Of a DNA stretch of 64,000 bases, positions 1 to 64,000 are shown in pieces. The notes under the pieces are model-generated. The model made no database searches. It was given only the letters and a program-made list of their open reading frames with translations, and was not told the DNA's origin. A program made the position numbers and the translations under genes. The DNA comes from Thermosynechococcus sp. (lineage in GTDB: Bacteria; Cyanobacteriota; Cyanobacteriia; Thermosynechococcales; Thermosynechococcaceae). Positions within the stretch are counted from its first letter, which is position 1; each line of letters opens with the position of its first letter. The stretch covers positions 62,001-126,000 of the forward strand of contig NZ_AP024678.1 in NCBI RefSeq assembly GCF_025999095.1, written 5' to 3'.

Positions 1-866
1 ATCGGCAAGCGGCCATCGGGGTTCCAGCTTTTCGGGGAATACTCAATCAAGTCATAGCCAACGGCAATCACTAAGTCAGCATGATCAAAGCCACAGCTAA
101 TGTAATCCCGCTGTTGGAGTCCCACGGTCCACAGGGCAAGGGAGTGCTGATAGGGAATGACCCCTTTGCCCATGAAGGTATTGGCCACGGGGATATTCAG
201 CTTTTCGGCAAAATGGGTAAGGGCAGCGGCAGCATGGGCGCGAATGGCACCATTTCCCACTAAGATCAGCGGATTCTCAGCGGCATTGATCAGTTCAGCG
301 GCCTTGAGAATGCTCTGGAAGGAGGCATAGGTTTTTTCAGGCAGGCTGGGTTTGAGGGGATAGCCCTCGGCTTCCATGGCGGCAATGTTTTCAGGCACGT
401 CAATGTGAACCGCACCCGGCTTCTCATTCTGGGCAATTTTAAAGGCCTTGCGGACAATTTCCGGGGTAATGCTGGGGCGGACAATCTGGGCATTCCATTT
501 GGTTACTGGGCTAAACATGGCCACCAAGTCCAGATATTGGTGGGACTCGATGTGCATGCGATCTGTCCCCACTTGGCCGGTAATGGCCACAAGGGGAGCG
601 CCGTCGAGGTTAGCATCAGCCACACCGGTCATTAAATTGGTGGCGCCGGGGCCAAGGGTCGAGAGACATACCCCGGCTTTGCCGGTGAGGCGACCATAGA
701 CATCGGCCATAAAGGCCGCCCCCTGTTCATGGCGGGTGGTTATAAATTGAATCCGAGAGCGGCGGAGGGCCTGGAGAACATCGAGATTTTCTTCCCCTGG
801 CAGGCCAAAAATATATTCAACGCCTTCATTTTCAAGGCATTTCACGAGTAATTCGGCGGTATTCAT
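1..866 (-). CDS. ilvB: acetolactate synthase large subunit-like ThDP enzyme (3' end outside window)
   Basis: Reading the minus strand from the ATG at 864-866 gives MNTAELLVKCLENEGVEYIF and then an open frame to the window edge (288 codons), so the C-terminal half is missing. The ThDP-binding N-terminal domain is clear: FGLPGEEN, the catalytic glutamate in TTRHEQGAAFMAD (residue 47), and LGPGATNL. The central domain begins near residue 190. The family condenses two pyruvates to acetolactate, the first step to valine and leucine. The wording of the N-terminus is closer to AlsS/IlvB-type large subunits than to pyruvate oxidase, but the FAD/ThDP C-terminal part that would settle this is not in view. 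It is the last gene of a minus-strand run that includes the pterin dehydratase. Confidence 0.85.
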   Translation of the reverse strand, partial: MNTAELLVKCLENEGVEYIFGLPGEENLDVLQALRRSRIQFITTRHEQGAAFMADVYGRLTGKAGVCLSTLGPGATNLMTGVADANLDGAPLVAITGQVGTDRMHIESHQYLDLVAMFSPVTKWNAQIVRPSITPEIVRKAFKIAQNEKPGAVHIDVPENIAAMEAEGYPLKPSLPEKTYASFQSILKAAELINAAENPLILVGNGAIRAHAAAALTHFAEKLNIPVANTFMGKGVIPYQHSLALWTVGLQQRDYISCGFDHADLVIAVGYDLIEYSPKSWNPDGRLP

Positions 867-951
867 AGGATGGGCGATCGCGGGCACTACCTTCTATCGT
901 AGTTTTGCTTTCTTGGCCCAATCCTTAAATGTTGGCAAATGCTGACGAAAT

Positions 952-1239
952 TTATGCCGCTGCTAGATTGGAAATTACCTTGGCTAGATCAATATCCTTT
1001 TGGGTAATCCCCCCAGCATCATGGGTGGTGAGACAGACTGTGACCCGATTCCAAGAGATGGATAAATCAGGGTGATGCCCAGCCTGCTCAGCGGGATCCA
1101 CAAGCCGATTGACAAAGGCAATGGAACCTAGGAAGTTCTTGAAGGTGAAGGTCTGCTCAAGGCGATCGCCCACCTGCTTCCAGCCGGGTAGGCTAGCTAA
1201 CTGTGCCTCAATCTCCGCTGGAGATAATCGCTCTGCCAT
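952..1239 (-). CDS. phhB: pterin-4a-carbinolamine dehydratase
   Basis: A 95-residue protein, the usual size for the PCD/DCoH family. The family signature is present: AGHHPDLSISWNRVTV followed by LTTHDAGGIT, with the paired histidines and the later histidine that form the active site. It dehydrates 4a-hydroxytetrahydropterins and recycles pterin cofactors. Cyanobacteria keep this gene without an obvious phenylalanine hydroxylase, so its physiological substrate here is uncertain. It lies 85 nt upstream of the acetolactate synthase on the same strand and 43 nt downstream of rpsN. Confidence 0.9.
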   Translation of the reverse strand: MAERLSPAEIEAQLASLPGWKQVGDRLEQTFTFKNFLGSIAFVNRLVDPAEQAGHHPDLSISWNRVTVCLTTHDAGGITQKDIDLAKVISNLAAA

Positions 1240-1282
1240 CGTTTTGCCTCAGTCCTATTAGCTCTAGGGTAGCAGTGCCAAT

Positions 1283-1585
1283 TTACCAACTGGACTTGAC
1301 GACCCCGGGCAGTAATCCTTGGTGAGCCATTTCCCGCAGGGCATTGCGGCAGAGGCCAAAATCGCGATAGTAACCACGAGGACGACCCGTCAACCAGCAG
1401 CGATTCCGCAGCCGCGAAGGGGCACTGTTACGGGGCAACCGTTGCAGTTGCCGATGGATGCTCATGATCTCTTCTTGGGTTTCGGCACTGGCCAGTTGAG
1501 CTTTGAGTTCTTGGCGTTTGCTGGCGTATTTCGCAACGAGCCGTTGCCGCTTTTTTTCCCGTTCGATCATGCTTTTTTTGGCCAT
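1283..1585 (-). CDS. rpsN: 30S ribosomal protein S14
   Basis: A 100-residue S14 of the long, zinc-free bacterial type (no CXXC pairs). It begins [17 protein letters not shown] and contains the diagnostic C-terminal block [19 protein letters not shown], then ends GVVKSSW. It binds 16S rRNA in the head of the 30S subunit. As in other cyanobacteria it stands outside the large ribosomal protein operon. It is divergent from cysS with about 100 nt between the two starts. Confidence 0.97.
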
Positions 1586-1683
1586 GGGGGTGTGTTTGTC
1601 CTCGATAATGATGAATTTGCTATTCTATATCCTATCAAAGAGCGATTTGCTGCTGCAACTGTTGATCCTTGCGGGGTGTTTCT

Positions 1684-3144
1684 GTGCCCTTACATCTGTA
1701 CAACACATTGTCTCGCCACCTTGAACCCTTTTCGCCCCTGCACCCAGAGCGGGTGACGATCTATGCCTGTGGTGTTACAGTCTATGACTATTGCCATTTA
1801 GGGCACGCCCGTTCCTATGTAGCTTGGGATGTGCTGCGCCGTTATCTCACGTTCTTGGGCTACACAGTGCACTATGTGCAGAATTTTACCGATATTGATG
1901 ACAAAATTCTGCGCCGTGCCCATGAAAACGGTGAAACCATGGCGACGGTGAGCGATCGCTACATTGCCGCCTACCACGAGGACATGGCGGCTTTGAATAT
2001 CCTGCCTGCCAGTGCTTATCCCCGCGCCACAGAGGTAATTCCAGAAATTATTAACCTCATCCAAGGGCTGCTGGATCGGGGCTATGCCTACGTGGCTGGG
2101 GGGGATGTTTACTATGCTGTGGCGCAATTTCCCAGCTATGGCAAGCTCTCGGGGCGCCACCTTGAGCAATTGATGGCCGGTGCCAGTGGTCGCATTGAGG
2201 AAGAGGAGGAGCAGCGCAAACGCCATCCCCTAGATTTTGCCCTCTGGAAGGCAGCAAAGCCAGAGGAAATGAGTGTTTATCAACCGTGGGAAGCCCCTTG
2301 GGGTAAAGGGCGCCCCGGCTGGCACATTGAATGCTCAGCAATGGTGCGACAGGCCTTTGGGGCAACGGTGGATATCCACTGCGGCGGTATGGATTTAATT
2401 TTCCCCCACCACGAGAACGAAATTGCCCAATCGGAGGCGGTGACACAACAGCCCCTGGCGCGATTTTGGCTCCACAACGGTTTTGTTACCGTTAACACCG
2501 AGAAAATGTCCAAGTCCTTGGGGAATTTCACAACTATTCGTGACCTGCTGGCTCAGGGGGTGGATCCCATGGCCTTGCGCCTATTGGTCCTGCAGGCTCA
2601 GTACCGCAAACCCTTGGACTTTACGCCAGAGGCACTGACCGCCGCTGCCAAGGGCTGGCAAACCCTAGGGGAAGCCCTGCGCGTGCATCAGCAGATTCCC
2701 CTGCCCCCTATAGATGCAGATGAGGTGAAAAGCCACCCCAGTACTCAAGCCTTTTGCCAGGCCATGGATGAGGACTTGAACACGGCAGCGGCTCTAGCAG
2801 TGATCTTTGAGCTGGCGAAAACCCTCAATCGTGAGCAACATCGCTATCTCCATGGCGGCGAGTGGGGGCGATCGCCCGCCGAAGTCAGCCGCGACTGGCA
2901 CACTTTGGTGACCTTAGCTCAGGTCTTGGGCCTAGAGGCAAAGCAGGCAGCCCAGACGGCAGAACCTGTGGGTCTAAGCGATGCCGAAATTCAAGCCCTG
3001 ATTGCCGCTCGCACCGCTGCCCGCCAAGCCAAGAACTACGCTGAGAGCGATCGCCTGCGGGATGTCCTTTTGGCTCAAGGGGTCAAACTCGTGGATCAAA
3101 AGGACGGCACCACCCATTGGTTTCGCGTGCCCTCAGCCCCCTAA
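1684..3144 (+). CDS. cysS: cysteinyl-tRNA synthetase
   Basis: Class I synthetase of 486 residues that charges tRNA-Cys. The HIGH motif appears as HLGH in the YDYCHLGHARSY block, and KMSKS is present as EKMSKSLGN near residue 275. The zinc site is visible as the cysteine of ACGVTVYD plus HIECSAM and the HHENE block. The DALR-type C-terminal helical domain is complete. I prefer the GTG at 1684 (MPLHLYNTLSR, as in homologues, with a G-rich stretch upstream) over the in-frame TTG at 1669. It is followed 14 nt later by pyrE, so the two probably form an operon. Confidence 0.95.
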   Translation: MPLHLYNTLSRHLEPFSPLHPERVTIYACGVTVYDYCHLGHARSYVAWDVLRRYLTFLGYTVHYVQNFTDIDDKILRRAHENGETMATVSDRYIAAYHEDMAALNILPASAYPRATEVIPEIINLIQGLLDRGYAYVAGGDVYYAVAQFPSYGKLSGRHLEQLMAGASGRIEEEEEQRKRHPLDFALWKAAKPEEMSVYQPWEAPWGKGRPGWHIECSAMVRQAFGATVDIHCGGMDLIFPHHENEIAQSEAVTQQPLARFWLHNGFVTVNTEKMSKSLGNFTTIRDLLAQGVDPMALRLLVLQAQYRKPLDFTPEALTAAAKGWQTLGEALRVHQQIPLPPIDADEVKSHPSTQAFCQAMDEDLNTAAALAVIFELAKTLNREQHRYLHGGEWGRSPAEVSRDWHTLVTLAQVLGLEAKQAAQTAEPVGLSDAEIQALIAARTAARQAKNYAESDRLRDVLLAQGVKLVDQKDGTTHWFRVPSAP

Positions 3145-3158
3145 CGCTGGAGAACACC

Positions 3159-3728
3159 ATGGACGATTCCCTTGCTGACTTGCGGCAGGAACTCTTGGCA
3201 CTTCTTTGCCGCGATGCCTACCGTGCCGGAGAGTTTACCCTGTCCTCTGGCCAAAAAAGCCCCTACTACATTAACTGCAAGCCCGTTACCCTCTCGGCAC
3301 GGGGCGCTTACCTGGTGGGGCGGCTCTTTCTGGAGCAGTTAGCCCCTGAGGCGGCGGCGGTGGCAGGTCTCACCCTTGGGGCAGATCCGTTGGTGGTGGC
3401 AGTGAGTGTGCTTTCCAATATGCAGGGACGGGATCGGGCAGCCCTGATTGTGCGCAAGGAAGCCAAAGGCCACGGCACGATGAGCTTTATTGAAGGTCCC
3501 CCCTTGCCCCAGGGGGCAGTGGTCACGGTGTTAGAGGATGTGATTACCACAGGGGGGTCGGCCCTCAAGGCTGTTGTGCGTCTCCAAGAGGCGGGCTATG
3601 TCGTGAATGAGGTCCTAGCGATTGTGGATCGCCAAGGGGGCGGCGCCGCTGCTTTTGCGGCTCAGGGGATCCCCCTGCGATCGCTCTTTCAAGTCAGTGA
3701 CTTAGAAGCCTATCTCAATCGCCCTTAA
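3159..3728 (+). CDS. pyrE: orotate phosphoribosyltransferase
   Basis: A 189-residue type I phosphoribosyltransferase converting orotate and PRPP to OMP in pyrimidine synthesis. The orotate and flexible-loop regions are recognisable (FTLSSGQKSPYYINCK; VRKEAKGHG), as is the PRPP motif VLEDVITTGGSAL. The ATG at 3159 has a GGAG ribosome site about 8 nt upstream; an earlier in-frame start would extend into cysS and has no support. Its TAA stop shares TTAA with the stop of the convergent purB. Confidence 0.95.
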   Translation: MDDSLADLRQELLALLCRDAYRAGEFTLSSGQKSPYYINCKPVTLSARGAYLVGRLFLEQLAPEAAAVAGLTLGADPLVVAVSVLSNMQGRDRAALIVRKEAKGHGTMSFIEGPPLPQGAVVTVLEDVITTGGSALKAVVRLQEAGYVVNEVLAIVDRQGGGAAAFAAQGIPLRSLFQVSDLEAYLNRP

Positions 3729-5020
3729 ATTCCCAAGCGCTGGTAAATTTCCTCCAAATGCCGCAGGTGGTGCTCTGGGTTAAAGCAGGCCTCTAATTCC
3801 TCAGGACTGAGATACCGCTGAATTTCAGGGTCTGCCTTTAGGTTGGCGGCAAAGTCCCCCTGGGGGTGATTCCAAGCGGCATGGGCATGTTTTTGCACAA
3901 GGGCATAGGCCGCTTCACGGCTGAGGCCTTTTTCCACCAAGGCCAAGAGCACCCGCTGACTAAAGATGACACCGCCATAGCAATTCATATTGCGACGCAT
4001 ATTCTCGGGATACACCTGCAGGGTTTGCACCAAGTCAGTCATTTCCACCAGCATAAAGTGGGCGAGAATGGAGCTGTCGGGCAAAATCACCCGTTCCACT
4101 GCACTGTGGGAAATATCCCGCTCATGCCAAAGGGCAACATTTTCCAGGGCAGCCAAGGCATTGCCCCGCAGCACTCGCGCCAGCCCCGTCAGCCGTTCAG
4201 AACGAATCGGATTGCGTTTGTGGGGCATAGCGGAGGAGCCTTTTTGACCCTTCGCGAAAAATTCCTCGACTTCCAGGACATCGGTGCGCTGAAGATTGCG
4301 AATTTCAACGGCAAAGCGCTCCAGACTGGCGCCTAGGAGGGCAAGGGTCTGCACATAATCTGCATGGCGATCGCGGGAAATGACCTGCGTTGAAGCGGTA
4401 TCGGGTTGTAGTCCTAGTTTTTGGCAGGCGATCGCCTCTACGCGCGGATCGACATTGGCATAGGTGCCCACCGCCCCCGAGATTTTGCCCACCGCCACTG
4501 TGCGCTGCAATTGACACAGGCGATCGCGATGCCGCAGCAGTTCCGCCAACCAACCCGCCAGCTTAAACCCAAAGGTAATGGGCTCGGCGTGAATCCCATG
4601 ACTGCGCCCCACCATCACCGTATAGCGATGTTCTTGGGCACGGTGGCGCACCGCCTGAATGAGATACTCCAACTGCTCTTGAATCAGCCTTAGACTGGCC
4701 ACCAGTTGCAGGGCTAAACCGGTGTCGAGAACGTCGGAGCTAGTCAAGCCAAGGTGAATATAGCGCCCAGCATCGCCGACATGCTCGTTGACGTTGGTCA
4801 GGAAAGCAATGACATCGTGCTTCACCTCCGCTTCAATTGCCTGTACCCGTTCGGGGTCAAACTTGGCCTTGGCTTTGATCTCGGCAACGGCCGCCGCTGG
4901 AATATGCCCCAGTTCGGCTTGGGCTTCGCAGACCGCAATCTCCACATCGAGCCAAGTTTGGAATTTGTAGGCATCCGTCCAAAGGTTCCCCATTGGGGCC
5001 AGGGTATAGCGTTCGATCAT
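3725..5020 (-). CDS. purB: adenylosuccinate lyase
   Basis: A 431-residue fumarase/aspartase-superfamily enzyme that releases fumarate from SAICAR and adenylosuccinate in purine synthesis. The superfamily signature GSSAMPHKRNPIRSE is present, together with GLTSSDVLDT and the catalytic histidine region MVGRSHGIHAEP. The start MIERYTLAPMGNLW at 5020 matches the family N-terminus; the frame is open upstream to 5119, but that would overlap the LOG gene and has no homologous sequence. The last 4 nt overlap the stop of pyrE on the other strand. Confidence 0.96.
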   Translation of the reverse strand: MIERYTLAPMGNLWTDAYKFQTWLDVEIAVCEAQAELGHIPAAAVAEIKAKAKFDPERVQAIEAEVKHDVIAFLTNVNEHVGDAGRYIHLGLTSSDVLDTGLALQLVASLRLIQEQLEYLIQAVRHRAQEHRYTVMVGRSHGIHAEPITFGFKLAGWLAELLRHRDRLCQLQRTVAVGKISGAVGTYANVDPRVEAIACQKLGLQPDTASTQVISRDRHADYVQTLALLGASLERFAVEIRNLQRTDVLEVEEFFAKGQKGSSAMPHKRNPIRSERLTGLARVLRGNALAALENVALWHERDISHSAVERVILPDSSILAHFMLVEMTDLVQTLQVYPENMRRNMNCYGGVIFSQRVLLALVEKGLSREAAYALVQKHAHAAWNHPQGDFAANLKADPEIQRYLSPEELEACFNPEHHLRHLEEIYQRLGI

Positions 5021-5072
5021 GGGCGTGTGTTTATCTAGCGTGGTGCAAAAAACTGCAATGGCGAACGATCGC

Positions 5073-6161
5073 CTATTTACGTTCGGGATGGTACACAGCC
5101 TCCGCCTTGGCAAAGCCATTAAGGCGATAGATGAGTTGGTAAAGGCGGCTGTAATCCCGCTGGTTAAAGTGCAAAATCAATCGCGGTAGGTGGAGTGTGT
5201 GGGTCAAGGCAGGGCGGTTAATGGGTTGCTCGTCTTCCACTTCCCGAGGCAACGGTTCCGTCCGTTCAATCTGCCCCGACACGAGAATGTCTTGAAAATC
5301 CCGATTGAGTTCCGCTAAGGCAGCATCACTAATGTCTTGGTTTAACCGCAGCACCAAGCGATCGCCCACATAGCGGCTAGAGTGATAGACACGATAAAAG
5401 CCACTCAGATAGGCTAAGCCCTCCTCAACACTGGTGCAGATGCGGTAGAGTTCCTGATCTTCTCCGTTAATCAGCCCCTTGGCTGCCAGTTCTTCCCGAA
5501 TAAACCAATCCCAGCGTTGCCAGTAGGTGCCCCCTGGAACGTCCATCAAGGCCAGGGGTTTAGGGGGGGCCTTACCCGTTTGGCACAGGGTCAAGCATTC
5601 AAAGGCTTCATCCTGGGTGCCAAAGCCACCGGGAAAGACGGCAATGGCATCGGTTTCCTTGAGCAAAAAGAGCTTGCGCGTAAAGAAGTACTTAAAGTGA
5701 ATCAGGCGCGAATCCCCTTCAATGTAGGGATTGGCCCCCTGCTCAAAGGGCAGTTCAATGTTGAGACCAAAGGACTTATTGGGGCCTGCCCCTTTGTTAC
5801 CAGCCTCCATGATGCCCCCCCCGGCACCGGTGATAATCATAAACCCCATCGCACTCGCGGCTTGGGCAAAGCGCACCGCCATTTCATAGACCGGCGCAGT
5901 GGCGGGGGTGCGGGCAGAGCCAAAGATCGAGATTTTGCGGGTATGGCGATAGGGGGCAAAGACCCGCAGGGCTTGGTGCATATCCCGCAGGCAGGAACGC
6001 AGAATTTTCCAATCTAGTCGTTCCAGTTCCTCATCGGCAATCTCCAGAAAAAGCTGCAGGGCTTGGTAAATCACGTCGCCGTGGGGCACCCTATCCAAGC
6101 GACTAATTAACTCATCGACGTCTTGCTGTAGGCTACTTAAAGCGACTCGCGAAAGGGTCAT
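5073..6161 (-). CDS. LOG-family protein (Rossmann fold, PGGxGTxxE)
   Basis: A 362-residue protein whose centre (about residues 75-260) is a LOG/TIGR00730 Rossmann domain: ISIFGSAR at its start, GAGGGIMEAGNKGA, and the PGGFGTQDEAFE nucleotide-binding and catalytic motif near residue 180. LOG enzymes remove ribose 5-phosphate from cytokinin nucleotides, and bacterial relatives hydrolyse nucleoside monophosphates. This long cyanobacterial version has about 75 extra N-terminal and 100 extra C-terminal residues of unknown role, so substrate and function are open. Its stop is 52 nt from the purB start, so the two may be cotranscribed. Confidence 0.85.
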   Translation of the reverse strand: MTLSRVALSSLQQDVDELISRLDRVPHGDVIYQALQLFLEIADEELERLDWKILRSCLRDMHQALRVFAPYRHTRKISIFGSARTPATAPVYEMAVRFAQAASAMGFMIITGAGGGIMEAGNKGAGPNKSFGLNIELPFEQGANPYIEGDSRLIHFKYFFTRKLFLLKETDAIAVFPGGFGTQDEAFECLTLCQTGKAPPKPLALMDVPGGTYWQRWDWFIREELAAKGLINGEDQELYRICTSVEEGLAYLSGFYRVYHSSRYVGDRLVLRLNQDISDAALAELNRDFQDILVSGQIERTEPLPREVEDEQPINRPALTHTLHLPRLILHFNQRDYSRLYQLIYRLNGFAKAEAVYHPERK

Positions 6162-6192
6162 GGCACCCTAAAAACGTTAGCACCCTATTTTA

Positions 6193-8337
6193 TCAGGTGG
6201 AGGGATCGCCTGTGGCAAGGGGTAGGCTGAGGGTAAAGGTGGTCATGCCTGCTGCGCTGTCGGCGCTAATTTCACCCTGCAATTGCTCTACGAGTTTTTG
6301 GGTGAGGGCGAGGCCTAAACCGGTTCCCCCCTGTTGCCACGGATCGGCATTGGGAATGCGATAGAACTTTTCAAAGATGCGCGGCAGTTCCTCACTGGGG
6401 ATCTCTGAGGGATTACTCACCTGAATTTGCAGGCGATCGCCCCCGATGGGATCGAACCGGACAACAATCTGTGCGCCAGCAGGGCTATACTTACAGGCAT
6501 TGTTGAGTAACTCTGCTAAGATGCGAGCTAAGGCATGGCGGTTGGAGAGGAGGGGGGGCAACGTGGCGGGGCGCAAGACCTCAAGGGATTGCTGCCGCTG
6601 TTGCATGCGGTTGCGAAAGGGTTCGAGCACCGAAGGCAGCCAACTGTCGAGATCAATCACCTCCTGTTGAATCTGGCTGCGCCCTGCCTCTAGGCGTTGC
6701 AGATCGAGTAAATCATTGATCAGTTCGGTTTCGCGGTTGCACTCATTGGCGAGAATCTCAAGGTAGCGTTTCTGGCGATCGTCGGTGGCAAAATGCTTCA
6801 GCATATGGATGGCCATTTTCATATTGGCCATGGGCGTACGCAACTCGTGGGAGACGGTACTCAAGAAATCATCCTTAATGGCATTCAGCCGCTCGAGCTC
6901 CTGCATTTTCTGTTCCAGTTCGGCGGTACGGGCGCGCACTTGTCGCTCCAAATCCGCATTGAGTTCTTGCACCTGTTGGTAAAGCTGTGCTTGGTGAATG
7001 GCGAGGGCACACTGATCGGCAATGGTTTTGAGGAGGCTTAAATCTTCCGGTGTCCAAGACTTGGGCAAGGTTTGTTGCCAAAGTGGGCGATCGCTCGCCA
7101 AAACTGACGTTGCCTCACTCGGTTCCCACTCACAATCTAGCAGCGTAATTTGCCCCAAGAGTTGGCCCAGGTAAACCAGCGGCGTGATCACCAAGGCATT
7201 GACATTTAAGGTTCTCAGATCCGTTTGCAGTGGCTCTGGCACCTCTGGACAATTAGCCGCCAAAACCACCTGTTCACCCCTCCTGAGGGTGGGCTCAAAG
7301 AGGGCGATCGCCCGTTGGTTGAGAGCAATCAAGGGGTTGGGCAAGCTGACCAATTGGGGACGGCTCGCATAGGTAGGGCTATGGGGGGCCGGGGTTTGGG
7401 TAATCAGGCAGAGGGTTGAGCCTAGGGCCTCTAGGAGTAAATCAGCGGTAATTTGCAGTACTTCTGCTGCCACCAAGGTGGTCCGCATGGCTTGAATGAT
7501 GCGGTTAATGATGGCCTCCCGCCGCGCTTGGTTGCGCAGTTGTTCCTCGGCGCGTTTGCGATCGGTAACATCCATGACATAGCTGCGGATCAGCTCACTT
7601 TCATAGATGTAGTGGATCGATTGCTCGTAGATGCGGCCTTGGTACTCCACCTCCCGCACATGGACTTTTTCTTGGGTTTGCTTCATGTAACGCGCTAGTT
7701 CCGGCAGTCCCAATAGCAGGGGATGAGCTAACTTCTGTTGTTGCAAGTCCCGAAACTGCATCACTGCCGCTGGATTGAGATATGTCACCCTCCCCTCTAA
7801 ATCCACCTCTAAAATCGGGTTGGGCGTCAGTTCTGGATAGGAGGCCAAGCGCACTAAGGCCGCTTCACTAAAATTCTCGATGTTGCCCTCACTGAGGGGA
7901 ACGAGCGTTGCAAAGGGATTGGTGCTTTTGGAGAGAAATCCCAAGACATCGGTACTGCGGCAAAACTCCTGAAACTCGGTATCTGTCATGTTGGTCAGGG
8001 TCAGGTAGCGGGCCCGCACATCACCGCCAAACACAATCATGTCGCCCGTGCGCAAATCATGGGCCACAATCCGCTGGCCATTGACTAAAGTCCCATTCGT
8101 ACTGCGCTTGCCCTGCAAATCGCCATCAATCAGGCGAAAAAGATAGCTATTGGTCTCAGGACTAGTCACTCGGAACAAAATCGCGTGCTGCCGTGAGACC
8201 ATCTTGGAGTGGAGCACAATTGAGTTCGTCGGATCACGGCCAATGGAGTAGGTGGCCGCCTCTAGCAAAATGGGTCGCCGCCCCTCACTGTCTTCGAGGA
8301 CTAGTAGGTGGCGGACTGCCTGCCGCTCATCGCTCAC
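6193..8337 (-). CDS. FHA-PAS-GAF sensor histidine kinase
   Basis: A 714-residue soluble-looking kinase. In order: an FHA domain (YSIGRDPTNSIVL, SRQHAILF, NGTLVNG; about 20-125), a PAS domain (about 165-275, containing LEVDLEGRVTYLNPAA), a GAF domain (about 295-455), a coiled coil, the dimerisation/phosphoacceptor box with VSHELRTPMAN (histidine near 498), and an ATPase domain with LAELLNNACKYSP and GGTGLGLAL. I chose the GTG at 8337 because AGGAGG sits 6-7 nt before it; the longer frame to 8406 runs into ftsH. An FHA domain on a histidine kinase suggests cross-talk with Ser/Thr phosphorylation. The gene starts 14 nt after ftsH and is probably its operon partner. Confidence 0.88.
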   Translation of the reverse strand: MSDERQAVRHLLVLEDSEGRRPILLEAATYSIGRDPTNSIVLHSKMVSRQHAILFRVTSPETNSYLFRLIDGDLQGKRSTNGTLVNGQRIVAHDLRTGDMIVFGGDVRARYLTLTNMTDTEFQEFCRSTDVLGFLSKSTNPFATLVPLSEGNIENFSEAALVRLASYPELTPNPILEVDLEGRVTYLNPAAVMQFRDLQQQKLAHPLLLGLPELARYMKQTQEKVHVREVEYQGRIYEQSIHYIYESELIRSYVMDVTDRKRAEEQLRNQARREAIINRIIQAMRTTLVAAEVLQITADLLLEALGSTLCLITQTPAPHSPTYASRPQLVSLPNPLIALNQRAIALFEPTLRRGEQVVLAANCPEVPEPLQTDLRTLNVNALVITPLVYLGQLLGQITLLDCEWEPSEATSVLASDRPLWQQTLPKSWTPEDLSLLKTIADQCALAIHQAQLYQQVQELNADLERQVRARTAELEQKMQELERLNAIKDDFLSTVSHELRTPMANMKMAIHMLKHFATDDRQKRYLEILANECNRETELINDLLDLQRLEAGRSQIQQEVIDLDSWLPSVLEPFRNRMQQRQQSLEVLRPATLPPLLSNRHALARILAELLNNACKYSPAGAQIVVRFDPIGGDRLQIQVSNPSEIPSEELPRIFEKFYRIPNADPWQQGGTGLGLALTQKLVEQLQGEISADSAAGMTTFTLSLPLATGDPST

Positions 8338-8351
8338 CGTTGCCTCCTGAC

Positions 8352-10280
8352 CTAGGACGGCTGGGCATCCTGACGAAAGGACACGGGTGTGGCCGTTGCC
8401 TGCCAAGGGGGTTCTTTGACAGGTAGCGTGGTGTATTGACGCACCAAGGCACGGAACTCATCACCGTCAATGGTTTCCTTGTCAAGGAGCAGCTCCACCA
8501 GCTTGTCAATGGCCACCCGATGCTCGCGGATCAGTTTGCGAGCAATCTCGTAGCAGTGCATAACAATCGCACGCACTTGCCGGTCAATTTGCACGGCCAC
8601 GGCTTCAGAATATTCAGCGCGGGGCATGAGATCTCGACCCAGAAAGACCTCGTTGCCTGTTGTTTCAAGGGCTAGGTGTCCCAAATCCGACATACCGTAA
8701 CGGGTCACCATTTCCCGCGCCAGATTCGCTACTGCTCGCAAGTCGCTACTGGCACCCACGGTAACTTCAGCATCACCAAAGATTTCCACTTCAGCAGCGC
8801 GCCCTCCCAATAGAATTGTGATCTCATCGAGGAGCCAGGCGCGGGTATAGAGGCCACTATCTACCCGCTCTTCATCAAAGATCTGCTGGGCAAAGCCACC
8901 AACACCCCCAGAACGGGGGATAATCGTCACTTTATTGAGGGGATCGGCGTGTTTTAGCAGTGTCATCAACAACGCATGCCCCACTTCGTGGTAGGCAATC
9001 AGCCACTTTTTCTTACTGTCGAGGAGAGGGGTGAGCGTCATGCCAATGGTGACCCGGTCAATGGCATCGTCAATTTCGGCATTGGTAATGGCGGGTTTGC
9101 GGCGGCGCGCTGTGAGGATCGCAGCTTCATTGAGAAGGTTAGCCAGGGCGGCACCTGAAAAACCGGGGGTCCGGCGGGCGATCGCCTCTAGGGACACCTC
9201 AGGGGCAATTTTTTTGTTGCGCGCATGGACTTGGAGAATTTGGAGGCGTCCTTTGTAGCTGGGCAAATCAACGGTAATCTGGCGGTCAAAGCGGCCAGGG
9301 CGCAGTAGGGCAGCATCCAAAACATCGGGGCGGTTCGTTGCTGCAATGACAATAATGCCAGTATTGCCCTCAAAGCCATCCATTTCCGTTAGGAGTTGGT
9401 TGAGGGTTTGCTCGCGCTCATCATTGCCACCGCCAATTCCCGCACCCCGTTGGCGACCAACGGCATCAATTTCATCAATAAACACCAAACAGGGGGCGTT
9501 TTCCTTAGCCTTTCTGAAGAGATCGCGCACGCGGGAGGCGCCGACACCGACAAACATTTCCACAAATTCAGAGCCAGAAATGGAAAAGAAGGGTACCCCA
9601 GCTTCACCGGCGATCGCCTTGGCAAGGAGCGTTTTCCCAGTTCCCGGTGGCCCAATCAGCAGCACCCCCTTGGGAATACGGGCACCAATAGAGGTAAATT
9701 TCTCTGAATTCTTGAGAAAGGTGACGACTTCCTGCAGCTCTTCTTTGGCTTCTTCAATTCCTGCCACATCGCCAAAGGTCACCCCCGTTTGTGCCTCCAT
9801 TTGAAAGCGGGCGCGGGATTTGCCAAAGTTGAGAATCTGCCCAGGGCCGCCAGGGGCATTACTGACCCGCTGCAAAATCATCAGGAATAAAATCAGCACA
9901 AAGAAGCCCAGCACCAAGTTGGAAACTAGACTGACAACGGCGCTCTCATTGCCTGAGGGCACCACCCGCACCGTCGTGTCATAGCGACTGCTCACTTGGC
10001 GCAGCAGTTCCACCAGTTCAGGATTGCGATCAAAGAGCCGTACCTCTTGGGGAGGCGATTGTTCTGGCTGATTCTTGCGGCGAAACTTGGCTAGTCCCTG
10101 TTCCTGATAGAGTTCAACGGAGCGAACTTCACCGGCCTTAAGGGCATTGAGGAATTGAGTGTAGGAAACGGTATTATTGTTGCTCGACTGCCCTAGACCA
10201 ATATTAGTGGGGGCTAAGGAGAGACCCACGACCAAAGCCAGTTGACTCAGTCGTTGGCAAAGGCGTTGAGCGTATTTCAT
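8352..10280 (-). CDS. ftsH: ATP-dependent membrane zinc protease FtsH
   Basis: About 642 residues, the normal FtsH length. It has an N-terminal hydrophobic segment (about 10-32), a lumenal/periplasmic part, a second transmembrane helix near residues 118-140 ([14 protein letters not shown]), then an AAA module with [19 protein letters not shown] and the second region of homology RPGRFDRQI. The zinc site is HEVGH rather than the usual HEAGH; HExxH is intact. ATG at 10280 is preferred to GTG at 10286 because GGAA is better spaced. Cyanobacteria have several FtsH paralogues; one complex removes damaged D1 protein, but which paralogue this is cannot be told from sequence alone. Confidence 0.95.
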
Positions 10281-10416
10281 CGACACCCGTTTCCGAAATT
10301 GAGTTCTAATTTCCAGTTTAACAGCGATTTTTCAGTTCCCTGGCGCCACGGCTCAGCCACAGCCCAGAATCGCCGCCCTGAATATAAAATAGGACAGCAT
10401 TCTTTTTAGAACGCCC

Positions 10417-12216
10417 ATGGGACTGATTGTACAAAAGTATGGCGGCACGTCCGTCGGTAGTGTCGAGCGCATTCAAGCGGTAGCCCGCAGGGTCAAGGCC
10501 ACTGTGGCAGCAGGACATCAGGTAGTGGTGGTGGTCTCGGCCATGGGCAAAACGACGGATAGCTTGGTGCAACTGGCCTATGCCATTAGCGATCGCCCCA
10601 GTCAGCGGGAAATGGATATGCTGCTTTCGACGGGGGAGCAAGTCTCGATCGCTCTATTGACGATGGCTCTCCATGCCTTGGGGGAACCCGCCATCTCCCT
10701 GACCGGCGCCCAAGTGGGCATTGTTACTGAACCGGCCCACACCCGCGCCCGCATTCTCCACATTGAGACCCAGCGCCTCGAACGGCACCTCAAGGAAGGA
10801 CAAGTGGTGGTTGTGGCCGGTTTTCAAGGAATTACCGCCGATGCAGATTTTGAAGTCACCACCCTTGGGCGTGGCGGGTCGGATACCTCAGCTGTGGCTT
10901 TGGCGGCTGCCCTACGGGCGGATTGCTGTGAAATTTACACCGATGTCCCTGGTATTTTGACCACAGATCCGCGACTAGTGCCCCATGCCCAACTCATGAG
11001 GGAAATTACTTGCGATGAAATGCTAGAGTTGGCCAGCTTAGGGGCAAAGGTCTTGCACCCCCGCGCAGTGGAGATTGCCCGCAACTATGGGGTGGATTTG
11101 GTGGTGCGCTCCAGTTGGACGGATGATCCTGGTACTCGCGTCATCGCACCATCGCGACCGCCGCGTCCTGTGGAAAACCTTGAGCTGGGCAAGCCTGTGG
11201 ATGGTGTAGCGCTGGACACCGATCAGGCAAAGGTGGCCCTGCTGCGGGTGGCCGATCGCCCCGGTGTTGCGGCACAGCTTTTTGGCGAACTGGCACGGCA
11301 AAACCTGGATGTGGATTTGATTATCCAATCTATCCACGAAGGGCAAACGAATGATATTGCCTTCACAGTGCAAAAGAGGGTTCTGAGACAAGCCGAAGCC
11401 ATTGCCGTGGCCTTTTATCCCCGCCTGAGTCCGCGGGTTGAAGAGACGGATGTGCTCGTGGATGCCGATATTGCCAAGGTAAGTATTACCGGTGCAGGGA
11501 TGATTGGCCGACCGGGGGTGGCAGCTCAGATGTTTTCAGCCTTGGCGGCAGCGGGTATTAACCTGCAAATGATTTCCACCTCTGAAGTGAATGTCAGTTG
11601 TACAGTGGCCGCAGCGGATGCCGGTCGAGCCATTGCCGTCCTCTCCCAAACCTTTGATGTGGAAGCCGCCACCACTGTCCCCCAAAAGCCCCCCGCTGCC
11701 CCACCGGTGCGGGGCGTTGCCCTTGATCCCAAGCAGGCGCGGATTGCCATTCGGGATGTGCCCGATCGCCCGGGCATGGCGGCAGCGATTTTCCAGACCC
11801 TGGCGGATGCGGCCATTAGTGTCGATATGATTATCCAATCCCAGCGATCGCGCTCCCTGGGGGGGGTGATGACCCGCGACATTGCCTTTACGGTCGCCGC
11901 TGCCGATGCCGAGAGAGCCACCGCACTGCTCAGAGAAGTTCAGGCCCAATTGGGCTACGGTGACATCCTCGTCGATACCGCGATCGCCAAAGTGAGCATT
12001 GTCGGTGTAGGGATGATCCACCGGCCGGGGATTGCTGCCCAAATGTTTGCTGCCCTGGCCCGCGAAAACATCAACATTCAAATGATTGCCACCTCGGAAA
12101 TTCGCGTCAGTTGTGTCGTAGCAGAATCAGAGGGGGTGCGGGCGCTGCGGGCGGTGCATACGGCCTTTGGCCTAGATGGTGAGACGCCCGTCGTCATTCC
12201 CGATGTCGGTCAATAG
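10417..12216 (+). CDS. lysC: aspartate kinase with four ACT modules
   Basis: A 599-residue aspartokinase, the entry step to lysine, threonine and methionine. The kinase domain covers about residues 1-245 ([24 protein letters not shown]). It is followed by two tandem copies of a paired ACT regulatory region, starting near residues 267 and 437. Each copy contains the same order of elements: DRPGxAAxxF, VDxIIQS, then DTAIAKVSI or DADIAKVSI and [10 protein letters not shown]. Most bacterial lysC proteins have one pair; the doubled arrangement is known in cyanobacteria and implies altered allosteric control. A TATAAA-like -10 lies about 30 nt upstream of the ATG. Confidence 0.96.
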
Positions 12217-13117
12217 GCCGCCCCCCTGGCAAATTGACCTTGTGCTTGGCCTAGGGGTATTGGCGGTTTCTACGGCTGCTGTCCTGGTGCGTTGGGGAAT
12301 GACTAGTTTACCTACCTATTCCCTAGGCACAACTGTGGGGTTTAGCATCTTCTTGGCCAGTGGTCGCCTGGGGTTGGCTGCCCTCTTTTTAACCCCGCAA
12401 CTCTCCACTTGGCCGTGGCCAGATGCCACTCGCTACAATCTGCGTTGGGCAGTGGCTGCTGGGGTTGCCCTGGCGGCGCACTTTAGCCTTTGGTTTACCT
12501 CGCTGAATTACACATCGGTGGCCGCCTCGACAACATTGGTGACCACAACCCCCATTTGGTCGGCGCTCGAGGGGTACCTTTGCCAGCGGCAACCCTTCAA
12601 ACCCCGTACTTGGCTAGGCATGGCGATCGCCCTTGGTGGCAGTGCTCTAATTGGCATGGCAGAACCGACGAGTGCTGGGGCCAGGAATCCCCTACTGGGA
12701 AATGGGCTAGCGATCGCGGCGGCCTGGGCGGTCAGTGCCTACTTTATTTGTGGTCAAGCTGCCCAAAAAGCCGGTCTGGCAATTCACCACTACGCCCTTG
12801 TTGCCTATGCCACTGCTGCGGTGGGGCTCCTACCCCTGCCGCCTCTCCTGGGCCTTGCCTACACAGGTTGGCCACTAAAGCTCTATGGCGCTATTGTCTT
12901 GCTGGCGTTGATTCCGCAGTTGCTGGGGCACACCAGTCTCAATTGGTGCCTGCGTTGGCTCTCCCCCACAGGGGTAACCCTTCTAGGGTTGGCAGAACCC
13001 ATTGTTGCGAGTCTCTTTGCTTTGCTGCTGTTTGGTGAAGTGCCGACAACGGCAGTGATCATGGGGGGCGCTCTTGTGCTGGTGGGTTTAAGCCTGGCCC
13101 TGTGGCCAAGTCCTTAG
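12203..13117 (+). CDS. EamA/DMT-family membrane transporter
   Basis: About 304 residues with ten predicted hydrophobic helices in two EamA halves (for example [16 protein letters not shown] at the start, [18 protein letters not shown] and [11 protein letters not shown] at the end). Drug/metabolite transporters of this type export amino acids or other small metabolites; the substrate is not visible. The ATG at 12203 overlaps the end of lysC by 14 nt; an ATG at 12176 is also possible, and neither has a clear ribosome site. The overlap with lysC suggests co-translation, and a link to amino-acid export would be an inference. Its stop shares TTAG with the next, convergent gene. Confidence 0.88.
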
Positions 13118-13467
13118 GGTGGTTTTGGCGATCGCCGCCGCTGTTTGAGGGTATCCAAGGCATCCCCCAAGGCGGTAATTAACCCCTCACGGGTACGGGC
13201 ATGATTTTGCCGTTCCTCCTCTAGGGCACGTCGCAGCCGTTTATTTTCCAAGAGAGCTTCAATCAGTTGAACCTGAAGTTGGGCAACGGAGGTTTCACGG
13301 CGCACGCGGGCTTCAATCTGTGCCCGTTCATCTGCCCATTCTGGGGCTTCGGGAGCCGCAGGCGGTGGTGGTGGTTCAGGAATTAGTGACGACAGTTCAT
13401 TGGCTCGCGCCTGTGCCCGTTGGAGTTGCTCTTGCAGACGTTGAAGCTGTTCCTGAAAATCTGCCAC
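13114..13467 (-). CDS. small coiled-coil protein with proline hinge, function unknown
   Basis: A 117-residue charged protein with a GTG start. Residues 1-28 are a glutamine/leucine-rich coiled coil (FQEQLQRLQEQLQRAQARA), followed by a proline-alanine linker (EPPPPPAAPEAPE, about 31-43), then a second, longer helix rich in Glu, Arg and Leu to about residue 108, and a basic tail. No enzyme motif or signal peptide is visible. I do not recognise a family; such proteins often scaffold complexes. It lies between two plus-strand genes and its stop overlaps the transporter stop by 4 nt. Confidence 0.65.
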   Translation of the reverse strand: MADFQEQLQRLQEQLQRAQARANELSSLIPEPPPPPAAPEAPEWADERAQIEARVRRETSVAQLQVQLIEALLENKRLRRALEEERQNHARTREGLITALGDALDTLKQRRRSPKPP

Positions 13468-13503
13468 AGTGGATAAGGCACAGTTAGGAATCCTAGGGCT
13501 ATT

Positions 13504-14421
13504 TTGATACGAGTATCCTCAGAAAACAAGGGTCAAGATATCTTCGTGAGTGGTGAGGTGCTCCAGGGATGGTGGCACTGGGCTCAGGGGATCATTCCCG
13601 CTTCGGAGCGCCAGAGTGGCCTGCAGGAGTTAAAACAATTTCTCAGGGCCTTTACAGTGCTGAGTCCCCTTGAAATCACACTGCGCCGCTTCCCGCCCCA
13701 GATTCATCTGAAACTTCCCCTTACAGAACTGCAAGAGCGCTGGCAACGCCGCTGGCAAGAGCGAGTCCCCCTGCAATATCTGATTGGTGTGGCCCACTGG
13801 CATGATCTCGAATTAGTCGTTACCCCCAGCGTCCTGATTCCTCGGCCAGAAACCGAGGAGTTACTTGAAGTAGTGGCGGCAACGGTACCCCCTTGGCAAC
13901 AGCAGGGGCATTGGCTGGATTTGGGTACAGGGAGTGGCGCGATCGCCATTGGGTTGGCGCGGTTATTTCCGACAGCGCTGATTCATGCCGTAGATTGTAG
14001 TCCTGAGGCCCTAGAGGTCGCGCAAGTTAATATTCAAAAGTACGCTTTGGGCGATCGCGTGCGGTGCTACGTCGGCAATTGGTTTGACCCCATTGTACCT
14101 CTGCAAGGGCAAGTGCAGGGGATTGTCAGTAATCCCCCCTATATTCCCACCAGCCTAGTGGCCACCCTCCAACCGGAGGTGCAGTACCATGAGCCCCTCC
14201 TTGCCCTCGATGGCGGCACCGATGGCTTGCAGGCCATTCGTCAGATTCTTGAGACGGCGCCAGAGTATTTGCAACGTCAAGGCTGGCTCTTTATTGAATT
14301 GATGGCCACCCAAGGGGAAGCAGTGGCAGCGTTGGCAAGGGCCACCCAAGCCTATGAACGGGTGGAAATCCTGCGAGATCTCAGTGGCCACGATCGCTTT
14401 TTGCTTGCTCAAACCCCTTAG
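13504..14421 (+). CDS. prmC: release factor glutamine N5-methyltransferase
   Basis: A PrmC/HemK enzyme that methylates the glutamine of the GGQ motif in peptide-release factors. It has the helical N-terminal domain and then the SAM-binding fold with LDLGTGSGAIAIGLA, and the substrate-glutamine motif NPPYIP. The frame opens with TTG at 13504, giving 305 residues. A GTG at 13546 would start the protein at VSGEVLQGWW, which matches the usual N-terminus of cyanobacterial PrmC, so the first 14 residues are doubtful. The stop shares TTAG with the convergent DUF3493 gene. Confidence 0.92.
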   Translation: MIRVSSENKGQDIFVSGEVLQGWWHWAQGIIPASERQSGLQELKQFLRAFTVLSPLEITLRRFPPQIHLKLPLTELQERWQRRWQERVPLQYLIGVAHWHDLELVVTPSVLIPRPETEELLEVVAATVPPWQQQGHWLDLGTGSGAIAIGLARLFPTALIHAVDCSPEALEVAQVNIQKYALGDRVRCYVGNWFDPIVPLQGQVQGIVSNPPYIPTSLVATLQPEVQYHEPLLALDGGTDGLQAIRQILETAPEYLQRQGWLFIELMATQGEAVAALARATQAYERVEILRDLSGHDRFLLAQTP

Positions 14422-14681
14422 CCGCGATCCCAACGCCAGAGGGCAACCATTAGGGCAACCACTCCAATTTGTAATGCCAGATTCCACGCCACATCGTCAC
14501 CTGCGGTGCCCGCCAATCCCTTGAGGCCAAGGATAAAGGCACCCATGAGGCCGGAAGCGGCAAAAACAGCATAGAAAACATGCCGCAGTCCCCGGTAGGG
14601 CGCTGCTGCCTCAGCGCGCAGGCGATCGCGCAGGGTTGACTGAGTCACTTCAACCTGTTGCTTGGGTTCCTGAGCAGCCAT
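14418..14681 (-). CDS. small membrane protein, DUF3493 family
   Basis: An 87-residue protein with a polar N-terminus (about 1-30) and two hydrophobic helices (about 36-55, FYAVFAASGLMGAFILGL; about 66-82, LALQIGVVALMVALW). The block LRAEAAAPYRGLRHVFY is typical of the cyanobacterial/plastid DUF3493 family, which I recall as sharing a domain with the photosystem II biogenesis factor LPA1/Rep27. That link is from memory and gives only a weak hint at a role in thylakoid membranes. It is convergent with prmC, with overlapping stops. Confidence 0.8.
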   Translation of the reverse strand: MAAQEPKQQVEVTQSTLRDRLRAEAAAPYRGLRHVFYAVFAASGLMGAFILGLKGLAGTAGDDVAWNLALQIGVVALMVALWRWDRG

Positions 14682-14788
14682 TTGATTTTTCCGTCACCTG
14701 AAAATATTCTACGTCCCTAATAATAGGGAACGGTGTGCATCAATGAGGGTCTAGGGCCGTAGGCCAAAAAAGACGTGAGGAGTTTAAT

Positions 14789-15367
14789 ATGCATTGGCAG
14801 CGAATCAGTCTGGCACTCTCGATCGCCTTGGGGACCACGGTTGCAATTCCCCAACTGAGCCAACCCTCCCAAAATACAAGTACAGGGACACTCCGCTGGA
14901 GTGATGCTTCATTTCCTGTGGAAAATTTCCAAGGCTATACCTCTCCCTTCGGCTACCGGCGATCGCCCACGGGGGAACCCACCACCGAATTTCACAATGG
15001 CCTTGATTTTGCAGCGCCCCAAGGGAGCTATATCCGCAATTGGTGGGCCGGGCAAGTAGTTGAAGTGTCCGATCACACCGTCTGTGGCACACTGGTACGG
15101 ATTCAATCGGGAGCTTGGGAACACGTTTACTGCCACATGATGGGGCGGGTTGAGCAGACCCCCCAAGGACGAGCCATGGTTGATCGCGCGGGTGGCATTT
15201 TAATCCTAGAGAGGCAACAAGTACCCACGGGGGCACGTATTGGTCGAGTGGGCATGACGGGGCGCACCACCGGACCCCACCTTCACTGGACGCTCCGCTA
15301 CCGCGGGCAATTGATCAATCCTGCCGTGGTTTTGCAAGCCATGTATGGCAGCCAAGCTCAGCGGTAA
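14789..15367 (+). CDS. secreted M23 (LytM-type) metallopeptidase
   Basis: A 192-residue exported protein. Residues 1-22 form a signal peptide (ISLALSIALGTTVAIP). The rest is a single LytM zinc-peptidase domain with FHNGLDFA (HxxxD, near residue 69) and TTGPHLHWTL (HxH, near 164), so the zinc ligands are complete. It probably cleaves peptidoglycan cross-bridges in the periplasm. The ATG has a GAGGAG ribosome site about 8 nt upstream. There is no coiled-coil regulator domain, unlike the second M23 gene of this window at 27103. Confidence 0.9.
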   Translation: MHWQRISLALSIALGTTVAIPQLSQPSQNTSTGTLRWSDASFPVENFQGYTSPFGYRRSPTGEPTTEFHNGLDFAAPQGSYIRNWWAGQVVEVSDHTVCGTLVRIQSGAWEHVYCHMMGRVEQTPQGRAMVDRAGGILILERQQVPTGARIGRVGMTGRTTGPHLHWTLRYRGQLINPAVVLQAMYGSQAQR

Positions 15368-15579
15368 CCCCAAGCAGAGAATTGTTTGGGTTTGCGTCAG
15401 GGACGCCGCTGAGACTCGAAAACATTTTCTTGCGCATCATTTGCACATTCCAATCATCCATGGCACCGAAGCGATCAATCACTCAGCCAGAATAGGGCAC
15501 CTATCGAGCCAGCCAGTGCTCAAAAAGTGACTCTGCCGATTATCCCTGAGGAATTCAACGTAAAATTGTGTAACTTTGA

Positions 15580-15653
15580 CGGGACTGACGGGGCTCGAAC
15601 CCGCAACTTCCGCCGTGACAGGGCGGTGCTCTAACCGATTGAACTACAGTCCC
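15580..15653 (-). tRNA. trnD: tRNA-Asp (GTC)
   Basis: Read on the minus strand, the 74-nt sequence folds as a cloverleaf. The acceptor stem is GGGACTG paired with CAGTCCC, with discriminator G. The D arm is GTTC...GAGC. The anticodon stem CCGCC/GGCGG encloses the loop CTGTCAC, giving anticodon GTC. The T arm contains GTTCGAGC. The CCA end is not encoded. It stands alone between the M23 gene and purD. Confidence 0.97.
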
Positions 15654-15855
15654 AATTTTTGAGCGATTTTTAGCCTATCAGGAAAATCAGGGGCTTGTCA
15701 ACTGGTTGCATTTCCCTTGCAGGGCGATCGCCCCCTAGGCATTTCTTGTGGCCTTTGGGGAGAACATTGCCGGTTGACTGATAAACTTGGTAAGCTCCTG
15801 AACATTGATTTGAGTTGATTTGAAAAATGATCGCCTATCTTTTGGGAGTACATCT

Positions 15856-17151
15856 GTGAAGGTCGTTGTCGTTGGCAGTGGTGGGCGAGAGCACGCGATC
15901 GCTTGGAAATTGCTCGATTCCCCTCGCGTGACCCAGGTTTACTGTTTGCCAGGGAATGGGGGCACAGCCTGCTTAGAGCGGTGTGAGAATGTTGCCATTG
16001 AAGCCAGCGACCTCACCGGCATTGGTGAATTTGCCAAAGAGACTAACGCTGATCTGGTAGTCGTTGGCCCAGAGGCACCCCTGGCGGCTGGTTTAGGCGA
16101 TCGCCTGCAGGAGTTAAACATTCCCGTCTTTGGACCCGTACAGGCAGGGGCCCAAATTGAGGCCAGCAAAGCCTGGGCCAAAGCCCTGATGCAGTCTGCT
16201 GGCATTCCTACGGCCAAGGCAGCGGTGTTTGACACTTATGAGGCCGCCTGCCGTTATGTTCAAGCCCAAGGCACCCCCATTGTCATTAAGGCCGATGGTT
16301 TAGCAGCGGGTAAAGGAGTGACGGTAGCAGCCACAGAGACAGAGGCGATCGCGGCCCTCGAGCGAATCTTTGGGGGCGAATTTGGTGTTGCTGGTCAAAA
16401 GGTGGTCATTGAATCAGTGCTGGAGGGGCAAGAGGTCTCCGTACTCGCTGTTACAGATGGCAAAACAATTCTGCCGCTGTTGCCTGCCCAAGACCATAAG
16501 CGCATTGGCGAAGGGGATACCGGTCCGAATACCGGGGGAATGGGGGTCTATGCCCCTGTACCTTGGGTGACACCAGCGCTCATGCAACGGATTCAAAGGA
16601 CGATTCTCGAACCTGCCCTTGGGGCTTTACAGGATCGGGGCATCCACTACTGCGGGGTGCTCTATGCGGGTCTGATGGTGACGCCCGCAGGGGATCCCTA
16701 CGTGGTGGAGTTTAACTGTCGCTTTGGCGATCCCGAAACCCAAGTGGTGCTGCCCCTTTTGGAAACCCCCTTGATTGATGTAATCCTGGCCTGTGTTGAG
16801 GGACGCTTAGCCAGCTTGGGAGCCTTGCAATGGCGCAATGAAGTGGCGCTATGCGTTGTCATGGCCGCAGCAGGTTATCCGGGCAGTTACCGCACAGGGG
16901 ATGTGATTCAAGGGATTCCAGAAGCAATGGCCCAGGGAGTTCTTGTCTTCCATGGGGGTACCCGTTGGCAGGAGGGGCAGTGGTACACCAATGGTGGGCG
17001 GGTTCTCAACATCACTGCCTTAGCCCCTGATTTTACCACGGCTCAAGCCCGGGCCTACGCGGCGGTTAATGTCATTGAATTTGCCAACTGCTACTATCGT
17101 CGTGACATTGGCTACCGTATTCTGGAATCATCGGCCCACAGAGGTGAATAG
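15856..17151 (+). CDS. purD: phosphoribosylamine-glycine ligase (GARS)
   Basis: A 431-residue ATP-grasp enzyme, second step of purine synthesis. The N-terminal block VVVVGSGGREHAIAWKL, the PGNGGTA loop, the ATP-grasp loop KADGLAAGKGV and the metal-site signature EFNCRFGDPETQ are all present. The GTG at 15856 follows GGGAG by about 8 nt and gives the family N-terminus, so I prefer it to the TTG at 15820. The TAG stop overlaps the GTG of the next gene by one base, suggesting coupled translation. Confidence 0.96.
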   Translation: MKVVVVGSGGREHAIAWKLLDSPRVTQVYCLPGNGGTACLERCENVAIEASDLTGIGEFAKETNADLVVVGPEAPLAAGLGDRLQELNIPVFGPVQAGAQIEASKAWAKALMQSAGIPTAKAAVFDTYEAACRYVQAQGTPIVIKADGLAAGKGVTVAATETEAIAALERIFGGEFGVAGQKVVIESVLEGQEVSVLAVTDGKTILPLLPAQDHKRIGEGDTGPNTGGMGVYAPVPWVTPALMQRIQRTILEPALGALQDRGIHYCGVLYAGLMVTPAGDPYVVEFNCRFGDPETQVVLPLLETPLIDVILACVEGRLASLGALQWRNEVALCVVMAAAGYPGSYRTGDVIQGIPEAMAQGVLVFHGGTRWQEGQWYTNGGRVLNITALAPDFTTAQARAYAAVNVIEFANCYYRRDIGYRILESSAHRGE

Positions 17152-17450
17152 TGTCCATGACCCTTCTTCCTTCCAAAACTAACCCATTACACTGTTTAAC
17201 CGGCGCATTAATTGCTGGTACCCTTGGGCTTCTCCTCTATCGGCTCACAGGGGCGATCGCCTACCTCTTTGCTAGCCATGCCGTCAGTACTCACAATCAA
17301 CTGGTTTATAGCTTGGCAGTCGCCGTGCGCACCCTTGTGGTCGGCTTGTGTACCCTGGCAACGGGTGTCTTTAGCATTATTGCGCTGGGGCTAGTGGCTC
17401 TGACGCTGCAACTCCTTTGGGAACGCTGGGTACAACGGGAGCAAGCTTAA
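17151..17450 (+). CDS. small two-helix membrane protein, DUF3082 family
   Basis: A 99-residue protein with two long hydrophobic segments (about 17-41 and 52-90), the second containing LVVGLCTLATGVFSIIALG. It resembles the cyanobacterial DUF3082 family, for which I know no function. The GTG at 17151 overlaps the purD stop (TAGTG); an ATG two codons later is an alternative start. The stop shares TTAA with the convergent ABC ATPase gene. Confidence 0.75.
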   Translation: MSMTLLPSKTNPLHCLTGALIAGTLGLLLYRLTGAIAYLFASHAVSTHNQLVYSLAVAVRTLVVGLCTLATGVFSIIALGLVALTLQLLWERWVQREQA

Positions 17451-18148
17451 CTGTTGCTGATTTTGCCATCCTCAATTTTGGTGATGCGATCAGCAATGGC
17501 TGTAATACGCGGATCATGGGTAACAATCAATACCGTGCAGTTGTTTTCCTTGGCCAGCTTGTCGAGAATCTTGATCACCTGCTGGCCATTTTGGGAATCA
17601 AGGGAGGCCGTGGGTTCATCGGCAAAAATGATCTTTGGCTCACCGGCCAAGGCACGGGCAATGGCAACCCGTTGTTTTTGCCCCCCGGAGAGGTTGGCGG
17701 GCAGAAAGTCGAGGCGATCGCCCAAACCAACTGCCTCGAGAAGCGCTGCTGCCTGTTCCTTCGCTGTTTTGCCTTTAATGCCCTTAAGATTGAGGGCAAT
17801 TTCAACATTTTCCAGTGCGGTCAAGGCAGGGAAAAGATTAAAACTCTGAAAGATAAAACCAATATTTTGCAGGCGAAATTTTGCCAGTGCAGCCTTGGAT
17901 AGTTGGGTTATCTCTTGGCCTAAGACAACCACTTGACCACTGGTGGGGGCAAGAATGCCGGCCAAAATCGAGAGCAGAGTGGTTTTCCCCGACCCCGAAG
18001 GTCCCATTAGCAGATGGATATGACCGGCTTGGATTTGCAGATTAATTCCCTGAAGCACAGGGGTCTCCTGATGACCAGAACGATAAACCTTGGTTAGATT
18101 GGTGGTGGCGATCGCCAGGTTAGTCATAATCACAGCGGCCAGGCTCAT
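17447..18148 (-). CDS. ABC transporter ATP-binding protein (LolD/MacB/DevA type)
   Basis: A 233-residue ATPase with Walker A GPSGSGKTT, the Q-loop IFQSFNLFPALTA, signature LSGGQKQRVAIARAL, Walker B IIFADEPTASLD and the switch histidine VTHDPR. The sequence is of the LolD/MacB class and close to the cyanobacterial DevA proteins, which drive glycolipid or efflux exporters built on a separate MacB-type permease. No permease gene is adjacent, so the partner must be elsewhere. The ATG at 18148 has GGGGA in good position. It starts 19 nt after the ArsA-like gene and may share its transcript. Confidence 0.88.
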   Translation of the reverse strand: MSLAAVIMTNLAIATTNLTKVYRSGHQETPVLQGINLQIQAGHIHLLMGPSGSGKTTLLSILAGILAPTSGQVVVLGQEITQLSKAALAKFRLQNIGFIFQSFNLFPALTALENVEIALNLKGIKGKTAKEQAAALLEAVGLGDRLDFLPANLSGGQKQRVAIARALAGEPKIIFADEPTASLDSQNGQQVIKILDKLAKENNCTVLIVTHDPRITAIADRITKIEDGKISNS

Positions 18149-18167
18149 CAGTCATCCCCTGGGGGAA

Positions 18168-19355
18168 TTAGCCATTGGTGGCACTAGCAAAGCGGATTTT
18201 CAGGTAGTCCGCCTCCATTTTCGCGCCCACCGGTTGCAGCGCCGCCAACCCTTGGGGGAGCACCATATTGCGACGATGGTTGCCAATGCGAATATTCAAC
18301 TCATCCGCCGTCTTGTTCAGTTCAATTTTTTCCTTGGGGACCCCCGGTAGATACAGTTCGAGGCTGTACTGGCCATCGCTGGGCACCACCCGAATTGTTT
18401 GCTCGTGGTAATAAACCTGAGCTGGATCCTCATCACCATAGAGGGTTTCCTTCAGGCGATGCAGTGCTGCTAAACCACAGAGTTCCTCAGCAAACAGGGG
18501 GACTTCCTTGACAGGCAGGGGGCGAAAATTGTCGTGAATCTCTTGGCGATACCGTTGCTGGGCTTCTTTCCAGCGGGTAAAGAAGGGATCATGCACGGTC
18601 TCTGGCAAAATGCGGTTGGCCACCACTAAATCCGTAGCCACATTGTAGAGGCTGAGATAGGCATGGGCACGCAGGGATTCCTTGATCACCATCTTTTCTG
18701 GATTGGTCACCAAGCGCACGGAGGTTTGCATGTTGTCGGTGAGAACTTTTTCAAGGGCTTCAATCTGCTCATAGAATTCATAGGGCGCATCCATGACCTC
18801 TTGATCGGGCAAAGAGAACCCTACCAAGGGCTTGAAAATTGGCTCCACAATTGGTCGCAAGGCCACGGACATCCGCTGTAAGGGTTTGTAGAAGCGGCGC
18901 ATATACCAGCCGCTCACCTCGGGCAGGCTCAACAGCCGCAGTGCCGTGCCTGTGGGGGCAGAGTCAATGATGAGGACATCGTATTGACCTTCGTCGTAGT
19001 GGCGCTTCATACGCACAAGGGCAAAAATTTCATCCATCCCCGGCAAGATGGCCAATTCCTCCGCCTGAACCCCTTCTAACCCCCGCGCCTGCAACACTTG
19101 GGTAATGTAGCGCTTGACGGCTCCCCAGTTGTCCTCCAGTTCCATGAGGGCATCTAGTTCGGCACCCCAGAGATTTTCGGCAACGGGCACTGGCACATGC
19201 CCCAGTTCCATGTCAAAACTATCGGCAAGGGAGTGGGCGGGATCGGTACTCAGGACCAAGGTTTTATAGCCCAACTCAGCACAGCGTAGCCCCGTCGCCG
19301 CCGCCACTGAGGTTTTGCCAACGCCACCTTTGCCAGTCATTAAAATTACGCGCAT
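18168..19355 (-). CDS. ArsA/Get3-family ATPase with C-terminal HSP20-like domain
   Basis: A 395-residue protein. It opens [20 protein letters not shown], the deviant P-loop of the ArsA/Get3 class, followed by [13 protein letters not shown] (switch I) and [15 protein letters not shown] (switch II). The last 90 residues or so ([34 protein letters not shown]) form an alpha-crystallin-like domain, as in cyanobacterial ArsA homologues. Eukaryotic Get3 targets tail-anchored proteins; arsenite-pump ArsA needs paired ATPase halves and metal-site cysteines that are not seen here. I infer a membrane-protein targeting or chaperone role. The gene reads away from psbA1. Confidence 0.88.
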
Positions 19356-19616
19356 GGGAAGGCTCTGCCCTAAACACAATTGCTTAAAATATCTTAACCC
19401 TTGAGCCTAGCCGCGGGGGGGCGATCGCTCGCCACCAATGGAAATAAAATCATTAAGGAAAATAAATAAATACAACTACCTATTTAGTTTTATTAACAAT
19501 AATTTAGAACCCTCCCCGATCCCTTGGGGGGAATATTAAGTTAATGCTTAAGCCCTTGCAGTTTATGACTGTTTTCAAGGGTTTGTAAATCAAATATATT
19601 TGGACTTATCACGACT

Positions 19617-20699
19617 ATGACCACAACTCTCCAACGTCGCGAAAGCGCGAATTTGTGGGAGCGGTTTTGTAACTGGGTGACCAGCACCGATAACCGCCTC
19701 TATGTGGGCTGGTTTGGGGTGATCATGATCCCCACCCTATTGGCCGCAACCATCTGCTTTGTGATTGCCTTCATCGCTGCTCCCCCCGTGGACATCGATG
19801 GCATCCGTGAGCCCGTTTCTGGTTCTTTGCTCTATGGCAACAACATCATCACGGGTGCCGTTGTCCCCTCTAGCAACGCCATTGGCTTGCACTTCTACCC
19901 CATTTGGGAAGCGGCTTCCCTCGATGAGTGGCTCTACAACGGTGGCCCTTACCAACTTATCATCTTCCACTTCCTGCTGGGTGCCTCCTGCTACATGGGT
20001 CGCCAGTGGGAACTCAGCTACCGCCTGGGGATGCGGCCTTGGATCTGCGTCGCCTACTCTGCCCCCCTGGCCTCTGCCTTTGCGGTCTTTTTGATCTACC
20101 CGATTGGTCAAGGCAGCTTCTCGGACGGGATGCCCCTCGGTATCTCCGGTACCTTCAACTTTATGATTGTGTTCCAAGCCGAGCACAACATCCTCATGCA
20201 CCCCTTCCACCAACTGGGTGTGGCCGGTGTCTTTGGTGGCGCTTTGTTCTCCGCCATGCACGGTTCTCTGGTGACCTCCAGCTTGATCCGGGAAACCACG
20301 GAAACCGAATCCACCAACTATGGCTATAAGTTCGGTCAAGAGGAAGAAACCTACAACATCGTGGCTGCCCACGGTTACTTTGGCCGGTTGATCTTCCAAT
20401 ACGCCAGCTTCAACAACAGCCGTGCGCTGCACTTCTTCTTGGCCGCTTGGCCGGTGGTGGGTGTCTGGTTCACGGCGCTGGGCATCAGCACCATGGCCTT
20501 CAACCTGAATGGCTTCAACTTCAACCATTCAGTCATTGATGCCAAGGGCAACGTGATCAACACCTGGGCAGACATCATCAACCGTGCCAACCTGGGGATG
20601 GAAGTGATGCACGAGCGCAATGCTCACAACTTCCCCCTCGACTTGGCCAGCGCAGAGTCTGCCCCTGTGGCGATGATTGCTCCGAGCATTAACGGCTAA
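19617..20699 (+). CDS. psbA1: photosystem II D1 protein, PsbA1 form
   Basis: A 360-residue D1 reaction-centre protein with five transmembrane helices. Functional residues are in place: Y161 (TyrZ), D170, E189, H190 and H198 in [10 protein letters not shown] and [13 protein letters not shown], and the C-terminal manganese-ligand block [12 protein letters not shown] before the processing site. Isoform-specific positions are Q130 (MGRQWELSY), C144 (PWICVAYSA) and P173 (DGMPLG), which match what is known of PsbA1 of T. elongatus. The upstream 237 nt are AT-rich and hold the promoter, which I cannot place reliably. The sequence before the ATG (CGACT) is shared with psbA2. Confidence 0.98.
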
Positions 20700-20728
20700 G
20701 CAACGTTATCTGCTGAACTTTTACACAG

Positions 20729-20756
20729 CCGCTCCTAAATCTAGGGGCGGTTTTTT
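20729..20756 (+). terminator. intrinsic terminator after psbA1
   Basis: The stem CCGCTCC / GGGGCGG (one G-T pair) encloses the loop TAAATCTA and is followed directly by six T residues. It lies 30 nt beyond the psbA1 stop, so the two psbA genes are probably separate transcription units. Confidence 0.88.
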
Positions 20757-20905
20757 ATTGTGTTACAGCCCACAGGGATTAACGGGCTCAATATTCCAAC
20801 AGCTTCAGAGATGCCGGTACCTCCCCAGCTTCAATCTCTTAGATTGATAAAAATCAATGGGTAAACAAAGTTCCTTTGGCTCTATAAAGGTTGACCTCAA
20901 GTCTC

Positions 20906-20933
20906 TTGCTACTTAAAAATATAACCATATAAT
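20906..20933 (+). promoter_or_regulatory. probable sigma70-type promoter of psbA2
   Basis: TTGCTA (20906-20911), a 16-nt AT-rich spacer and a perfect TATAAT (20928-20933) precede psbA2 by about 70 nt, which leaves a leader of roughly 60 nt. A further TTGACC at 20891 could serve an alternative start. The leader contains GC-rich repeats (GCTGCTGCTGCGG) and ends with the CGACT-ATG context also found at psbA1. psbA genes are usually light- or oxygen-regulated, but no specific operator can be named. Confidence 0.6.
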
Positions 20934-21003
20934 CATAAATAGAGTATGCAGCGTTTATTGCTGCTGCTGCGGTCCTGTTGTTATTTATGGATTCATAACG
21001 ACT

Positions 21004-22086
21004 ATGACTACAGTTCTGCAACGTCGTCAGACAGCGAATCTGTGGGAGCGTTTTTGCGATTGGATCACCAGCACAGAGAACCGCCTTTATATTGGCTGGT
21101 TTGGGGTGATCATGATCCCGACGCTGCTTGCCGCAACGATTTGCTTTGTCATTGCCTTTATTGCGGCGCCCCCTGTGGATATTGATGGCATCCGTGAGCC
21201 TGTCTCCGGCTCCCTGCTCTATGGCAACAACATCATTACAGCGGCAGTAGTGCCCTCCTCTAATGCCATTGGGTTACACCTCTACCCAATCTGGGATGCC
21301 GCTTCCCTCGATGAGTGGCTCTACAATGGTGGGCCTTACCAACTGATTGTTTTCCACTTCCTCATCGGCATTTTCTGCTACATGGGTCGGGAGTGGGAAC
21401 TCAGCTATCGTCTCGGGATGCGGCCTTGGATTCCTGTGGCCTTCTCTGCCCCTGTGGCAGCGGCAACGGCTGTGCTGTTGATCTACCCCATTGGTCAAGG
21501 CAGCTTTTCCGATGGACTGATGCTGGGGATTTCCGGTACGTTCAACTTCATGATTGTGTTCCAAGCGGAACACAATATCCTCATGCACCCCTTCCACATG
21601 CTGGGTGTGGCGGGTGTCTTTGGTGGTGCCTTGTTTGCCGCCATGCACGGTTCTCTGGTGACCTCCAGCTTGATCCGGGAAACCACGGAAACCGAATCCA
21701 CCAACTATGGCTACAAGTTCGGTCAAGAGGAAGAAACCTACAACATTGTGGCTGCCCACGGTTACTTTGGCCGGTTGATCTTCCAATACGCCAGCTTCAA
21801 CAACAGCCGCTCGCTGCACTTCTTCCTCGCAGCTTGGCCAGTGGTGGGTATCTGGTTTGCTGCCCTGGGTATTAGCACGATGGCCTTTAACCTCAATGGT
21901 TTCAACTTCAACCACTCCGTTGTGGATGCGCAAGGCAACGTGATCAACACCTGGGCGGACATCATCAACCGCGCCAACATTGGTATTGAGGTGATGCATG
22001 AACGCAATGCCCACAACTTCCCCCTCGACTTGGCTAGCGGTGAATCGGCTCCTGTGGCGATGATTGCCCCGAGCATTGACGCCTAA
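21004..22086 (+). CDS. psbA2: photosystem II D1 protein, PsbA2 variant form
   Basis: The second D1 gene, again 360 residues, with the same redox and metal ligands (Y161, D170, E189, H190, H198). It differs at positions of functional interest: E130 in [10 protein letters not shown]144 in PWIPVAFSA (cysteine in the neighbouring copy) and M173 in DGLMLG. C144P and P173M are the hallmark changes of PsbA2 of T. elongatus, a form made under particular conditions such as low oxygen. It has its own promoter and terminator. A 170-bp internal stretch is almost identical at DNA level to psbA1 although the rest has diverged. Confidence 0.98.
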
Positions 22087-22128
22087 AAAGGTCGCTCCTA
22101 AACCTCTCTAGTGATAAGTCCAAATCTG

Positions 22129-22151
22129 GCTCCCTACAGGGGAGCTTTTTT
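22129..22151 (+). terminator. intrinsic terminator after psbA2
   Basis: A perfect 6-bp stem GCTCCC / GGGAGC with loop TACAG is followed by six T residues. It sits between psbA2 and the convergent bciB stop, 7 nt before the latter. Its reverse strand lacks a T run, so it terminates psbA2 transcripts only. Confidence 0.85.
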
Positions 22152-22157
22152 ATGGCA

Positions 22158-23354
22158 TTACGGGGTGGGGAGTTGATACTGATCCACAATTTTTTTGGCA
22201 AAGGCGGGCACATGAGCGGCAAGTTTTTGGGGATAGTTGCGCCGCACATAGAGATAGTTGCGGGTGAAGTGCGAATCAATGGAAAAGCGGGCATATTCAA
22301 GCCCTTTGGGGCCAATACGCTCAATCACAAAACCCACCAGTTTGGCCGCCCACAGGGGCAGGGTCACGCCTTTATCGTAGGCAGGAATGCTTTGCTGCAC
22401 CGCTGCGTGGCGATCGCCGGCACTCGTGACGGGCTGGATTTCCAATTGATCGCGCACCAGGTCAAGCATTTCTTGGCCAAGCGCATTGCGCACCACCAGC
22501 CACTGCCAACCCAAGGGGGCCCCCATATATCCCACCACCAAATCGGCAAGGCCATTGACGTAGTCAAAGCAACTCATGCAGGAGGGGGCAAAGACTTCCT
22601 TAAGCTGATTCGTCTTGAGACCAAAGAAGGGCACAGTTTCTGTGGTGCCGTCGCTGTGCTTGAAGTGTACGCGAAAGTCCTGCATGAACTCGTAGTAAAT
22701 CACCGTAGCGGGCGATCGGCTGGTGGTTTCCAGGAATTTTTGCAGACCGGCACGGGTGACGTTATCCACGCAAGGGGTTCCCAACACATAGAGCTTCTCT
22801 AGCCCCAGTTTGTCCTGAACAGCTCGCAGGGCCTGAATTTGACAGCCAACGCCAATGACCAACAGCCGTTTGAGGCCGGCTTGTGCCACCTGCTCTAGTA
22901 CCGAAAGATTGGGAGAGAGGGTGGGCTTGTTCACCCGCGCCGCCAAAATCTCCTCACGGGTGCGGGCAATCACCGGCTTGGGGGTAAAGCGATCGCTCTC
23001 GCTGTTTTGAACACAGACAACGCCCTCAACCCGTCCCGATTCCAACAGGGCAATGGCAATACTGCTGACGATGCCCGTCCACTGCGCCCCTGCAATGGGT
23101 TCTGTTTTGCGAGCTGCCATCATCTGCTGGTGAACACCAAAGTAGCACTCATCCCAGTTGTCAAGATCACGGGCACGGCCATGACTTTGCTGCTCTAGGG
23201 TCTCAAACTGTTGCTTGAGGAAGGCACAGGCCTCTTTGACATAGTGGATATAGTAGGTGTCGCACAGACCACACTCACTGCAGAGGGCCTTGGCGGGGCG
23301 GGGGCTACCGGGCTTGAGGGCGCGGGCTTTGTGATGGGCAGCAGTCATGGGCAT
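22158..23354 (-). CDS. bciB: ferredoxin-dependent divinyl (proto)chlorophyllide 8-vinyl reductase, BciB type
   Basis: A 398-residue FrhB-family flavin/iron-sulfur protein. Cysteines for the [4Fe-4S] clusters are seen in KALCSECGLCDTYY (C25, C28, C31) and again in GTPCVDN and PSCMSCFDYVNGLADLVVGY. In cyanobacteria this family (Synechocystis slr1923 type) reduces the 8-vinyl group of chlorophyll precursors; the related plant HCAR reduces 7-hydroxymethyl chlorophyll. I favour the 8-vinyl reductase role because of organism and length. The ATG directly follows the TAG stop of the upstream ThDP-enzyme gene, so they are surely cotranscribed. It is convergent with psbA2. Confidence 0.85.
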   Translation of the reverse strand: MPMTAAHHKARALKPGSPRPAKALCSECGLCDTYYIHYVKEACAFLKQQFETLEQQSHGRARDLDNWDECYFGVHQQMMAARKTEPIAGAQWTGIVSSIAIALLESGRVEGVVCVQNSESDRFTPKPVIARTREEILAARVNKPTLSPNLSVLEQVAQAGLKRLLVIGVGCQIQALRAVQDKLGLEKLYVLGTPCVDNVTRAGLQKFLETTSRSPATVIYYEFMQDFRVHFKHSDGTTETVPFFGLKTNQLKEVFAPSCMSCFDYVNGLADLVVGYMGAPLGWQWLVVRNALGQEMLDLVRDQLEIQPVTSAGDRHAAVQQSIPAYDKGVTLPLWAAKLVGFVIERIGPKGLEYARFSIDSHFTRNYLYVRRNYPQKLAAHVPAFAKKIVDQYQLPTP

Positions 23355-25553
23355 CTACTTCAGCAATGAACGGGCGCGATCGCAAATGGCTTCTGGCGTC
23401 AGGCCATTGTAGGCCATCAGTTCGGCAGGGCTAGCTGTGGTTTCGCCGCGCTGCCAAGCCAGTAGATCGCGAGGACAAGTGGCACGCAGCAGAATGGGTT
23501 CCAAAAGGGCAGAAGCTCCCCCCGTTACCCCCAAGAGGGCATCGCCGCCAAAGAGACGCTCGAAGGTGGCCTCATCGGCAAAGCCGCCATCGGGTTCTGC
23601 GCAGGTTTGCCAAGCAACATCCCCAGGGCGGTAGAGGCGGCGGGGGTTAACTACCGAAACAATCCGCACTCGATAGCCCAACGCTTCCAATTGGGGTAGG
23701 GCATGATACACGGGTTGCAAAATCATATCCCCCAGCACCGCTAGCACTAAGGTTCGTCCCCCTTGGGTGGATTCATAGAGGGTGAGTGCCCCCTCATCAA
23801 GGGCCTGTTCCGTTTGCGCAAAGGTGGTGCGCACCGGCAGTGGCGTTTTACTGGCAAAGATGGCAATTCCCTTGTTTTGGGTATTCAGTGCCCAGCGGTA
23901 GCACACTTGAATGCTATTGGCATCGGGCGGAAAGAGGACAAAGATATTGCCATTGCGCAACAAAGCGCCGTAGTAGGCTTCGATTTCCGGGCGTTGATGC
24001 GTCCAACCATTCCGTCCCTGCTCAAGGGCACCGGCGGTAAAGAGAGTAACCGTCGAAGGGGTGGGACGGCGCAGTTCTGCCATCGCTTGGGTGACCGTTT
24101 GCCAAATGGGGAGACCATTAATGGCAAAGGATTCGTAGGAGCACCAAAGACTCCGGCTGCCCATCAAACATAATCCCGCCGCTAGGCCCGCGCAGGCATC
24201 CTCGCTCAGGGGTTCGTATACTTGGCCATTGGGCACTTGGTTGTAGAGGGGATCCGTTGTTGGGTGGATGATCTTCAGGGCTTGGTTGATGTTGCCAATC
24301 CCAGAAGCCTCATTGCCATCGGCATTGGTGACGAGGTAGCGGCGATCGCGCTGCCCCACTTCTGCCACTATGCGCCCCATAGCGGTTGTGGCCACTTTGC
24401 TTTCCCCCAAGGCATAGGCCTCAAGGGCAATCTCCCCCAAGGGAGGTAAGTCCAAGACCTGCTCGGTCACCACCACCTCTGCCGCTGGTCCGCCAGCCGC
24501 TGCCACACAGTTTTGACGCACCAGTTCCCAGGCGGCAGGAGAAAGGGCACGGGCTTTGAGGGCACTGACAATATCGGGGTTGTCGAGGGTGTGCTGGGCG
24601 TAAAGGTTATGGGATTTTGCCCCCTTGGCATGAACACCTGCCCCCTTCAGTTGCTTGAGGATAAACACTGTCAACTTCCCAGAGAGGGCCGATCGCGCTG
24701 CCTCTTGCATCCCCTTCAGGACCGCCTGCACAAAGGCCAAGCGCTGCCCAAAGGAAAACTGAGTGCTATCGACGTAGTCCCCCTCTTGACCGCTGTCGTC
24801 AAAGTCCTTGGCATCCACCAGCACCACCTCTTGGAAACCATTGCCGTGCCAGTAGGCCATCATTTCTGGATTGGTTTTCAGAGAAACCATGCTGTGGTGC
24901 TCCTGGCTAAAGCCATTCCAAACCAGAACAGGTAGGAAATTGGTAACCTCTGGGAAAGCGGTGTGGAAGTGGGCCATGCTGCTCATGACGTAGGGCTCCC
25001 CTAGGCCGCCATCCCCTAAGGTGAAGGGAAAGAGGGTCTGGCGGTGTAGCCAAGCAGCGGCCATAGCAAAGTGCTGCCCCTGTCCCAGGGGGCCGGCAGG
25101 CGCCAGAATCCCCGGAATATAGCCGGAGAGGTGGCCAAGCAGACCATGTTTTTCGCGGAAGCGATCGCGCAGGTCCTGAACCGTATAAATGCCCATTTTC
25201 TCTAGGGAGCGATCCAAGAACAGGGCAGCATAAAAGCCCGGCGCATGGTGCCCCACTTCCGTGATGATATTTTTGTGCCCCAACATCACGAGGGCAGCAT
25301 AGGCTTCTGCTTGACTGGCAAAGCCGCCAGGATGACCCGAGGCCTTACTGCCGGTCATCTGTAAGATTAAATAGCGGAGGGCATCGGCGTAGAGGAGCGT
25401 TTGATAGGCTGCTTCCGTAGCCTCCAGATCCGTAAGGGCTGGCTGTTGGGTACTCAGGAGTGGCCTTTGACCATAGCGATCCCAGTCTGGCCAATCATGG
25501 CCAAAATACTGAATGCCTTCACAGAAACTGGGGACTGAAGTTACCGCTGTCAT
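23355..25553 (-). CDS. transketolase-like thiamine diphosphate enzyme, substrate unknown
   Basis: A 732-residue protein. The N-terminal half has a ThDP-binding domain (GSKASGHPGGFASQAEA; LGDGGLGEP, then the metal-ligand asparagine in LVLVWN-like LPVLVWNGF). A central pyrimidine-binding domain follows (VTNADGNEASGIGN, LSEDACAGLAAGLCLMG, SYESFAINGLP), then a transketolase C-terminal domain (RIVSVVNPRRLYRP). It is not the Calvin-cycle transketolase, which is at 49915, and it lacks the usual landmarks of XFP phosphoketolase. I chose the ATG at 25553 (MTAVTSVPSFCEGIQYFG); the frame extends to 25580. Its tight linkage to bciB is its best clue. Confidence 0.8.
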   Translation of the reverse strand: MTAVTSVPSFCEGIQYFGHDWPDWDRYGQRPLLSTQQPALTDLEATEAAYQTLLYADALRYLILQMTGSKASGHPGGFASQAEAYAALVMLGHKNIITEVGHHAPGFYAALFLDRSLEKMGIYTVQDLRDRFREKHGLLGHLSGYIPGILAPAGPLGQGQHFAMAAAWLHRQTLFPFTLGDGGLGEPYVMSSMAHFHTAFPEVTNFLPVLVWNGFSQEHHSMVSLKTNPEMMAYWHGNGFQEVVLVDAKDFDDSGQEGDYVDSTQFSFGQRLAFVQAVLKGMQEAARSALSGKLTVFILKQLKGAGVHAKGAKSHNLYAQHTLDNPDIVSALKARALSPAAWELVRQNCVAAAGGPAAEVVVTEQVLDLPPLGEIALEAYALGESKVATTAMGRIVAEVGQRDRRYLVTNADGNEASGIGNINQALKIIHPTTDPLYNQVPNGQVYEPLSEDACAGLAAGLCLMGSRSLWCSYESFAINGLPIWQTVTQAMAELRRPTPSTVTLFTAGALEQGRNGWTHQRPEIEAYYGALLRNGNIFVLFPPDANSIQVCYRWALNTQNKGIAIFASKTPLPVRTTFAQTEQALDEGALTLYESTQGGRTLVLAVLGDMILQPVYHALPQLEALGYRVRIVSVVNPRRLYRPGDVAWQTCAEPDGGFADEATFERLFGGDALLGVTGGASALLEPILLRATCPRDLLAWQRGETTASPAELMAYNGLTPEAICDRARSLLK

Positions 25554-25710
25554 AGACCCTGACCCAACTCTTGAGTGCACGCTTAGTCTCCTATCTTACA
25601 GGGGTGGGGAGTTCCCCTGAGGGCAGTTGATCAGGGAATATCCCCGAAATAACGGTGTTGGAGTGGATTGCAGGCATAGTATTGATTTTTTTTGGGGGAA
25701 GGGATTAACA

Positions 25711-27042
25711 ATGGCGTTGGTGATAGCAGGCGATCGCAGCGGCGTGGGGAAAACCACGGTTGCCCTAGCATTAAACGCGGCTCTAACTGCACGGGGGCAG
25801 CGGGTACAAACCTTTAAGGTGGGCCCTGACTACATTGATCCCCTGTTTCACACGGCTATCAGTGGCCGACCTTGCCGTAACCTCGATGTGATCTTGACCA
25901 GTCCTGACTATGTCTGCGCCTGCGTCGGCTATCACAGTCAGGGGATGGATGCGGTGCTCATTGAGGGGGTGATGGGGCTATTTGATGGCCGGGGAGGGAG
26001 CCATGAGGGCAGTACGGCACACATTGCCCAACTTTTGCAGGCACCTATCCTCCTGGTCTTAGATGTCCAAAAACAGGCAGCATCGGTGGCGGCAGTGGTC
26101 TATGGCTTTTGCCACTATGATCCATCGCTGCAGATTGCTGGTGTGGTCTTGAATCGGGTGGCCAGCGATCGCCACCGGCAACTGTTAGAAGCCGCCCTTG
26201 CCCCCCTGGGGGTGCCTATTGTTGGCGTCCTCTATCGCGATCAGGCCTTGGCCCTCCCCAGTCGGCACCTCGGCTTAGTGCCACCCCAGGAATCCCGCGA
26301 GTTTCAAGCCTTGGGCGATCGCCTTGCCCACTTAGGTAACACCTGCTTTAACTGGGAGCAATTGACGCCTCTTCTTGCGCCTGAGTTCTCTGCCCCCTCT
26401 CCTTTGCCCTCTTCTGTCACTCCTTTCTCCTCACCGCTGCACATTGGTATTGCTCAAGACAGTGCGTTTCACTTCTACTACGCCGATACCCTTGACCTGT
26501 TGCAGCAGTTAGGGGCAACACTCATCCCTGTCTCTCCCCTCAAAGATGCAAAGCTGCCAACCCCGCTCCATGGACTGCTCCTGGGGGGTGGCTTTCCAGA
26601 AGTGTTTGCAGCGGAGCTGGCGGCGAACCACCCCTTCCTTGGGGCTTTGCGGCAGGCGATTCAAGGGGGCCTAGCCCTCTATGCCGAGTGTGGGGGTCTC
26701 ATGTATCTATGCCAAAGCCTCCGCACCCTAGAGGGAGAGGACTATCCCTTGGTGGGACACTTGCCGGTGGTTGCCGAGATGGGGAACAGGCTCACCTTGG
26801 GCTATCGCCAAACCACAGTGCTGCAAACAACGGTGTGTGTGCAAGTGGGGGAAACGGTGCAGGGGCATGAGTTTCACTATTCCCGTCTGAGTCAGCCATC
26901 GCCAAGGCCCCTGTGGCAGTTGAATGGGGCCCCGGAGGGGTGGGGTAATCCCCGACTGCATGCCAGTTATTTACATCTCCATTGGGGCGGCCATCCCCAG
27001 TGGGCAATGCGCTTTCTCCAGCAGGCAGCAAGGGTTGGATAA
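25711..27042 (+). CDS. cbiA: cobyrinate a,c-diamide synthase
   Basis: A 443-residue glutamine amidotransferase that amidates the a and c side chains of cobyrinate in corrin (pseudocobalamin) synthesis. The N-terminal P-loop domain has DRSGVGKTTVALALN, FKVGPDYIDPLFH and EGVMGLFDG. The C-terminal class I glutaminase domain has GGGFPEVFAAEL, the nucleophile cysteine in ALYAECGGLMYL and the catalytic histidine region EFHYSRL. The ATG at 25711 has GGGGGAAGGGA about 7 nt upstream, decisive over an in-frame start at 25627. Confidence 0.93.
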   Translation: MALVIAGDRSGVGKTTVALALNAALTARGQRVQTFKVGPDYIDPLFHTAISGRPCRNLDVILTSPDYVCACVGYHSQGMDAVLIEGVMGLFDGRGGSHEGSTAHIAQLLQAPILLVLDVQKQAASVAAVVYGFCHYDPSLQIAGVVLNRVASDRHRQLLEAALAPLGVPIVGVLYRDQALALPSRHLGLVPPQESREFQALGDRLAHLGNTCFNWEQLTPLLAPEFSAPSPLPSSVTPFSSPLHIGIAQDSAFHFYYADTLDLLQQLGATLIPVSPLKDAKLPTPLHGLLLGGGFPEVFAAELAANHPFLGALRQAIQGGLALYAECGGLMYLCQSLRTLEGEDYPLVGHLPVVAEMGNRLTLGYRQTTVLQTTVCVQVGETVQGHEFHYSRLSQPSPRPLWQLNGAPEGWGNPRLHASYLHLHWGGHPQWAMRFLQQAARVG

Positions 27043-27102
27043 TGCGACTCACGGCAACGTAATTTTTGCAGGTATTTTTTAAGGTGTGGTTGGGGAAGGT
27101 CA

Positions 27103-28257
27103 ATGCCAAAGCAATACCGCTATGGGCTCTACCTTTGCCTTGGGCTGCTAGTGGTGCTCAGGGTCACTCTGGCGGCTTGGGCAACGGTCCCTTCCCAGAA
27201 CCTGGAGTATTGGCAGCAGGTGATCCAACAACACCAGCAGCACCAGCAGGCAGTAGGTCAGCAGCGTCAACAACTAGAACGCCTTGAGGCAGCGGCGAGC
27301 GATCGCCTGGAGAGTTTAGAAAGCAATGTGGATACAACAACACAACAGATAGTGGCGGCCAGCGATCGCCTGCAAGCGGCAGAAAACCTGCTCAAGGAGC
27401 TCAAGGAGCAGCAACAGGTTCTGAGTCGCCGCTACAGGGCCAGTGTTGCCGTGATTAGCGATCGCCTGCGGCGGCTACAACGCTACCGTGAGATTCCCCA
27501 GTGGGCCATGCTCTTTGAAGCAGAGACCCTGAATGACTGGCTGACGCAGCAGGGGCGCCTGCGTCAGGTGTACGAGCGCGATCGCCAGCACTTGACTGCC
27601 TTGGTTCGCGATCGCCAGCGACTTCAGCAGCAGGAGCGGCAAATCCAAGTACAACAGCGATTTATTCAAGCCCTACGTCAGCAGTTGCAGCAGCAGCAGG
27701 CTATCTATGCACGGGAGGCCGAAAGTCAACGCCAACTGATTGCCCGTCTGCGGAGCGATCGCCAGGCCCTTGCCGCCATTGAAGCCCAACTGGCCCGTGA
27801 CAGCGTTGCCATTCAGCAACTCATTCGCCAGCGCCTCGGCTATGTCCCCAGGGGCGCTCCACCCCTGCCCCGCAGTGGCCGTCTTGCTTACCCCATTCAA
27901 GCACCGCTGACCAGTCCCTTTGGTTGGCGGATTCATCCCATCTTGGGCAGGCAGCGGTTCCATGCTGGTGTGGACTTTGGTGCTGATTTTGGCACCCCCA
28001 TCTTTGCTGCGGCAGCGGGCACCGTGATCTTTGCCGGTTGGTCAGGGGGCTACGGGCAAACCGTGATCTTAGATCATGGCGGCGGGATGACGACGCTCTA
28101 TGCCCATGCCCAGCGCCTCTTGGTTCAGGAGGGACAGCTGGTGCAGCAGGGGCAGCCCATTGCTGAAGTGGGCTCCACCGGCCTTTCCACGGGACCACAT
28201 TTGCACTTTGAAGTGCGCCTGAACGGTGAACCCACCGATCCATTGGCCTATCTCTAG
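27103..28257 (+). CDS. exported coiled-coil M23 peptidase (EnvC/NlpD-like)
   Basis: A 384-residue protein: signal or anchor helix (about 7-27, YLCLGLLVVLRVTLAAW), a glutamine- and arginine-rich coiled coil (about 33-245), and a C-terminal LytM domain with RFHAGVDFGADFG (near 286) and GPHLHFEVRL (near 366), so all zinc ligands are present. The architecture is that of EnvC-type factors that cleave peptidoglycan or activate amidases during cell separation. GGGGAAGG precedes the ATG. The coiled coil carries six in-frame HIP1 octamers. The stop shares CTAG with the convergent glycosidase gene. Confidence 0.9.
   Translation: MPKQYRYGLYLCLGLLVVLRVTLAAWATVPSQNLEYWQQVIQQHQQHQQAVGQQRQQLERLEAAASDRLESLESNVDTTTQQIVAASDRLQAAENLLKELKEQQQVLSRRYRASVAVISDRLRRLQRYREIPQWAMLFEAETLNDWLTQQGRLRQVYERDRQHLTALVRDRQRLQQQERQIQVQQRFIQALRQQLQQQQAIYAREAESQRQLIARLRSDRQALAAIEAQLARDSVAIQQLIRQRLGYVPRGAPPLPRSGRLAYPIQAPLTSPFGWRIHPILGRQRFHAGVDFGADFGTPIFAAAAGTVIFAGWSGGYGQTVILDHGGGMTTLYAHAQRLLVQEGQLVQQGQPIAEVGSTGLSTGPHLHFEVRLNGEPTDPLAYL
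27299..27762 (+). repeat. cluster of six in-frame HIP1 octamers (GCGATCGC)
   Basis: GCGATCGC occurs at 27299, 27362, 27458, 27578, 27608 and 27755. Every copy is in the same reading frame and is read as Ser/Arg-Asp-Arg (AGC GAT CGC or CGC GAT CGC) in the coiled coil. HIP1 is the abundant palindrome of many cyanobacterial genomes; six copies in 464 bp is much denser than elsewhere in this window. Confidence 0.9.
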
Positions 28258-30050
28258 GGGGTTGGCTGCCAAAACAGACCAATGGCGTTGTTGATTCGTG
28301 TTGTTGTGACCGAGTGGCGATCGACTAAAACACCCCCAAGGTAGAGGGCAGTTGAACTGCCACCATCCAAATTTACCGCATTGATCAGGCCCAACTGTTG
28401 CAAAATTTGTGCCCATTCTGCGAGGGTAGGCCCCATACCACCTATACGATTGTGGGCGGTCACCCAGACAAGGCTGCCATCGCGGCGATTGCCCATGGCA
28501 CTGCGGGGGGCAGCCTGGGCATCCAAGCCTGCCCCAAATTGCTCTAGGGCTGCATTCAAAACCACACGTCCCTGCTCTAGCAACAGGGGGCCTGCACCAA
28601 TAATATGGGGCATGGCATTGAAGGCAGCGGGTATAGCCCTTGTCTCCAGTTGGACCGGGGTGCCTGGGGGCAAGTTAGCTAAGGCCCCATGGAAGTGGCG
28701 CGCCACCAGCAGAAAGCCATCCTCAGGAATGGGAACGCCTTGATTGTGGTTAATGGGTTGTTGCCCCACCACCACCTGATTGCGCACCGTAATCACGACG
28801 TCATTGCTCGTTTTCCCTTGGTAGCTCGCGCCCCAACTGGGGGTATAGAGGGCAAGACCTGCTTGAACATAGCCCGAATTGAATGTGACAATGGGCACCG
28901 TGCCAGTCGGCGTCCTCACCCGCTGCTGCAAACTGAGGCGACCCACAACAATCTGGCCGCGATCGTCCCAGCCAATGGCCCCGCGATTGAGAATCGGGCC
29001 GGAAAGCCAGTTACCCTCACTGCGAATTGCCCCTAAGGGAGCTTGGCGATCGCGATTAAAGAACCCGGCATTAATGGCTGCGGCTGCTTGCCAGCGTTGC
29101 GCCAATTCAGGCAGTGTCGCCAACCCCACTAATGTTGTGGGTGTCACCCCTAGAGGGCGCAGATGCAACCCCGGTTGTTGGGGATTGATGATGAGCAGAT
29201 CCACAGGGAACTGACGAGTGCCCAGGAGGACCGTTTGCTGTTGCCAGCGCAGTCCCGGCGCCCATTGAATTGTGCGGGGAGGTGGCGCATCACTGCGAAA
29301 ATCAATCACCAGACGCGGTGGATTGAGCAGCATTGAGGCCACTGGGCGAACTGTGCCGGGAATTTGGGTCTCCAATACTGTGCGATCCGGGGTAGCCGTA
29401 ACTTTGACATTGGGGAGCGTGGCCAATTCTCCTGTGGCTTCAATCGTGAGACTGAGATCCCGCGGCGTCAAAGCGGTGCGGCTAAAGGTGAGGCGATTGA
29501 TCTGCCAGGGGGTGGGGCGGTCCAATTCAAAGACCCAGCGATCGCCCCAAGGTTGTCGTCCCTGCCACCAACCGAGAATGCGGGCTGGGGGTGTGCTGAT
29601 CTGGAGCGTATTGCCTTGGGGTTGCACTCGCCACTGGTGTTGCTCAATCCAGGGCGTAATGTCTAGGTAACGATACATGCCATTGGCGCTAAAGCGCACA
29701 GCCAAAGGACTAAATTGCTGCTGAAACCATGCCACCGGCTGCTGAAAGGGATCCGTGGTATCGCCAAGGAGAACACCAAAGCGCTGGGCCAGACCCCCGT
29801 CACTAACGCCGGTGCGCAGTTGATTTTGGGCATCGCGCCACTGCTGCCAAGCCACCGGGTAGTCGCGGCCATTGAGGTTCAGGCGATCGCCCTGACTCTC
29901 TTGGGCCAGGGTAATGTTTGCGCTGGCGATCGCCACCGTCAGTGCGTTCCCAAAAACTAAATAAGCTGAGCGTGCAAGCACCCTGGAAGCACCCCCCCTA
30001 CTGAGACTACGCCAGTATAGTTGACGCCGCCGCCTTAAAGATGGCTCCAA
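28254..30050 (-). CDS. phosphodiester glycosidase family (NAGPA-like) exported protein
   Basis: A 598-residue protein. A hydrophobic stretch (about 29-50, YLVFGNALTVAIASANITLA) looks like a signal sequence; the long basic start suggests the true start may be the GTG at 29981. The N-terminal half (about 55-290) is beta-rich and resembles copper-amine-oxidase-like/AMIN modules. The C-terminal half is the NAGPA domain, with AAINAGFFNRDR, PHIIGAGPLLLEQG and the diagnostic NLDGGSSTALYLGG. Relatives remove covering GlcNAc phosphodiesters or act on cell-surface polymers. Cyanobacterial substrates are unknown. Confidence 0.85.
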   Translation of the reverse strand: MEPSLRRRRQLYWRSLSRGGASRVLARSAYLVFGNALTVAIASANITLAQESQGDRLNLNGRDYPVAWQQWRDAQNQLRTGVSDGGLAQRFGVLLGDTTDPFQQPVAWFQQQFSPLAVRFSANGMYRYLDITPWIEQHQWRVQPQGNTLQISTPPARILGWWQGRQPWGDRWVFELDRPTPWQINRLTFSRTALTPRDLSLTIEATGELATLPNVKVTATPDRTVLETQIPGTVRPVASMLLNPPRLVIDFRSDAPPPRTIQWAPGLRWQQQTVLLGTRQFPVDLLIINPQQPGLHLRPLGVTPTTLVGLATLPELAQRWQAAAAINAGFFNRDRQAPLGAIRSEGNWLSGPILNRGAIGWDDRGQIVVGRLSLQQRVRTPTGTVPIVTFNSGYVQAGLALYTPSWGASYQGKTSNDVVITVRNQVVVGQQPINHNQGVPIPEDGFLLVARHFHGALANLPPGTPVQLETRAIPAAFNAMPHIIGAGPLLLEQGRVVLNAALEQFGAGLDAQAAPRSAMGNRRDGSLVWVTAHNRIGGMGPTLAEWAQILQQLGLINAVNLDGGSSTALYLGGVLVDRHSVTTTRINNAIGLFWQPTP

Positions 30051-30079
30051 TGGGCAGACTGGGTTTTGGGGAAACGGGA

Positions 30080-32869
30080 CTACCCCTGATCTGAGGATGA
30101 GGAGACCTGCTCTGGGGGCGGTGCCACTTGGGGCTGGAATTGAAAGAGGGAGTACACGACATTGCGGCGAATCATGACCATCATGTCCAAGAACAGCTCA
30201 TAGCCCTCCCGTTTATACTCCACTAGGGGATCCTCTTGACCATAGCCCCGTAGGCCGACGGACTCCCGCAGGGCATCCATCTGTTGCAGGTGCTCCCGCC
30301 ACAGCAGGTCAATTTGCTGCAGAATAAAGAACCGTTCTGCCTGCCGCATCAAGCCCGGTTGAATGGCCTCAATTTGCGCTTCCTTTTGCTCATAGGCAGT
30401 GCGCACTTGCTCATGCAAAAAGGCCTGCATCTCCGGTACGCTTAGGTGCGCCAGATGCTCAGGGCGCAGGTCCGCAAGTAAATGCACAAATTCCTGCACC
30501 TTGGCTACTAAACCTTCCAAATCCCATTCTTCCGGCGGTAGATCGGGATTGACATAGGCGGCAATAATGTCATCCATGGTTTTTTCGGCGTACTCTAGCA
30601 CCCGATCCTTGAGGTCTTCCCCTTCGAGGACTCGCCGCCGCTCAGCATAGATGGCGCGCCGCTGGTTATTCATCACCTCGTCGTATTCAAAAACTTGCTT
30701 GCGGATGTCGTAGTAGTAGGTTTCCACCTTGCGCTGGGCATTTTCCAGACTGCGTGTCAACAGTGGCGACTCGATTGGCATATCTTCATCAATGCGCATG
30801 GCATTCATGATACTGGCAATGCGATCGCCCCCAAAAATTCGCAGCAGGTTATCCTCCAAGCTTAGGAAAAAGCGCGTTGATCCGGGGTCGCCTTGACGTC
30901 CGGCCCGTCCCCGCAACTGATTATCAATCCGCCGCGATTCATGGCGTTCTGTACCAATCACGTGCAAACCACCGAGGGCCACTACCTCTTCGTGTTCTTT
31001 CTTGGTCACCACCTCATATTCTTCGCGGATGCGGTTAAAGGCATCCCGCAGGGCTTGAATCACCGGGTCTTGGGTCGGTGCTTTTTCAGAGGCAATGGCC
31101 AGCATGTCTTCTGCTTGCAACTCCGGCAGACTGCGCTCCCCATAGGTTTTGACGGCCACCTCCACCGCATGGCGCAGCAGCTTTTCGGCCTCCTTGCTAA
31201 TTTCGCAGGGGAAAAGTCCTGGTGAAGCCTTCCAATTTTTCTGCGCCCCCTGACTGAATCCTTGACCACCGCCGCGATCCATTTTTAGTCCCAACAGCAT
31301 CATCGGGTCATCACTGGGGGGCATGACAATGCGGGGCATAAAATACTCCCGCACCTTGAGGCGAGCCATGTAGTCGGCATTCCCACCCAGAATAATGTCG
31401 GTACCTCGGCCTGCCATGTTGGTGGAAATGGTCACTGCTCCCTTGCGTCCGGCTTGGGCAATAATCTCTGCCTCCCGCTCCACATTTTCGGGCTTGGCAT
31501 TCAAAAGGTTATGGGGAATTTCCAACTCCCGCAGCAGTTGGGACAAAAGCTCTGACTTTTCAACACTGGTGGTTCCCACCAGCACTGGCCGACCCGTAGC
31601 GTGCACCTCAGCACATTCAGAGGCCACTGCCAGCCATTTAGCCCGCTCGGTTTTATAGACCACATCGGGAAAGTCTCGCCGCTGACTGGGGCGATTGGTG
31701 GGCACCACCGTCACTTCTAGCTTGTAAATTTTCTCGAATTCCGCCTCTTCGGTTTTGGCGGTACCCGTCATCCCCGCCAACTTAGGATAAAGGAGAAAGA
31801 GATTTTGGTAGGTAATTGTGGCGAGGGTTTGGGACTCATTTTGAATTTCCAGGCCTTCTTTGGCTTCGATCGCCTGATGCAAGCCATCACTCCAGCGGCG
31901 ACCCACCATGACCCGTCCAGTGAATTCATCCACAATCACCACCTCACCATTGCGGACAATGTAGTTCACATCCCGCTGGAAGAGTTCCTTGGCCTTGATG
32001 GCATTAAAGATGTAGTGCGCCCAGGGGTCTTGGGGGTCATAGAGATCGCTCACCCCCAGTAACTTCTCCGCCTCAATAAACCCCTCATCCGTCATCAGCA
32101 CATTGCGAGCTTTTTCATCCACCTCATAGTGCTCGTCTTTTTTCAGGAGCTGAGCGACCTCAGCCGCCTTGAAGTACTTCTCGGTGGGACGCTCCACTTG
32201 ACCCGAAATAATCAACGGGGTGCGGGCCTCGTCAATGAGGACCGAATCCACCTCGTCAATAATGCAGTAGTTGAAGGGACGCTGCACTACCTCGGCCATG
32301 GACGTGGCCATGTTATCGCGCAAATAGTCAAAGCCAATTTCACTGTTGGTGGCGTAGGTAATGTCACAGGCATAGCTTCTTTGCCGCTCTTGGGGTGCCA
32401 TTTGCTGCTGAATTAGCCCAACCGTCAGACCCAAAAAGCGATGCACCTGCCCCATCCACTCGGCATCCCGGCGTGCCAGATAGTCGTTGACCGTAACAAT
32501 GTGTACCCCCTTACCCGTGAGGGCGTTCAGGTAGGCCGGCAGGGTGGCCACGAGGGTTTTGCCTTCGCCGGTTTTCATTTCGGCAATCTGGCCGTCGTGG
32601 AGAATCATGCCACCGATGAGCTGGACATCAAAATGGCGCATCCCCAGTACCCGTCGTGAGGCTTCGCGCACCACAGCAAAGGCCTCTGGCAGCAAATCAT
32701 CCAGGGTCTCGCCATTGTCGAGTCGCTGCCGAAACTCAGCCGTTTTCGCCTGTAGCTCACTATCGCTCAGGGGCTGAATTTGCTCCTCCAGCAGGTTGAT
32801 CTCGACCACAAGGGGTTGATACTTCTTAACCTTGCGCTGATTGGGATCGCCAAATAGGGCTTTCAGCAT
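30080..32869 (-). CDS. secA: preprotein translocase ATPase SecA
   Basis: A 929-residue SecA, motor of Sec export across plasma and thylakoid membranes. Seen in order: Walker [10 protein letters not shown] (near residue 100), the [16 protein letters not shown] Walker B region, the preprotein cross-linking domain, [14 protein letters not shown], and the helicase arginine block [13 protein letters not shown]. About 45 residues specific to cyanobacterial/plastid SecA lie around [19 protein letters not shown]. The C-terminal zinc-binding tail found in E. coli is absent. The gene stands alone. Confidence 0.97.
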
Positions 32870-32947
32870 GCAACGGGCACCATGGATACAAAGCTATATA
32901 CTTTACATCCTATAGCAACTGCCTGTTCCTCGCTGCCAACACGTAGC

Positions 32948-33235
32948 CTAGACGTATTGACTGATGTCCTCTTGGCAGACATCGCTGAGGTAGGTCAGGG
33001 CGCGAAACCGCAGCATCACCACCTCCTCATAAAAGGGATTGAGTTTACACAAGGGGGGAATGGTAATGACTGGCCGACCAAAGAGGGAGAGGGTGCGGGC
33101 AAAGGGACATTGGGCAGGAATCCAGCGACAAATGCGGTGGGCGATCGCCGGCGTGGTAATTGGATAAGTCATTAGCCATTGGCGAATTTTGGTCATTAAA
33201 GAAGTGGGCATGCGTTGGCTAAGGAGTTGATTCAT
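32948..33235 (-). CDS. small protein of the 'Mo-dependent nitrogenase C-terminal' domain family
   Basis: A 95-residue protein. The core AHRICRWIPAQCPFARTL, then FGRPVITIPPLCKLNPFYEE and LRFRALTYL, matches the cyanobacterial domain family named Mo-nitro_C from its fusion to a nitrogenase subunit in some species. Two conserved cysteines lie in this core. Stand-alone copies are common in cyanobacteria that do not fix nitrogen, so the name does not imply nitrogen fixation; the function is unknown. The start at 33235 has GAGGAT upstream; the open frame reaches 33259. Confidence 0.75.
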   Translation of the reverse strand: MNQLLSQRMPTSLMTKIRQWLMTYPITTPAIAHRICRWIPAQCPFARTLSLFGRPVITIPPLCKLNPFYEEVVMLRFRALTYLSDVCQEDISQYV

Positions 33236-33521
33236 GGGGCTATCCTCACAATTGCGCATACCCTCACGGTAAGATATAACCTATGTAAATAGCAATGTGC
33301 TTTTAATATAAAAAATTTTTATCAATAATAAGCATTGCTAAACTGGCAGCAGGTTCAGGTGAGCAATGGCCCTCCTTCAGCTCAGCAGAGTGCTAAACTG
33401 TTCATCAATTCAAACTCCGATGAAGTTTTGTCTAGAAATCTTTCAATTGCTTGCATAAACTCATTTGCTATTTTTGCCCATTCCTCTTGGCCTTGCTGAA
33501 ATTTCCTAAGGAAGATACTCA

Positions 33522-34529
33522 ATGAGTCCACTGGTTGCTAACTACTACCTGACTTACCGCTGTAATGCCCGCTGCCATTTCTGTGACATTTGGGCGCTGG
33601 AACCGGGCAAAGAAGCTGATTTTAGCACTATCCAAACCAATCTCCGCGACTTGAAGCGCTTGGGGGTGAAATATGTGGACTTTACAGGGGGCGAACCGCT
33701 GCTGCGTGCCGATGCCCCAGCCATCTACCGCGAGGCCAAGCGTCTTGGTTTCATGACCAGCATGACCACAAATACGATTCTCTATCCCCGTCGTGCCAAG
33801 GAAATTCAGGGGGTGGTGGATTTCTTGAATTTTTCCCTCGATGGACCGGATGCTGCCACCCACGATCAGTCGCGGGGCGTGAAAATTTTTGACACGCTGG
33901 TGGAATCGGTCAAAATTGCCCTTGAGCTGGGTGAATATCCCGTGCTGAACCACACCGTGACAGCCCAGAACTATGAGCGAATTGGGGAAGTCGCTGAATT
34001 TGCCCAAAGTTTAGGAGTACGGGTTTGGCTCAACCCTGCCTTTACTGCCCACGAACACTACAACGACAAAAAGAACCCCACTCCCGAAATTGCCAACAGC
34101 ATTGAACAAACAGCGAAGAAGTATAACAATGTTGGTTACAATAAGGCAGCACTAGCCCTCATTCGCGCTGGGGGAAACAGGACTCACAATCCCCGTTGTA
34201 AGGCGGTGGATGCTGTGATTGCCATCTCCCCCAATGATGAGTTGCTGCTGCCGTGTTACCACTTTGCGCAGCAGGGAGTCCCCATCAATGGTCGCCTGTA
34301 CGAACTGTACAAGTCCTCCGAGGTGGTAGAGGAGTATCGCCGCTCCCAAGGCCGACTCCCCGTCTGCGAAGGCTGCACAGTGTGGTGTTATCTCATTCCC
34401 AGCTTCTTTAAGGGACTGGATAAGTACTGGTTTCTCAATCAGGTGACCTATGCCGGAGAATTCCTGGCCCGAAAACAGTTTCTACAACGAAGCCGACCCC
34501 TTCGACGAACTCCTGTCGGAGTGGGTTGA
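33522..34529 (+). CDS. radical SAM protein with C-terminal cysteine cluster
   Basis: A 335-residue radical SAM enzyme: the cluster motif is C14-x3-C18-x2-C21 (YRCNARCHFCDIW), followed by FTGGEPLL and the SLDGPD strand. Four or more cysteines near the C-terminus (PRCKAVDA, LLPCYHF, VCEGCTVWCYL) suggest a SPASM-like auxiliary cluster. The ATG follows AAGGAAG by 7 nt. The upstream 286 nt are AT-rich with no gene. The last 80 nt overlap mgdA in another frame, which makes coupled translation likely. I know no defined substrate; a lipid-related role would be inferred from the neighbour only. Confidence 0.85.
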   Translation: MSPLVANYYLTYRCNARCHFCDIWALEPGKEADFSTIQTNLRDLKRLGVKYVDFTGGEPLLRADAPAIYREAKRLGFMTSMTTNTILYPRRAKEIQGVVDFLNFSLDGPDAATHDQSRGVKIFDTLVESVKIALELGEYPVLNHTVTAQNYERIGEVAEFAQSLGVRVWLNPAFTAHEHYNDKKNPTPEIANSIEQTAKKYNNVGYNKAALALIRAGGNRTHNPRCKAVDAVIAISPNDELLLPCYHFAQQGVPINGRLYELYKSSEVVEEYRRSQGRLPVCEGCTVWCYLIPSFFKGLDKYWFLNQVTYAGEFLARKQFLQRSRPLRRTPVGVG

Positions 34530-35814
34530 TGACCCAGAGAGTCCTCCATTACAACCGCGTTCTGAGGGTCGCCGTCGCAAGGCTTTCCTAGTGCTATCTC
34601 TAATTTGGGGTAGCACGATCGCCATTCACCTGATTGTTGGTGGTATCTGGCTCATCTATGTCCTAACCCTCTTGATGAGTTTACAAACCCTGCGCTACTG
34701 GCGCGCCAAACCCCAAAGTCTGCCAGCGTCAGAGACAGCCGAAAGTGTGCCGCCGATGGTGTCGTTGGTGGTGGCTGCCAAAAATGAAGAGGCGGTGATT
34801 GGTCGCCTGGTGAAAAACCTCTGCCGCTTGGATTATCCCCACTACGAAGTGTGGATCATTGATGACAACAGCAGCGATCGCACCCCCGATATTTTGAGCG
34901 AACTACAAAAGCAGTATCCTCATCTCAAAGTGCTGCGGCGGCTGCCAGGGGCAGGGGGTGGCAAATCCGGGGCTCTCAATCAAGTCCTACCCCTGACACG
35001 GGGAGAAATTATTGGCGTCTTTGACGCCGATGCCACGGTACCCCCAGATCTCCTGCAGGAGGTGGTCAACCGCTTTCAGGTGGCCAGTGTCGGCGCCGTC
35101 CAAGTGCGCAAAGCGATCAGTAATGCCGACATGAATTGGCTGACCCAAGGTCAAGCGGTCGAGATGATTCTCGATGCCTACTATCAACAGCAGCGAGTTG
35201 CCTGTGGCGGCATGGGAGAACTGCGGGGCAATGGCCAATTTGTGCGGCGGCAAGCCCTAGAGCGCTGTGGGGGCTGGAATGAGGAAACCATTACTGACGA
35301 TCTAGATCTCAGTCTGAAGCTGCATCTCCACGGCTGGCAGATTGACGTGCTGATGAATCCAGCGGTCCAGGAAGAGGGTGTGACCACACTGCTGGCACTG
35401 TGGCACCAACGCAATCGCTGGAGCGAGGGCGGCTACCAAAGCTATCTCGACTACTGGCAGCCCTTGCTGCGCAATCGCCTTGGCTGGCAAAAAAGCTGGG
35501 ATGTGTTTTGCTGGTTTTTGATTAAATATGCTATTCCTACGGCGACCATTCCCGATCTGCTGATGGCCCTGCTGCGCCACCGCCCGCCGGTACTAGTGCC
35601 CTTGACAACACTAAGCTTGACGATTTCGATGGTGGGGATGCTGCGGGGTATTCCTCAGGCTCAATCGGTGGGGGTGTGGCAACTGTTTTGGCAGAGCCTA
35701 CGGGGAACCCTATACATGTTCCACTGGTTGCCAGTGGTGAGTACAACCACCTTGCGGATGGCCCTACGGGCAAAACGTCTGCGGTGGGTGAAAACGGTGC
35801 ACCATGGCCCCTAA
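34450..35814 (+). CDS. mgdA: monoglucosyldiacylglycerol synthase (GT2)
   Basis: A 454-residue membrane glycosyltransferase. A polar N-terminus (about 1-45) is followed by two helices (about 46-80), the GT2 domain with VSLVVAAKNEEAVIG, IDDNSSDRTP, GVFDADATV (DxD), TDDLDLSL and the QxxRW-type motif HQRNRW, and C-terminal hydrophobic segments. The MPENSWPENS start and the GELRGNGQFVRRQALE block match the cyanobacterial synthase (Synechocystis sll1377 type) that transfers glucose from UDP-glucose to diacylglycerol, first step to thylakoid galactolipids. AGGTGA precedes the ATG, which lies inside the radical SAM gene. Confidence 0.88.
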   Translation: MPENSWPENSFYNEADPFDELLSEWVDDPESPPLQPRSEGRRRKAFLVLSLIWGSTIAIHLIVGGIWLIYVLTLLMSLQTLRYWRAKPQSLPASETAESVPPMVSLVVAAKNEEAVIGRLVKNLCRLDYPHYEVWIIDDNSSDRTPDILSELQKQYPHLKVLRRLPGAGGGKSGALNQVLPLTRGEIIGVFDADATVPPDLLQEVVNRFQVASVGAVQVRKAISNADMNWLTQGQAVEMILDAYYQQQRVACGGMGELRGNGQFVRRQALERCGGWNEETITDDLDLSLKLHLHGWQIDVLMNPAVQEEGVTTLLALWHQRNRWSEGGYQSYLDYWQPLLRNRLGWQKSWDVFCWFLIKYAIPTATIPDLLMALLRHRPPVLVPLTTLSLTISMVGMLRGIPQAQSVGVWQLFWQSLRGTLYMFHWLPVVSTTTLRMALRAKRLRWVKTVHHGP

Positions 35815-35892
35815 GGGAAAAACCTGCTGCCTCAGGATCTCAGGAGCAACCACTTTAAGCTAGTCTAGGGGCAGATTTTTACGGGTTCTGCC

Positions 35893-36945
35893 ATGTCTCG
35901 CAATAGTAACTTGCTCCCGTTGCTCTTCTCCCTTGTCTTGACCTGTAGCCTGCTGGGGGTGGGGGCAGTGCTTGTCCTGCGGCTCCTAGGCTATCAAAAT
36001 CCCCTAGAACAAGTCACTGGCGGGTTGTCTACTTCGCCGGCAGAAAAAACACCAGAGAGGTCGGGCGCCAATTTCAGTGATGTCAGTAATGTTCCCAGTG
36101 GGACGTTTCAGTACGGAGGCAGTACCACGTGGGCGCCGATTCGCCGCGATGTCGATCCTTTAATTCAAGCGGCTTGGCCAAATTTTCGTCTGCGCTACAC
36201 GGATCCAGTAACCGGTACACCGGGATCGGGCAGTGGTATTCGCATGTTACTGAACAATCAAATTGCCTTTGCCCAGTCCTCACGCCCTTTGAATAACCAG
36301 GAGCGGCAGCAGGCGCAGAGTCAGGGTATCAAGCTCGTTGAATTGCCGGTGGCGATCGATGGCCTCGCGATCGCCGTCAATCCAACCCTCAAGATTCCCG
36401 GCTTAACAGTCCAGCAGGTGGTTGATATTTACACCGGTAAACTCAGGAACTGGAGTCAAGTGGGGGGGCCGAATCTGACCATTACCCCTTTTTCACGACG
36501 CTTGGAAGATGGCGGTACCGTGGAATTTTTTGTCCAAGAGGTCTTGGGCGGGCAGCAACTGAGCACTAATGTCGTTATGGTACGAGATACCACGGATGCA
36601 CTGCGGCGCTTGGGGACGACCGTGGGCGGAATTTACTACGCATCGGCACCGGAAATTGTTGGTCAGTGCAGTGTGCGACCCTTGCCCTTGGGGCGTCAGC
36701 CGAATCAGTACGTTCCTCCTTACCAAGAACCCTACGTGGATTCCTCCCAGTGTCCACAGCGGCGGAACACGCTAAATTATCAAGGATTTCAGGACGGCAC
36801 CTATCCGGTTACCCGTCGCCTGTTTGTCATTGCTAAGGATGACAATAGCCTCGATGCCCAAGCCGGGCGTGCCTATGCGGCTCTGCTGTTGACCGACCAA
36901 GGACAGGCAATCATTGAAAAAGTCGGCTATGTCCGCCTGCGTTAG
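35893..36945 (+). CDS. PstS-like phosphate-binding protein, membrane anchored
   Basis: A 350-residue protein with an N-terminal hydrophobic helix (about 8-32, LLFSLVLTCSLLGVGAVLVL), then a PBP-like domain with FQYGGSTTWAPIRRDV, the phosphate-loop-like GTPGSGSGIRML, FAQSSRPL and VDIYTGKLRNWSQVGG. This matches PstS-type binding proteins for phosphate transport or sensing. No pstCAB genes are adjacent. Its partner is the membrane protein gene beginning 9 nt downstream, so the pair may sense rather than import. Confidence 0.85.
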   Translation: MSRNSNLLPLLFSLVLTCSLLGVGAVLVLRLLGYQNPLEQVTGGLSTSPAEKTPERSGANFSDVSNVPSGTFQYGGSTTWAPIRRDVDPLIQAAWPNFRLRYTDPVTGTPGSGSGIRMLLNNQIAFAQSSRPLNNQERQQAQSQGIKLVELPVAIDGLAIAVNPTLKIPGLTVQQVVDIYTGKLRNWSQVGGPNLTITPFSRRLEDGGTVEFFVQEVLGGQQLSTNVVMVRDTTDALRRLGTTVGGIYYASAPEIVGQCSVRPLPLGRQPNQYVPPYQEPYVDSSQCPQRRNTLNYQGFQDGTYPVTRRLFVIAKDDNSLDAQAGRAYAALLLTDQGQAIIEKVGYVRLR

Positions 36946-36954
36946 GGGAGGGCT

Positions 36955-38454
36955 GTGTTGGATAAGCCCCTGAATCGAACCTATGAGCGGGTAATGGCGG
37001 CGATCGCCAGCCTCAACTTGGCGTTGGTGCTTTTTGATCTCACCTATATTCCGCTGCGGGACTTTTGGCTGTTGGGAAAAGTCCGCATTCCCCTAATTCA
37101 GCGGGTGATTTATCTCCCCCAACCGTTGCCGATTACCCACCTTTATGACCCCATCAAAGGCATTCAACCCCACCGAGTAACGCAGCAGTACATCAACACC
37201 GTCAACCAACTACGGCACACCATTACCACTGAAGGGGTGGATGCCCCAGCAACTCAAGCGCTTTTGACGCAGTTGCAACAGCAGAGTAAAACCATGGTGG
37301 ACACCAACCCCTTTGCTCTGGCCGATAAGACCGGCATCCTTGAGCAGATTAAGAATCGCATGCGGCAGCGGGTCTTTGGCAGTCGGGATGCCTCCTCCAA
37401 GGAAGCCTTTGAGCGCTTTTGGAGTTCGGAGTACATCAATGAACGGGACTGGCGGAGCAACCTGAATTGGTTTGAGAAGCACATCACTCCCCTAATAGCG
37501 ACCAACTATTGGCGCGCCTATGGCGAGGATGGGGACTTTCTGAATCGGTTTAGCGTTTTGGATCTTCCCTTTAATCTCCTCTTCTTTGTTGAGTTCTTGG
37601 GTCGCACGTTTTGGCTGAGTCGGCAGTACCCTGGTTATCGCTGGCGAGATGCCATGCTATGGCGCTGGTACGATGCCCTCCTCTTTTTTCCCTTTTGGTG
37701 GTTGGCACCGACGTGGGCATGGCTGCGGGTAATTCCCGTCATGATTCGCCTCGATCAAGCGGGTCTGATCTGCCTTGATACCCTGGAGCGGCAGCTATCC
37801 CAGGGCTTGGTGGGGGCGATCGCTACCGATATTTCAGAGGTGGTTGTCCTGCAAGTGCTGACGCAACTGCAAAAGGCCATTCGCCGCGGGCAGTTTAGCC
37901 ACTGGCTTCCCCGTGCCTCTGGCTTACAGGTCAATAGCGTCAATCGCAGGGTGGATGACATTGATGAATTGGGGGAACTGGCGGCCTTGGTGGTTCAAGT
38001 GATCCTCCAGCGTGTCGTGCCCCAACTGCGGCCAGAAGTGGAAGCATTAGTGGCCTACAGTGTGGATCAAGTCCTACGGCAAGCACCCCCCTATCGGCGA
38101 TTGCTCGAGAGTCCGACCCTAGGGGCCTTACCCCTGCAGTGGCGCCAATCCCTTGCCAAGGAGATGAGCGATCGCCTCTTTCTGCTGTTGGAGCAAGCAA
38201 GCAAAAACCAAGACAATCCACCCCGCGAAGGCGCTTTGCTGGTGAGTCAACTAGCGCAAAAATTTGGCCAAACCCTGAGTGCTGAACTCCAAGAGGAACA
38301 GGTGGGCAAGGTGATCCAAGACCTGTTGGTGGTATGGCTAGAGGAACTAAAAATTAACTTTGTGCGCCAGACCCACCTTGAAGGCATTGAAACAGTTCTA
38401 GAGGAAACTCGCACCCTTCAGGAACGTTTGGCGCAGAATAGACTTAAACCCTAG
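36955..38454 (+). CDS. large membrane-associated protein, unrecognised family
   Basis: A 499-residue protein that I do not recognise. It has a hydrophobic segment near the start (about 13-42), two more near residues 202-218 (LPFNLLFFVEFLGRTFW) and 240-262 (LLFFPFWWLAPTWAW), and a long, leucine- and glutamine-rich helical C-terminal half (about 270-499). Residues 45-200 look soluble. The GTG start has a strong GGGGAGG 4-5 nt before it and lies 9 nt behind the PstS-like gene, so the two act together or at least share a transcript. The stop is one base from that of the convergent Tab2 gene. Confidence 0.8.
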   Translation: MLDKPLNRTYERVMAAIASLNLALVLFDLTYIPLRDFWLLGKVRIPLIQRVIYLPQPLPITHLYDPIKGIQPHRVTQQYINTVNQLRHTITTEGVDAPATQALLTQLQQQSKTMVDTNPFALADKTGILEQIKNRMRQRVFGSRDASSKEAFERFWSSEYINERDWRSNLNWFEKHITPLIATNYWRAYGEDGDFLNRFSVLDLPFNLLFFVEFLGRTFWLSRQYPGYRWRDAMLWRWYDALLFFPFWWLAPTWAWLRVIPVMIRLDQAGLICLDTLERQLSQGLVGAIATDISEVVVLQVLTQLQKAIRRGQFSHWLPRASGLQVNSVNRRVDDIDELGELAALVVQVILQRVVPQLRPEVEALVAYSVDQVLRQAPPYRRLLESPTLGALPLQWRQSLAKEMSDRLFLLLEQASKNQDNPPREGALLVSQLAQKFGQTLSAELQEEQVGKVIQDLLVVWLEELKINFVRQTHLEGIETVLEETRTLQERLAQNRLKP

Positions 38455-38455
38455 G

Positions 38456-39286
38456 CTATTCAAGGGCTTGCAGTAGCCACAGAGCAGTGTAGGTCGTGTC
38501 CTTGGGAGTGGGCTGAATGAGCAGAAAGTGCAAGCCTTGGCTTTGGTGCAGGCGATCGCGAAACACCTCTCCCGCTTGCATAATTTCCGAATCCTGAAAC
38601 GTTAAAAACACCCAGCGATCGCGCAATCCACTGTGCAGGAGAACGCCACAGGGCTGCCCCGGTACAAACTCTAGGCGATAGGGCACTTGCTCTTGGAACC
38701 AGCGAGCCAGCTTCAAGGATTTGCGACCCCCATAGAGAATAATTCCCGGAATCAGGGTGTCTGCCGCCAAGTCTAGGGACTCCGGCAGCATCTCTCTTTC
38801 AAAGGCCAGAATCCGTAAAGGGTACTGCATCAGTTGCTGCAAATCGGGGGGCGCGATCGCTGCAAACTGCCAAGATTCCCCCCAAATATCATCCGGCAAG
38901 GGCAGGGGCGGGAGCTGCTCAATGGCCAAGGGATCGTAGGCTTCACCCGTGTAGGTTTTCAGGCTTGGGTATTCCTGAGCGCGTTGGCACAGGTAGTGCT
39001 TCAGAGCAGGAGTGCGGCGGGTGGGCTCTAGGGGGATGTTGAGTTGTCGGCAGGCTCCTTCCACTAGCCCTAAACTTTCGGGGCGAAAGACCTTGACTCG
39101 CTCCGGCAAGGGCTGACCACAACGGTTGAATTCTGTGGCAACCCAGGGACTACTCACCAGTGGTTCAGGACAAAAAGTCGTGTAGTAAAAATTTTCTTCA
39201 GGATCACAAATCACAAGTTCCCACAGATCAAGACCACTGGGGGTACGCAAAGGCCGACGGTAAAGGTCAACTTGCCAAAGGGACAT
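38456..39286 (-). CDS. Tab2/Atab2-family RNA-binding protein
   Basis: A 276-residue protein opening MSLWQVDLYRRPL, followed by LWELVICDPEENFYYTTFCP, VKVFRPESLGLVEGAC and EPTRRTPALKHYL, all hallmarks of the Tab2/Atab2 family. Plant and algal members bind the psaB leader and promote translation of photosystem I or II proteins. The cyanobacterial homologue is thought to have a similar role but is little studied. The frame is open up to 39391, but only the start at 39286 gives the conserved N-terminus. Confidence 0.88.
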   Translation of the reverse strand: MSLWQVDLYRRPLRTPSGLDLWELVICDPEENFYYTTFCPEPLVSSPWVATEFNRCGQPLPERVKVFRPESLGLVEGACRQLNIPLEPTRRTPALKHYLCQRAQEYPSLKTYTGEAYDPLAIEQLPPLPLPDDIWGESWQFAAIAPPDLQQLMQYPLRILAFEREMLPESLDLAADTLIPGIILYGGRKSLKLARWFQEQVPYRLEFVPGQPCGVLLHSGLRDRWVFLTFQDSEIMQAGEVFRDRLHQSQGLHFLLIQPTPKDTTYTALWLLQALE

Positions 39287-39401
39287 CGAGGGAATAGATG
39301 AGCAAAAGAGGTGATAGCCTTTTTCAGACTGAATACGGTCTATATTTATTCTCGTTCTTTTTCTCTGATTTGTTAGAGCTATTTCAATCAAAAATGAGAA
39401 A

Positions 39402-39730
39402 CTATCTAGGACAATCCTTGCAAATCACCTCCGCAATAGAACCTTTGGACCCTGCATACATCCGCTGTCGCTCTTCCACAGGGCGTTCTTGGTAGGGCAT
39501 CTGTTTTTTCGGGTGATGGCCAGCCGGCCGAGGGCGGAACTTATTGTGGAAATTTGTACCCCAAATTGCTGGGCACGGTCGATTAAAGGATCCTCGGGAT
39601 GGGGAGCAACGTCTGGCCCTAAGGTCTGCCAATCCAGTTTCCCTTGACACAGGTCTGGCTCGCGATCGCGCTGTTTCCCTGCTGCAAACTTAGGGCTTAG
39701 ATCAGCCCAAGGATAAACTGCTAAAAACAA
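39402..39730 (-). pseudogene. remnant of an IS630-family transposase (N-terminal part, frameshifted)
   Basis: Two overlapping minus-strand frames together read as an IS630 transposase N-terminus. One (39425-39730) gives GKLDWQTLGPDVAPHPEDPL, then IDRAQQFGVQISTISSALGR and LAITRKN. The other (39402-39650) continues HHPKKQMPYQERPVEERQRM. This is the order helix-turn-helix, then ITRKKK-x-YRER of intact IS630 proteins, broken by a frameshift near 39520. The catalytic DDE domain is missing and no flanking inverted repeats or TA duplication were found, so the element is dead. The rest of 39287-39922 shows no gene. Confidence 0.75.
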
Positions 39731-39900
39731 TGGTCATGGCTTTGGTGGAGACTTTCTTTAAAATTGATTGCCTTTAGTGTCAAAACGCCCCGTGATTTAC
39801 TGTATTTCGCCGCCCCAATTCTGATGATTGCCATCAGCCCATAGTTGATGTACCGCGTCAGTTCCGAAACCCATCCCTAGGGAGTCGGGTTTGCAATGAA

Positions 39901-39926
39901 GTTGTCTTTCTAGGTTGTCTTTCTAG
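39901..39926. repeat. perfect 13-bp tandem duplication
   Basis: GTTGTCTTTCTAG occurs twice in direct succession (39901-39913 and 39914-39926). The second copy contains the stop codon of the GGDEF-EAL gene. It looks like a recent slippage or repair duplication beside the IS630 remnant. Confidence 0.95.
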
Positions 39927-42061
39927 GGGGTGTGAATCTGCGCTAATAGGGCAGCCACCTGCTCAGTAGTGAGGGGTCGCGAGAAATAATAGCCTTGGAC
40001 ATAGTCACAGCCGAGTTCCCGCAGTCGCGTCACTTGATAGGGATGCTCCACCCCTTCGGCCACCACTTCCAACGCCAATCCCTTGGCAAGGCTAACAATG
40101 GCATCAACCACGAGGGGTCTTTGGTCGGTTTCCGTGATGAGCTTCACAAAGCTGCGATCAACTTTGAGGATGTCGATGGGCAGATGGGTCAAATAGGACA
40201 GAGAGGAATAGCCCGTGCCAAAGTCATCAAGACTCAGCTTGATTCCCTGGGCCTTCAGTTGGCATAATGTCTGCCGCACCTGATCTGGCTGATCAATCCC
40301 CACACTTTCGGTCATTTCCAGGTGCAGGCAATGGGGAGGAATCTGGGTCTGTTCCAAAGCAGCCAACACTTGCTCGACTAGAGCAGGGTGCATGACTTGC
40401 CGATTGGATAAATTCACGTTCACGGATAACTCACACTGGGGAAATTGCTCGTGCCAGTACTGGAGATCACGACAGGCACGCCAGATCACCCAGTCCCCAA
40501 TGGGCAGAATCAATCCCGTTTCCTCCGCAAGGGGAATGAAACGATCGGGCAGGAGTAAGCCTTGAGTGGGATGCTGCCAGCGAATCAAGGCTTCAAAGCC
40601 GTAGAGAGCATTGTCCCTCAGGCGGTAGATGGGCTGGTAAAAGAGAGTAAATTCGTCCCGCTCAATGGCTTGGCGCAACCCGATTTCTAGGGAGAGGCGA
40701 TCGCGCGCCATCAAATGCATGTCTTCACTAAAGACTTGATAGCGATTTCCCCCCGCCAGCTTGGCACGATACATGGCAATATCGGCATTGCGCAAATAGT
40801 TTTCTGCCTTCTCAATGGAGGCCAATCGCGTGGCCACGCCAATACTCACCCTGAGTGCGATCGGCTGATCATTCACTACAAAGGGTTTATTCAGTTCACT
40901 GAGAATGCGATCGCAAACCCCCAAAGGATCGGTGTTGTCACTAATGTCATCCAGCAAAATCACAAACTCATCGCCCCCAATACGAGCCACCGTGTCATCG
41001 GCGCGGACAATGCGGGTGAGACGATTGGCCAATTCAATCAAAATCAAGTCGCCACAACTGTGGCCAAGGCTGTCGTTAATGACCTTAAAGCGATCAATAT
41101 CAATAAACAAAATTGCAAACTTGTAATCGGAACGACGACGAGCATGGCGAGTCGCCTGTTCAATGCGGTCAAAGAGAAGCGTGCGATTGGCTAACCCCGT
41201 CAGCGAATCATGGAGGGCATCATAAAGCAACTGGGCTTCGGCAAGGCGATGTTCCGTCAAATCGGTCAGAGAACCCGCAACCCGTCTGGCATTGCCATGG
41301 GCATCCCGCAGCACCAGCCCCCGTGCCAAAGCCCAACGATAGGCACCATTGCGATGTAGAATGCGAAACTCTTGGTGGAAATGGGGGGTTTGGCCGCGGA
41401 TATGGAGCATTAAATTCAACTTCACCCGTTCCACATCTTGGGGGTGAATGCGCTTGAACCAATCATCAATGTGATTGCCAATTTCGTCATGCTGATAGCC
41501 AAGAATATTTTTCCAGCGGGCGGAATAAAATGTCTCATTGGTGGTCAAATTCCAGTCCCAAATACCATCATTGATGCTACGGGTCAGGAGCGTATAGCGA
41601 TCGCTGGTTTCCAGGAGCGCCGCCTGAGTTAACTTCATATCGGTAATGTTGTAGCCACAGATTAAACCTGCCCCATTCGGAAAGCGCACAAAAGCCCAAA
41701 TCATCTCTAAAACTTGACCATCGGCACCATGGACAGGTACCTCCTGCCAGCCGTTGGGAGGATGAATCATCCAATAACGCATCTGCCGCTGGGTTTCTAG
41801 ATCGGGAAAGCACTGACTCAAAAAATCCCCTGTGATCAAATCCCCTGTATCCCAGCCCAACTGGGTCGTCACCTCTTGGTTAAGGGAATGAATGTGTCCC
41901 TCATTGTCATAGAAGAGAACGAGCAGCGGTAAACGGGCACAAACACCCCGCAGTAAGTCATAGGGATCAGTACCTAGCGGGAAATCAAATCCATGGCCTG
42001 TTTGACCATTCACCATTGGCCACCGTAATTGAAAAGATAAAGGTGAGTCATCCTGCTCCAT
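39923..42061 (-). CDS. PAS-PAS-GGDEF-EAL cyclic-di-GMP signalling protein
   Basis: A 712-residue cytoplasmic protein without transmembrane helices. Two PAS domains (about 35-140 and 155-275, the second with DGIWDWNLTTNE) precede a GGDEF domain with intact RIGGDEF (near 358) and an RxxD inhibitory site (RADD) five residues earlier, and an EAL domain with FEALIRWQHP (near 490), DDFGTGYSSLSYL and VVAEGVEH. Both diguanylate cyclase and phosphodiesterase residues are present, so the net activity cannot be predicted. AGGAT precedes the ATG. Confidence 0.93.
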   Translation of the reverse strand: MEQDDSPLSFQLRWPMVNGQTGHGFDFPLGTDPYDLLRGVCARLPLLVLFYDNEGHIHSLNQEVTTQLGWDTGDLITGDFLSQCFPDLETQRQMRYWMIHPPNGWQEVPVHGADGQVLEMIWAFVRFPNGAGLICGYNITDMKLTQAALLETSDRYTLLTRSINDGIWDWNLTTNETFYSARWKNILGYQHDEIGNHIDDWFKRIHPQDVERVKLNLMLHIRGQTPHFHQEFRILHRNGAYRWALARGLVLRDAHGNARRVAGSLTDLTEHRLAEAQLLYDALHDSLTGLANRTLLFDRIEQATRHARRRSDYKFAILFIDIDRFKVINDSLGHSCGDLILIELANRLTRIVRADDTVARIGGDEFVILLDDISDNTDPLGVCDRILSELNKPFVVNDQPIALRVSIGVATRLASIEKAENYLRNADIAMYRAKLAGGNRYQVFSEDMHLMARDRLSLEIGLRQAIERDEFTLFYQPIYRLRDNALYGFEALIRWQHPTQGLLLPDRFIPLAEETGLILPIGDWVIWRACRDLQYWHEQFPQCELSVNVNLSNRQVMHPALVEQVLAALEQTQIPPHCLHLEMTESVGIDQPDQVRQTLCQLKAQGIKLSLDDFGTGYSSLSYLTHLPIDILKVDRSFVKLITETDQRPLVVDAIVSLAKGLALEVVAEGVEHPYQVTRLRELGCDYVQGYYFSRPLTTEQVAALLAQIHTP

Positions 42062-42178
42062 GGAAATATCCTAGCTTAAATGCTCAACAAACCAAAAACT
42101 GGCTCTCCTAGACAGCAAGACTCCTCGGTCTCTTTGAAAATCTTGATGTGCAGGCAAAAAACTTTTATCTTCTGCTGG

Positions 42179-42505
42179 CTAGCCGGTCATAGATACTGAT
42201 CCCATGTGGGGTAACGTGTATTTTAATCCCAGAATCCAGAAAATCTGCTGGGCAACTGCCTCATATTGCTCCGTGGAGAGCAGGTCTTTTTTCTGGTGCA
42301 AAACAATCAGTCTAGCCAACTGTTCCGTGACTGTTGCCAATTGCTCTGTATCGGGATAGAGACTCTCAAGGACGGCATGGAAATCGGCCTCGGCATTGGC
42401 CACTAGCCCTGCTCCTTCGTAGATGACAGGCTTAAGAAATGGCTGATACTGCCGCAACAACCGCCGCAGGTGGTAGATCATTGAGATCGACAGTGTACAA
42501 GTCAT
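42179..42505 (-). CDS. hypothetical protein, helical
   Basis: A 108-residue open frame of unknown function. It is leucine-, glutamine- and glutamate-rich and mostly helical by composition (YHLRRLLRQYQPFLKPVIY; ATVTEQLARLIVLHQKKDLL), with no signal peptide or metal motif. AAGG lies somewhat far (about 11 nt) before the ATG at 42505; an ATG at 42478 is an alternative. It lies 117 nt upstream of the GGDEF-EAL gene on the same strand. Codon use looks ordinary, which supports it being real. Confidence 0.55.
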   Translation of the reverse strand: MTCTLSISMIYHLRRLLRQYQPFLKPVIYEGAGLVANAEADFHAVLESLYPDTEQLATVTEQLARLIVLHQKKDLLSTEQYEAVAQQIFWILGLKYTLPHMGSVSMTG

Positions 42506-43291
42506 AAGCTAGGACCTTACATCTTATCAGGTTAGCGGGGAGAGCAAAACTGCCTATTACTCTCGTTGTGCTAGTAAAAATTAGACTATGAAAAAAAGGT
42601 CATTTTTGTTATCTAGATTACAAACTACCCAAGTCATTTCAACTTTTTTGCATCCTAAGATTGTGCTCAGGAGAGTAATTTTCTCGATGAATGAACTTTG
42701 ATAGCTCGCTAATACTCATAGCCTAGGCAACCTCCCTAATTTTTGCTAACAGAGTTTGGTTTTGCGGGAGTACTGATTCTTCTTTTTTTTAGAGATTTAA
42801 GTTTTAATTAATTTTTGTGTCGGTATTTTAATGCATATTGATTAGTCATCCTTTTGATCCTGAAATCATTCATTGAGTGATCAATTTTGAGATATTGAAT
42901 CCTGTCTTGAAATTGACGGTTATTCATTGTTTTTCCTCCAAAAAAACTTAATTTTTGAGAATCCGGCCAACGAGCCCCATCAGTCTAGAAAAGCTTTTTC
43001 GCTCTAGAGACTGTCTATAAATGATTCTAAAACTTGGATCACTGATTCTTCGAGGTTTCGTGATCTTTTTTTTAATTTTTAATAACTTAACAATTGAATA
43101 GTTAAGCCTTATTTAAGCTTCTCAGAATTTGTCCTGACAAAATCATGCCGTCACAGGCAGACTTTGGCGCAGCAAATCCTCGACAGCAAAGGATGCTGAG
43201 ATATTTATCTTTTTTCTATTTACAATGAAAAACAAAAATTTTTAGATTTTACGCTGTACCTATCGCAAGTGATCTTGTTTTTTAAGGAATC
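42506..43291. other. AT-rich intergenic region of about 0.8 kb
   Basis: This stretch is much richer in A and T than the rest of the window, has several poly-T and poly-A runs and no HIP1 octamer. Apart from the small ORF at 42808-42927 I find no gene. No tRNA, terminator or intact insertion sequence was identified. It could be a decayed mobile region or a regulatory or small-RNA locus. Confidence 0.7.
42808..42927 (-). CDS. candidate 39-residue small protein with strong ribosome site
   Basis: Reading the minus strand gives MNNRQFQDRIQYLKIDHSMN and on to a TAA stop, 39 codons. The support is the near-ideal ribosome site GGAGG 7 nt before the ATG. The peptide is basic and polar with no hydrophobic segment. 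I do not recognise it. It lies in AT-rich DNA where short frames arise by chance, so it remains a candidate. Confidence 0.35.
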   Translation of the reverse strand: MNNRQFQDRIQYLKIDHSMNDFRIKRMTNQYALKYRHKN

Positions 43292-43423
43292 CTAGTGTGC
43301 AAAAAAGCCGACGATCAGCAGCGGAATAAAGAGACTCAGGGCAGCAATGAGCAGTAAATTTTCAGGTTCGACGTTAATGATCGTGGGTTGATTGCGTTTC
43401 TTTTGGGGGTTTGGATTGGTCAT
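43292..43423 (-). CDS. 43-residue single-helix membrane protein
   Basis: The minus-strand frame from ATG 43421-43423 to TAG 43292 encodes 43 residues. A polar, basic start (MTNPNPQKKRNQPTIINVEP) is followed by one transmembrane helix (LLLIAALSLFIPLLIVGFF, about 23-41). The sharp polar/hydrophobic division is unlike a random frame and is typical of the tiny subunits of photosynthetic or NDH-1 complexes. I cannot assign it to any of those I know (PsbX, PsbY, Psb30, PetN, NdhP, PsaX were considered). It is divergent from nrdR. Confidence 0.65.
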   Translation of the reverse strand: MTNPNPQKKRNQPTIINVEPENLLLIAALSLFIPLLIVGFFAH

Positions 43424-43542
43424 GGCAGGATACCCAAGGGATACCCCTAGCCTAGCAAACACTGTCGCAGCTCTGACAAAGGTTAGTGAGTGAAAAGAAT
43501 CCGCTATGATACTCTACAGGTGCCTGAATCAGCGGGATCCCT

Positions 43543-44031
43543 ATGCAGTGTCCCTATTGCCACCATACAGATAGTCGTGTTCTAGAGTCTCGATCGGCAG
43601 AAGGGGGGCAAAGTATTCGGCGGCGGCGCGAGTGCCTAGCCTGTGGTCGTCGCTTTACCACCTATGAGCGGATTGAGTTTGTGCCCATTACGGTCATTAA
43701 GCGCAATGGCGATCGCGAGTCCTTCGATCGCTCGAAATTGCTGCGGGGCATTATGACCGCCTGTGGTAAAACCAACATTCCCCAACAAAAAATTGAAGCC
43801 CTTGTGGATGATATTGAGGCGGATTTGCAGTTGCGATCGCGCCGCGAAGTCACCAGCGCCGAATTGGGGGAAGCAACCCTACAACGACTGCGCCACCTGA
43901 GTGAAGTCGCCTATGTCCGCTTTGCTTCGGTCTATCGCCAATTCCAGGGCATTAGTGATTTTGTTGCTGAACTTGCCCATCTCCAAGAGACTTCTGACTC
44001 GCCAGAGCTGCTGACAGCCTCCCAGCCTTAG
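43543..44031 (+). CDS. nrdR: transcriptional repressor NrdR
   Basis: A 162-residue regulator of ribonucleotide reductase genes. The N-terminal zinc ribbon has C3-x2-C6 and C31-x2-C34 ([25 protein letters not shown]), and the ATP-cone follows ([20 protein letters not shown]). It represses nrd operons when dATP fills the cone. No nrd gene is nearby. A TATGAT-like -10 lies about 35 nt upstream. Its stop shares TTAG with the convergent gene. Confidence 0.96.
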
Positions 44032-45224
44032 TGCTGCTTCATCGGTAAATCGGCATTAATTGTATCAATCAGCCTTTGCTCCTCGTCATTGATCTGGTCA
44101 ATGTAGTGGTCAAAAATTGCCGCTAAACGTGGTTCATAGAAACGGTGCAGGCTGTAGTTGGGAGTCGCTGGAAAACCCCGCCGTTTTTTATGGCGTCCAC
44201 CGGCGCCAGGATCAAAGCGCTGAATCCCTTGGGCGATCGCCCACTCAATGGGTTCGTAGTAGCAGGCACTAAAGTGCAGGCAATCAATTTCACGGGTACA
44301 GCCCCAATAGCGACCGTAGAGATTGGTTCCCTTGGTAATGCAAAAGGACATGGCAATGGGACGCTGACCACCGTTGTTGGGATAGGCGGCAAAAAGCACC
44401 ACGCGATGGCGATAGCGATCGCTCAGGCCTTCAAAAAACTGCCGCGTCAGATATTTGCTGCCCCACCAGCCAAATTTGTCGCAAGTATCAGCATAGAAAT
44501 CGTACATCTGTTGCAACAGGCTACGGCTGACCTCCTGCCCCCGATGAACCCGAAACGTGAGATCCGCTTGAGCCACGGCCTTGCGCTCTCGCTTGATGTT
44601 GCGGCGTTGGTTGGCATTGAAGTCCGCTAGGTAGTCGTCGAAGGTCTGATAGTTGCGATTTTGCCAAATGTAACTGTGGTGGAGCCAAGCGCGATAACCG
44701 TAGGCCTCGGCAGCGGGCTGCCATTGGGGATCGACATAGAGAAAGTGGCAACTGGAAAAGCGGTGGCGCTGACAAAGGCGATCAATTTCATGGAGCATCA
44801 CCTTGGTCATCATGGCCACATCCACCCCCTCCGCCATCAGAAAGCGATAGCCCACCGCCGGTGTAAAGGGCGCCATCCCCAGCAGCTTTGGATAATAGCG
44901 AATACCCAACCGCGCGGCTAACTCTGCCCACTGGTGATCAAAGACAAATTCCCCTTGACTATGACCTTTGACATACAGAGGCGCGGCGGCCACCAGTTGC
45001 CGCTGACCCTGGCGATCGCGCCAAACCAGCAAATGCTGGGGGAGCCAACCGGTTTGGGGCGTTGCACTGCCGGAGGCTTCAATTTGATGCAGCCATTCCC
45101 ATTCCAAGAAGGGGGTTTCGAGGGGCAACGCCAAAGCATCCCACTGGTCTTGGGGAACGCTGGCGATCGCATTCACCCACTGAATGATTAGCTCTGGTGC
45201 CAGTGCTGCTGCAAACTCTACCAT
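44028..45224 (-). CDS. GNAT/FemAB-like acyltransferase (PF04339 type)
   Basis: A 398-residue protein of the peptidogalycan/FemAB-like family. Typical blocks are [66 protein letters not shown] and the C-terminal [19 protein letters not shown]. The fold is a double GNAT used by FemX/Fem enzymes for aminoacyl transfer to cell-wall precursors, but the substrate of this widespread subfamily is unknown. It stands alone, convergent with nrdR. Confidence 0.82.
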
Positions 45225-45268
45225 GCTTTTGAGGGGAACTGCTTCTGTGTTGTACTATAGCAACCCCC

Positions 45269-46261
45269 CTAGAGAAAGATACTGCCATCGGGCATGAGGG
45301 CCTCTGCCAAACACGCCTCCAACAACACAGCACTGCTGAGATCAGCACGCATTAGGTTGGCTTGGCGTAAATTGGCACCCTTGAGATTCGTGCGGGCGAG
45401 GTAGGCATCAATCAGGCGAGCTTCCTGCAAATCGGCCCCCGTCAAATCGGTACGCCGCAAATCCGCTTTGTTCAAAACCGCTTCCCGCAAATTCACCCCT
45501 TGAGCTTGGGCATCATCGAGCCGCGCCTCTGAGAGAATTGCCTGACGCAAATCCGCTTGATTGAGAATTGCTCCCCGCAAATCCGCTTGGAGGAGCCGTG
45601 ACTGCTGCAAATTGCTCCCCACCAAATTCGCCTTAGAGAGAATGGCACGGGTGAGAATCGCCCCTTGAAGATTGGCATTTTCCAAGTTGGCTTGGACAAG
45701 GTTGGCAGCATTCAGGTTAGCTTCCTTGAGATTGGCCCCCTTGAGGTTCACCCGCGATAGATCTGTCCCTGACAAATTCGTTCCTTGGAGATCCACCTGG
45801 TGCAGATCTGCCCCCACCAGACTTGCCCCCTCCTGATAGTTCTCTTTGCGCAAGTTGGCGCTGCGCAAACAGGAGCCCGCCAAAACCGCATGGCTTAAAC
45901 TGACCTGTCGCAAATCACTACTAAGGAAGTTACAGTCGCGAAAAGCCGCTAAGGTGAGATCTGCCCCCTGGAAATTGGCGCGATCGAACACGCAACCATG
46001 ACATTGAGCATCGCGAAAATGACTGTCATTAAAAATCGCTTGGGTAAAGTTGCATCCCTCCAACCGGGCACCCGTGAACAGGGCATAGCTAAAGTCAGCA
46101 CGGCCAAAATGACAAAACTGAAAGTGTACCCCCTGTAAACTTGCACCCCGCAGATCAATGCCGATTAAATCGGCGTCCACAAGACTAATGCCCGCCAAAT
46201 TCACACTTTGAAAATTGGTTTGGCCCTCGGCATAGCGAGCGAGAAACTCTTCGGGTTGCAT
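45269..46261 (-). CDS. pentapeptide-repeat protein
   Basis: A 330-residue protein made almost wholly of A(D/N)LxX pentapeptide repeats from about residue 18 to 320 (for example ANLKEANLNAANLVQANLEN), which fold as a right-handed quadrilateral beta-helix. There is no signal peptide or catalytic domain. Cyanobacteria have many such proteins, mostly of unknown role; a few mimic DNA and inhibit gyrase, but nothing specific supports that here. It lies 44 nt upstream of the FemAB-like gene on the same strand. Confidence 0.92.
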   Translation of the reverse strand: MQPEEFLARYAEGQTNFQSVNLAGISLVDADLIGIDLRGASLQGVHFQFCHFGRADFSYALFTGARLEGCNFTQAIFNDSHFRDAQCHGCVFDRANFQGADLTLAAFRDCNFLSSDLRQVSLSHAVLAGSCLRSANLRKENYQEGASLVGADLHQVDLQGTNLSGTDLSRVNLKGANLKEANLNAANLVQANLENANLQGAILTRAILSKANLVGSNLQQSRLLQADLRGAILNQADLRQAILSEARLDDAQAQGVNLREAVLNKADLRRTDLTGADLQEARLIDAYLARTNLKGANLRQANLMRADLSSAVLLEACLAEALMPDGSIFL

Positions 46262-46311
46262 CGTCAGTCTATAGTAGGGAGCACCACGGGGTTTCTAAAA
46301 AATCCCGATCG

Positions 46312-46563
46312 CTAACATTGCCAGCCGCCGTGCTGAAGGCCGTAGTGCTCCAGAATCTCCTCATATCGTGCTTGAGTCCCGGGGTCAAGGGTGGGGAGCA
46401 CAGCCACGGCAATGCCCTCAATTTGACTCAATTCGTAGTCAAAGTGGGAACAGGTTTGGGGCAACAGCCGCACAGAAACCCCATCGAGTAACTGCAAGTG
46501 GGCAGCCAGCTCACGATAGACGGCCAACGGCATTTGCCGATTGTAGTACACACGTTCACTCAT
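46312..46563 (-). CDS. conserved small protein of unknown function
   Basis: An 83-residue acidic protein (MSERVYYNRQMPLAVYRELA; then FDYELSQIEGIAVAVLP), with no signal peptide or known motif. The ATG overlaps the stop of the regulator upstream in the arrangement ATGAGTGA, so translation is probably coupled. I do not recognise the family beyond thinking it is cyanobacterial. Function may be linked to the PedR-like regulator. Confidence 0.7.
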   Translation of the reverse strand: MSERVYYNRQMPLAVYRELAAHLQLLDGVSVRLLPQTCSHFDYELSQIEGIAVAVLPTLDPGTQARYEEILEHYGLQHGGWQC

Positions 46564-46837
46564 GGGGCTGGGTAGGGGGGGTGGGCAGAGCACAACAATT
46601 CACATCATTCAAGCAAACTTTACCCCACGCTAAAGCCCAGCGCACAAGTGCCACCCGATTCTCTGATTTTGTTTTCATCAGAATATTACTGATGTGGTTA
46701 TCTACCGTGCGCTTGCTGATGTCTAATTTGGCAGCAATATCTTGGTTGGTTAACCCCGCCGCCACAAGTTCCAACACCTGTAGCTCACGCTCCGACAGCA
46801 GTGAATATTCCAACCGATCGTTTTGCGGTATAGACAT
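46556..46837 (-). CDS. pedR: LuxR-type regulator, PedR-like
   Basis: A 93-residue single-domain DNA-binding protein. Residues about 14-72 form a LuxR/GerE helix-turn-helix (LLSERELQVLELVAAGLTNQ, then DIAAKLDISKRTVDNHISNI). Its small size and the short cysteine-containing tail (VCLNDVNCC) fit PedR, the cyanobacterial regulator that responds to photosynthetic electron transport through redox change. I accept the start at 46837; an open frame to 47095 runs through the divergent gene. It overlaps the next gene by 8 nt. Confidence 0.78.
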   Translation of the reverse strand: MSIPQNDRLEYSLLSERELQVLELVAAGLTNQDIAAKLDISKRTVDNHISNILMKTKSENRVALVRWALAWGKVCLNDVNCCALPTPPTQPHE

Positions 46838-46881
46838 CCCTAAATCCGTATAATTACTTAGAAGCCTAACATTAATTGTAG

Positions 46882-48279
46882 TTGACGACTTCTCTCCTTG
46901 CTGCTCTTTTAGCCCAAAACCACACAATTCCCTTGCACACCCCCGGTCATCAACGGGGTCGAGGCATGGAGCCACTGTTGCGTGCCCTTTGGGGAACGGC
47001 CTTAGCCCAAGACTTGAGTGAGTTGCCCGGCCTTGATAATTTGGCTCAACCCACAGGGGTCCTGGCAGAGGTACAGGCGGCAGTGGCAGCGACAATGGGG
47101 AGCGATCGCGCCTGGTTTCTCGTCAATGGGGCAACCGCTGGCCTTTTGGCCGCCCTTTTGGCAGCAGTTGGTCCGGGCGATCGCGTTCTCGTGGGTCGCA
47201 ATGTCCACCGCTCAGTGATTGCGGGACTGGTGTTAGCGGGGGCAAAGCCTGTTTATTTGGGAGTTGGGGTTGATCCGCAGTGGGGGCTGCCATTACCAGT
47301 CACTCGTGATGTGGTTGCCGCTGGTTTGGCTGCCTATCCGGATACTAAGGCCGTGGTGCTTGTCAGTCCCACCTATGAAGGCCTCTGCTCGCCCTTGCTA
47401 GAGATTGCCCAGTCTGTCCATAGCCACGGTGTGCCGCTCATTGTCGATGAAGCCCACGGCAGCCATTTTGCCTATCATCCAGCCTTTCCCGTTGCCGCTT
47501 TGGCCGCAGGCGCGGATGTGGTGGTGCAGTCGTGGCACAAAACCCTCGGAACGTTAACCCAAACGGCAGTGCTGCATCTGAAGGGAGAGCGGGTATCTGC
47601 TGAACGCTTGAGTCAGGCCCTCAACCTAGTGCAAACCACCAGTCCTAGCTATTGGTTGCTGGCAGCCCTTGAGCGAGCAGGAGTGCAAATGGCTCAGCAG
47701 GGAGAGCAAATCTATGGGCGACTTCTGCAGTGGGTCAAGACCTCTGAATGGCCATTGCCGCGATGGCAGCCCACGGGCATTCCCCAGGATCCGCTGCGAT
47801 TGACCCTAGGGACTTGGCCGATAGGTCTGACCGGGTTTGCCCTCGATGAGCTGCTGCAACCGCAGATCATTGCTGAATTTCCCAGTGGGCGATCGCTGAC
47901 CTTTTGCCTTGGCCTTGGTACCACGCAAACAATGCTAGAAACCTTAAGCGATCGCCTGAAAAGTGTTTACAGCCAATACCGCCACAATGCCCCGCTGCCG
48001 CCCCTGGCCATGCCATCCCTCCCCAGCTTCAAAGAACCGATCCTCTCACCACGGGAGGCCTACTTTTGCCCACAGAGAGCGGTTCCCCTGAGGGCGGCCC
48101 TCAATGAGATTAGCGCCGAAACAATCGCCCCCTACCCACCCGGGATTCCCACTGTCATCGCTGGCGAACGATTCACTGAATCAGTGATTGCAGCGTTGCA
48201 AACCCTGCAAGAAGTCGGGGCAGAGATTGTGGGGGCCACCGATCCTACGCTGCACACCCTAAGAGTTTGCAAGGTCTAG
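46882..48279 (+). CDS. Orn/Lys/Arg decarboxylase-family PLP enzyme
   Basis: A 465-residue fold type I PLP enzyme with TTG start. Visible are the N-terminal HTPGHQRGRG and DLSELPGLDNLAQPTG, the cofactor aspartate in VDEAHGSHF, and the Schiff-base lysine in SWHKTLGTLTQ. These are signatures of the major decarboxylase family 1, which includes lysine/arginine decarboxylases, in a short form without the N-terminal wing domain. The substrate cannot be read from sequence. It diverges from pedR with only 44 nt between starts, so the two promoters must overlap. Confidence 0.85.
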   Translation: MTTSLLAALLAQNHTIPLHTPGHQRGRGMEPLLRALWGTALAQDLSELPGLDNLAQPTGVLAEVQAAVAATMGSDRAWFLVNGATAGLLAALLAAVGPGDRVLVGRNVHRSVIAGLVLAGAKPVYLGVGVDPQWGLPLPVTRDVVAAGLAAYPDTKAVVLVSPTYEGLCSPLLEIAQSVHSHGVPLIVDEAHGSHFAYHPAFPVAALAAGADVVVQSWHKTLGTLTQTAVLHLKGERVSAERLSQALNLVQTTSPSYWLLAALERAGVQMAQQGEQIYGRLLQWVKTSEWPLPRWQPTGIPQDPLRLTLGTWPIGLTGFALDELLQPQIIAEFPSGRSLTFCLGLGTTQTMLETLSDRLKSVYSQYRHNAPLPPLAMPSLPSFKEPILSPREAYFCPQRAVPLRAALNEISAETIAPYPPGIPTVIAGERFTESVIAALQTLQEVGAEIVGATDPTLHTLRVCKV

Positions 48280-48893
48280 TCCTCCCAGTCCTCCTGTTCC
48301 AGCAAATGGGTCACCAAATGCTGCTCCAAGAGGGGTTGCAAGTGTTCAAAGTCTTGGGGAGAAAGCAGTTCAGGCTCTTGACCAGGAACCAGGCGAGCCA
48401 CATAAAGGGTAGGACTCAGGGGCGTATAAACACTGTATTCCCGTGTCCCATAAAAGAAGCTACTACCGAGGGGTTGATACTCCTCGATGCCATCATCGGC
48501 TTCTACCTCAACCGTGAGAATTTCATCTTCATCTAGGTCTGGCAGTTCGCCTACTACGGTGAGGGTGAGTGCGGTGCGCTTGAGGGTGAGGTTTTGTTCT
48601 GCAAGGATGGCACGGGCTGTATCAAAGACTTCATCAATTTCCTCCTCCTCTAGGGGCACCAAGGTTTCTTCCTCGTCGTTTTCAGCCACGACCGCAAAAA
48701 TTTCTACGGGGTAGTCCACCGGGCGCAGCAGCGCATAGGTTTCCCCTTGCACATTCAGACGAAACTCAATGTAGCAGTCGAGGAAGCGACCCGCATCATC
48801 GTAGAGGCGGAGCTGCTCCATTTCCTCTTCGAAGTCTTCCTCTTCCCAAGGCTGCTCATTACTGTTTTGCTGGTTTTGATAGTTTGAGCCCAT
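48276..48893 (-). CDS. acidic DUF3727 protein
   Basis: A 205-residue very acidic protein (EEEDFEEEMEQLRLYDDAGR; VPLEEEEIDEVF; DLDEDEILTVEVEADDG). The layout, with DUF1292-like N-terminal part and the GTREYSVYTPLSPTLYVARL block, matches the cyanobacterial DUF3727 family also found in plants. Function is unknown. No membrane segment. Its stop shares CTAG with the convergent PLP enzyme. Confidence 0.8.
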   Translation of the reverse strand: MGSNYQNQQNSNEQPWEEEDFEEEMEQLRLYDDAGRFLDCYIEFRLNVQGETYALLRPVDYPVEIFAVVAENDEEETLVPLEEEEIDEVFDTARAILAEQNLTLKRTALTLTVVGELPDLDEDEILTVEVEADDGIEEYQPLGSSFFYGTREYSVYTPLSPTLYVARLVPGQEPELLSPQDFEHLQPLLEQHLVTHLLEQEDWED

Positions 48894-49001
48894 GCTGCTT
48901 CGGTAAAAAGATTCCTATGGCATTGGAGCATACCATGCAGCGGGTCGTCGTGGGTCATTCCCTGTGGCAACCTGAGCTATTGCTTCTCCAAGAAGTTAAA
49001 A

Positions 49002-49439
49002 TCAAGGGGAATCCAAAGCCGCAAATAGCGCTGCAACCACCTGGGCTGCCTTCCGATCAAGCTTGTGCCAGTCCACTTCGCCAGCAGCATCAAAAAGACT
49101 AAGGTCAGCTTGCACCTCCCCCACCCGAAAGTCATGGATACCGCTGTAGTCGAGGTCTGGGGTGTACTGCTGAAAACAAATTTGGTAGCACAGCTCCCAC
49201 AGATTCACCCGCTGCTGGCGATCGCCCTGACGTAAATGCAGCCAATAGAGAATTTGGGGTTCGGCTTCACCACAGGGAATCTCAACGGTTTCATAGGTGC
49301 CCTGCCAAGGGGAAGTTTCTAGCGATCGCCGCAGATGATCAAGGAGTCGAATCAGCGCCGGTTGCAGCAGTTGAGCCGCCGCATACCAAGGGTGGTCAGT
49401 AGGTAGGGACATCGCATCACGCGAGGGGTTTTTTGACAT
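49002..49439 (-). CDS. hypothetical protein downstream of the zinc-finger/RelE-like gene
   Basis: A 145-residue protein of unknown function (HPWYAAAQLLQPALIRLLDH; then ILYWLHLRQGDRQQRVNLWE; DLSLFDAAGEVDWHKLDRKA). No signal peptide or recognised motif. The ATG at 49439 has GAGG 6 nt upstream and overlaps the previous gene by 23 nt; an ATG at 49412 would avoid the overlap but lacks a ribosome site. The tight overlap suggests the two products work together. Confidence 0.65.
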   Translation of the reverse strand: MSKNPSRDAMSLPTDHPWYAAAQLLQPALIRLLDHLRRSLETSPWQGTYETVEIPCGEAEPQILYWLHLRQGDRQQRVNLWELCYQICFQQYTPDLDYSGIHDFRVGEVQADLSLFDAAGEVDWHKLDRKAAQVVAALFAALDSP

Positions 49440-49818
49440 TGTAGGCCTCATGGGAGAGGACACTGCGGGGTTCAATGCGATCGCCGGTGTCATAGCAAAT
49501 AAGGCGATAGTCATAACTCAGGGGAATGCTAATCACCCGCCGATCGTGATTGAGACGCTTCCCCTTAAACTGACGGTAGTCAGCTCCTGCAAGGAGTTGT
49601 GCAATCACTTGGCGCGCTTTCAGGACAATTCCCTTGGGCAATCTCCTTAGATCCACCACATCGCTGGCAAAGGAGGCCTGCCATGCCTGTCGCGCTAGGC
49701 GGGCCTGTTCCCGCTGGGCTGCCTCTAGAGCTTTGGCCTGGGCTAACTGGGCGCAGCGATGACACACTTGACCATACCCGTAATGGCCGCAGGGAAATTG
49801 TTTCCGACGACGTGGCAT
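49417..49818 (-). CDS. zinc-finger protein with RelE/ParE-like C-terminal domain
   Basis: A 133-residue protein. Residues about 8-25 are a treble-clef-like zinc site (FPCGHYGYGQVCHRC: Cys, His, Cys, Cys). A charged helix (about 26-55) follows, then a domain with LRRLPKGIVLKARQVIAQLL, YRQFKGKRLNHDRRVISIPL and SYDYRLICYD, which looks like the RelE/ParE toxin fold. Cyanobacterial proteins of this layout are annotated as zinc-binding proteins of unknown function. I infer RNA or ribosome binding, not necessarily toxicity. The start at 49818 is preferred over 49839. Confidence 0.7.
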   Translation of the reverse strand: MPRRRKQFPCGHYGYGQVCHRCAQLAQAKALEAAQREQARLARQAWQASFASDVVDLRRLPKGIVLKARQVIAQLLAGADYRQFKGKRLNHDRRVISIPLSYDYRLICYDTGDRIEPRSVLSHEAYNVKKPLA

Positions 49819-49914
49819 AGGGTCTTTACCAAAGGACAAAACAGGGCAGAGGAGTATAACCCTCCACCCTGGGCATCTATTGATATTTTCCGTCTAAAGA
49901 CGTACCACTGGAAC

Positions 49915-51909
49915 TTAGCTGAGAAGGGCATTGGCTTTGGCCACGACATTGTCCACAGTGAAGCCAAATTTCTCCATGAGGACGTTACCAGGGGCCGAGG
50001 CACCAAAGCGTTCGATTGATACCGTTGCATCGGCATAGCGGCACCAACCAAAACTAGCAGCCGCCTCCACAGCAAGGCGTTTTACCCCCGCCGGCAGCAC
50101 ACTGGCTTTGTACTCAGGGGATTGCTCCTCAAAGAGTTCCCAAGAGGGCATGGACACCACCCGCACCTTCTTGCCATTGGCGGTCAGGGTTTCAGCGGCC
50201 TTGACACAGAGGGAGACTTCTGAACCTGTTCCAATCAGGATCAAGTCGGGGGTACTTCCACAATCCACAAGGATATAGGCACCTTTGGCGACATTCGCCG
50301 CGGAGCTACCGGCCAAGTTGGGCACATTTTGGCGGGTCAGGGCCAGCAGGGTAGGCTGTTTGCGCCGTTGGACGGCAACTTGGTAAGCCCCCGCGGTTTC
50401 ATTGCCATCGGCCGGCCGGATCACCAGGAGGTTGGGAATGGCACGCAGGGAGGCCAAGGTTTCCACGGGTTGGTGAGTCGGCCCATCTTCCCCAAGGGCA
50501 ATGGAGTCGTGGGTCATCACATAGATAACACCCGCTTGGGAGAGCGCCGAAAGGCGCAGGGCAGGCCGCAGGTAATCAGCAAAGACTAAGAAGGTAGCAC
50601 AGTAGGGAATCAAGCCGGAATTGTGGAGGGCAATGCCGTTGCAAATAGCGGCCATGCCGTGTTCACGGACGCCAAAGCGAATGTTGCGATTGTGGTACTG
50701 ACCTTTTTGGAAGTCCCCGGAACACTTCAATTCGGTGAGGTTGGAGTGGGTCAAGTCGGCAGAGCCACCGATGAGTTCTGGCAAATTGGGGGCGATCGCG
50801 TTCAGGCAAATTTCCGAATGCTTGCGGGTAGCCACGGCCTTGTCCTCAGGGGTGTAACTGGGGAGATTGGCATCCCAGTTGGCGGGCAATTCCCCCCGTA
50901 GCAGCCGTTCAAATTCGGCAGCCTCCTCAGGATATTTCTGGCGGTAGGTGGCCAGGGTTTGGTTCCACTCCGCTTCATAGCTGGCACCGCGCTCAATGGC
51001 TTTGCGGAAGTGGTTCAGAACCTCCTCGGGGACAACAAAGGGTTCATAGTTCCAGCCAAGGTTTTCCCGGGTAAGCTTGACCTCCTCAGGACCGAGAGCA
51101 GCACCGTGCACACCGGCAGTGTTGGCTTTGTTGGGGGAACCGTAGCCAATGGTAGTGGTGACCTTAATGAGGGACGGTTTATCGGTTACGGCCTTAGCCG
51201 CTTCAATGGCCTTGGCAATGCCGGCGAGATCCGTATTGCCATCGGCAACGTGCTGCACGTGCCAACCGTAGGCTTCAAAACGCTTGCAAACATCCTCTGT
51301 AAAGGCAATGTCGGTGGAGCCGTCAATAGAAATGTGGTTATCGTCATAGAGGGCAATGAGCTTACCCAAGCCCCAGTGACCAGCCAGGGAGCAGGCTTCT
51401 CCGGAGACCCCCTCCATATTGCAGCCATCCCCCAGAATGACGTAGGTGTAGTGATCTACCAGTTTGATGTCGGGCTTGTTGAAGCGGGCGGCCAGATGGG
51501 CTTCAGCCACCGCTAAGCCAACGGCGTTACAAATCCCTTGACCCAGGGGGCCTGTGGTCACCTCCACACCGGGGGTTTCAAAGTTTTCGGGGTGACCGGG
51601 CGTGCGCGACCCCCACTGGCGGAACTGTTTAATATCCTCAATGGTAACGCTGTCATAGCCTGTGAGGTAGAGCAGGGCATACTGCAACATGCAGCCATGA
51701 CCCGCCGACAGGACAAAGCGATCGCGATTGAACCATTGCGGATTTTTGGGGTTAAACCGCATGAACTGGTTCCAGAGCACGTAGGCCATGGGAGCTGCCC
51801 CCATGGGCAGACCGGGGTGCCCAGAGTTGGCCTTTTGTACCGCATCGATCGCTAGAAAACGGATCGCATTAACACAGAGTTCATCAAGGGATTGAGTAAC
51901 CGCAGGCAT
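49915..51909 (-). CDS. tktA: transketolase
   Basis: A 664-residue transketolase of the Calvin-Benson and pentose phosphate pathways. The ThDP site ([20 protein letters not shown]), [31 protein letters not shown], the catalytic glutamate region [14 protein letters not shown] and [18 protein letters not shown] are all present. It is the ordinary enzyme, clearly different from the transketolase-like protein at 23355. It lies 42 nt downstream of fabF on the same strand, so acpP-fabF-tktA could be one unit. Confidence 0.97.
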
Positions 51910-51951
51910 GGCTTTCTCTCTCTAGTCTCTAATTAGGTTTGCAGCAAACAG

Positions 51952-53214
51952 TTAAAGGTCGGGAGTAAACTTGCGGAAGGCCAACGTGACGTTGTGCCCA
52001 CCAAAGCCAAAGGAGTTGGACAAAGCCACCGTCACCGGACAGGCCCGGCTCTGATGGGGAACATAGTCCAGATCGCAGGCGGGATCCGGCTGCTCCAAGT
52101 TAATTGTAGGGGGGATGCGATCGTGGGCTATGGCCATTACCGTCGCGATCGCCTCGATACCCCCTGACCCCCCCAGCAGGTGCCCTGTCATGGATTTTGT
52201 CGAACTCACGGGAACGCGACGCGCATTTTCTTCGCCAAGGGCACGTTTAATGGCGGCGGTTTCCGTACTGTCATTGGCGGGGGTACTGGTACCGTGGGCG
52301 TTGATATAGCTCACCTGATCCGGGGCAATCTCCGCATCCTTGAGGCAGGCTTCAATGGCACGGGCAGCCCCCTCTCCCCCCGGTGAGGGAGCAGTCATGT
52401 GGTAGGCATCACAGGTCAAGCCGTAGCCCACCATTTCCGCATAGATACGTGCTCCCCGGGCAAGGGCAAATTCCAATTCCTCCAGGATCAAGATGCCAGC
52501 CCCTTCCCCAAGGACAAAGCCATCGCGGTTGAGGTCAAAGGGGCGGCTGGCATGGTGGGGGTCATCATTGCGGGTGGAAAGGGCACGAGCTGCCGCAAAA
52601 CCTGCCACCGATAGGGGCGTAATCGCCGCCTCTGTACCACCACAGATCATGGCTTTGGCGTAGCCGTGTTGGACCATGCGGAAGGCATCGCCAATGGCAT
52701 TGGAACCTGCTGCACAGGCGGTTACCGAGCAGGAATTGGGGCCCTTGGCACCGGTGTGAATGGCGGTGAGGCCTGCGGCCATATTGGCAATCATCATCGG
52801 GATCATAAAAGGACTACAGCGATCGGGTCCCCTCGTGAGATAGACCTCCTGCTGATCCTCCATCACCTTTAGACCACCCACACCAGTACCAATAATGATG
52901 CCAATGTCAGTGGCATTGCCCTCGTCAATTGTCAATTGGGCATCCGCAAGGGCTTGCTTACTGGCGGCCACGGCAAATTGAGCAAAGCGATCCATGCGCT
53001 TGGCATCTTTGCGATCCATGTAGAGGGTGGGATCAAAGCCACGCACCTCAGCCGCAATGCGGCAGTCATGACGACTGGCATCAAAAGCCGTGATGTAATC
53101 AATGCCGCTGCGACCGGCCATTAACCCTTCCCAATACTCCGCAAGGGTGTTGCCGAGGGGGGTAATCGCCCCCATCCCCGTGACAACGACCCGTTTTTGA
53201 TGCGCCTTTGCCAT
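51952..53214 (-). CDS. fabF: 3-oxoacyl-ACP synthase II
   Basis: A 420-residue condensing enzyme for fatty acid elongation. The Cys-His-His triad is seen in SVTACAAGSNAIGDA, INAHGTSTPANDSTE and KSMTGHLLGGSGG; the C-terminal NSFGFGGHNVTLAF is typical. The product of the upstream acpP gene is its substrate carrier, and the 4-nt gap between the two makes cotranscription certain in practice. Confidence 0.97.
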   Translation of the reverse strand: MAKAHQKRVVVTGMGAITPLGNTLAEYWEGLMAGRSGIDYITAFDASRHDCRIAAEVRGFDPTLYMDRKDAKRMDRFAQFAVAASKQALADAQLTIDEGNATDIGIIIGTGVGGLKVMEDQQEVYLTRGPDRCSPFMIPMMIANMAAGLTAIHTGAKGPNSCSVTACAAGSNAIGDAFRMVQHGYAKAMICGGTEAAITPLSVAGFAAARALSTRNDDPHHASRPFDLNRDGFVLGEGAGILILEELEFALARGARIYAEMVGYGLTCDAYHMTAPSPGGEGAARAIEACLKDAEIAPDQVSYINAHGTSTPANDSTETAAIKRALGEENARRVPVSSTKSMTGHLLGGSGGIEAIATVMAIAHDRIPPTINLEQPDPACDLDYVPHQSRACPVTVALSNSFGFGGHNVTLAFRKFTPDL

Positions 53215-53218
53215 GGAT

Positions 53219-53464
53219 CTATGCAGCTACCTTATTGTTGATAAAGTCAAGGACATCTTGGACGGTTTTGAGCTTTTCTGCCTCTTCATCGGGAATTTCC
53301 ACACCAAACTCTTCCTCAAGGGCCATGATTAACTCCACGGAGTCAAGGGAGTCAGCGTTGAGGTCTTCGGCAAAACTGGCTTCGGGTACAACTTTTTCTG
53401 CATCAACACTGAGTTGATCGGCAACAATGGCTTTTACTTTTTCGAGAATTTCAGATTGATTCAT
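53219..53464 (-). CDS. acpP: acyl carrier protein
   Basis: An 81-residue acidic ACP ([20 protein letters not shown]) with the phosphopantetheine serine S39 in [13 protein letters not shown]. It carries growing acyl chains in fatty acid synthesis. The frame is open upstream to 53530 but only the start at 53464 matches the family. It heads the acpP-fabF pair. Confidence 0.98.
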
Positions 53465-53685
53465 AGATGCCTTAACTGGATGGACAACGACTGAGAACAG
53501 TAATTCATGCGGGCGATCGCCATTCCTCAAATCTAGGATGTTTCGTGCCCAGAATCAACGCGCCCTAATTATAGGACAGATTGGGGATCCCCTAAGATAC
53601 TCCTGCAGCTGTGATAAGCTACACTTTGGATACTTGACACCAACAACGCCACGTCCACTGTTGCCCTCTCTTCACCGAGTTGCCG

Positions 53686-55950
53686 ATGCGTTTTACGATT
53701 GCCAGTCTACTTGCCAACTTTAGCGAAGATAAGTTTGTTGCCCCCAAAGTTCTCGAAAAAAAACTCGGCTGTGACGATCCTGAGAGCCAGCGAGAACTGG
53801 AAATTGCCCTGGATGCCCTAGAACGCATTGGCCTGCTCATCAAAGAACGGGGCAAGTATCGCCGTGCCAGTGATGATGGGTTGATTGAGGGGCGGCTGCG
53901 CTGCTCGAGCAAGGGCTTTTGCTTTGCCATTCAAGATGCCGAGGGTGGGGAAGATATTTTTGTCCGCGAGCATCAACTCAGTACTGCTTGGAATGGCGAT
54001 CGCGTGCTGGTGCGGGTCACCCGTGAAGGCCGCCGCAAGAAATCTCCAGAGGGGGAGGTAAAACTCATCCTGGAGCGGGGAAATCCCTCGGTGATTGCTC
54101 GGGTTAAACGGACAGAAGATGGGTTTCGTGCGCTGCCCCTCGACGATCGCCTGCTCTTTGAAATCGCCCTTGAGCCAAATGACCTTGTGCCCGATCTGGC
54201 GACGGTGGTGGATCAACTGGTGCATGTGAGCATTCGCCGCTATCCTTTGGGGGGCTACCTACCCACGGGGGAAATTGCCCAGATCCTAGGGAGCGATGCC
54301 CAATCGGCGCCTGTCCTTGACTTAATTTGCTGCAAACACAACCTTGTCCGCCAATTTAATCCAGCCCTGCGCACAGCAGCCGCCACCTTGAATGCCCAGT
54401 TGGAAACCTTGGACTTCAGCGATCGCCAAGACTTGCGGGAACTGGTCACCATTACCTTAGTCGCCCCCGGCCAAGAGCCCCAAGTGGCCTTTTCCCTCGA
54501 TGCTCTTGGGCAAGATCTCTGGGAGTTGGGGATTCACATGAGCGATGTGGGGGGCTTACTTCCCCGGGATGAACTGCTGGATCGCACGGCTCGCCGTCAG
54601 GGCATGAGCCTGGCGACGCCTGAACTCAGTTTGCCCCTATTGCCGCCGGAATTGGAGAGGCTGCGCTTGCTGCCGGGGGGCGATCGCGCTGCCATTTCGC
54701 TGCTGATTGTGATCAACACTGCCGGCGAAGTTCAGTCCTACAGGATTTACCGCAGTTGTATCCGCGTTGATGCCTGTGTCACCAGTGAACAAGTAGCGGC
54801 TACCCTTGCCCTCGGGGACAGTTCTGGAGATTGGTTGCGTGCTTTCATTCACCTCGCCAATGCCGTGAGCCAGCGGCGACAGGCACGGGGGAGTATTGAA
54901 GTGACCCCAGCGGCAGCCCTGAGCCTTGCCTATGCCGATGAGGGCCTTGCTCCTGCCATTTTCCTACCAAAGGTGACCCCTTGGACCAGCTTGGTGATTC
55001 TTGCCAATGAACTCCTTGGCCGTCATTTGGCGAAGTTGGGGGTACCGGCCCTCTATCGGACGCAACCTGTACCCGAACTCTATGCGGTGCAGGATTTTCT
55101 CAAGCTGTGCCAAAATTTGAACTTGCCCTTGAGCCTAGACAATCCCTCCCAGGTCACGTCCCGCGACTATCAGCGGTTTATGGCGCAATTGGCCACTGCG
55201 GATCTGGCAGCTGTGTTGCAGGAACTCTTGCTCGATAAACTCAAACCCGCCAGCGATTCGCCTATGGCACTGACCCACTTTAGTTTGGCCACTGGAGAGG
55301 GCTATGGCCATTTCTGCTCGCCGTTGCAACGCTACACTGATATTGTCAATCAGCGCATTTTACACCTTCTCCTGACCCAAGGGCGCGATCGCCGCGGGCC
55401 ACGGGCAAAAGAGCGCGTCAATCTCGGCGAGTCCAGTTGCTTGGCGCAGGTGAATTGGACAGTTTTCACCACCGACATTCAGCGGGAGGTGGAGACTCTC
55501 GTTAACGAATTAGCCCCCCACCTCCAAGAGCGGGAGCGGCAAACCTACACGGCTTGGAAGGATTTAGTAGGGCTGCAACGGGTGCGCCAAGTCCAAGCCT
55601 GTATCGGCGAAGTGCGTCCCGGCATTATTACGGGTGTGCAGTCCTATGGCTTTTTTGTGGAACTGCTTGACTTTAATGTGGAGGGCCTAGTTCACGTCAG
55701 TTCCCTCAAGGATGACTGGTATGAATACCGCGCCTATGCCCAAACTTTGACGGGCCGGCGTAATCGCTTGCGTTACCGCTTGGGCGATCGCGTGGAAGTG
55801 CTGATTAAAAATGTGGATTCCTACCGCCAGCAGGTGGACTTAACGGTCATTAGTGGTGGCTCCCAAGCGACGGAAGAAGATCTCAACGGCAGCAGTGACG
55901 GCGGGGAAACCCTCACCCCTGCTGAGGATGACGCCCCTGAGAATCTGTAA
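53686..55950 (+). CDS. RNase II/R-family protein with lost catalytic aspartates (Zam-like)
   Basis: A 754-residue protein with RNase II/R architecture: N-terminal helix-turn-helix (about 1-60), cold-shock domains (EGRLRCSSKGFCFA, about 65-150), the RNB domain (about 240-600) and a C-terminal S1 domain (CIGEVRPGIITGVQSYGFF, about 640-725), then an acidic tail. In active enzymes a TIDxxxxxDxDDA motif binds the metal; here the aligned stretch is VTITLVAPGQEPQVAFSLDA, with none of the four aspartates. The GIHMSDVGG and GHFCSPLQRYTDIV blocks remain. I infer an RNA-binding, non-catalytic protein. Start is ATG 53686; a TTG two codons earlier is possible. Confidence 0.88.
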   Translation: MRFTIASLLANFSEDKFVAPKVLEKKLGCDDPESQRELEIALDALERIGLLIKERGKYRRASDDGLIEGRLRCSSKGFCFAIQDAEGGEDIFVREHQLSTAWNGDRVLVRVTREGRRKKSPEGEVKLILERGNPSVIARVKRTEDGFRALPLDDRLLFEIALEPNDLVPDLATVVDQLVHVSIRRYPLGGYLPTGEIAQILGSDAQSAPVLDLICCKHNLVRQFNPALRTAAATLNAQLETLDFSDRQDLRELVTITLVAPGQEPQVAFSLDALGQDLWELGIHMSDVGGLLPRDELLDRTARRQGMSLATPELSLPLLPPELERLRLLPGGDRAAISLLIVINTAGEVQSYRIYRSCIRVDACVTSEQVAATLALGDSSGDWLRAFIHLANAVSQRRQARGSIEVTPAAALSLAYADEGLAPAIFLPKVTPWTSLVILANELLGRHLAKLGVPALYRTQPVPELYAVQDFLKLCQNLNLPLSLDNPSQVTSRDYQRFMAQLATADLAAVLQELLLDKLKPASDSPMALTHFSLATGEGYGHFCSPLQRYTDIVNQRILHLLLTQGRDRRGPRAKERVNLGESSCLAQVNWTVFTTDIQREVETLVNELAPHLQERERQTYTAWKDLVGLQRVRQVQACIGEVRPGIITGVQSYGFFVELLDFNVEGLVHVSSLKDDWYEYRAYAQTLTGRRNRLRYRLGDRVEVLIKNVDSYRQQVDLTVISGGSQATEEDLNGSSDGGETLTPAEDDAPENL

Positions 55951-55986
55951 GCCAAGAGTTGATGTTTCGCAGGAAGTAGGCGGCGG

Positions 55987-56983
55987 TTGAACATCGTTTA
56001 CTTTGGCACACCGGAGTTTGCCCTTGCGCCCCTCCAACGCCTGTTGGCAACAGAGGTCTATCGGGTGTTGGGGGTGGTCACCCAGCCCGATCGCCGGCGG
56101 GGACGGGGCAACCAACTATCCCCTTCTCCCGTCAAGGCCTTAGCCCTTCGCCACAGGTTACCCATTTGGCAGCCCCCAACGCCTGCGTCGCGATCCGGAG
56201 CTGCCTGAAGTCTTGCGATCGCTGGCTGCTGATGTCTTTGTGGTTGTTGCCTACGGTCAAATTTTGCCCCAGTCCATCCTTGAAATTCCCCGTTACGGCT
56301 GCATCAATATCCACGGCTCACTGCTGCCGAAGTATCGCGGGGCGGCTCCGATTCAGTGGGCACTCTACCACGGCGAACAGCAAACCGGCGTGAGCACGAT
56401 GCTCATGGATGCCGGCATGGACACCGGCCCAATACTCCTAAAGCGCAAAGTAACGATTCATTTAGGGGATAACGCTGCTACCCTCAGCGCCAAGCTCAGC
56501 GAGATGGGTGCTGACCTACTGCTAGACACCTTGCAGCAACTGCCACAGCTTCAAGCCGAACCCCAAAACGAGGCTGAGGCTACCTACGCGCCCCTCATTC
56601 AAAAAAGGGACTATGCCATTGATTGGGGGCGATCGGCCCTAGCCCTCCACAACCAGGTGCGCGCTTTCTATCCCTATGCCTATACCCAGTGGCAAGGGAC
56701 ACCCTTGAAAATTTTGCAAACCTGGCCGCTGCTTCCCGAAGTGGCGGCCAAATTACCCGAACCCCTACAGTCTTATGTCGGTGAGCCTGAGGCCTCTGCC
56801 GCCCCCGGTACGGTGCTAGCCCTCATCAAGGGCTGGGGGCCAGTGGTACAGACGGGCAAGGGTCGCCTACTCCTGAGTCAAGTGCAGTTGAGTGGTCGCA
56901 AAGCGCAATCGGGGTGGGATTTTGTCAATGGGGTTCGACTGGCGATCGCCACGCAATTCGGTATTGGGCCCGCAGCTCTGTAA
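55987..56983 (+). pseudogene. fmt: methionyl-tRNA formyltransferase gene with single-base frameshift
   Basis: Two frames together make one Fmt protein. The first (TTG at 55987) gives [20 protein letters not shown] to [13 protein letters not shown] and stops at 56208. The second resumes with [20 protein letters not shown] and runs to 56983, with INIHGSLLPKYRGAAPIQWA and the catalytic Asn/His/Asp region (MDAGMDTGP). Removing one C from the run CCCCC at 56173-56177 restores [12 protein letters not shown], as expected in the family. The full-length product would be about 331 residues. The enzyme formylates initiator Met-tRNA. Either a sequencing error or a real frameshift in a C tract. Confidence 0.88.
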
Positions 56984-57053
56984 CTGAGTTTTAAGCAGGG
57001 GGGGCTTAACGTAACTAAATGTTAAGATTTTGCCGTTTTGACAGCATTTGGCC

Positions 57054-57083
57054 TTGACACCCCTCGGATTGGCTCACTACACT
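57054..57083 (+). promoter_or_regulatory. probable sigma70-type promoter of the RHH-ycf46 unit
   Basis: TTGACA (57054-57059), an 18-nt spacer and TACACT (57078-57083) form a good consensus promoter 33 nt before the RHH gene start. Another TTGACA lies at 57038. Transcription would start near 57090, at the edge of a 10-bp palindrome. Confidence 0.6.
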
Positions 57084-57091
57084 GGCACACA

Positions 57092-57101
57092 TACCTAGGT
57101 A
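57092..57101. promoter_or_regulatory. perfect palindrome TACCTAGGTA, candidate operator
   Basis: TACCTAGGTA is a perfect 10-bp inverted repeat located just downstream of the predicted -10 box and about 15 nt before the RHH-protein ATG. Ribbon-helix-helix proteins usually bind such short palindromes at their own promoter, so autoregulation is plausible but untested. Confidence 0.45.
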
Positions 57102-57115
57102 CGTCTCTAACCCCT

Positions 57116-57439
57116 ATGGAAGATAAGCAAAAGGTTACGTTGTATCTCTCCCCCGATGTGCACCGCCAGCTAAAGATTGCCGCTGTAGTCGAGCAGGAAA
57201 CAATGTCCACCCTTGCTGAGCGTGCTATTGAGTTTCTGCTGGCTCACCCAGAAGTACTGGCGGAATATGCCGAGCAAAAGCATGGCAATGTGCATCGGGT
57301 TTATCACTGCCCAGAGTGTGCCAGTGCCCTTGTCCTGCGGGGGGATGAGCTAACGGCCTTGGTCAATCAGCCCACTGTGATTGATGACGACAGCCTCAGT
57401 GTTCCTTCGCTCGCCGTCGAGTTGGTGTCTGCCCGCTAG
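57116..57439 (+). CDS. ribbon-helix-helix-like small protein
   Basis: A 107-residue protein. The N-terminal 45 residues (EDKQKVTLYLSPDVHRQLKI, then AAVVEQETMSTLAERAIEFL) have the beta strand and two helices of a CopG/ParD-type DNA-binding domain. A short Cys pair follows (YHCPECASAL), then a polar tail. It starts at the ATG 57116; the longer frame from 57038 would cross the promoter. It lies 49 nt upstream of ycf46. I infer a transcription regulator or an antitoxin-like partner. Confidence 0.65.
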   Translation: MEDKQKVTLYLSPDVHRQLKIAAVVEQETMSTLAERAIEFLLAHPEVLAEYAEQKHGNVHRVYHCPECASALVLRGDELTALVNQPTVIDDDSLSVPSLAVELVSAR

Positions 57440-57473
57440 GCCAGTGGCGGGGGTGTTGGGTCAGCCTTGCAAG

Positions 57474-57484
57474 AAGGAGGTGAT
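57474..57484 (+). promoter_or_regulatory. full-length Shine-Dalgarno sequence of ycf46
   Basis: AAGGAGGTGAT is complementary over its whole 11 nt to the 3' end of bacterial 16S rRNA. GGAGG ends 8 nt before the GTG at 57489, which settles the start of ycf46 and predicts very strong initiation. Confidence 0.85.
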
Positions 57485-57488
57485 TGCT

Positions 57489-59018
57489 GTGCAAGAAGAA
57501 TTGAGTATCCTAATCCAAGCGCAATATCCGTTGATCTACCTCCTGACCTCTGAAGAAGAGCGGGCTGAGCAGGCGATCGCCACCATTGCCCAAAGTCAAG
57601 TTGGGCCGCAAGGGCGGTCTCCCCGCAAGCTCTACATCTGGACAGTGACCCACGGCATGGTGGAGTATGGCCATCCCCGCAACAATAGTCACCACAATAC
57701 TGTCTCACCGGAAGCTGCCATTCAATGGGTTGTTCACCAACGGGAACCGGGCATCTACGTCTTCAAGGATTTGCACCCCTTCATTGATTCGCCCCCTGTC
57801 ACTCGTTCCTTACGGGACGCGATCGCTAGCTTCAAGAGCAGCCACAAAACCATTATCCTCATGTCCCCCGAAGCGGCGCAGCGAATTCCCGTTGAACTGG
57901 AAAAAGAAATCGTCGTTGTTGACTATCCCCTACCCAGTATTAACGAACTAGATGAGGTTCTCAGGCAACAGTTAGATTCCCGCGATCGCCGCCTCACCCC
58001 GGAAGCCCGGGAAAAGCTCGTCAAAGCCACCCTGGGCCTGACGCGGGATGAAGCCGAAAAAGTCTTTCGCAAAGCCAAAGTCACCGCTGGGCGGCTCACC
58101 GAAGCCGAGGTGGACATCATCCTCTCCGAGAAAAAGCAACTCATCCGCCGCAACGGCATCCTCGAATACATGGAAGTGGATGAAACCATTGATTCTGTGG
58201 GGGGCCTAGAGGAACTCAAAGTATGGTTACGTCAACGCGCCAACGCCTTCAGTGAAAAGGCTCGTGAATACGGCTTACCGCAACCGAAAGGGATGTTGAT
58301 CTTGGGTGTCCCCGGCTGTGGCAAGTCCCTCATTGCCAAAACCACCTCCCGCCTTTGGGGCTTGCCCCTGCTGCGCCTTGATATGGGTCGGGTCTATGAT
58401 GGTTCAATGGTGGGGCGATCGGAAGCAAATTTGCGCAATGCGCTGAAAACCGCTGAATCCATTTCCCCTGCCATTCTCTTTATTGACGAAATGGACAAGG
58501 CCTTTGCTGGCGGGGCAGGCTCCTCAGACTCCGATGGCGGTACCTCTAGTCGCATCTTTGGCTCCTTCCTAACTTGGATGCAGGAGAAAAAGTCTCCCGT
58601 CTTTGTCTTGGCAACAGCCAACCGGGTTGAGCGGCTCCCCGGTGAATTCTTGCGTAAGGGCCGCTTTGATGAAATTTTCTTTGTTGATTTGCCAAATGCC
58701 GAAGAGCGCAAGGAAATCTTTCGCATTCACCTCACTAAGCGCCGTCGTGAGATCGATCGCTTTGACCTAGAGCAACTGGCCAATATCTGTGATGGTTTTT
58801 CTGGTGCCGAAATTGAGCAGGCCATCATTGCTGCCATGTACGAAGCCTTTGCTCAAGGGCGGGAGTTTACCCAGTTAGACATTATTGCCGCTAGCCGTGC
58901 CACTCAACCCCTTTCCAAGACAATGCAAGAGCAGGTCACGGCACTTCGGGATTGGGCACGCCAACGGGCGCGTCCGGCGGCGGCTTCAGTGGCTGAATAC
59001 CAGCGACTGGAGTTCTGA
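57489..59018 (+). CDS. ycf46: AAA ATPase Ycf46
   Basis: A 509-residue AAA protein. The N-terminal part (about 1-235, with LIQAQYPLIYLLTSEEERAE) is a degenerate ATPase-like domain typical of Ycf46, and the C-terminal AAA module has Walker A GVPGCGKSLIAK (near 273), Walker B AILFIDEMDKAF (near 328), sensor ATANRVERLPGEFLRKGRFD and the arginine finger. Ycf46 is encoded in some plastids and, in Synechocystis, is linked to inorganic-carbon/photosynthesis regulation; its substrate is unknown. The GTG start is fixed by the strong ribosome site; the longer frame from 57381 is not real. It follows the RHH gene in the same direction. Confidence 0.92.
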   Translation: MQEELSILIQAQYPLIYLLTSEEERAEQAIATIAQSQVGPQGRSPRKLYIWTVTHGMVEYGHPRNNSHHNTVSPEAAIQWVVHQREPGIYVFKDLHPFIDSPPVTRSLRDAIASFKSSHKTIILMSPEAAQRIPVELEKEIVVVDYPLPSINELDEVLRQQLDSRDRRLTPEAREKLVKATLGLTRDEAEKVFRKAKVTAGRLTEAEVDIILSEKKQLIRRNGILEYMEVDETIDSVGGLEELKVWLRQRANAFSEKAREYGLPQPKGMLILGVPGCGKSLIAKTTSRLWGLPLLRLDMGRVYDGSMVGRSEANLRNALKTAESISPAILFIDEMDKAFAGGAGSSDSDGGTSSRIFGSFLTWMQEKKSPVFVLATANRVERLPGEFLRKGRFDEIFFVDLPNAEERKEIFRIHLTKRRREIDRFDLEQLANICDGFSGAEIEQAIIAAMYEAFAQGREFTQLDIIAASRATQPLSKTMQEQVTALRDWARQRARPAAASVAEYQRLEF

Positions 59019-59138
59019 CAAGCTTCCTTCTGTCTGCCCGGCGCAGATGGGAGAAAGACCCGACCACAGGGGTTTGGTTCGCCATAAATTGTGGTTCATT
59101 CAGTCCAATGTTTCTGTCTCAATCTGGAGGAAATCCAC

Positions 59139-59492
59139 ATGTCTCACTTCAGCACCCTGCGTACGAAAGTTACCGATGCTGAAATCTTGAAAGCATCCCT
59201 GCGGGATCTGGGCATTACGGTGAAAACCAATGCCGATGTGCGGGGCTACAACGGCCAACGCGTTCGCGCTGACATCGTCGCTGTCCTGGATGGCGAGTAT
59301 GATCTAGGCTGGTCTCGCAATGCTGATGGCACCTTTGATCTCATTGCTGACCTCTGGGGTGTGGCTAAAAAACACAACCAGACCGAGCTGATCAACTCGA
59401 TCAACCAAAAATATGCCATCAACAAAACCTTGGCTGAGGTGAAGCGCCCTGGCCTTCAGAGCGCCAACGTCAAGCTTGTGGTGCATAGCTAA
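59139..59492 (+). CDS. ycf35: Ycf35 / DUF1257 protein
   Basis: A 117-residue protein opening MSHFSTLRTKVTDAEILKAS, with VKTNADVRGYNGQRVRADIV and LGWSRNADGTFDLIADLWGV, all typical of Ycf35 (DUF1257), another gene retained in some plastids. Function unknown. The ATG has GGAGG 8 nt upstream. It lies 120 nt beyond ycf46, and an intrinsic terminator follows, so the RHH-ycf46-ycf35 set may end here. Confidence 0.92.
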   Translation: MSHFSTLRTKVTDAEILKASLRDLGITVKTNADVRGYNGQRVRADIVAVLDGEYDLGWSRNADGTFDLIADLWGVAKKHNQTELINSINQKYAINKTLAEVKRPGLQSANVKLVVHS

Positions 59493-59545
59493 TCCTGTTG
59501 CCAATTGCTTTGTACTGTCTAGCGCGCGTTCCCAAGTAATCTGCT

Positions 59546-59576
59546 GGCTGACTCCTGAGGGGTCGGCCTCTTTTTT
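59546..59576 (+). terminator. intrinsic terminator after ycf35
   Basis: A 10-bp stem GGCTGACTCC / GGGGTCGGCC (two G-T pairs) with a 3-nt loop is followed by TC and six T residues. It lies 54 nt downstream of the ycf35 stop and separates that unit from the methyltransferase gene. Confidence 0.88.
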
Positions 59577-59633
59577 ATCTCAGGATTAAGAATATGGTAT
59601 TTTGGCCATGAAGGTAACGATTGCTTGTATTGA

Positions 59634-60563
59634 TTGAGTTCTGGCCAACCGATTCAAGAACGCTTTTCTCCAGAGGCTAGGCTAGTGATTGCCAGCGGGG
59701 ATATCTGTGAGGTGGTTCGTCAGGTGCCGGATGAGGCCATGACGCTCATCTTTACGTCGCCGCCCTACAACCTCGGCAAGGCCTACGAAACGCCGGTGGC
59801 GATCGAGGACTATCTCCAAAGCCAAAGCGAAGTGATTGCTGAGCTCTATCGAGTGCTGCGGCCAGAGGGAAGTCTGTGCTGGCAAGTGGGGAATTTTGTT
59901 CAACGGGGAGAGGTTTATCCCTTGGATATTTTGTTTTATCCCCTCTTCAAGCGATTGGGTTTGAAGCTGCGCAATCGCATCATTTGGAAATTTGGCCATG
60001 GTCTCCATGCCACAAAGCGCTTTTCTGGCCGCTATGAAACGATCCTCTGGTTCACGAAGTCAGATGACTACATCTTTAATTTGGATGCGGTGCGTATTCC
60101 AGCCAAATATCCGGGGAAACGCCACTTCAAGGGTCCTAAGAAGGGCAAACCCTCGGGCAATCCCTTGGGCAAAAATCCAGCGGATGTCTGGGAAATCGTT
60201 CTTCAGGATTGGCAAGAACTGGTGTGGGATATTCCCAATGTCAAGTCCAATCATCCCGAAAAAACGTTCCATCCCTGCCAATTTCCCATTGAGTTGGTGG
60301 AGCGGTGCGTTCTTGCCCTCAGCCATGAGGGGGATTGGGTCTTTGACCCCTATATGGGGGTGGGATCATCGCTCTTGGCTGCCCTCATGCACAATCGGCG
60401 GGCGATGGGCTGTGAGAAGGAACCCGTTTATGTCAACATTGCTCGCCAACGGATTCAGGCCTATGCAAATGGCACCTTGCCCTATCGTCCCCTTGGCCGA
60501 CCGGTGTACACCCCCACAGGACGGGAGAGAATCGCGCAAATTCCTGAAGAGTGGCAACAGTGA
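59634..60563 (+). CDS. DNA methyltransferase, beta class, probably N4-cytosine
   Basis: A 309-residue methyltransferase. The catalytic motif is SPPYNLG (residues 42-48) and comes before the SAM-binding motif DPYMGVGSSL (near 237), the order of beta-class amino-methyltransferases; SPPY rather than DPPY is typical of N4-cytosine enzymes. No restriction endonuclease gene is adjacent, so it is an orphan. It may be the counterpart of the conserved cyanobacterial GGCC N4-methylase (Synechocystis sll0729 type), from memory. The start is TTG; the stop overlaps the next gene as GTGA. Confidence 0.85.
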   Translation: MSSGQPIQERFSPEARLVIASGDICEVVRQVPDEAMTLIFTSPPYNLGKAYETPVAIEDYLQSQSEVIAELYRVLRPEGSLCWQVGNFVQRGEVYPLDILFYPLFKRLGLKLRNRIIWKFGHGLHATKRFSGRYETILWFTKSDDYIFNLDAVRIPAKYPGKRHFKGPKKGKPSGNPLGKNPADVWEIVLQDWQELVWDIPNVKSNHPEKTFHPCQFPIELVERCVLALSHEGDWVFDPYMGVGSSLLAALMHNRRAMGCEKEPVYVNIARQRIQAYANGTLPYRPLGRPVYTPTGRERIAQIPEEWQQ

Positions 60564-61094
60564 ATTGGCGATCGCGCGAGGAACTGGTAGGCATTCCATC
60601 CAAGGGGGTGACCTTGATTGCCGAGAAATGGCTGACAGACAGGGGTGAAACCCTAGAATACTGGCGGGTAGAAAAGGCGGACTCTGTAATTGTCCTGCCG
60701 CTGCAAGGAGACACTATATTAATCTGCCTGCCGCCAACCTTGCCGGTGGGCGTTCAGCGAGCTACGGTGGATTTTCGCGGTAGGCAAGGGCTTCCCCATC
60801 AAACCCCCAGGGCAATGGTGCCGCAAATTTTGACACGGGAATTGGGAATGACGTCCGATGCGCTTCAAGCAATCATCCCCATCAGCGGGCAGCCTGGGCG
60901 GGTCAATGGTGCCTTTTCTAATCAATAAAGTGTGGGGCTTTGTTGCCGAACTGGCGCTAGGAGCAAGGGTCCCCGAAGCGGGGGGCAAGTTTCGGCTAGG
61001 GAGTCCGGACATCCCACAACTTCTTGCGCAGTTGGAGTGCTTGCAATGTCGCGCCCTTTTCTTGGAATGGCTGTATCAGTGCCGACCGGCCTAG
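60560..61094 (+). pseudogene. Nudix-fold-like gene broken by a single-base frameshift
   Basis: The first frame (GTG at 60560, overlapping the methyltransferase stop) gives VNWRSREELVGIPSKGVTLI through NGAFSNQ and stops at 60928. Deleting the T in CAATAAAGTG restores FSNQKVWGFVAEL, which continues in the next frame as LAQLECLQCRALFLEW to 61094. The whole resembles cyanobacterial Nudix-like proteins, but the Nudix box is degenerate (FRGRQGLPHQTPRAM...TREL), so hydrolase activity was doubtful even before the shift. The end of the second frame shares CTAG with the convergent gene, a sign that the full frame is genuine. A sequencing error is possible. Confidence 0.65.
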
Positions 61095-62689
61095 GTGATC
61101 GCTCGCTGCAGATGATTTTGCAAGGTTTTAGGGGGCAGGCCACTCTGGAGATGCTGCCACGGTAAGACAGTCTCCTCTGGCCAATTGGCAGTGACATAGG
61201 CTTCCAACTCGGGCAACTGGCCTCGCCGTTCCTTAAAAGCACGGCGATAACTGCCTAGGGAGGTGCCATAGTGGCGCACCTGCTCTAAAAGGGGAGCCAG
61301 CCGGCGATCGCCCCGCGAAATCAAGGCTTGAATCAACGAGTCATGATAGGATTCAGGGCGAAACTCAATCCCCAATTTGGCCAATTCTTTTTTCAAAAAC
61401 TGGAGGCGTTTTTCGGCCACGGGTTGTACACCCCACCACTGAAAGGGGGTATGGGCTTTGGGGACAAAGGTACTACAGCCAAGGGCGAGCCGCAGGCGCG
61501 GCGCTGTTTTTTTCAATTGGCGAAAGAGCTCCACCGTAGCTGCGACATCGGCCTCCGTCTCTGTGGGCAGTCCCACCATGCCATAGAACTTTAGCCCCTT
61601 GAGGCCACCGGCTTGGGCATGGCTAGCAGCAGCCAGAATCTCGTCAGTCGCAAGCTTTTTGTTGATCACTTGCCGCAGGCGCTCAGACCCGGTTTCGATG
61701 GCGATCGTCAGGGACTGACTACCCCGTTGACTCAACAGTTGCGCTAAGGATTCGGTGACCGTATTGGTGCGCACCGAGGCCAAACTCACCCGCACATGAT
61801 CAAATTGTGGCTGACCGAGATACTCGATCAAGGCAGGAAATTCGGGATGCTGGGTAATGGAGGCACCCAACAGTCCTAGGCGATCGCTGACGGCTAGCCC
61901 CCGCTCAATGGCGGCAATCAGTGTCTCTAGGCTCGCTGTGCGAAAGGGCAAAGTCAAATAACTGGCCAAACAAAAGCGACAAAGTTCAGGACAACTGCGC
62001 ACCACCTCCACCATGTAGATATTTTCCCAAGCGGCGCGGGGAGTGACCACCGTGGAGGCAGCAAGGGTATTACCGCGATGGACTTGTTTCGTGACTGTCG
62101 CTGGCACACTGGCCTTGAGCGGTTCAATCCCTTGAATCGGACCGGTGGCATGGGTATAGCTGACTTGGTAAAGACTGGGAACGTAAATACCGCTCACTTG
62201 GGCGAGGGCTTCTAACTGCTCTGCTCGCGGCGCCGTGCGCACCTGTGCCATTGTCTTCAGAAAGGGATCTAAGAGAGGTTCGGCGTCCCCCAGCAAAATT
62301 ACATCGAAAAAGTCGGCAAAGGGTTCGGGATTTGCCGTCAGCACCGGACCGCCGCCAAAGACCAAGGGGTGGCGATCGTGGCGATCGCGCTGCCAAATGG
62401 GAATGCCCAACTGCTCCAAAAGCACCAGTAAATTGCCGTAGTCCAACTCCCACGAGAAGGAAAAACCGACCAACTCTGGATCGCGAGGCAGTGGCTCCTG
62501 TACATCGGTAAAGAGGCGACTCACCGCCACATCAGCACGGCTGGCCAGTTGTGCCCACACCAGTTGATAGCCCAAGCTGGTAATGCCAACGCTGTAGGTA
62601 TTGGGAAAGCCATAGATAACGCGCAGCGCGTCTGGCCGGGGGCGCGATCGCTCAAAGAGGAGGGCTTCAGCAGCAAAGGGGGAGTTCAC
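61091..62689 (-). CDS. B12-binding radical SAM protein
   Basis: A 532-residue protein with an N-terminal cobalamin-binding-like Rossmann domain (about 20-190, with GDAEPLLDP) and a radical SAM domain with SCPELCRFCLASY (C-x3-C-x2-C, near 232-239), ETGSERLRQVINK and GLPTETEAD. Such proteins methylate or rearrange unactivated carbons; this family is near the TIGR03960 group next to ribosome or tRNA factors, but no substrate is known. The GTG start directly follows the TAG of topA, so they are cotranscribed. Its stop overlaps the Nudix-like gene. Confidence 0.85.
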   Translation of the reverse strand: MNSPFAAEALLFERSRPRPDALRVIYGFPNTYSVGITSLGYQLVWAQLASRADVAVSRLFTDVQEPLPRDPELVGFSFSWELDYGNLLVLLEQLGIPIWQRDRHDRHPLVFGGGPVLTANPEPFADFFDVILLGDAEPLLDPFLKTMAQVRTAPRAEQLEALAQVSGIYVPSLYQVSYTHATGPIQGIEPLKASVPATVTKQVHRGNTLAASTVVTPRAAWENIYMVEVVRSCPELCRFCLASYLTLPFRTASLETLIAAIERGLAVSDRLGLLGASITQHPEFPALIEYLGQPQFDHVRVSLASVRTNTVTESLAQLLSQRGSQSLTIAIETGSERLRQVINKKLATDEILAAASHAQAGGLKGLKFYGMVGLPTETEADVAATVELFRQLKKTAPRLRLALGCSTFVPKAHTPFQWWGVQPVAEKRLQFLKKELAKLGIEFRPESYHDSLIQALISRGDRRLAPLLEQVRHYGTSLGSYRRAFKERRGQLPELEAYVTANWPEETVLPWQHLQSGLPPKTLQNHLQRAIT

Positions 62690-64000
62690 CTAGGTTTCCG
62701 TTGACTTACGGCGGCTAGTTTTTGCGGTCTGGGTGGCCGTCTTTCTACTGGTTCTTTTGGTGGTTGATTTGGGTTGCGGGGCAGTAGCCGTTGCACGGCG
62801 ACGGGTTTTCTTCGGTGCTTTTTCCGCCAACAGGAGCAGGGCTTGCTCTAGGGTTATTGTTTCTGGTGTCACCCCCTCCGGCAGGGAGGCATTCACCTTG
62901 CCGTGGTTGACATAGGGGCCATAGGGGCCATCAAGGACTTGCACGGGCTCCCCATCCTCTGGGTGAGTCCCCAACACCGCCAGCACCTGTTTTTGGGCCC
63001 GGGCGCGACTCGATTTTGGTGTTGCCAGCAGCTCTAGGGCGCGCTCTAGGGTAATTGTATAGACATCATCCTCCCCTTTAAGGGAACGATAGTCTTTTTC
63101 ACCTTCGGGATCATGGACAATGTAGGGGCCAAAACGACCTTGATTGGCTTGAATCAGTTTGCCAGTTTCGGGATGAACCCCCAATGTCCGCGGCAGCGAC
63201 AACAGGGTAATCGCCAAGTCTAGGGTGACTTCATCGGGACTCACTCCCTTGGGTAGGGAAGCGCGTTTGGGTTTTGGATTGGCCTCTGTGGCTTCTCCCA
63301 ACTGCACATAGGGACCAAAGCGCCCCGTCAGCAGAAAGATTGGTTCGCCCGTTTCAGGATGTAGGCCCAGCTTGTCGGGACCCTCTAGTTTTTGGCGAAT
63401 TAATTGCTCCACCTGTTCCCGGGTGAGGCTACCGGGGGTGGCGTCTTGGGGCAAGGAGGCCTTAATGGGTTGACTCCCATTGCCATTTTGATAGACCACA
63501 AAAGGACCAAAGCGACCCACGACCACTTCTGCATTCAGTTCTGGTAGAGCGATCGCCCGTGCTTCCGTCGCCTCAATCGTCCGCTCCCGCTCTTTGACCT
63601 GCTGCTCAAGGCCATTTTCACCCAGATAGAAGGATTCAAGGTAGGGCTGCCACTCCACCTCCCCTGTGGAAATATCATCCAGGGTTTGCTCCATCCGCGC
63701 CGTAAAGTTAATATCCACCAAGTCAGGGAAGTATTTCTCTAGCAGCGCCGTAACCGCAAAGGCAGTAAAGGTCGGTTCCAGAGCATTGCCTCGCCGAATG
63801 GCATACTCGCGGTCTTGGATGGTGCTAATGATTGTGGCATAGGTGCTGGGGCGCCCAATACCGGCTTGCTCAAGGGCTTTAACAAGGCTGGCTTCGGTGT
63901 AGCGCGGCGGCGGCTGGGTTTCATGCCGCACACTTTCGAGGGCGTGACAGCGGAGAATCTCTCCGACTGGCATGGGGGGTAGGATCACCTCTTGGCTTTC
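62690..64000 (-). CDS. topA: DNA topoisomerase I, C-terminal part (5' end outside window)
   Basis: The frame is open to the window edge (at least 436 codons). It begins within the catalytic core (RYTEASLVKALEQAGIGRPS, TYATIISTIQDREY) and continues with four copies of a glycine-rich C-terminal repeat (VGRFGPFVVYQNG, TGRFGPYVQLG, QGRFGPYIVHD, DGPYGPYVNHG). A basic, Lys/Arg/Thr-rich tail of about 45 residues follows. The active-site tyrosine lies upstream, outside the window. Cyanobacterial TopA relaxes negative supercoils, and the repeats replace the zinc fingers of E. coli. Confidence 0.95.
   Translation of the reverse strand, partial: ESQEVILPPMPVGEILRCHALESVRHETQPPPRYTEASLVKALEQAGIGRPSTYATIISTIQDREYAIRRGNALEPTFTAFAVTALLEKYFPDLVDINFTARMEQTLDDISTGEVEWQPYLESFYLGENGLEQQVKERERTIEATEARAIALPELNAEVVVGRFGPFVVYQNGNGSQPIKASLPQDATPGSLTREQVEQLIRQKLEGPDKLGLHPETGEPIFLLTGRFGPYVQLGEATEANPKPKRASLPKGVSPDEVTLDLAITLLSLPRTLGVHPETGKLIQANQGRFGPYIVHDPEGEKDYRSLKGEDDVYTITLERALELLATPKSSRARAQKQVLAVLGTHPEDGEPVQVLDGPYGPYVNHGKVNASLPEGVTPETITLEQALLLLAEKAPKKTRRRATATAPQPKSTTKRTSRKTATQTAKTSRRKSTET

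Follow-up and report, generated by a model that had tools for sequence, protein, structure and literature searches.

A candidate ribbon-helix-helix autorepressor and a conserved control region at the slr0373-type stress operon of Thermosynechococcus

How a cyanobacterial operon that responds to many stresses is controlled, and which protein reads its promoter, is the question raised by a locus in the window, the 64-kb stretch of DNA analysed here from a 2.50-Mb, single-contig Thermosynechococcus genome. The ribbon-helix-helix (RHH) reading frame, the AAA ATPase and DUF1257 genes, the promoter, the palindrome and the terminator-like stem all lie where the original prediction had placed them (Table 1). 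That prediction took the arrangement to be undescribed, but slr0373-slr0374(ycf46)-slr0376 is a published stress-responsive operon (PMC7496141), and the locus is identified by sequence as its Thermosynechococcus copy through the family model, gene order and the published papers; none of the loci compared was recognised as Synechocystis 6803 itself. In Synechocystis the three genes form one stress operon (PMC7496141, citing Singh and Sherman 2002 and Jiang et al. 2015). According to that paper the operon responds to shortage of iron, sulfur and nitrogen, to salt, to high light and to oxidative stress, and no other genes are induced as strongly by blue light as these three. The paper also identifies slr0374 as Ycf46; when it is inactivated, EcaB, the external carbonic anhydrase, is less active. 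The slr0373 transcript is among the most abundant mRNAs in Synechocystis (PMC3564720), and slr0376 is found mainly as a single-gene mRNA (PMC7283877). Control matters in an operon of many stresses that shows the strongest blue-light induction and whose function is given as unknown (PMC7496141). The gene content is already known; what is new is the RHH assignment of the first gene, a defined candidate operator and a corrected name for the third gene. With a candidate regulator and a defined 32-bp candidate operator that most of the class shares, the control of this operon can be tested directly.

Table 1. Coordinates of the operon, its control region and its terminator-like site within the window.
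Feature	Position	Strand	Basis
HLR1-like (RpaB-type) site TTAACATTTAGTTACGTT	57008-57025	-	14/16 consensus positions
Four tandem boxes TGCCGTTT, TGACAGCA, TTTGGCCT, TGACACCC; candidate RHH operator	57031-57062	.	Lag-8 periodicity
-35 hexamer TTGACA, overlapping the last box	57054-57059	+	Promoter scan
-10 hexamer TACACT	57078-57083	+	Promoter scan
Palindrome TACCTAGGTA at the predicted transcription start	57092-57101	.	Window count and conservation
slr0373-family RHH protein, 107 aa, C-terminal CPEC knuckle	57116-57439	+	Pfam, NCBIfam, ORF
slr0374 (Ycf46-type) AAA ATPase, GTG start	57489-59018	+	Pfam, ORF
Spacer slr0374-slr0376	59019-59138	+	Counterparts in other cyanobacteria with conserved RNA hairpins
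slr0376-type DUF1257 protein, 117 aa	59139-59492	+	Pfam, gene order, length
Terminator-like hairpin, then T run	59546-59568	+	Promoter/terminator scan

The three genes and their conservation

The first gene, predicted to encode an RHH-like protein directly before the AAA ATPase, passes both family cut-offs, narrowly for PF20605 Antitox_RHH (29.5 bits against 27.2) and with 141.1 bits against 100 for the NCBIfam equivalog NF052617, titled 'slr0373 family blue light stress response protein', which places it in the slr0373 family. The RHH fold is indicated by the PF20605 match and by a structure model with Z of about 6 to the RHH domains of PutA, CopG, NikR and Arc in a second structural comparison; RHH proteins also head the Foldseek list, none of them with an E-value better than 0.7. 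Confidence in the AlphaFold model is limited to the RHH part, with block means of pLDDT above 90 for residues 11-40 and overall values of 70.6 for pLDDT and 0.43 for pTM. Residues K6, V7, T8 and Y10 of the DNA-reading strand are invariant in an alignment of 42 sequences. Beyond the RHH fold, every RHH protein compared carries a C-terminal CxxC (61/61 and 80/80), which falls in a strand region of low model confidence, and a metal site there, if there is one, might need two chains with one CxxC from each.

The second gene carries an AAA domain (PF00004 at 4.6e-28) plus an AAA lid. Its ycf46 name is tentative: the domain and the use of Ycf46 for slr0374 in the literature agree with it, but the same genome has a second Ycf46-like ATPase (G000:C1:853730-855190, L198), 46% identical to the window ATPase, and either of the two may be the plastid ycf46. 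The third gene, which had been called ycf35, encodes a DUF1257 protein (PF06868 at 2.2e-23) but is not the best DUF1257 match of the genome, scoring 82 bits against 149 bits for a gene at G000:C1:624560 that adjoins a ferredoxin gene. As Synechocystis ycf35 and fed7 occur together among SigD-dependent transcripts (PMC8875361), the ferredoxin neighbour suits that paralogue for the ycf35 name. The slr0376 product is a cyanobacterial signature protein of 116 aa (PMC2823733), and the window gene, a DUF1257 paralogue, agrees with slr0376 both in its place in the operon and in its length, with a better ycf35 candidate elsewhere in the genome.

Both the RHH-ycf46 pair and the palindrome, on whose conservation in relatives the original prediction had staked itself, are conserved. 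The order RHH-ATPase-DUF1257 is intact in 61/61 sampled loci from many families, with the ATPase 74-100% identical. Among 80 named contigs, a set that overlaps the 61 loci in part, the ATPase stands next to the RHH gene in 74 of the 76 that are long enough, and the DUF1257 gene lies behind the ATPase in 72/72. Within the genus 11/11 genomes have the RHH family, and within the class 315/388; 17 among the 20 listed genomes without it belong to a single family (f2) of small genomes, taken for marine picocyanobacteria. In 19 genomes with no RHH gene or a weak match only, the best Ycf46 match is a 40-46% identical paralogue, of which the host genome also has one in its second Ycf46-like ATPase, so that loss of the RHH gene seems to go with loss of its ATPase. 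This distribution also bears on whether the RHH protein and its neighbour could form a type II toxin-antitoxin pair, as the antitoxin-like PF20605 match just above cut-off might suggest. Such a pair is very improbable: in all loci the RHH gene is accompanied by genes for an AAA ATPase and a DUF1257 protein rather than by an adjacent toxin gene, it is near-universal in most of the class, and where the ATPase matches PADLOC models the match is confined to the AAA domain.

In most cyanobacteria the slr0374-slr0376 spacer (L055-L104) contains a conserved hairpin CTTTCTCCTG...CAGGAGGAAAG followed by CTAGC...GCTAG, the latter with paired changes at several positions, as well as a conserved ACGTTGT leader; the Thermosynechococcus spacer has a differing form. 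The spacer hairpins were predicted earlier for Synechocystis/Microcystis (PMC2662882), and Rfam gave no credible match in 56900-59700. On the upstream side, fmt (methionyl-tRNA formyltransferase, 55987-56983) is read in two frames, split near a C run at about 56175 by a frameshift or a sequencing error, and an N6/N4 DNA methyltransferase gene (PF01555 at 9.3e-49, 59634-60563) comes after the operon on the same strand.

The control region and its candidate readers

A control region made up of a light-response site, four tandem boxes and a palindrome is kept across most cyanobacteria, judged by the striking likeness of the upstream sequences throughout the class. The consensus promoter expected before the gene set was found by scan as TTGACA-18 nt-TACACT (57054-57083), in a window where the number of promoter- and terminator-like sites is not above that of shuffles.

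The perfect palindrome at the predicted start, TACCTAGGTA, occurs once in the window (0 in shuffles) and 3 times in the 2.5-Mb genome, and is weak evidence taken alone because about 62 perfect 10-bp palindromes of any kind are expected per 64 kb (64000/4^5). Across genomes it proves position-locked: TACC[CT][AG]GGTA is present in 50/61 loci, nearly always 14-21 nt before the ATG, and the palindrome is found in 73/80 named genome contigs. Of the 61 loci, 35 have the form TACCCGGGTA, 11, each from this genus, have TACCTAGGTA, and 4 have TACCTGGGTA, with a spacing of 36-39 nt after TTGAC and few exceptions. Another copy of TACCTAGGTA at G000:C1:1779110-1779119 (L003) overlaps the start codon of an opcA-like gene behind zwf; it drifts and is not conserved within the same genus. 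The conserved position and the drifting opcA copy together rule out a chance palindrome. A palindrome regulon was rejected, as the promoter-plus-palindrome pattern gave about 25 other matches in 145 genomes against about 26 for reversed-pattern controls (counted by eye), with no excess beyond the RHH promoter. In L074, L080 and L084, and also in L169, the half-sites are kept but stand 3-4 nt apart, the split forms being TACCC-GTT-GGGTA, TACCC-CATC-GGGTA and TACCC-AAA-GGGTA. This is odd for a dimer-binding DNA site, since a rigid dimer should not tolerate a shift of 3-4 bp. The palindrome could instead act as an RNA hairpin, and in L074, L080 and L084 the split half-sites could pair as a short stem, whereas the common form TACCCGGGTA has no room for a loop.

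The four tandem 8-bp boxes, with the consensus TGCCGTCA, TGACGGCA, TACTGTCT and TGACAGCA (roughly TGMCGKCW), run into the -35 TTGACA. In 81 thinned promoters, column similarity within the array peaks at lag 8 (0.467) and lag 16 (0.497), and the lag-8 value is reached by 0/20000 column permutations, and by one at any lag from 4 to 12. Scanned with a sequence-only model of the array, each genome gives a single distinct site at E<=0.02, which lies at the RHH promoter wherever coordinates were compared; the host genome has just one site, at E 0.0055. An array regulon was rejected, no second site being found at E<=0.02 in the genomes scanned. Among 98 distinct upstream regions, the 59 with the palindrome or a one-step variant all have the array as well, and 28 of the other 39 exceed the 99.9% null for the array, with a model trained on many of the sequences tested. 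Several of the remaining regions keep boxes 1-2 as a dyad (TTGCCGTCAAGCCGGC in L178, TTGCCGTCATGACGGT in L193) with TATGAT in place of box 4, and some lineages lack boxes 3-4.

In several families the RHH gene is kept and the palindrome is absent, with the boxes present in whole or part. Given an unchanged reading strand and an element found nearly wherever the gene is, the tandem boxes fit the RHH protein better, and the palindrome is probably not its operator. Autoregulation remains the best reading of the unit, as originally proposed, with the boxes rather than the palindrome as its probable operator. That the RHH protein autoregulates through the palindrome and leaves the 8-bp boxes to another factor is unlikely. 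The position-locked conservation of the palindrome would suit this role, as would its being essentially private to the slr0373 operon when promoter spacing is included and the action of TrcR, another RHH protein, at the -10/start region (PMC10272220), but the palindrome is missing from several families in which the RHH gene persists and its reading strand is unchanged, and half-sites 3-4 bp apart in L074, L080 and L084 are ill-suited to a rigid dimer.

Upstream of the boxes, on the minus strand and about 108 nt before the ATG, lies a repeat resembling the HLR1 consensus KTTACAWW-N2-KTTACAWW (PMC13421787). Matches of at least 14/16 occur at about the same place in 71/98 promoters as against 0.56% of shuffles, and by this motif the operon is a predicted RpaB target. 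Together with the published slr0374 expression and mutant data, the HLR1-like site gives a basis to the proposed link between an AAA remodeller and photosynthesis. It is also compatible with the RHH protein being no regulator of this operon but an abundant DNA-binding or scaffold protein that works alongside the ATPase, in which case the promoter would be read by RpaB and other known regulators only. This we consider doubtful: the very high slr0373 transcript level (PMC3564720) and the CPxC tail beyond the RHH fold agree with it, but the array, dyad-symmetric and with a period of 8 bp, does not resemble HLR1, whose period is 10 bp, and the scanned genomes contain no second site for it.

A proposed model of RHH autorepression

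On balance we lean towards an RHH autorepressor of a stress-induced operon that acts via the four 8-bp boxes, with RpaB input and the palindrome as a second conserved element. From the computed genes, family, synteny, motif conservation, 8-bp periodicity and single array per genome, we infer that the slr0373 RHH protein most likely represses its own operon. RHH dimers would lie side by side on the boxes, and the occupied boxes, overlapping the -35 hexamer, would block RNA polymerase as MetJ does on met boxes. Light/redox status would enter through RpaB at the HLR1-like site, and metal or thiol state could lift repression under stress by way of the CPxC knuckle. Support for autorepression comes from the RHH family and fold, the trio kept in 61/61 and 72/72 cases and the lag-8 periodicity; from the single array per genome, as expected of a private operator; from invariant K6, V7, T8 and Y10, matching an operator kept throughout; and from the MetJ-like layout and strand, the TrcR precedent and stress induction in Synechocystis. 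Against it, some other factor could use a dyad-rich array at the -35, the MetJ layout is not a general rule for RHH operators, a very abundant slr0373 mRNA is unusual for a pure repressor, and boxes 3-4 are missing in some lineages. A more specific proposal, that slr0373 is a redox- or metal-switched RHH repressor through CPxC with one MetJ-like operator per genome, is possible and put forward tentatively. On this proposal slr0373, RpaB and the palindrome would give the cyanobacterial operon a private control region of unusual conservation, and this region would gate an AAA ATPase that is required when carbon or light conditions are stressful.

Comparison with known systems

The Synechocystis operon agrees in its three gene families and in their order, with the NF052617 match and slr0374 called Ycf46; the difference is that its papers, in the literature searched, from which subscription papers were largely absent, neither name slr0373 as an RHH protein nor describe an operator. 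As in HLR1/RpaB elements, an HLR1-like direct repeat lies upstream of the core promoter, but at about -80 to -64 it is mostly upstream of the usual activating range of -66 to -45 (PMC13421787). TrcR (Anabaena all0854) is an autoregulated cyanobacterial RHH repressor (PMC10272220) and likewise has a conserved site at its own promoter, but that site is ATACTACACTTGTATTAC and its targets are many.

The closest layout is that of MetJ of E. coli, which shares the RHH fold class, tandem 8-bp boxes with a GACGTC core and K-x-T in the DNA-reading strand. Between metJ and metB of E. coli lie four consecutive 8-bp met-box matches (AGAAGTTT, AGATGTCC, AGATGTAT, TGACGTCC), to be set beside the cyanobacterial L067 array (TGACGTCA, TGACAGCT, TGATGGCT, TGACAGCT), and the array has the tandem boxes and 8-bp period of a MetJ-type operator. 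In the strand, KKITVSI of MetJ aligns with QKVTLYL of slr0373, and MetJ reads DNA with these strand residues. The slr0373 family differs in not being a sequence relative of MetJ, no MetJ model being among its Pfam or NCBIfam matches up to E 1, and in having one target operon rather than a regulon, a CPxC tail and no support for a role of S-adenosylmethionine; the absence of MetJ among the PDB fold matches listed is uninformative, as the Foldseek E-values are all >0.5. Taken together, the comparison suggests that the slr0373 family may read DNA in a MetJ-like manner.
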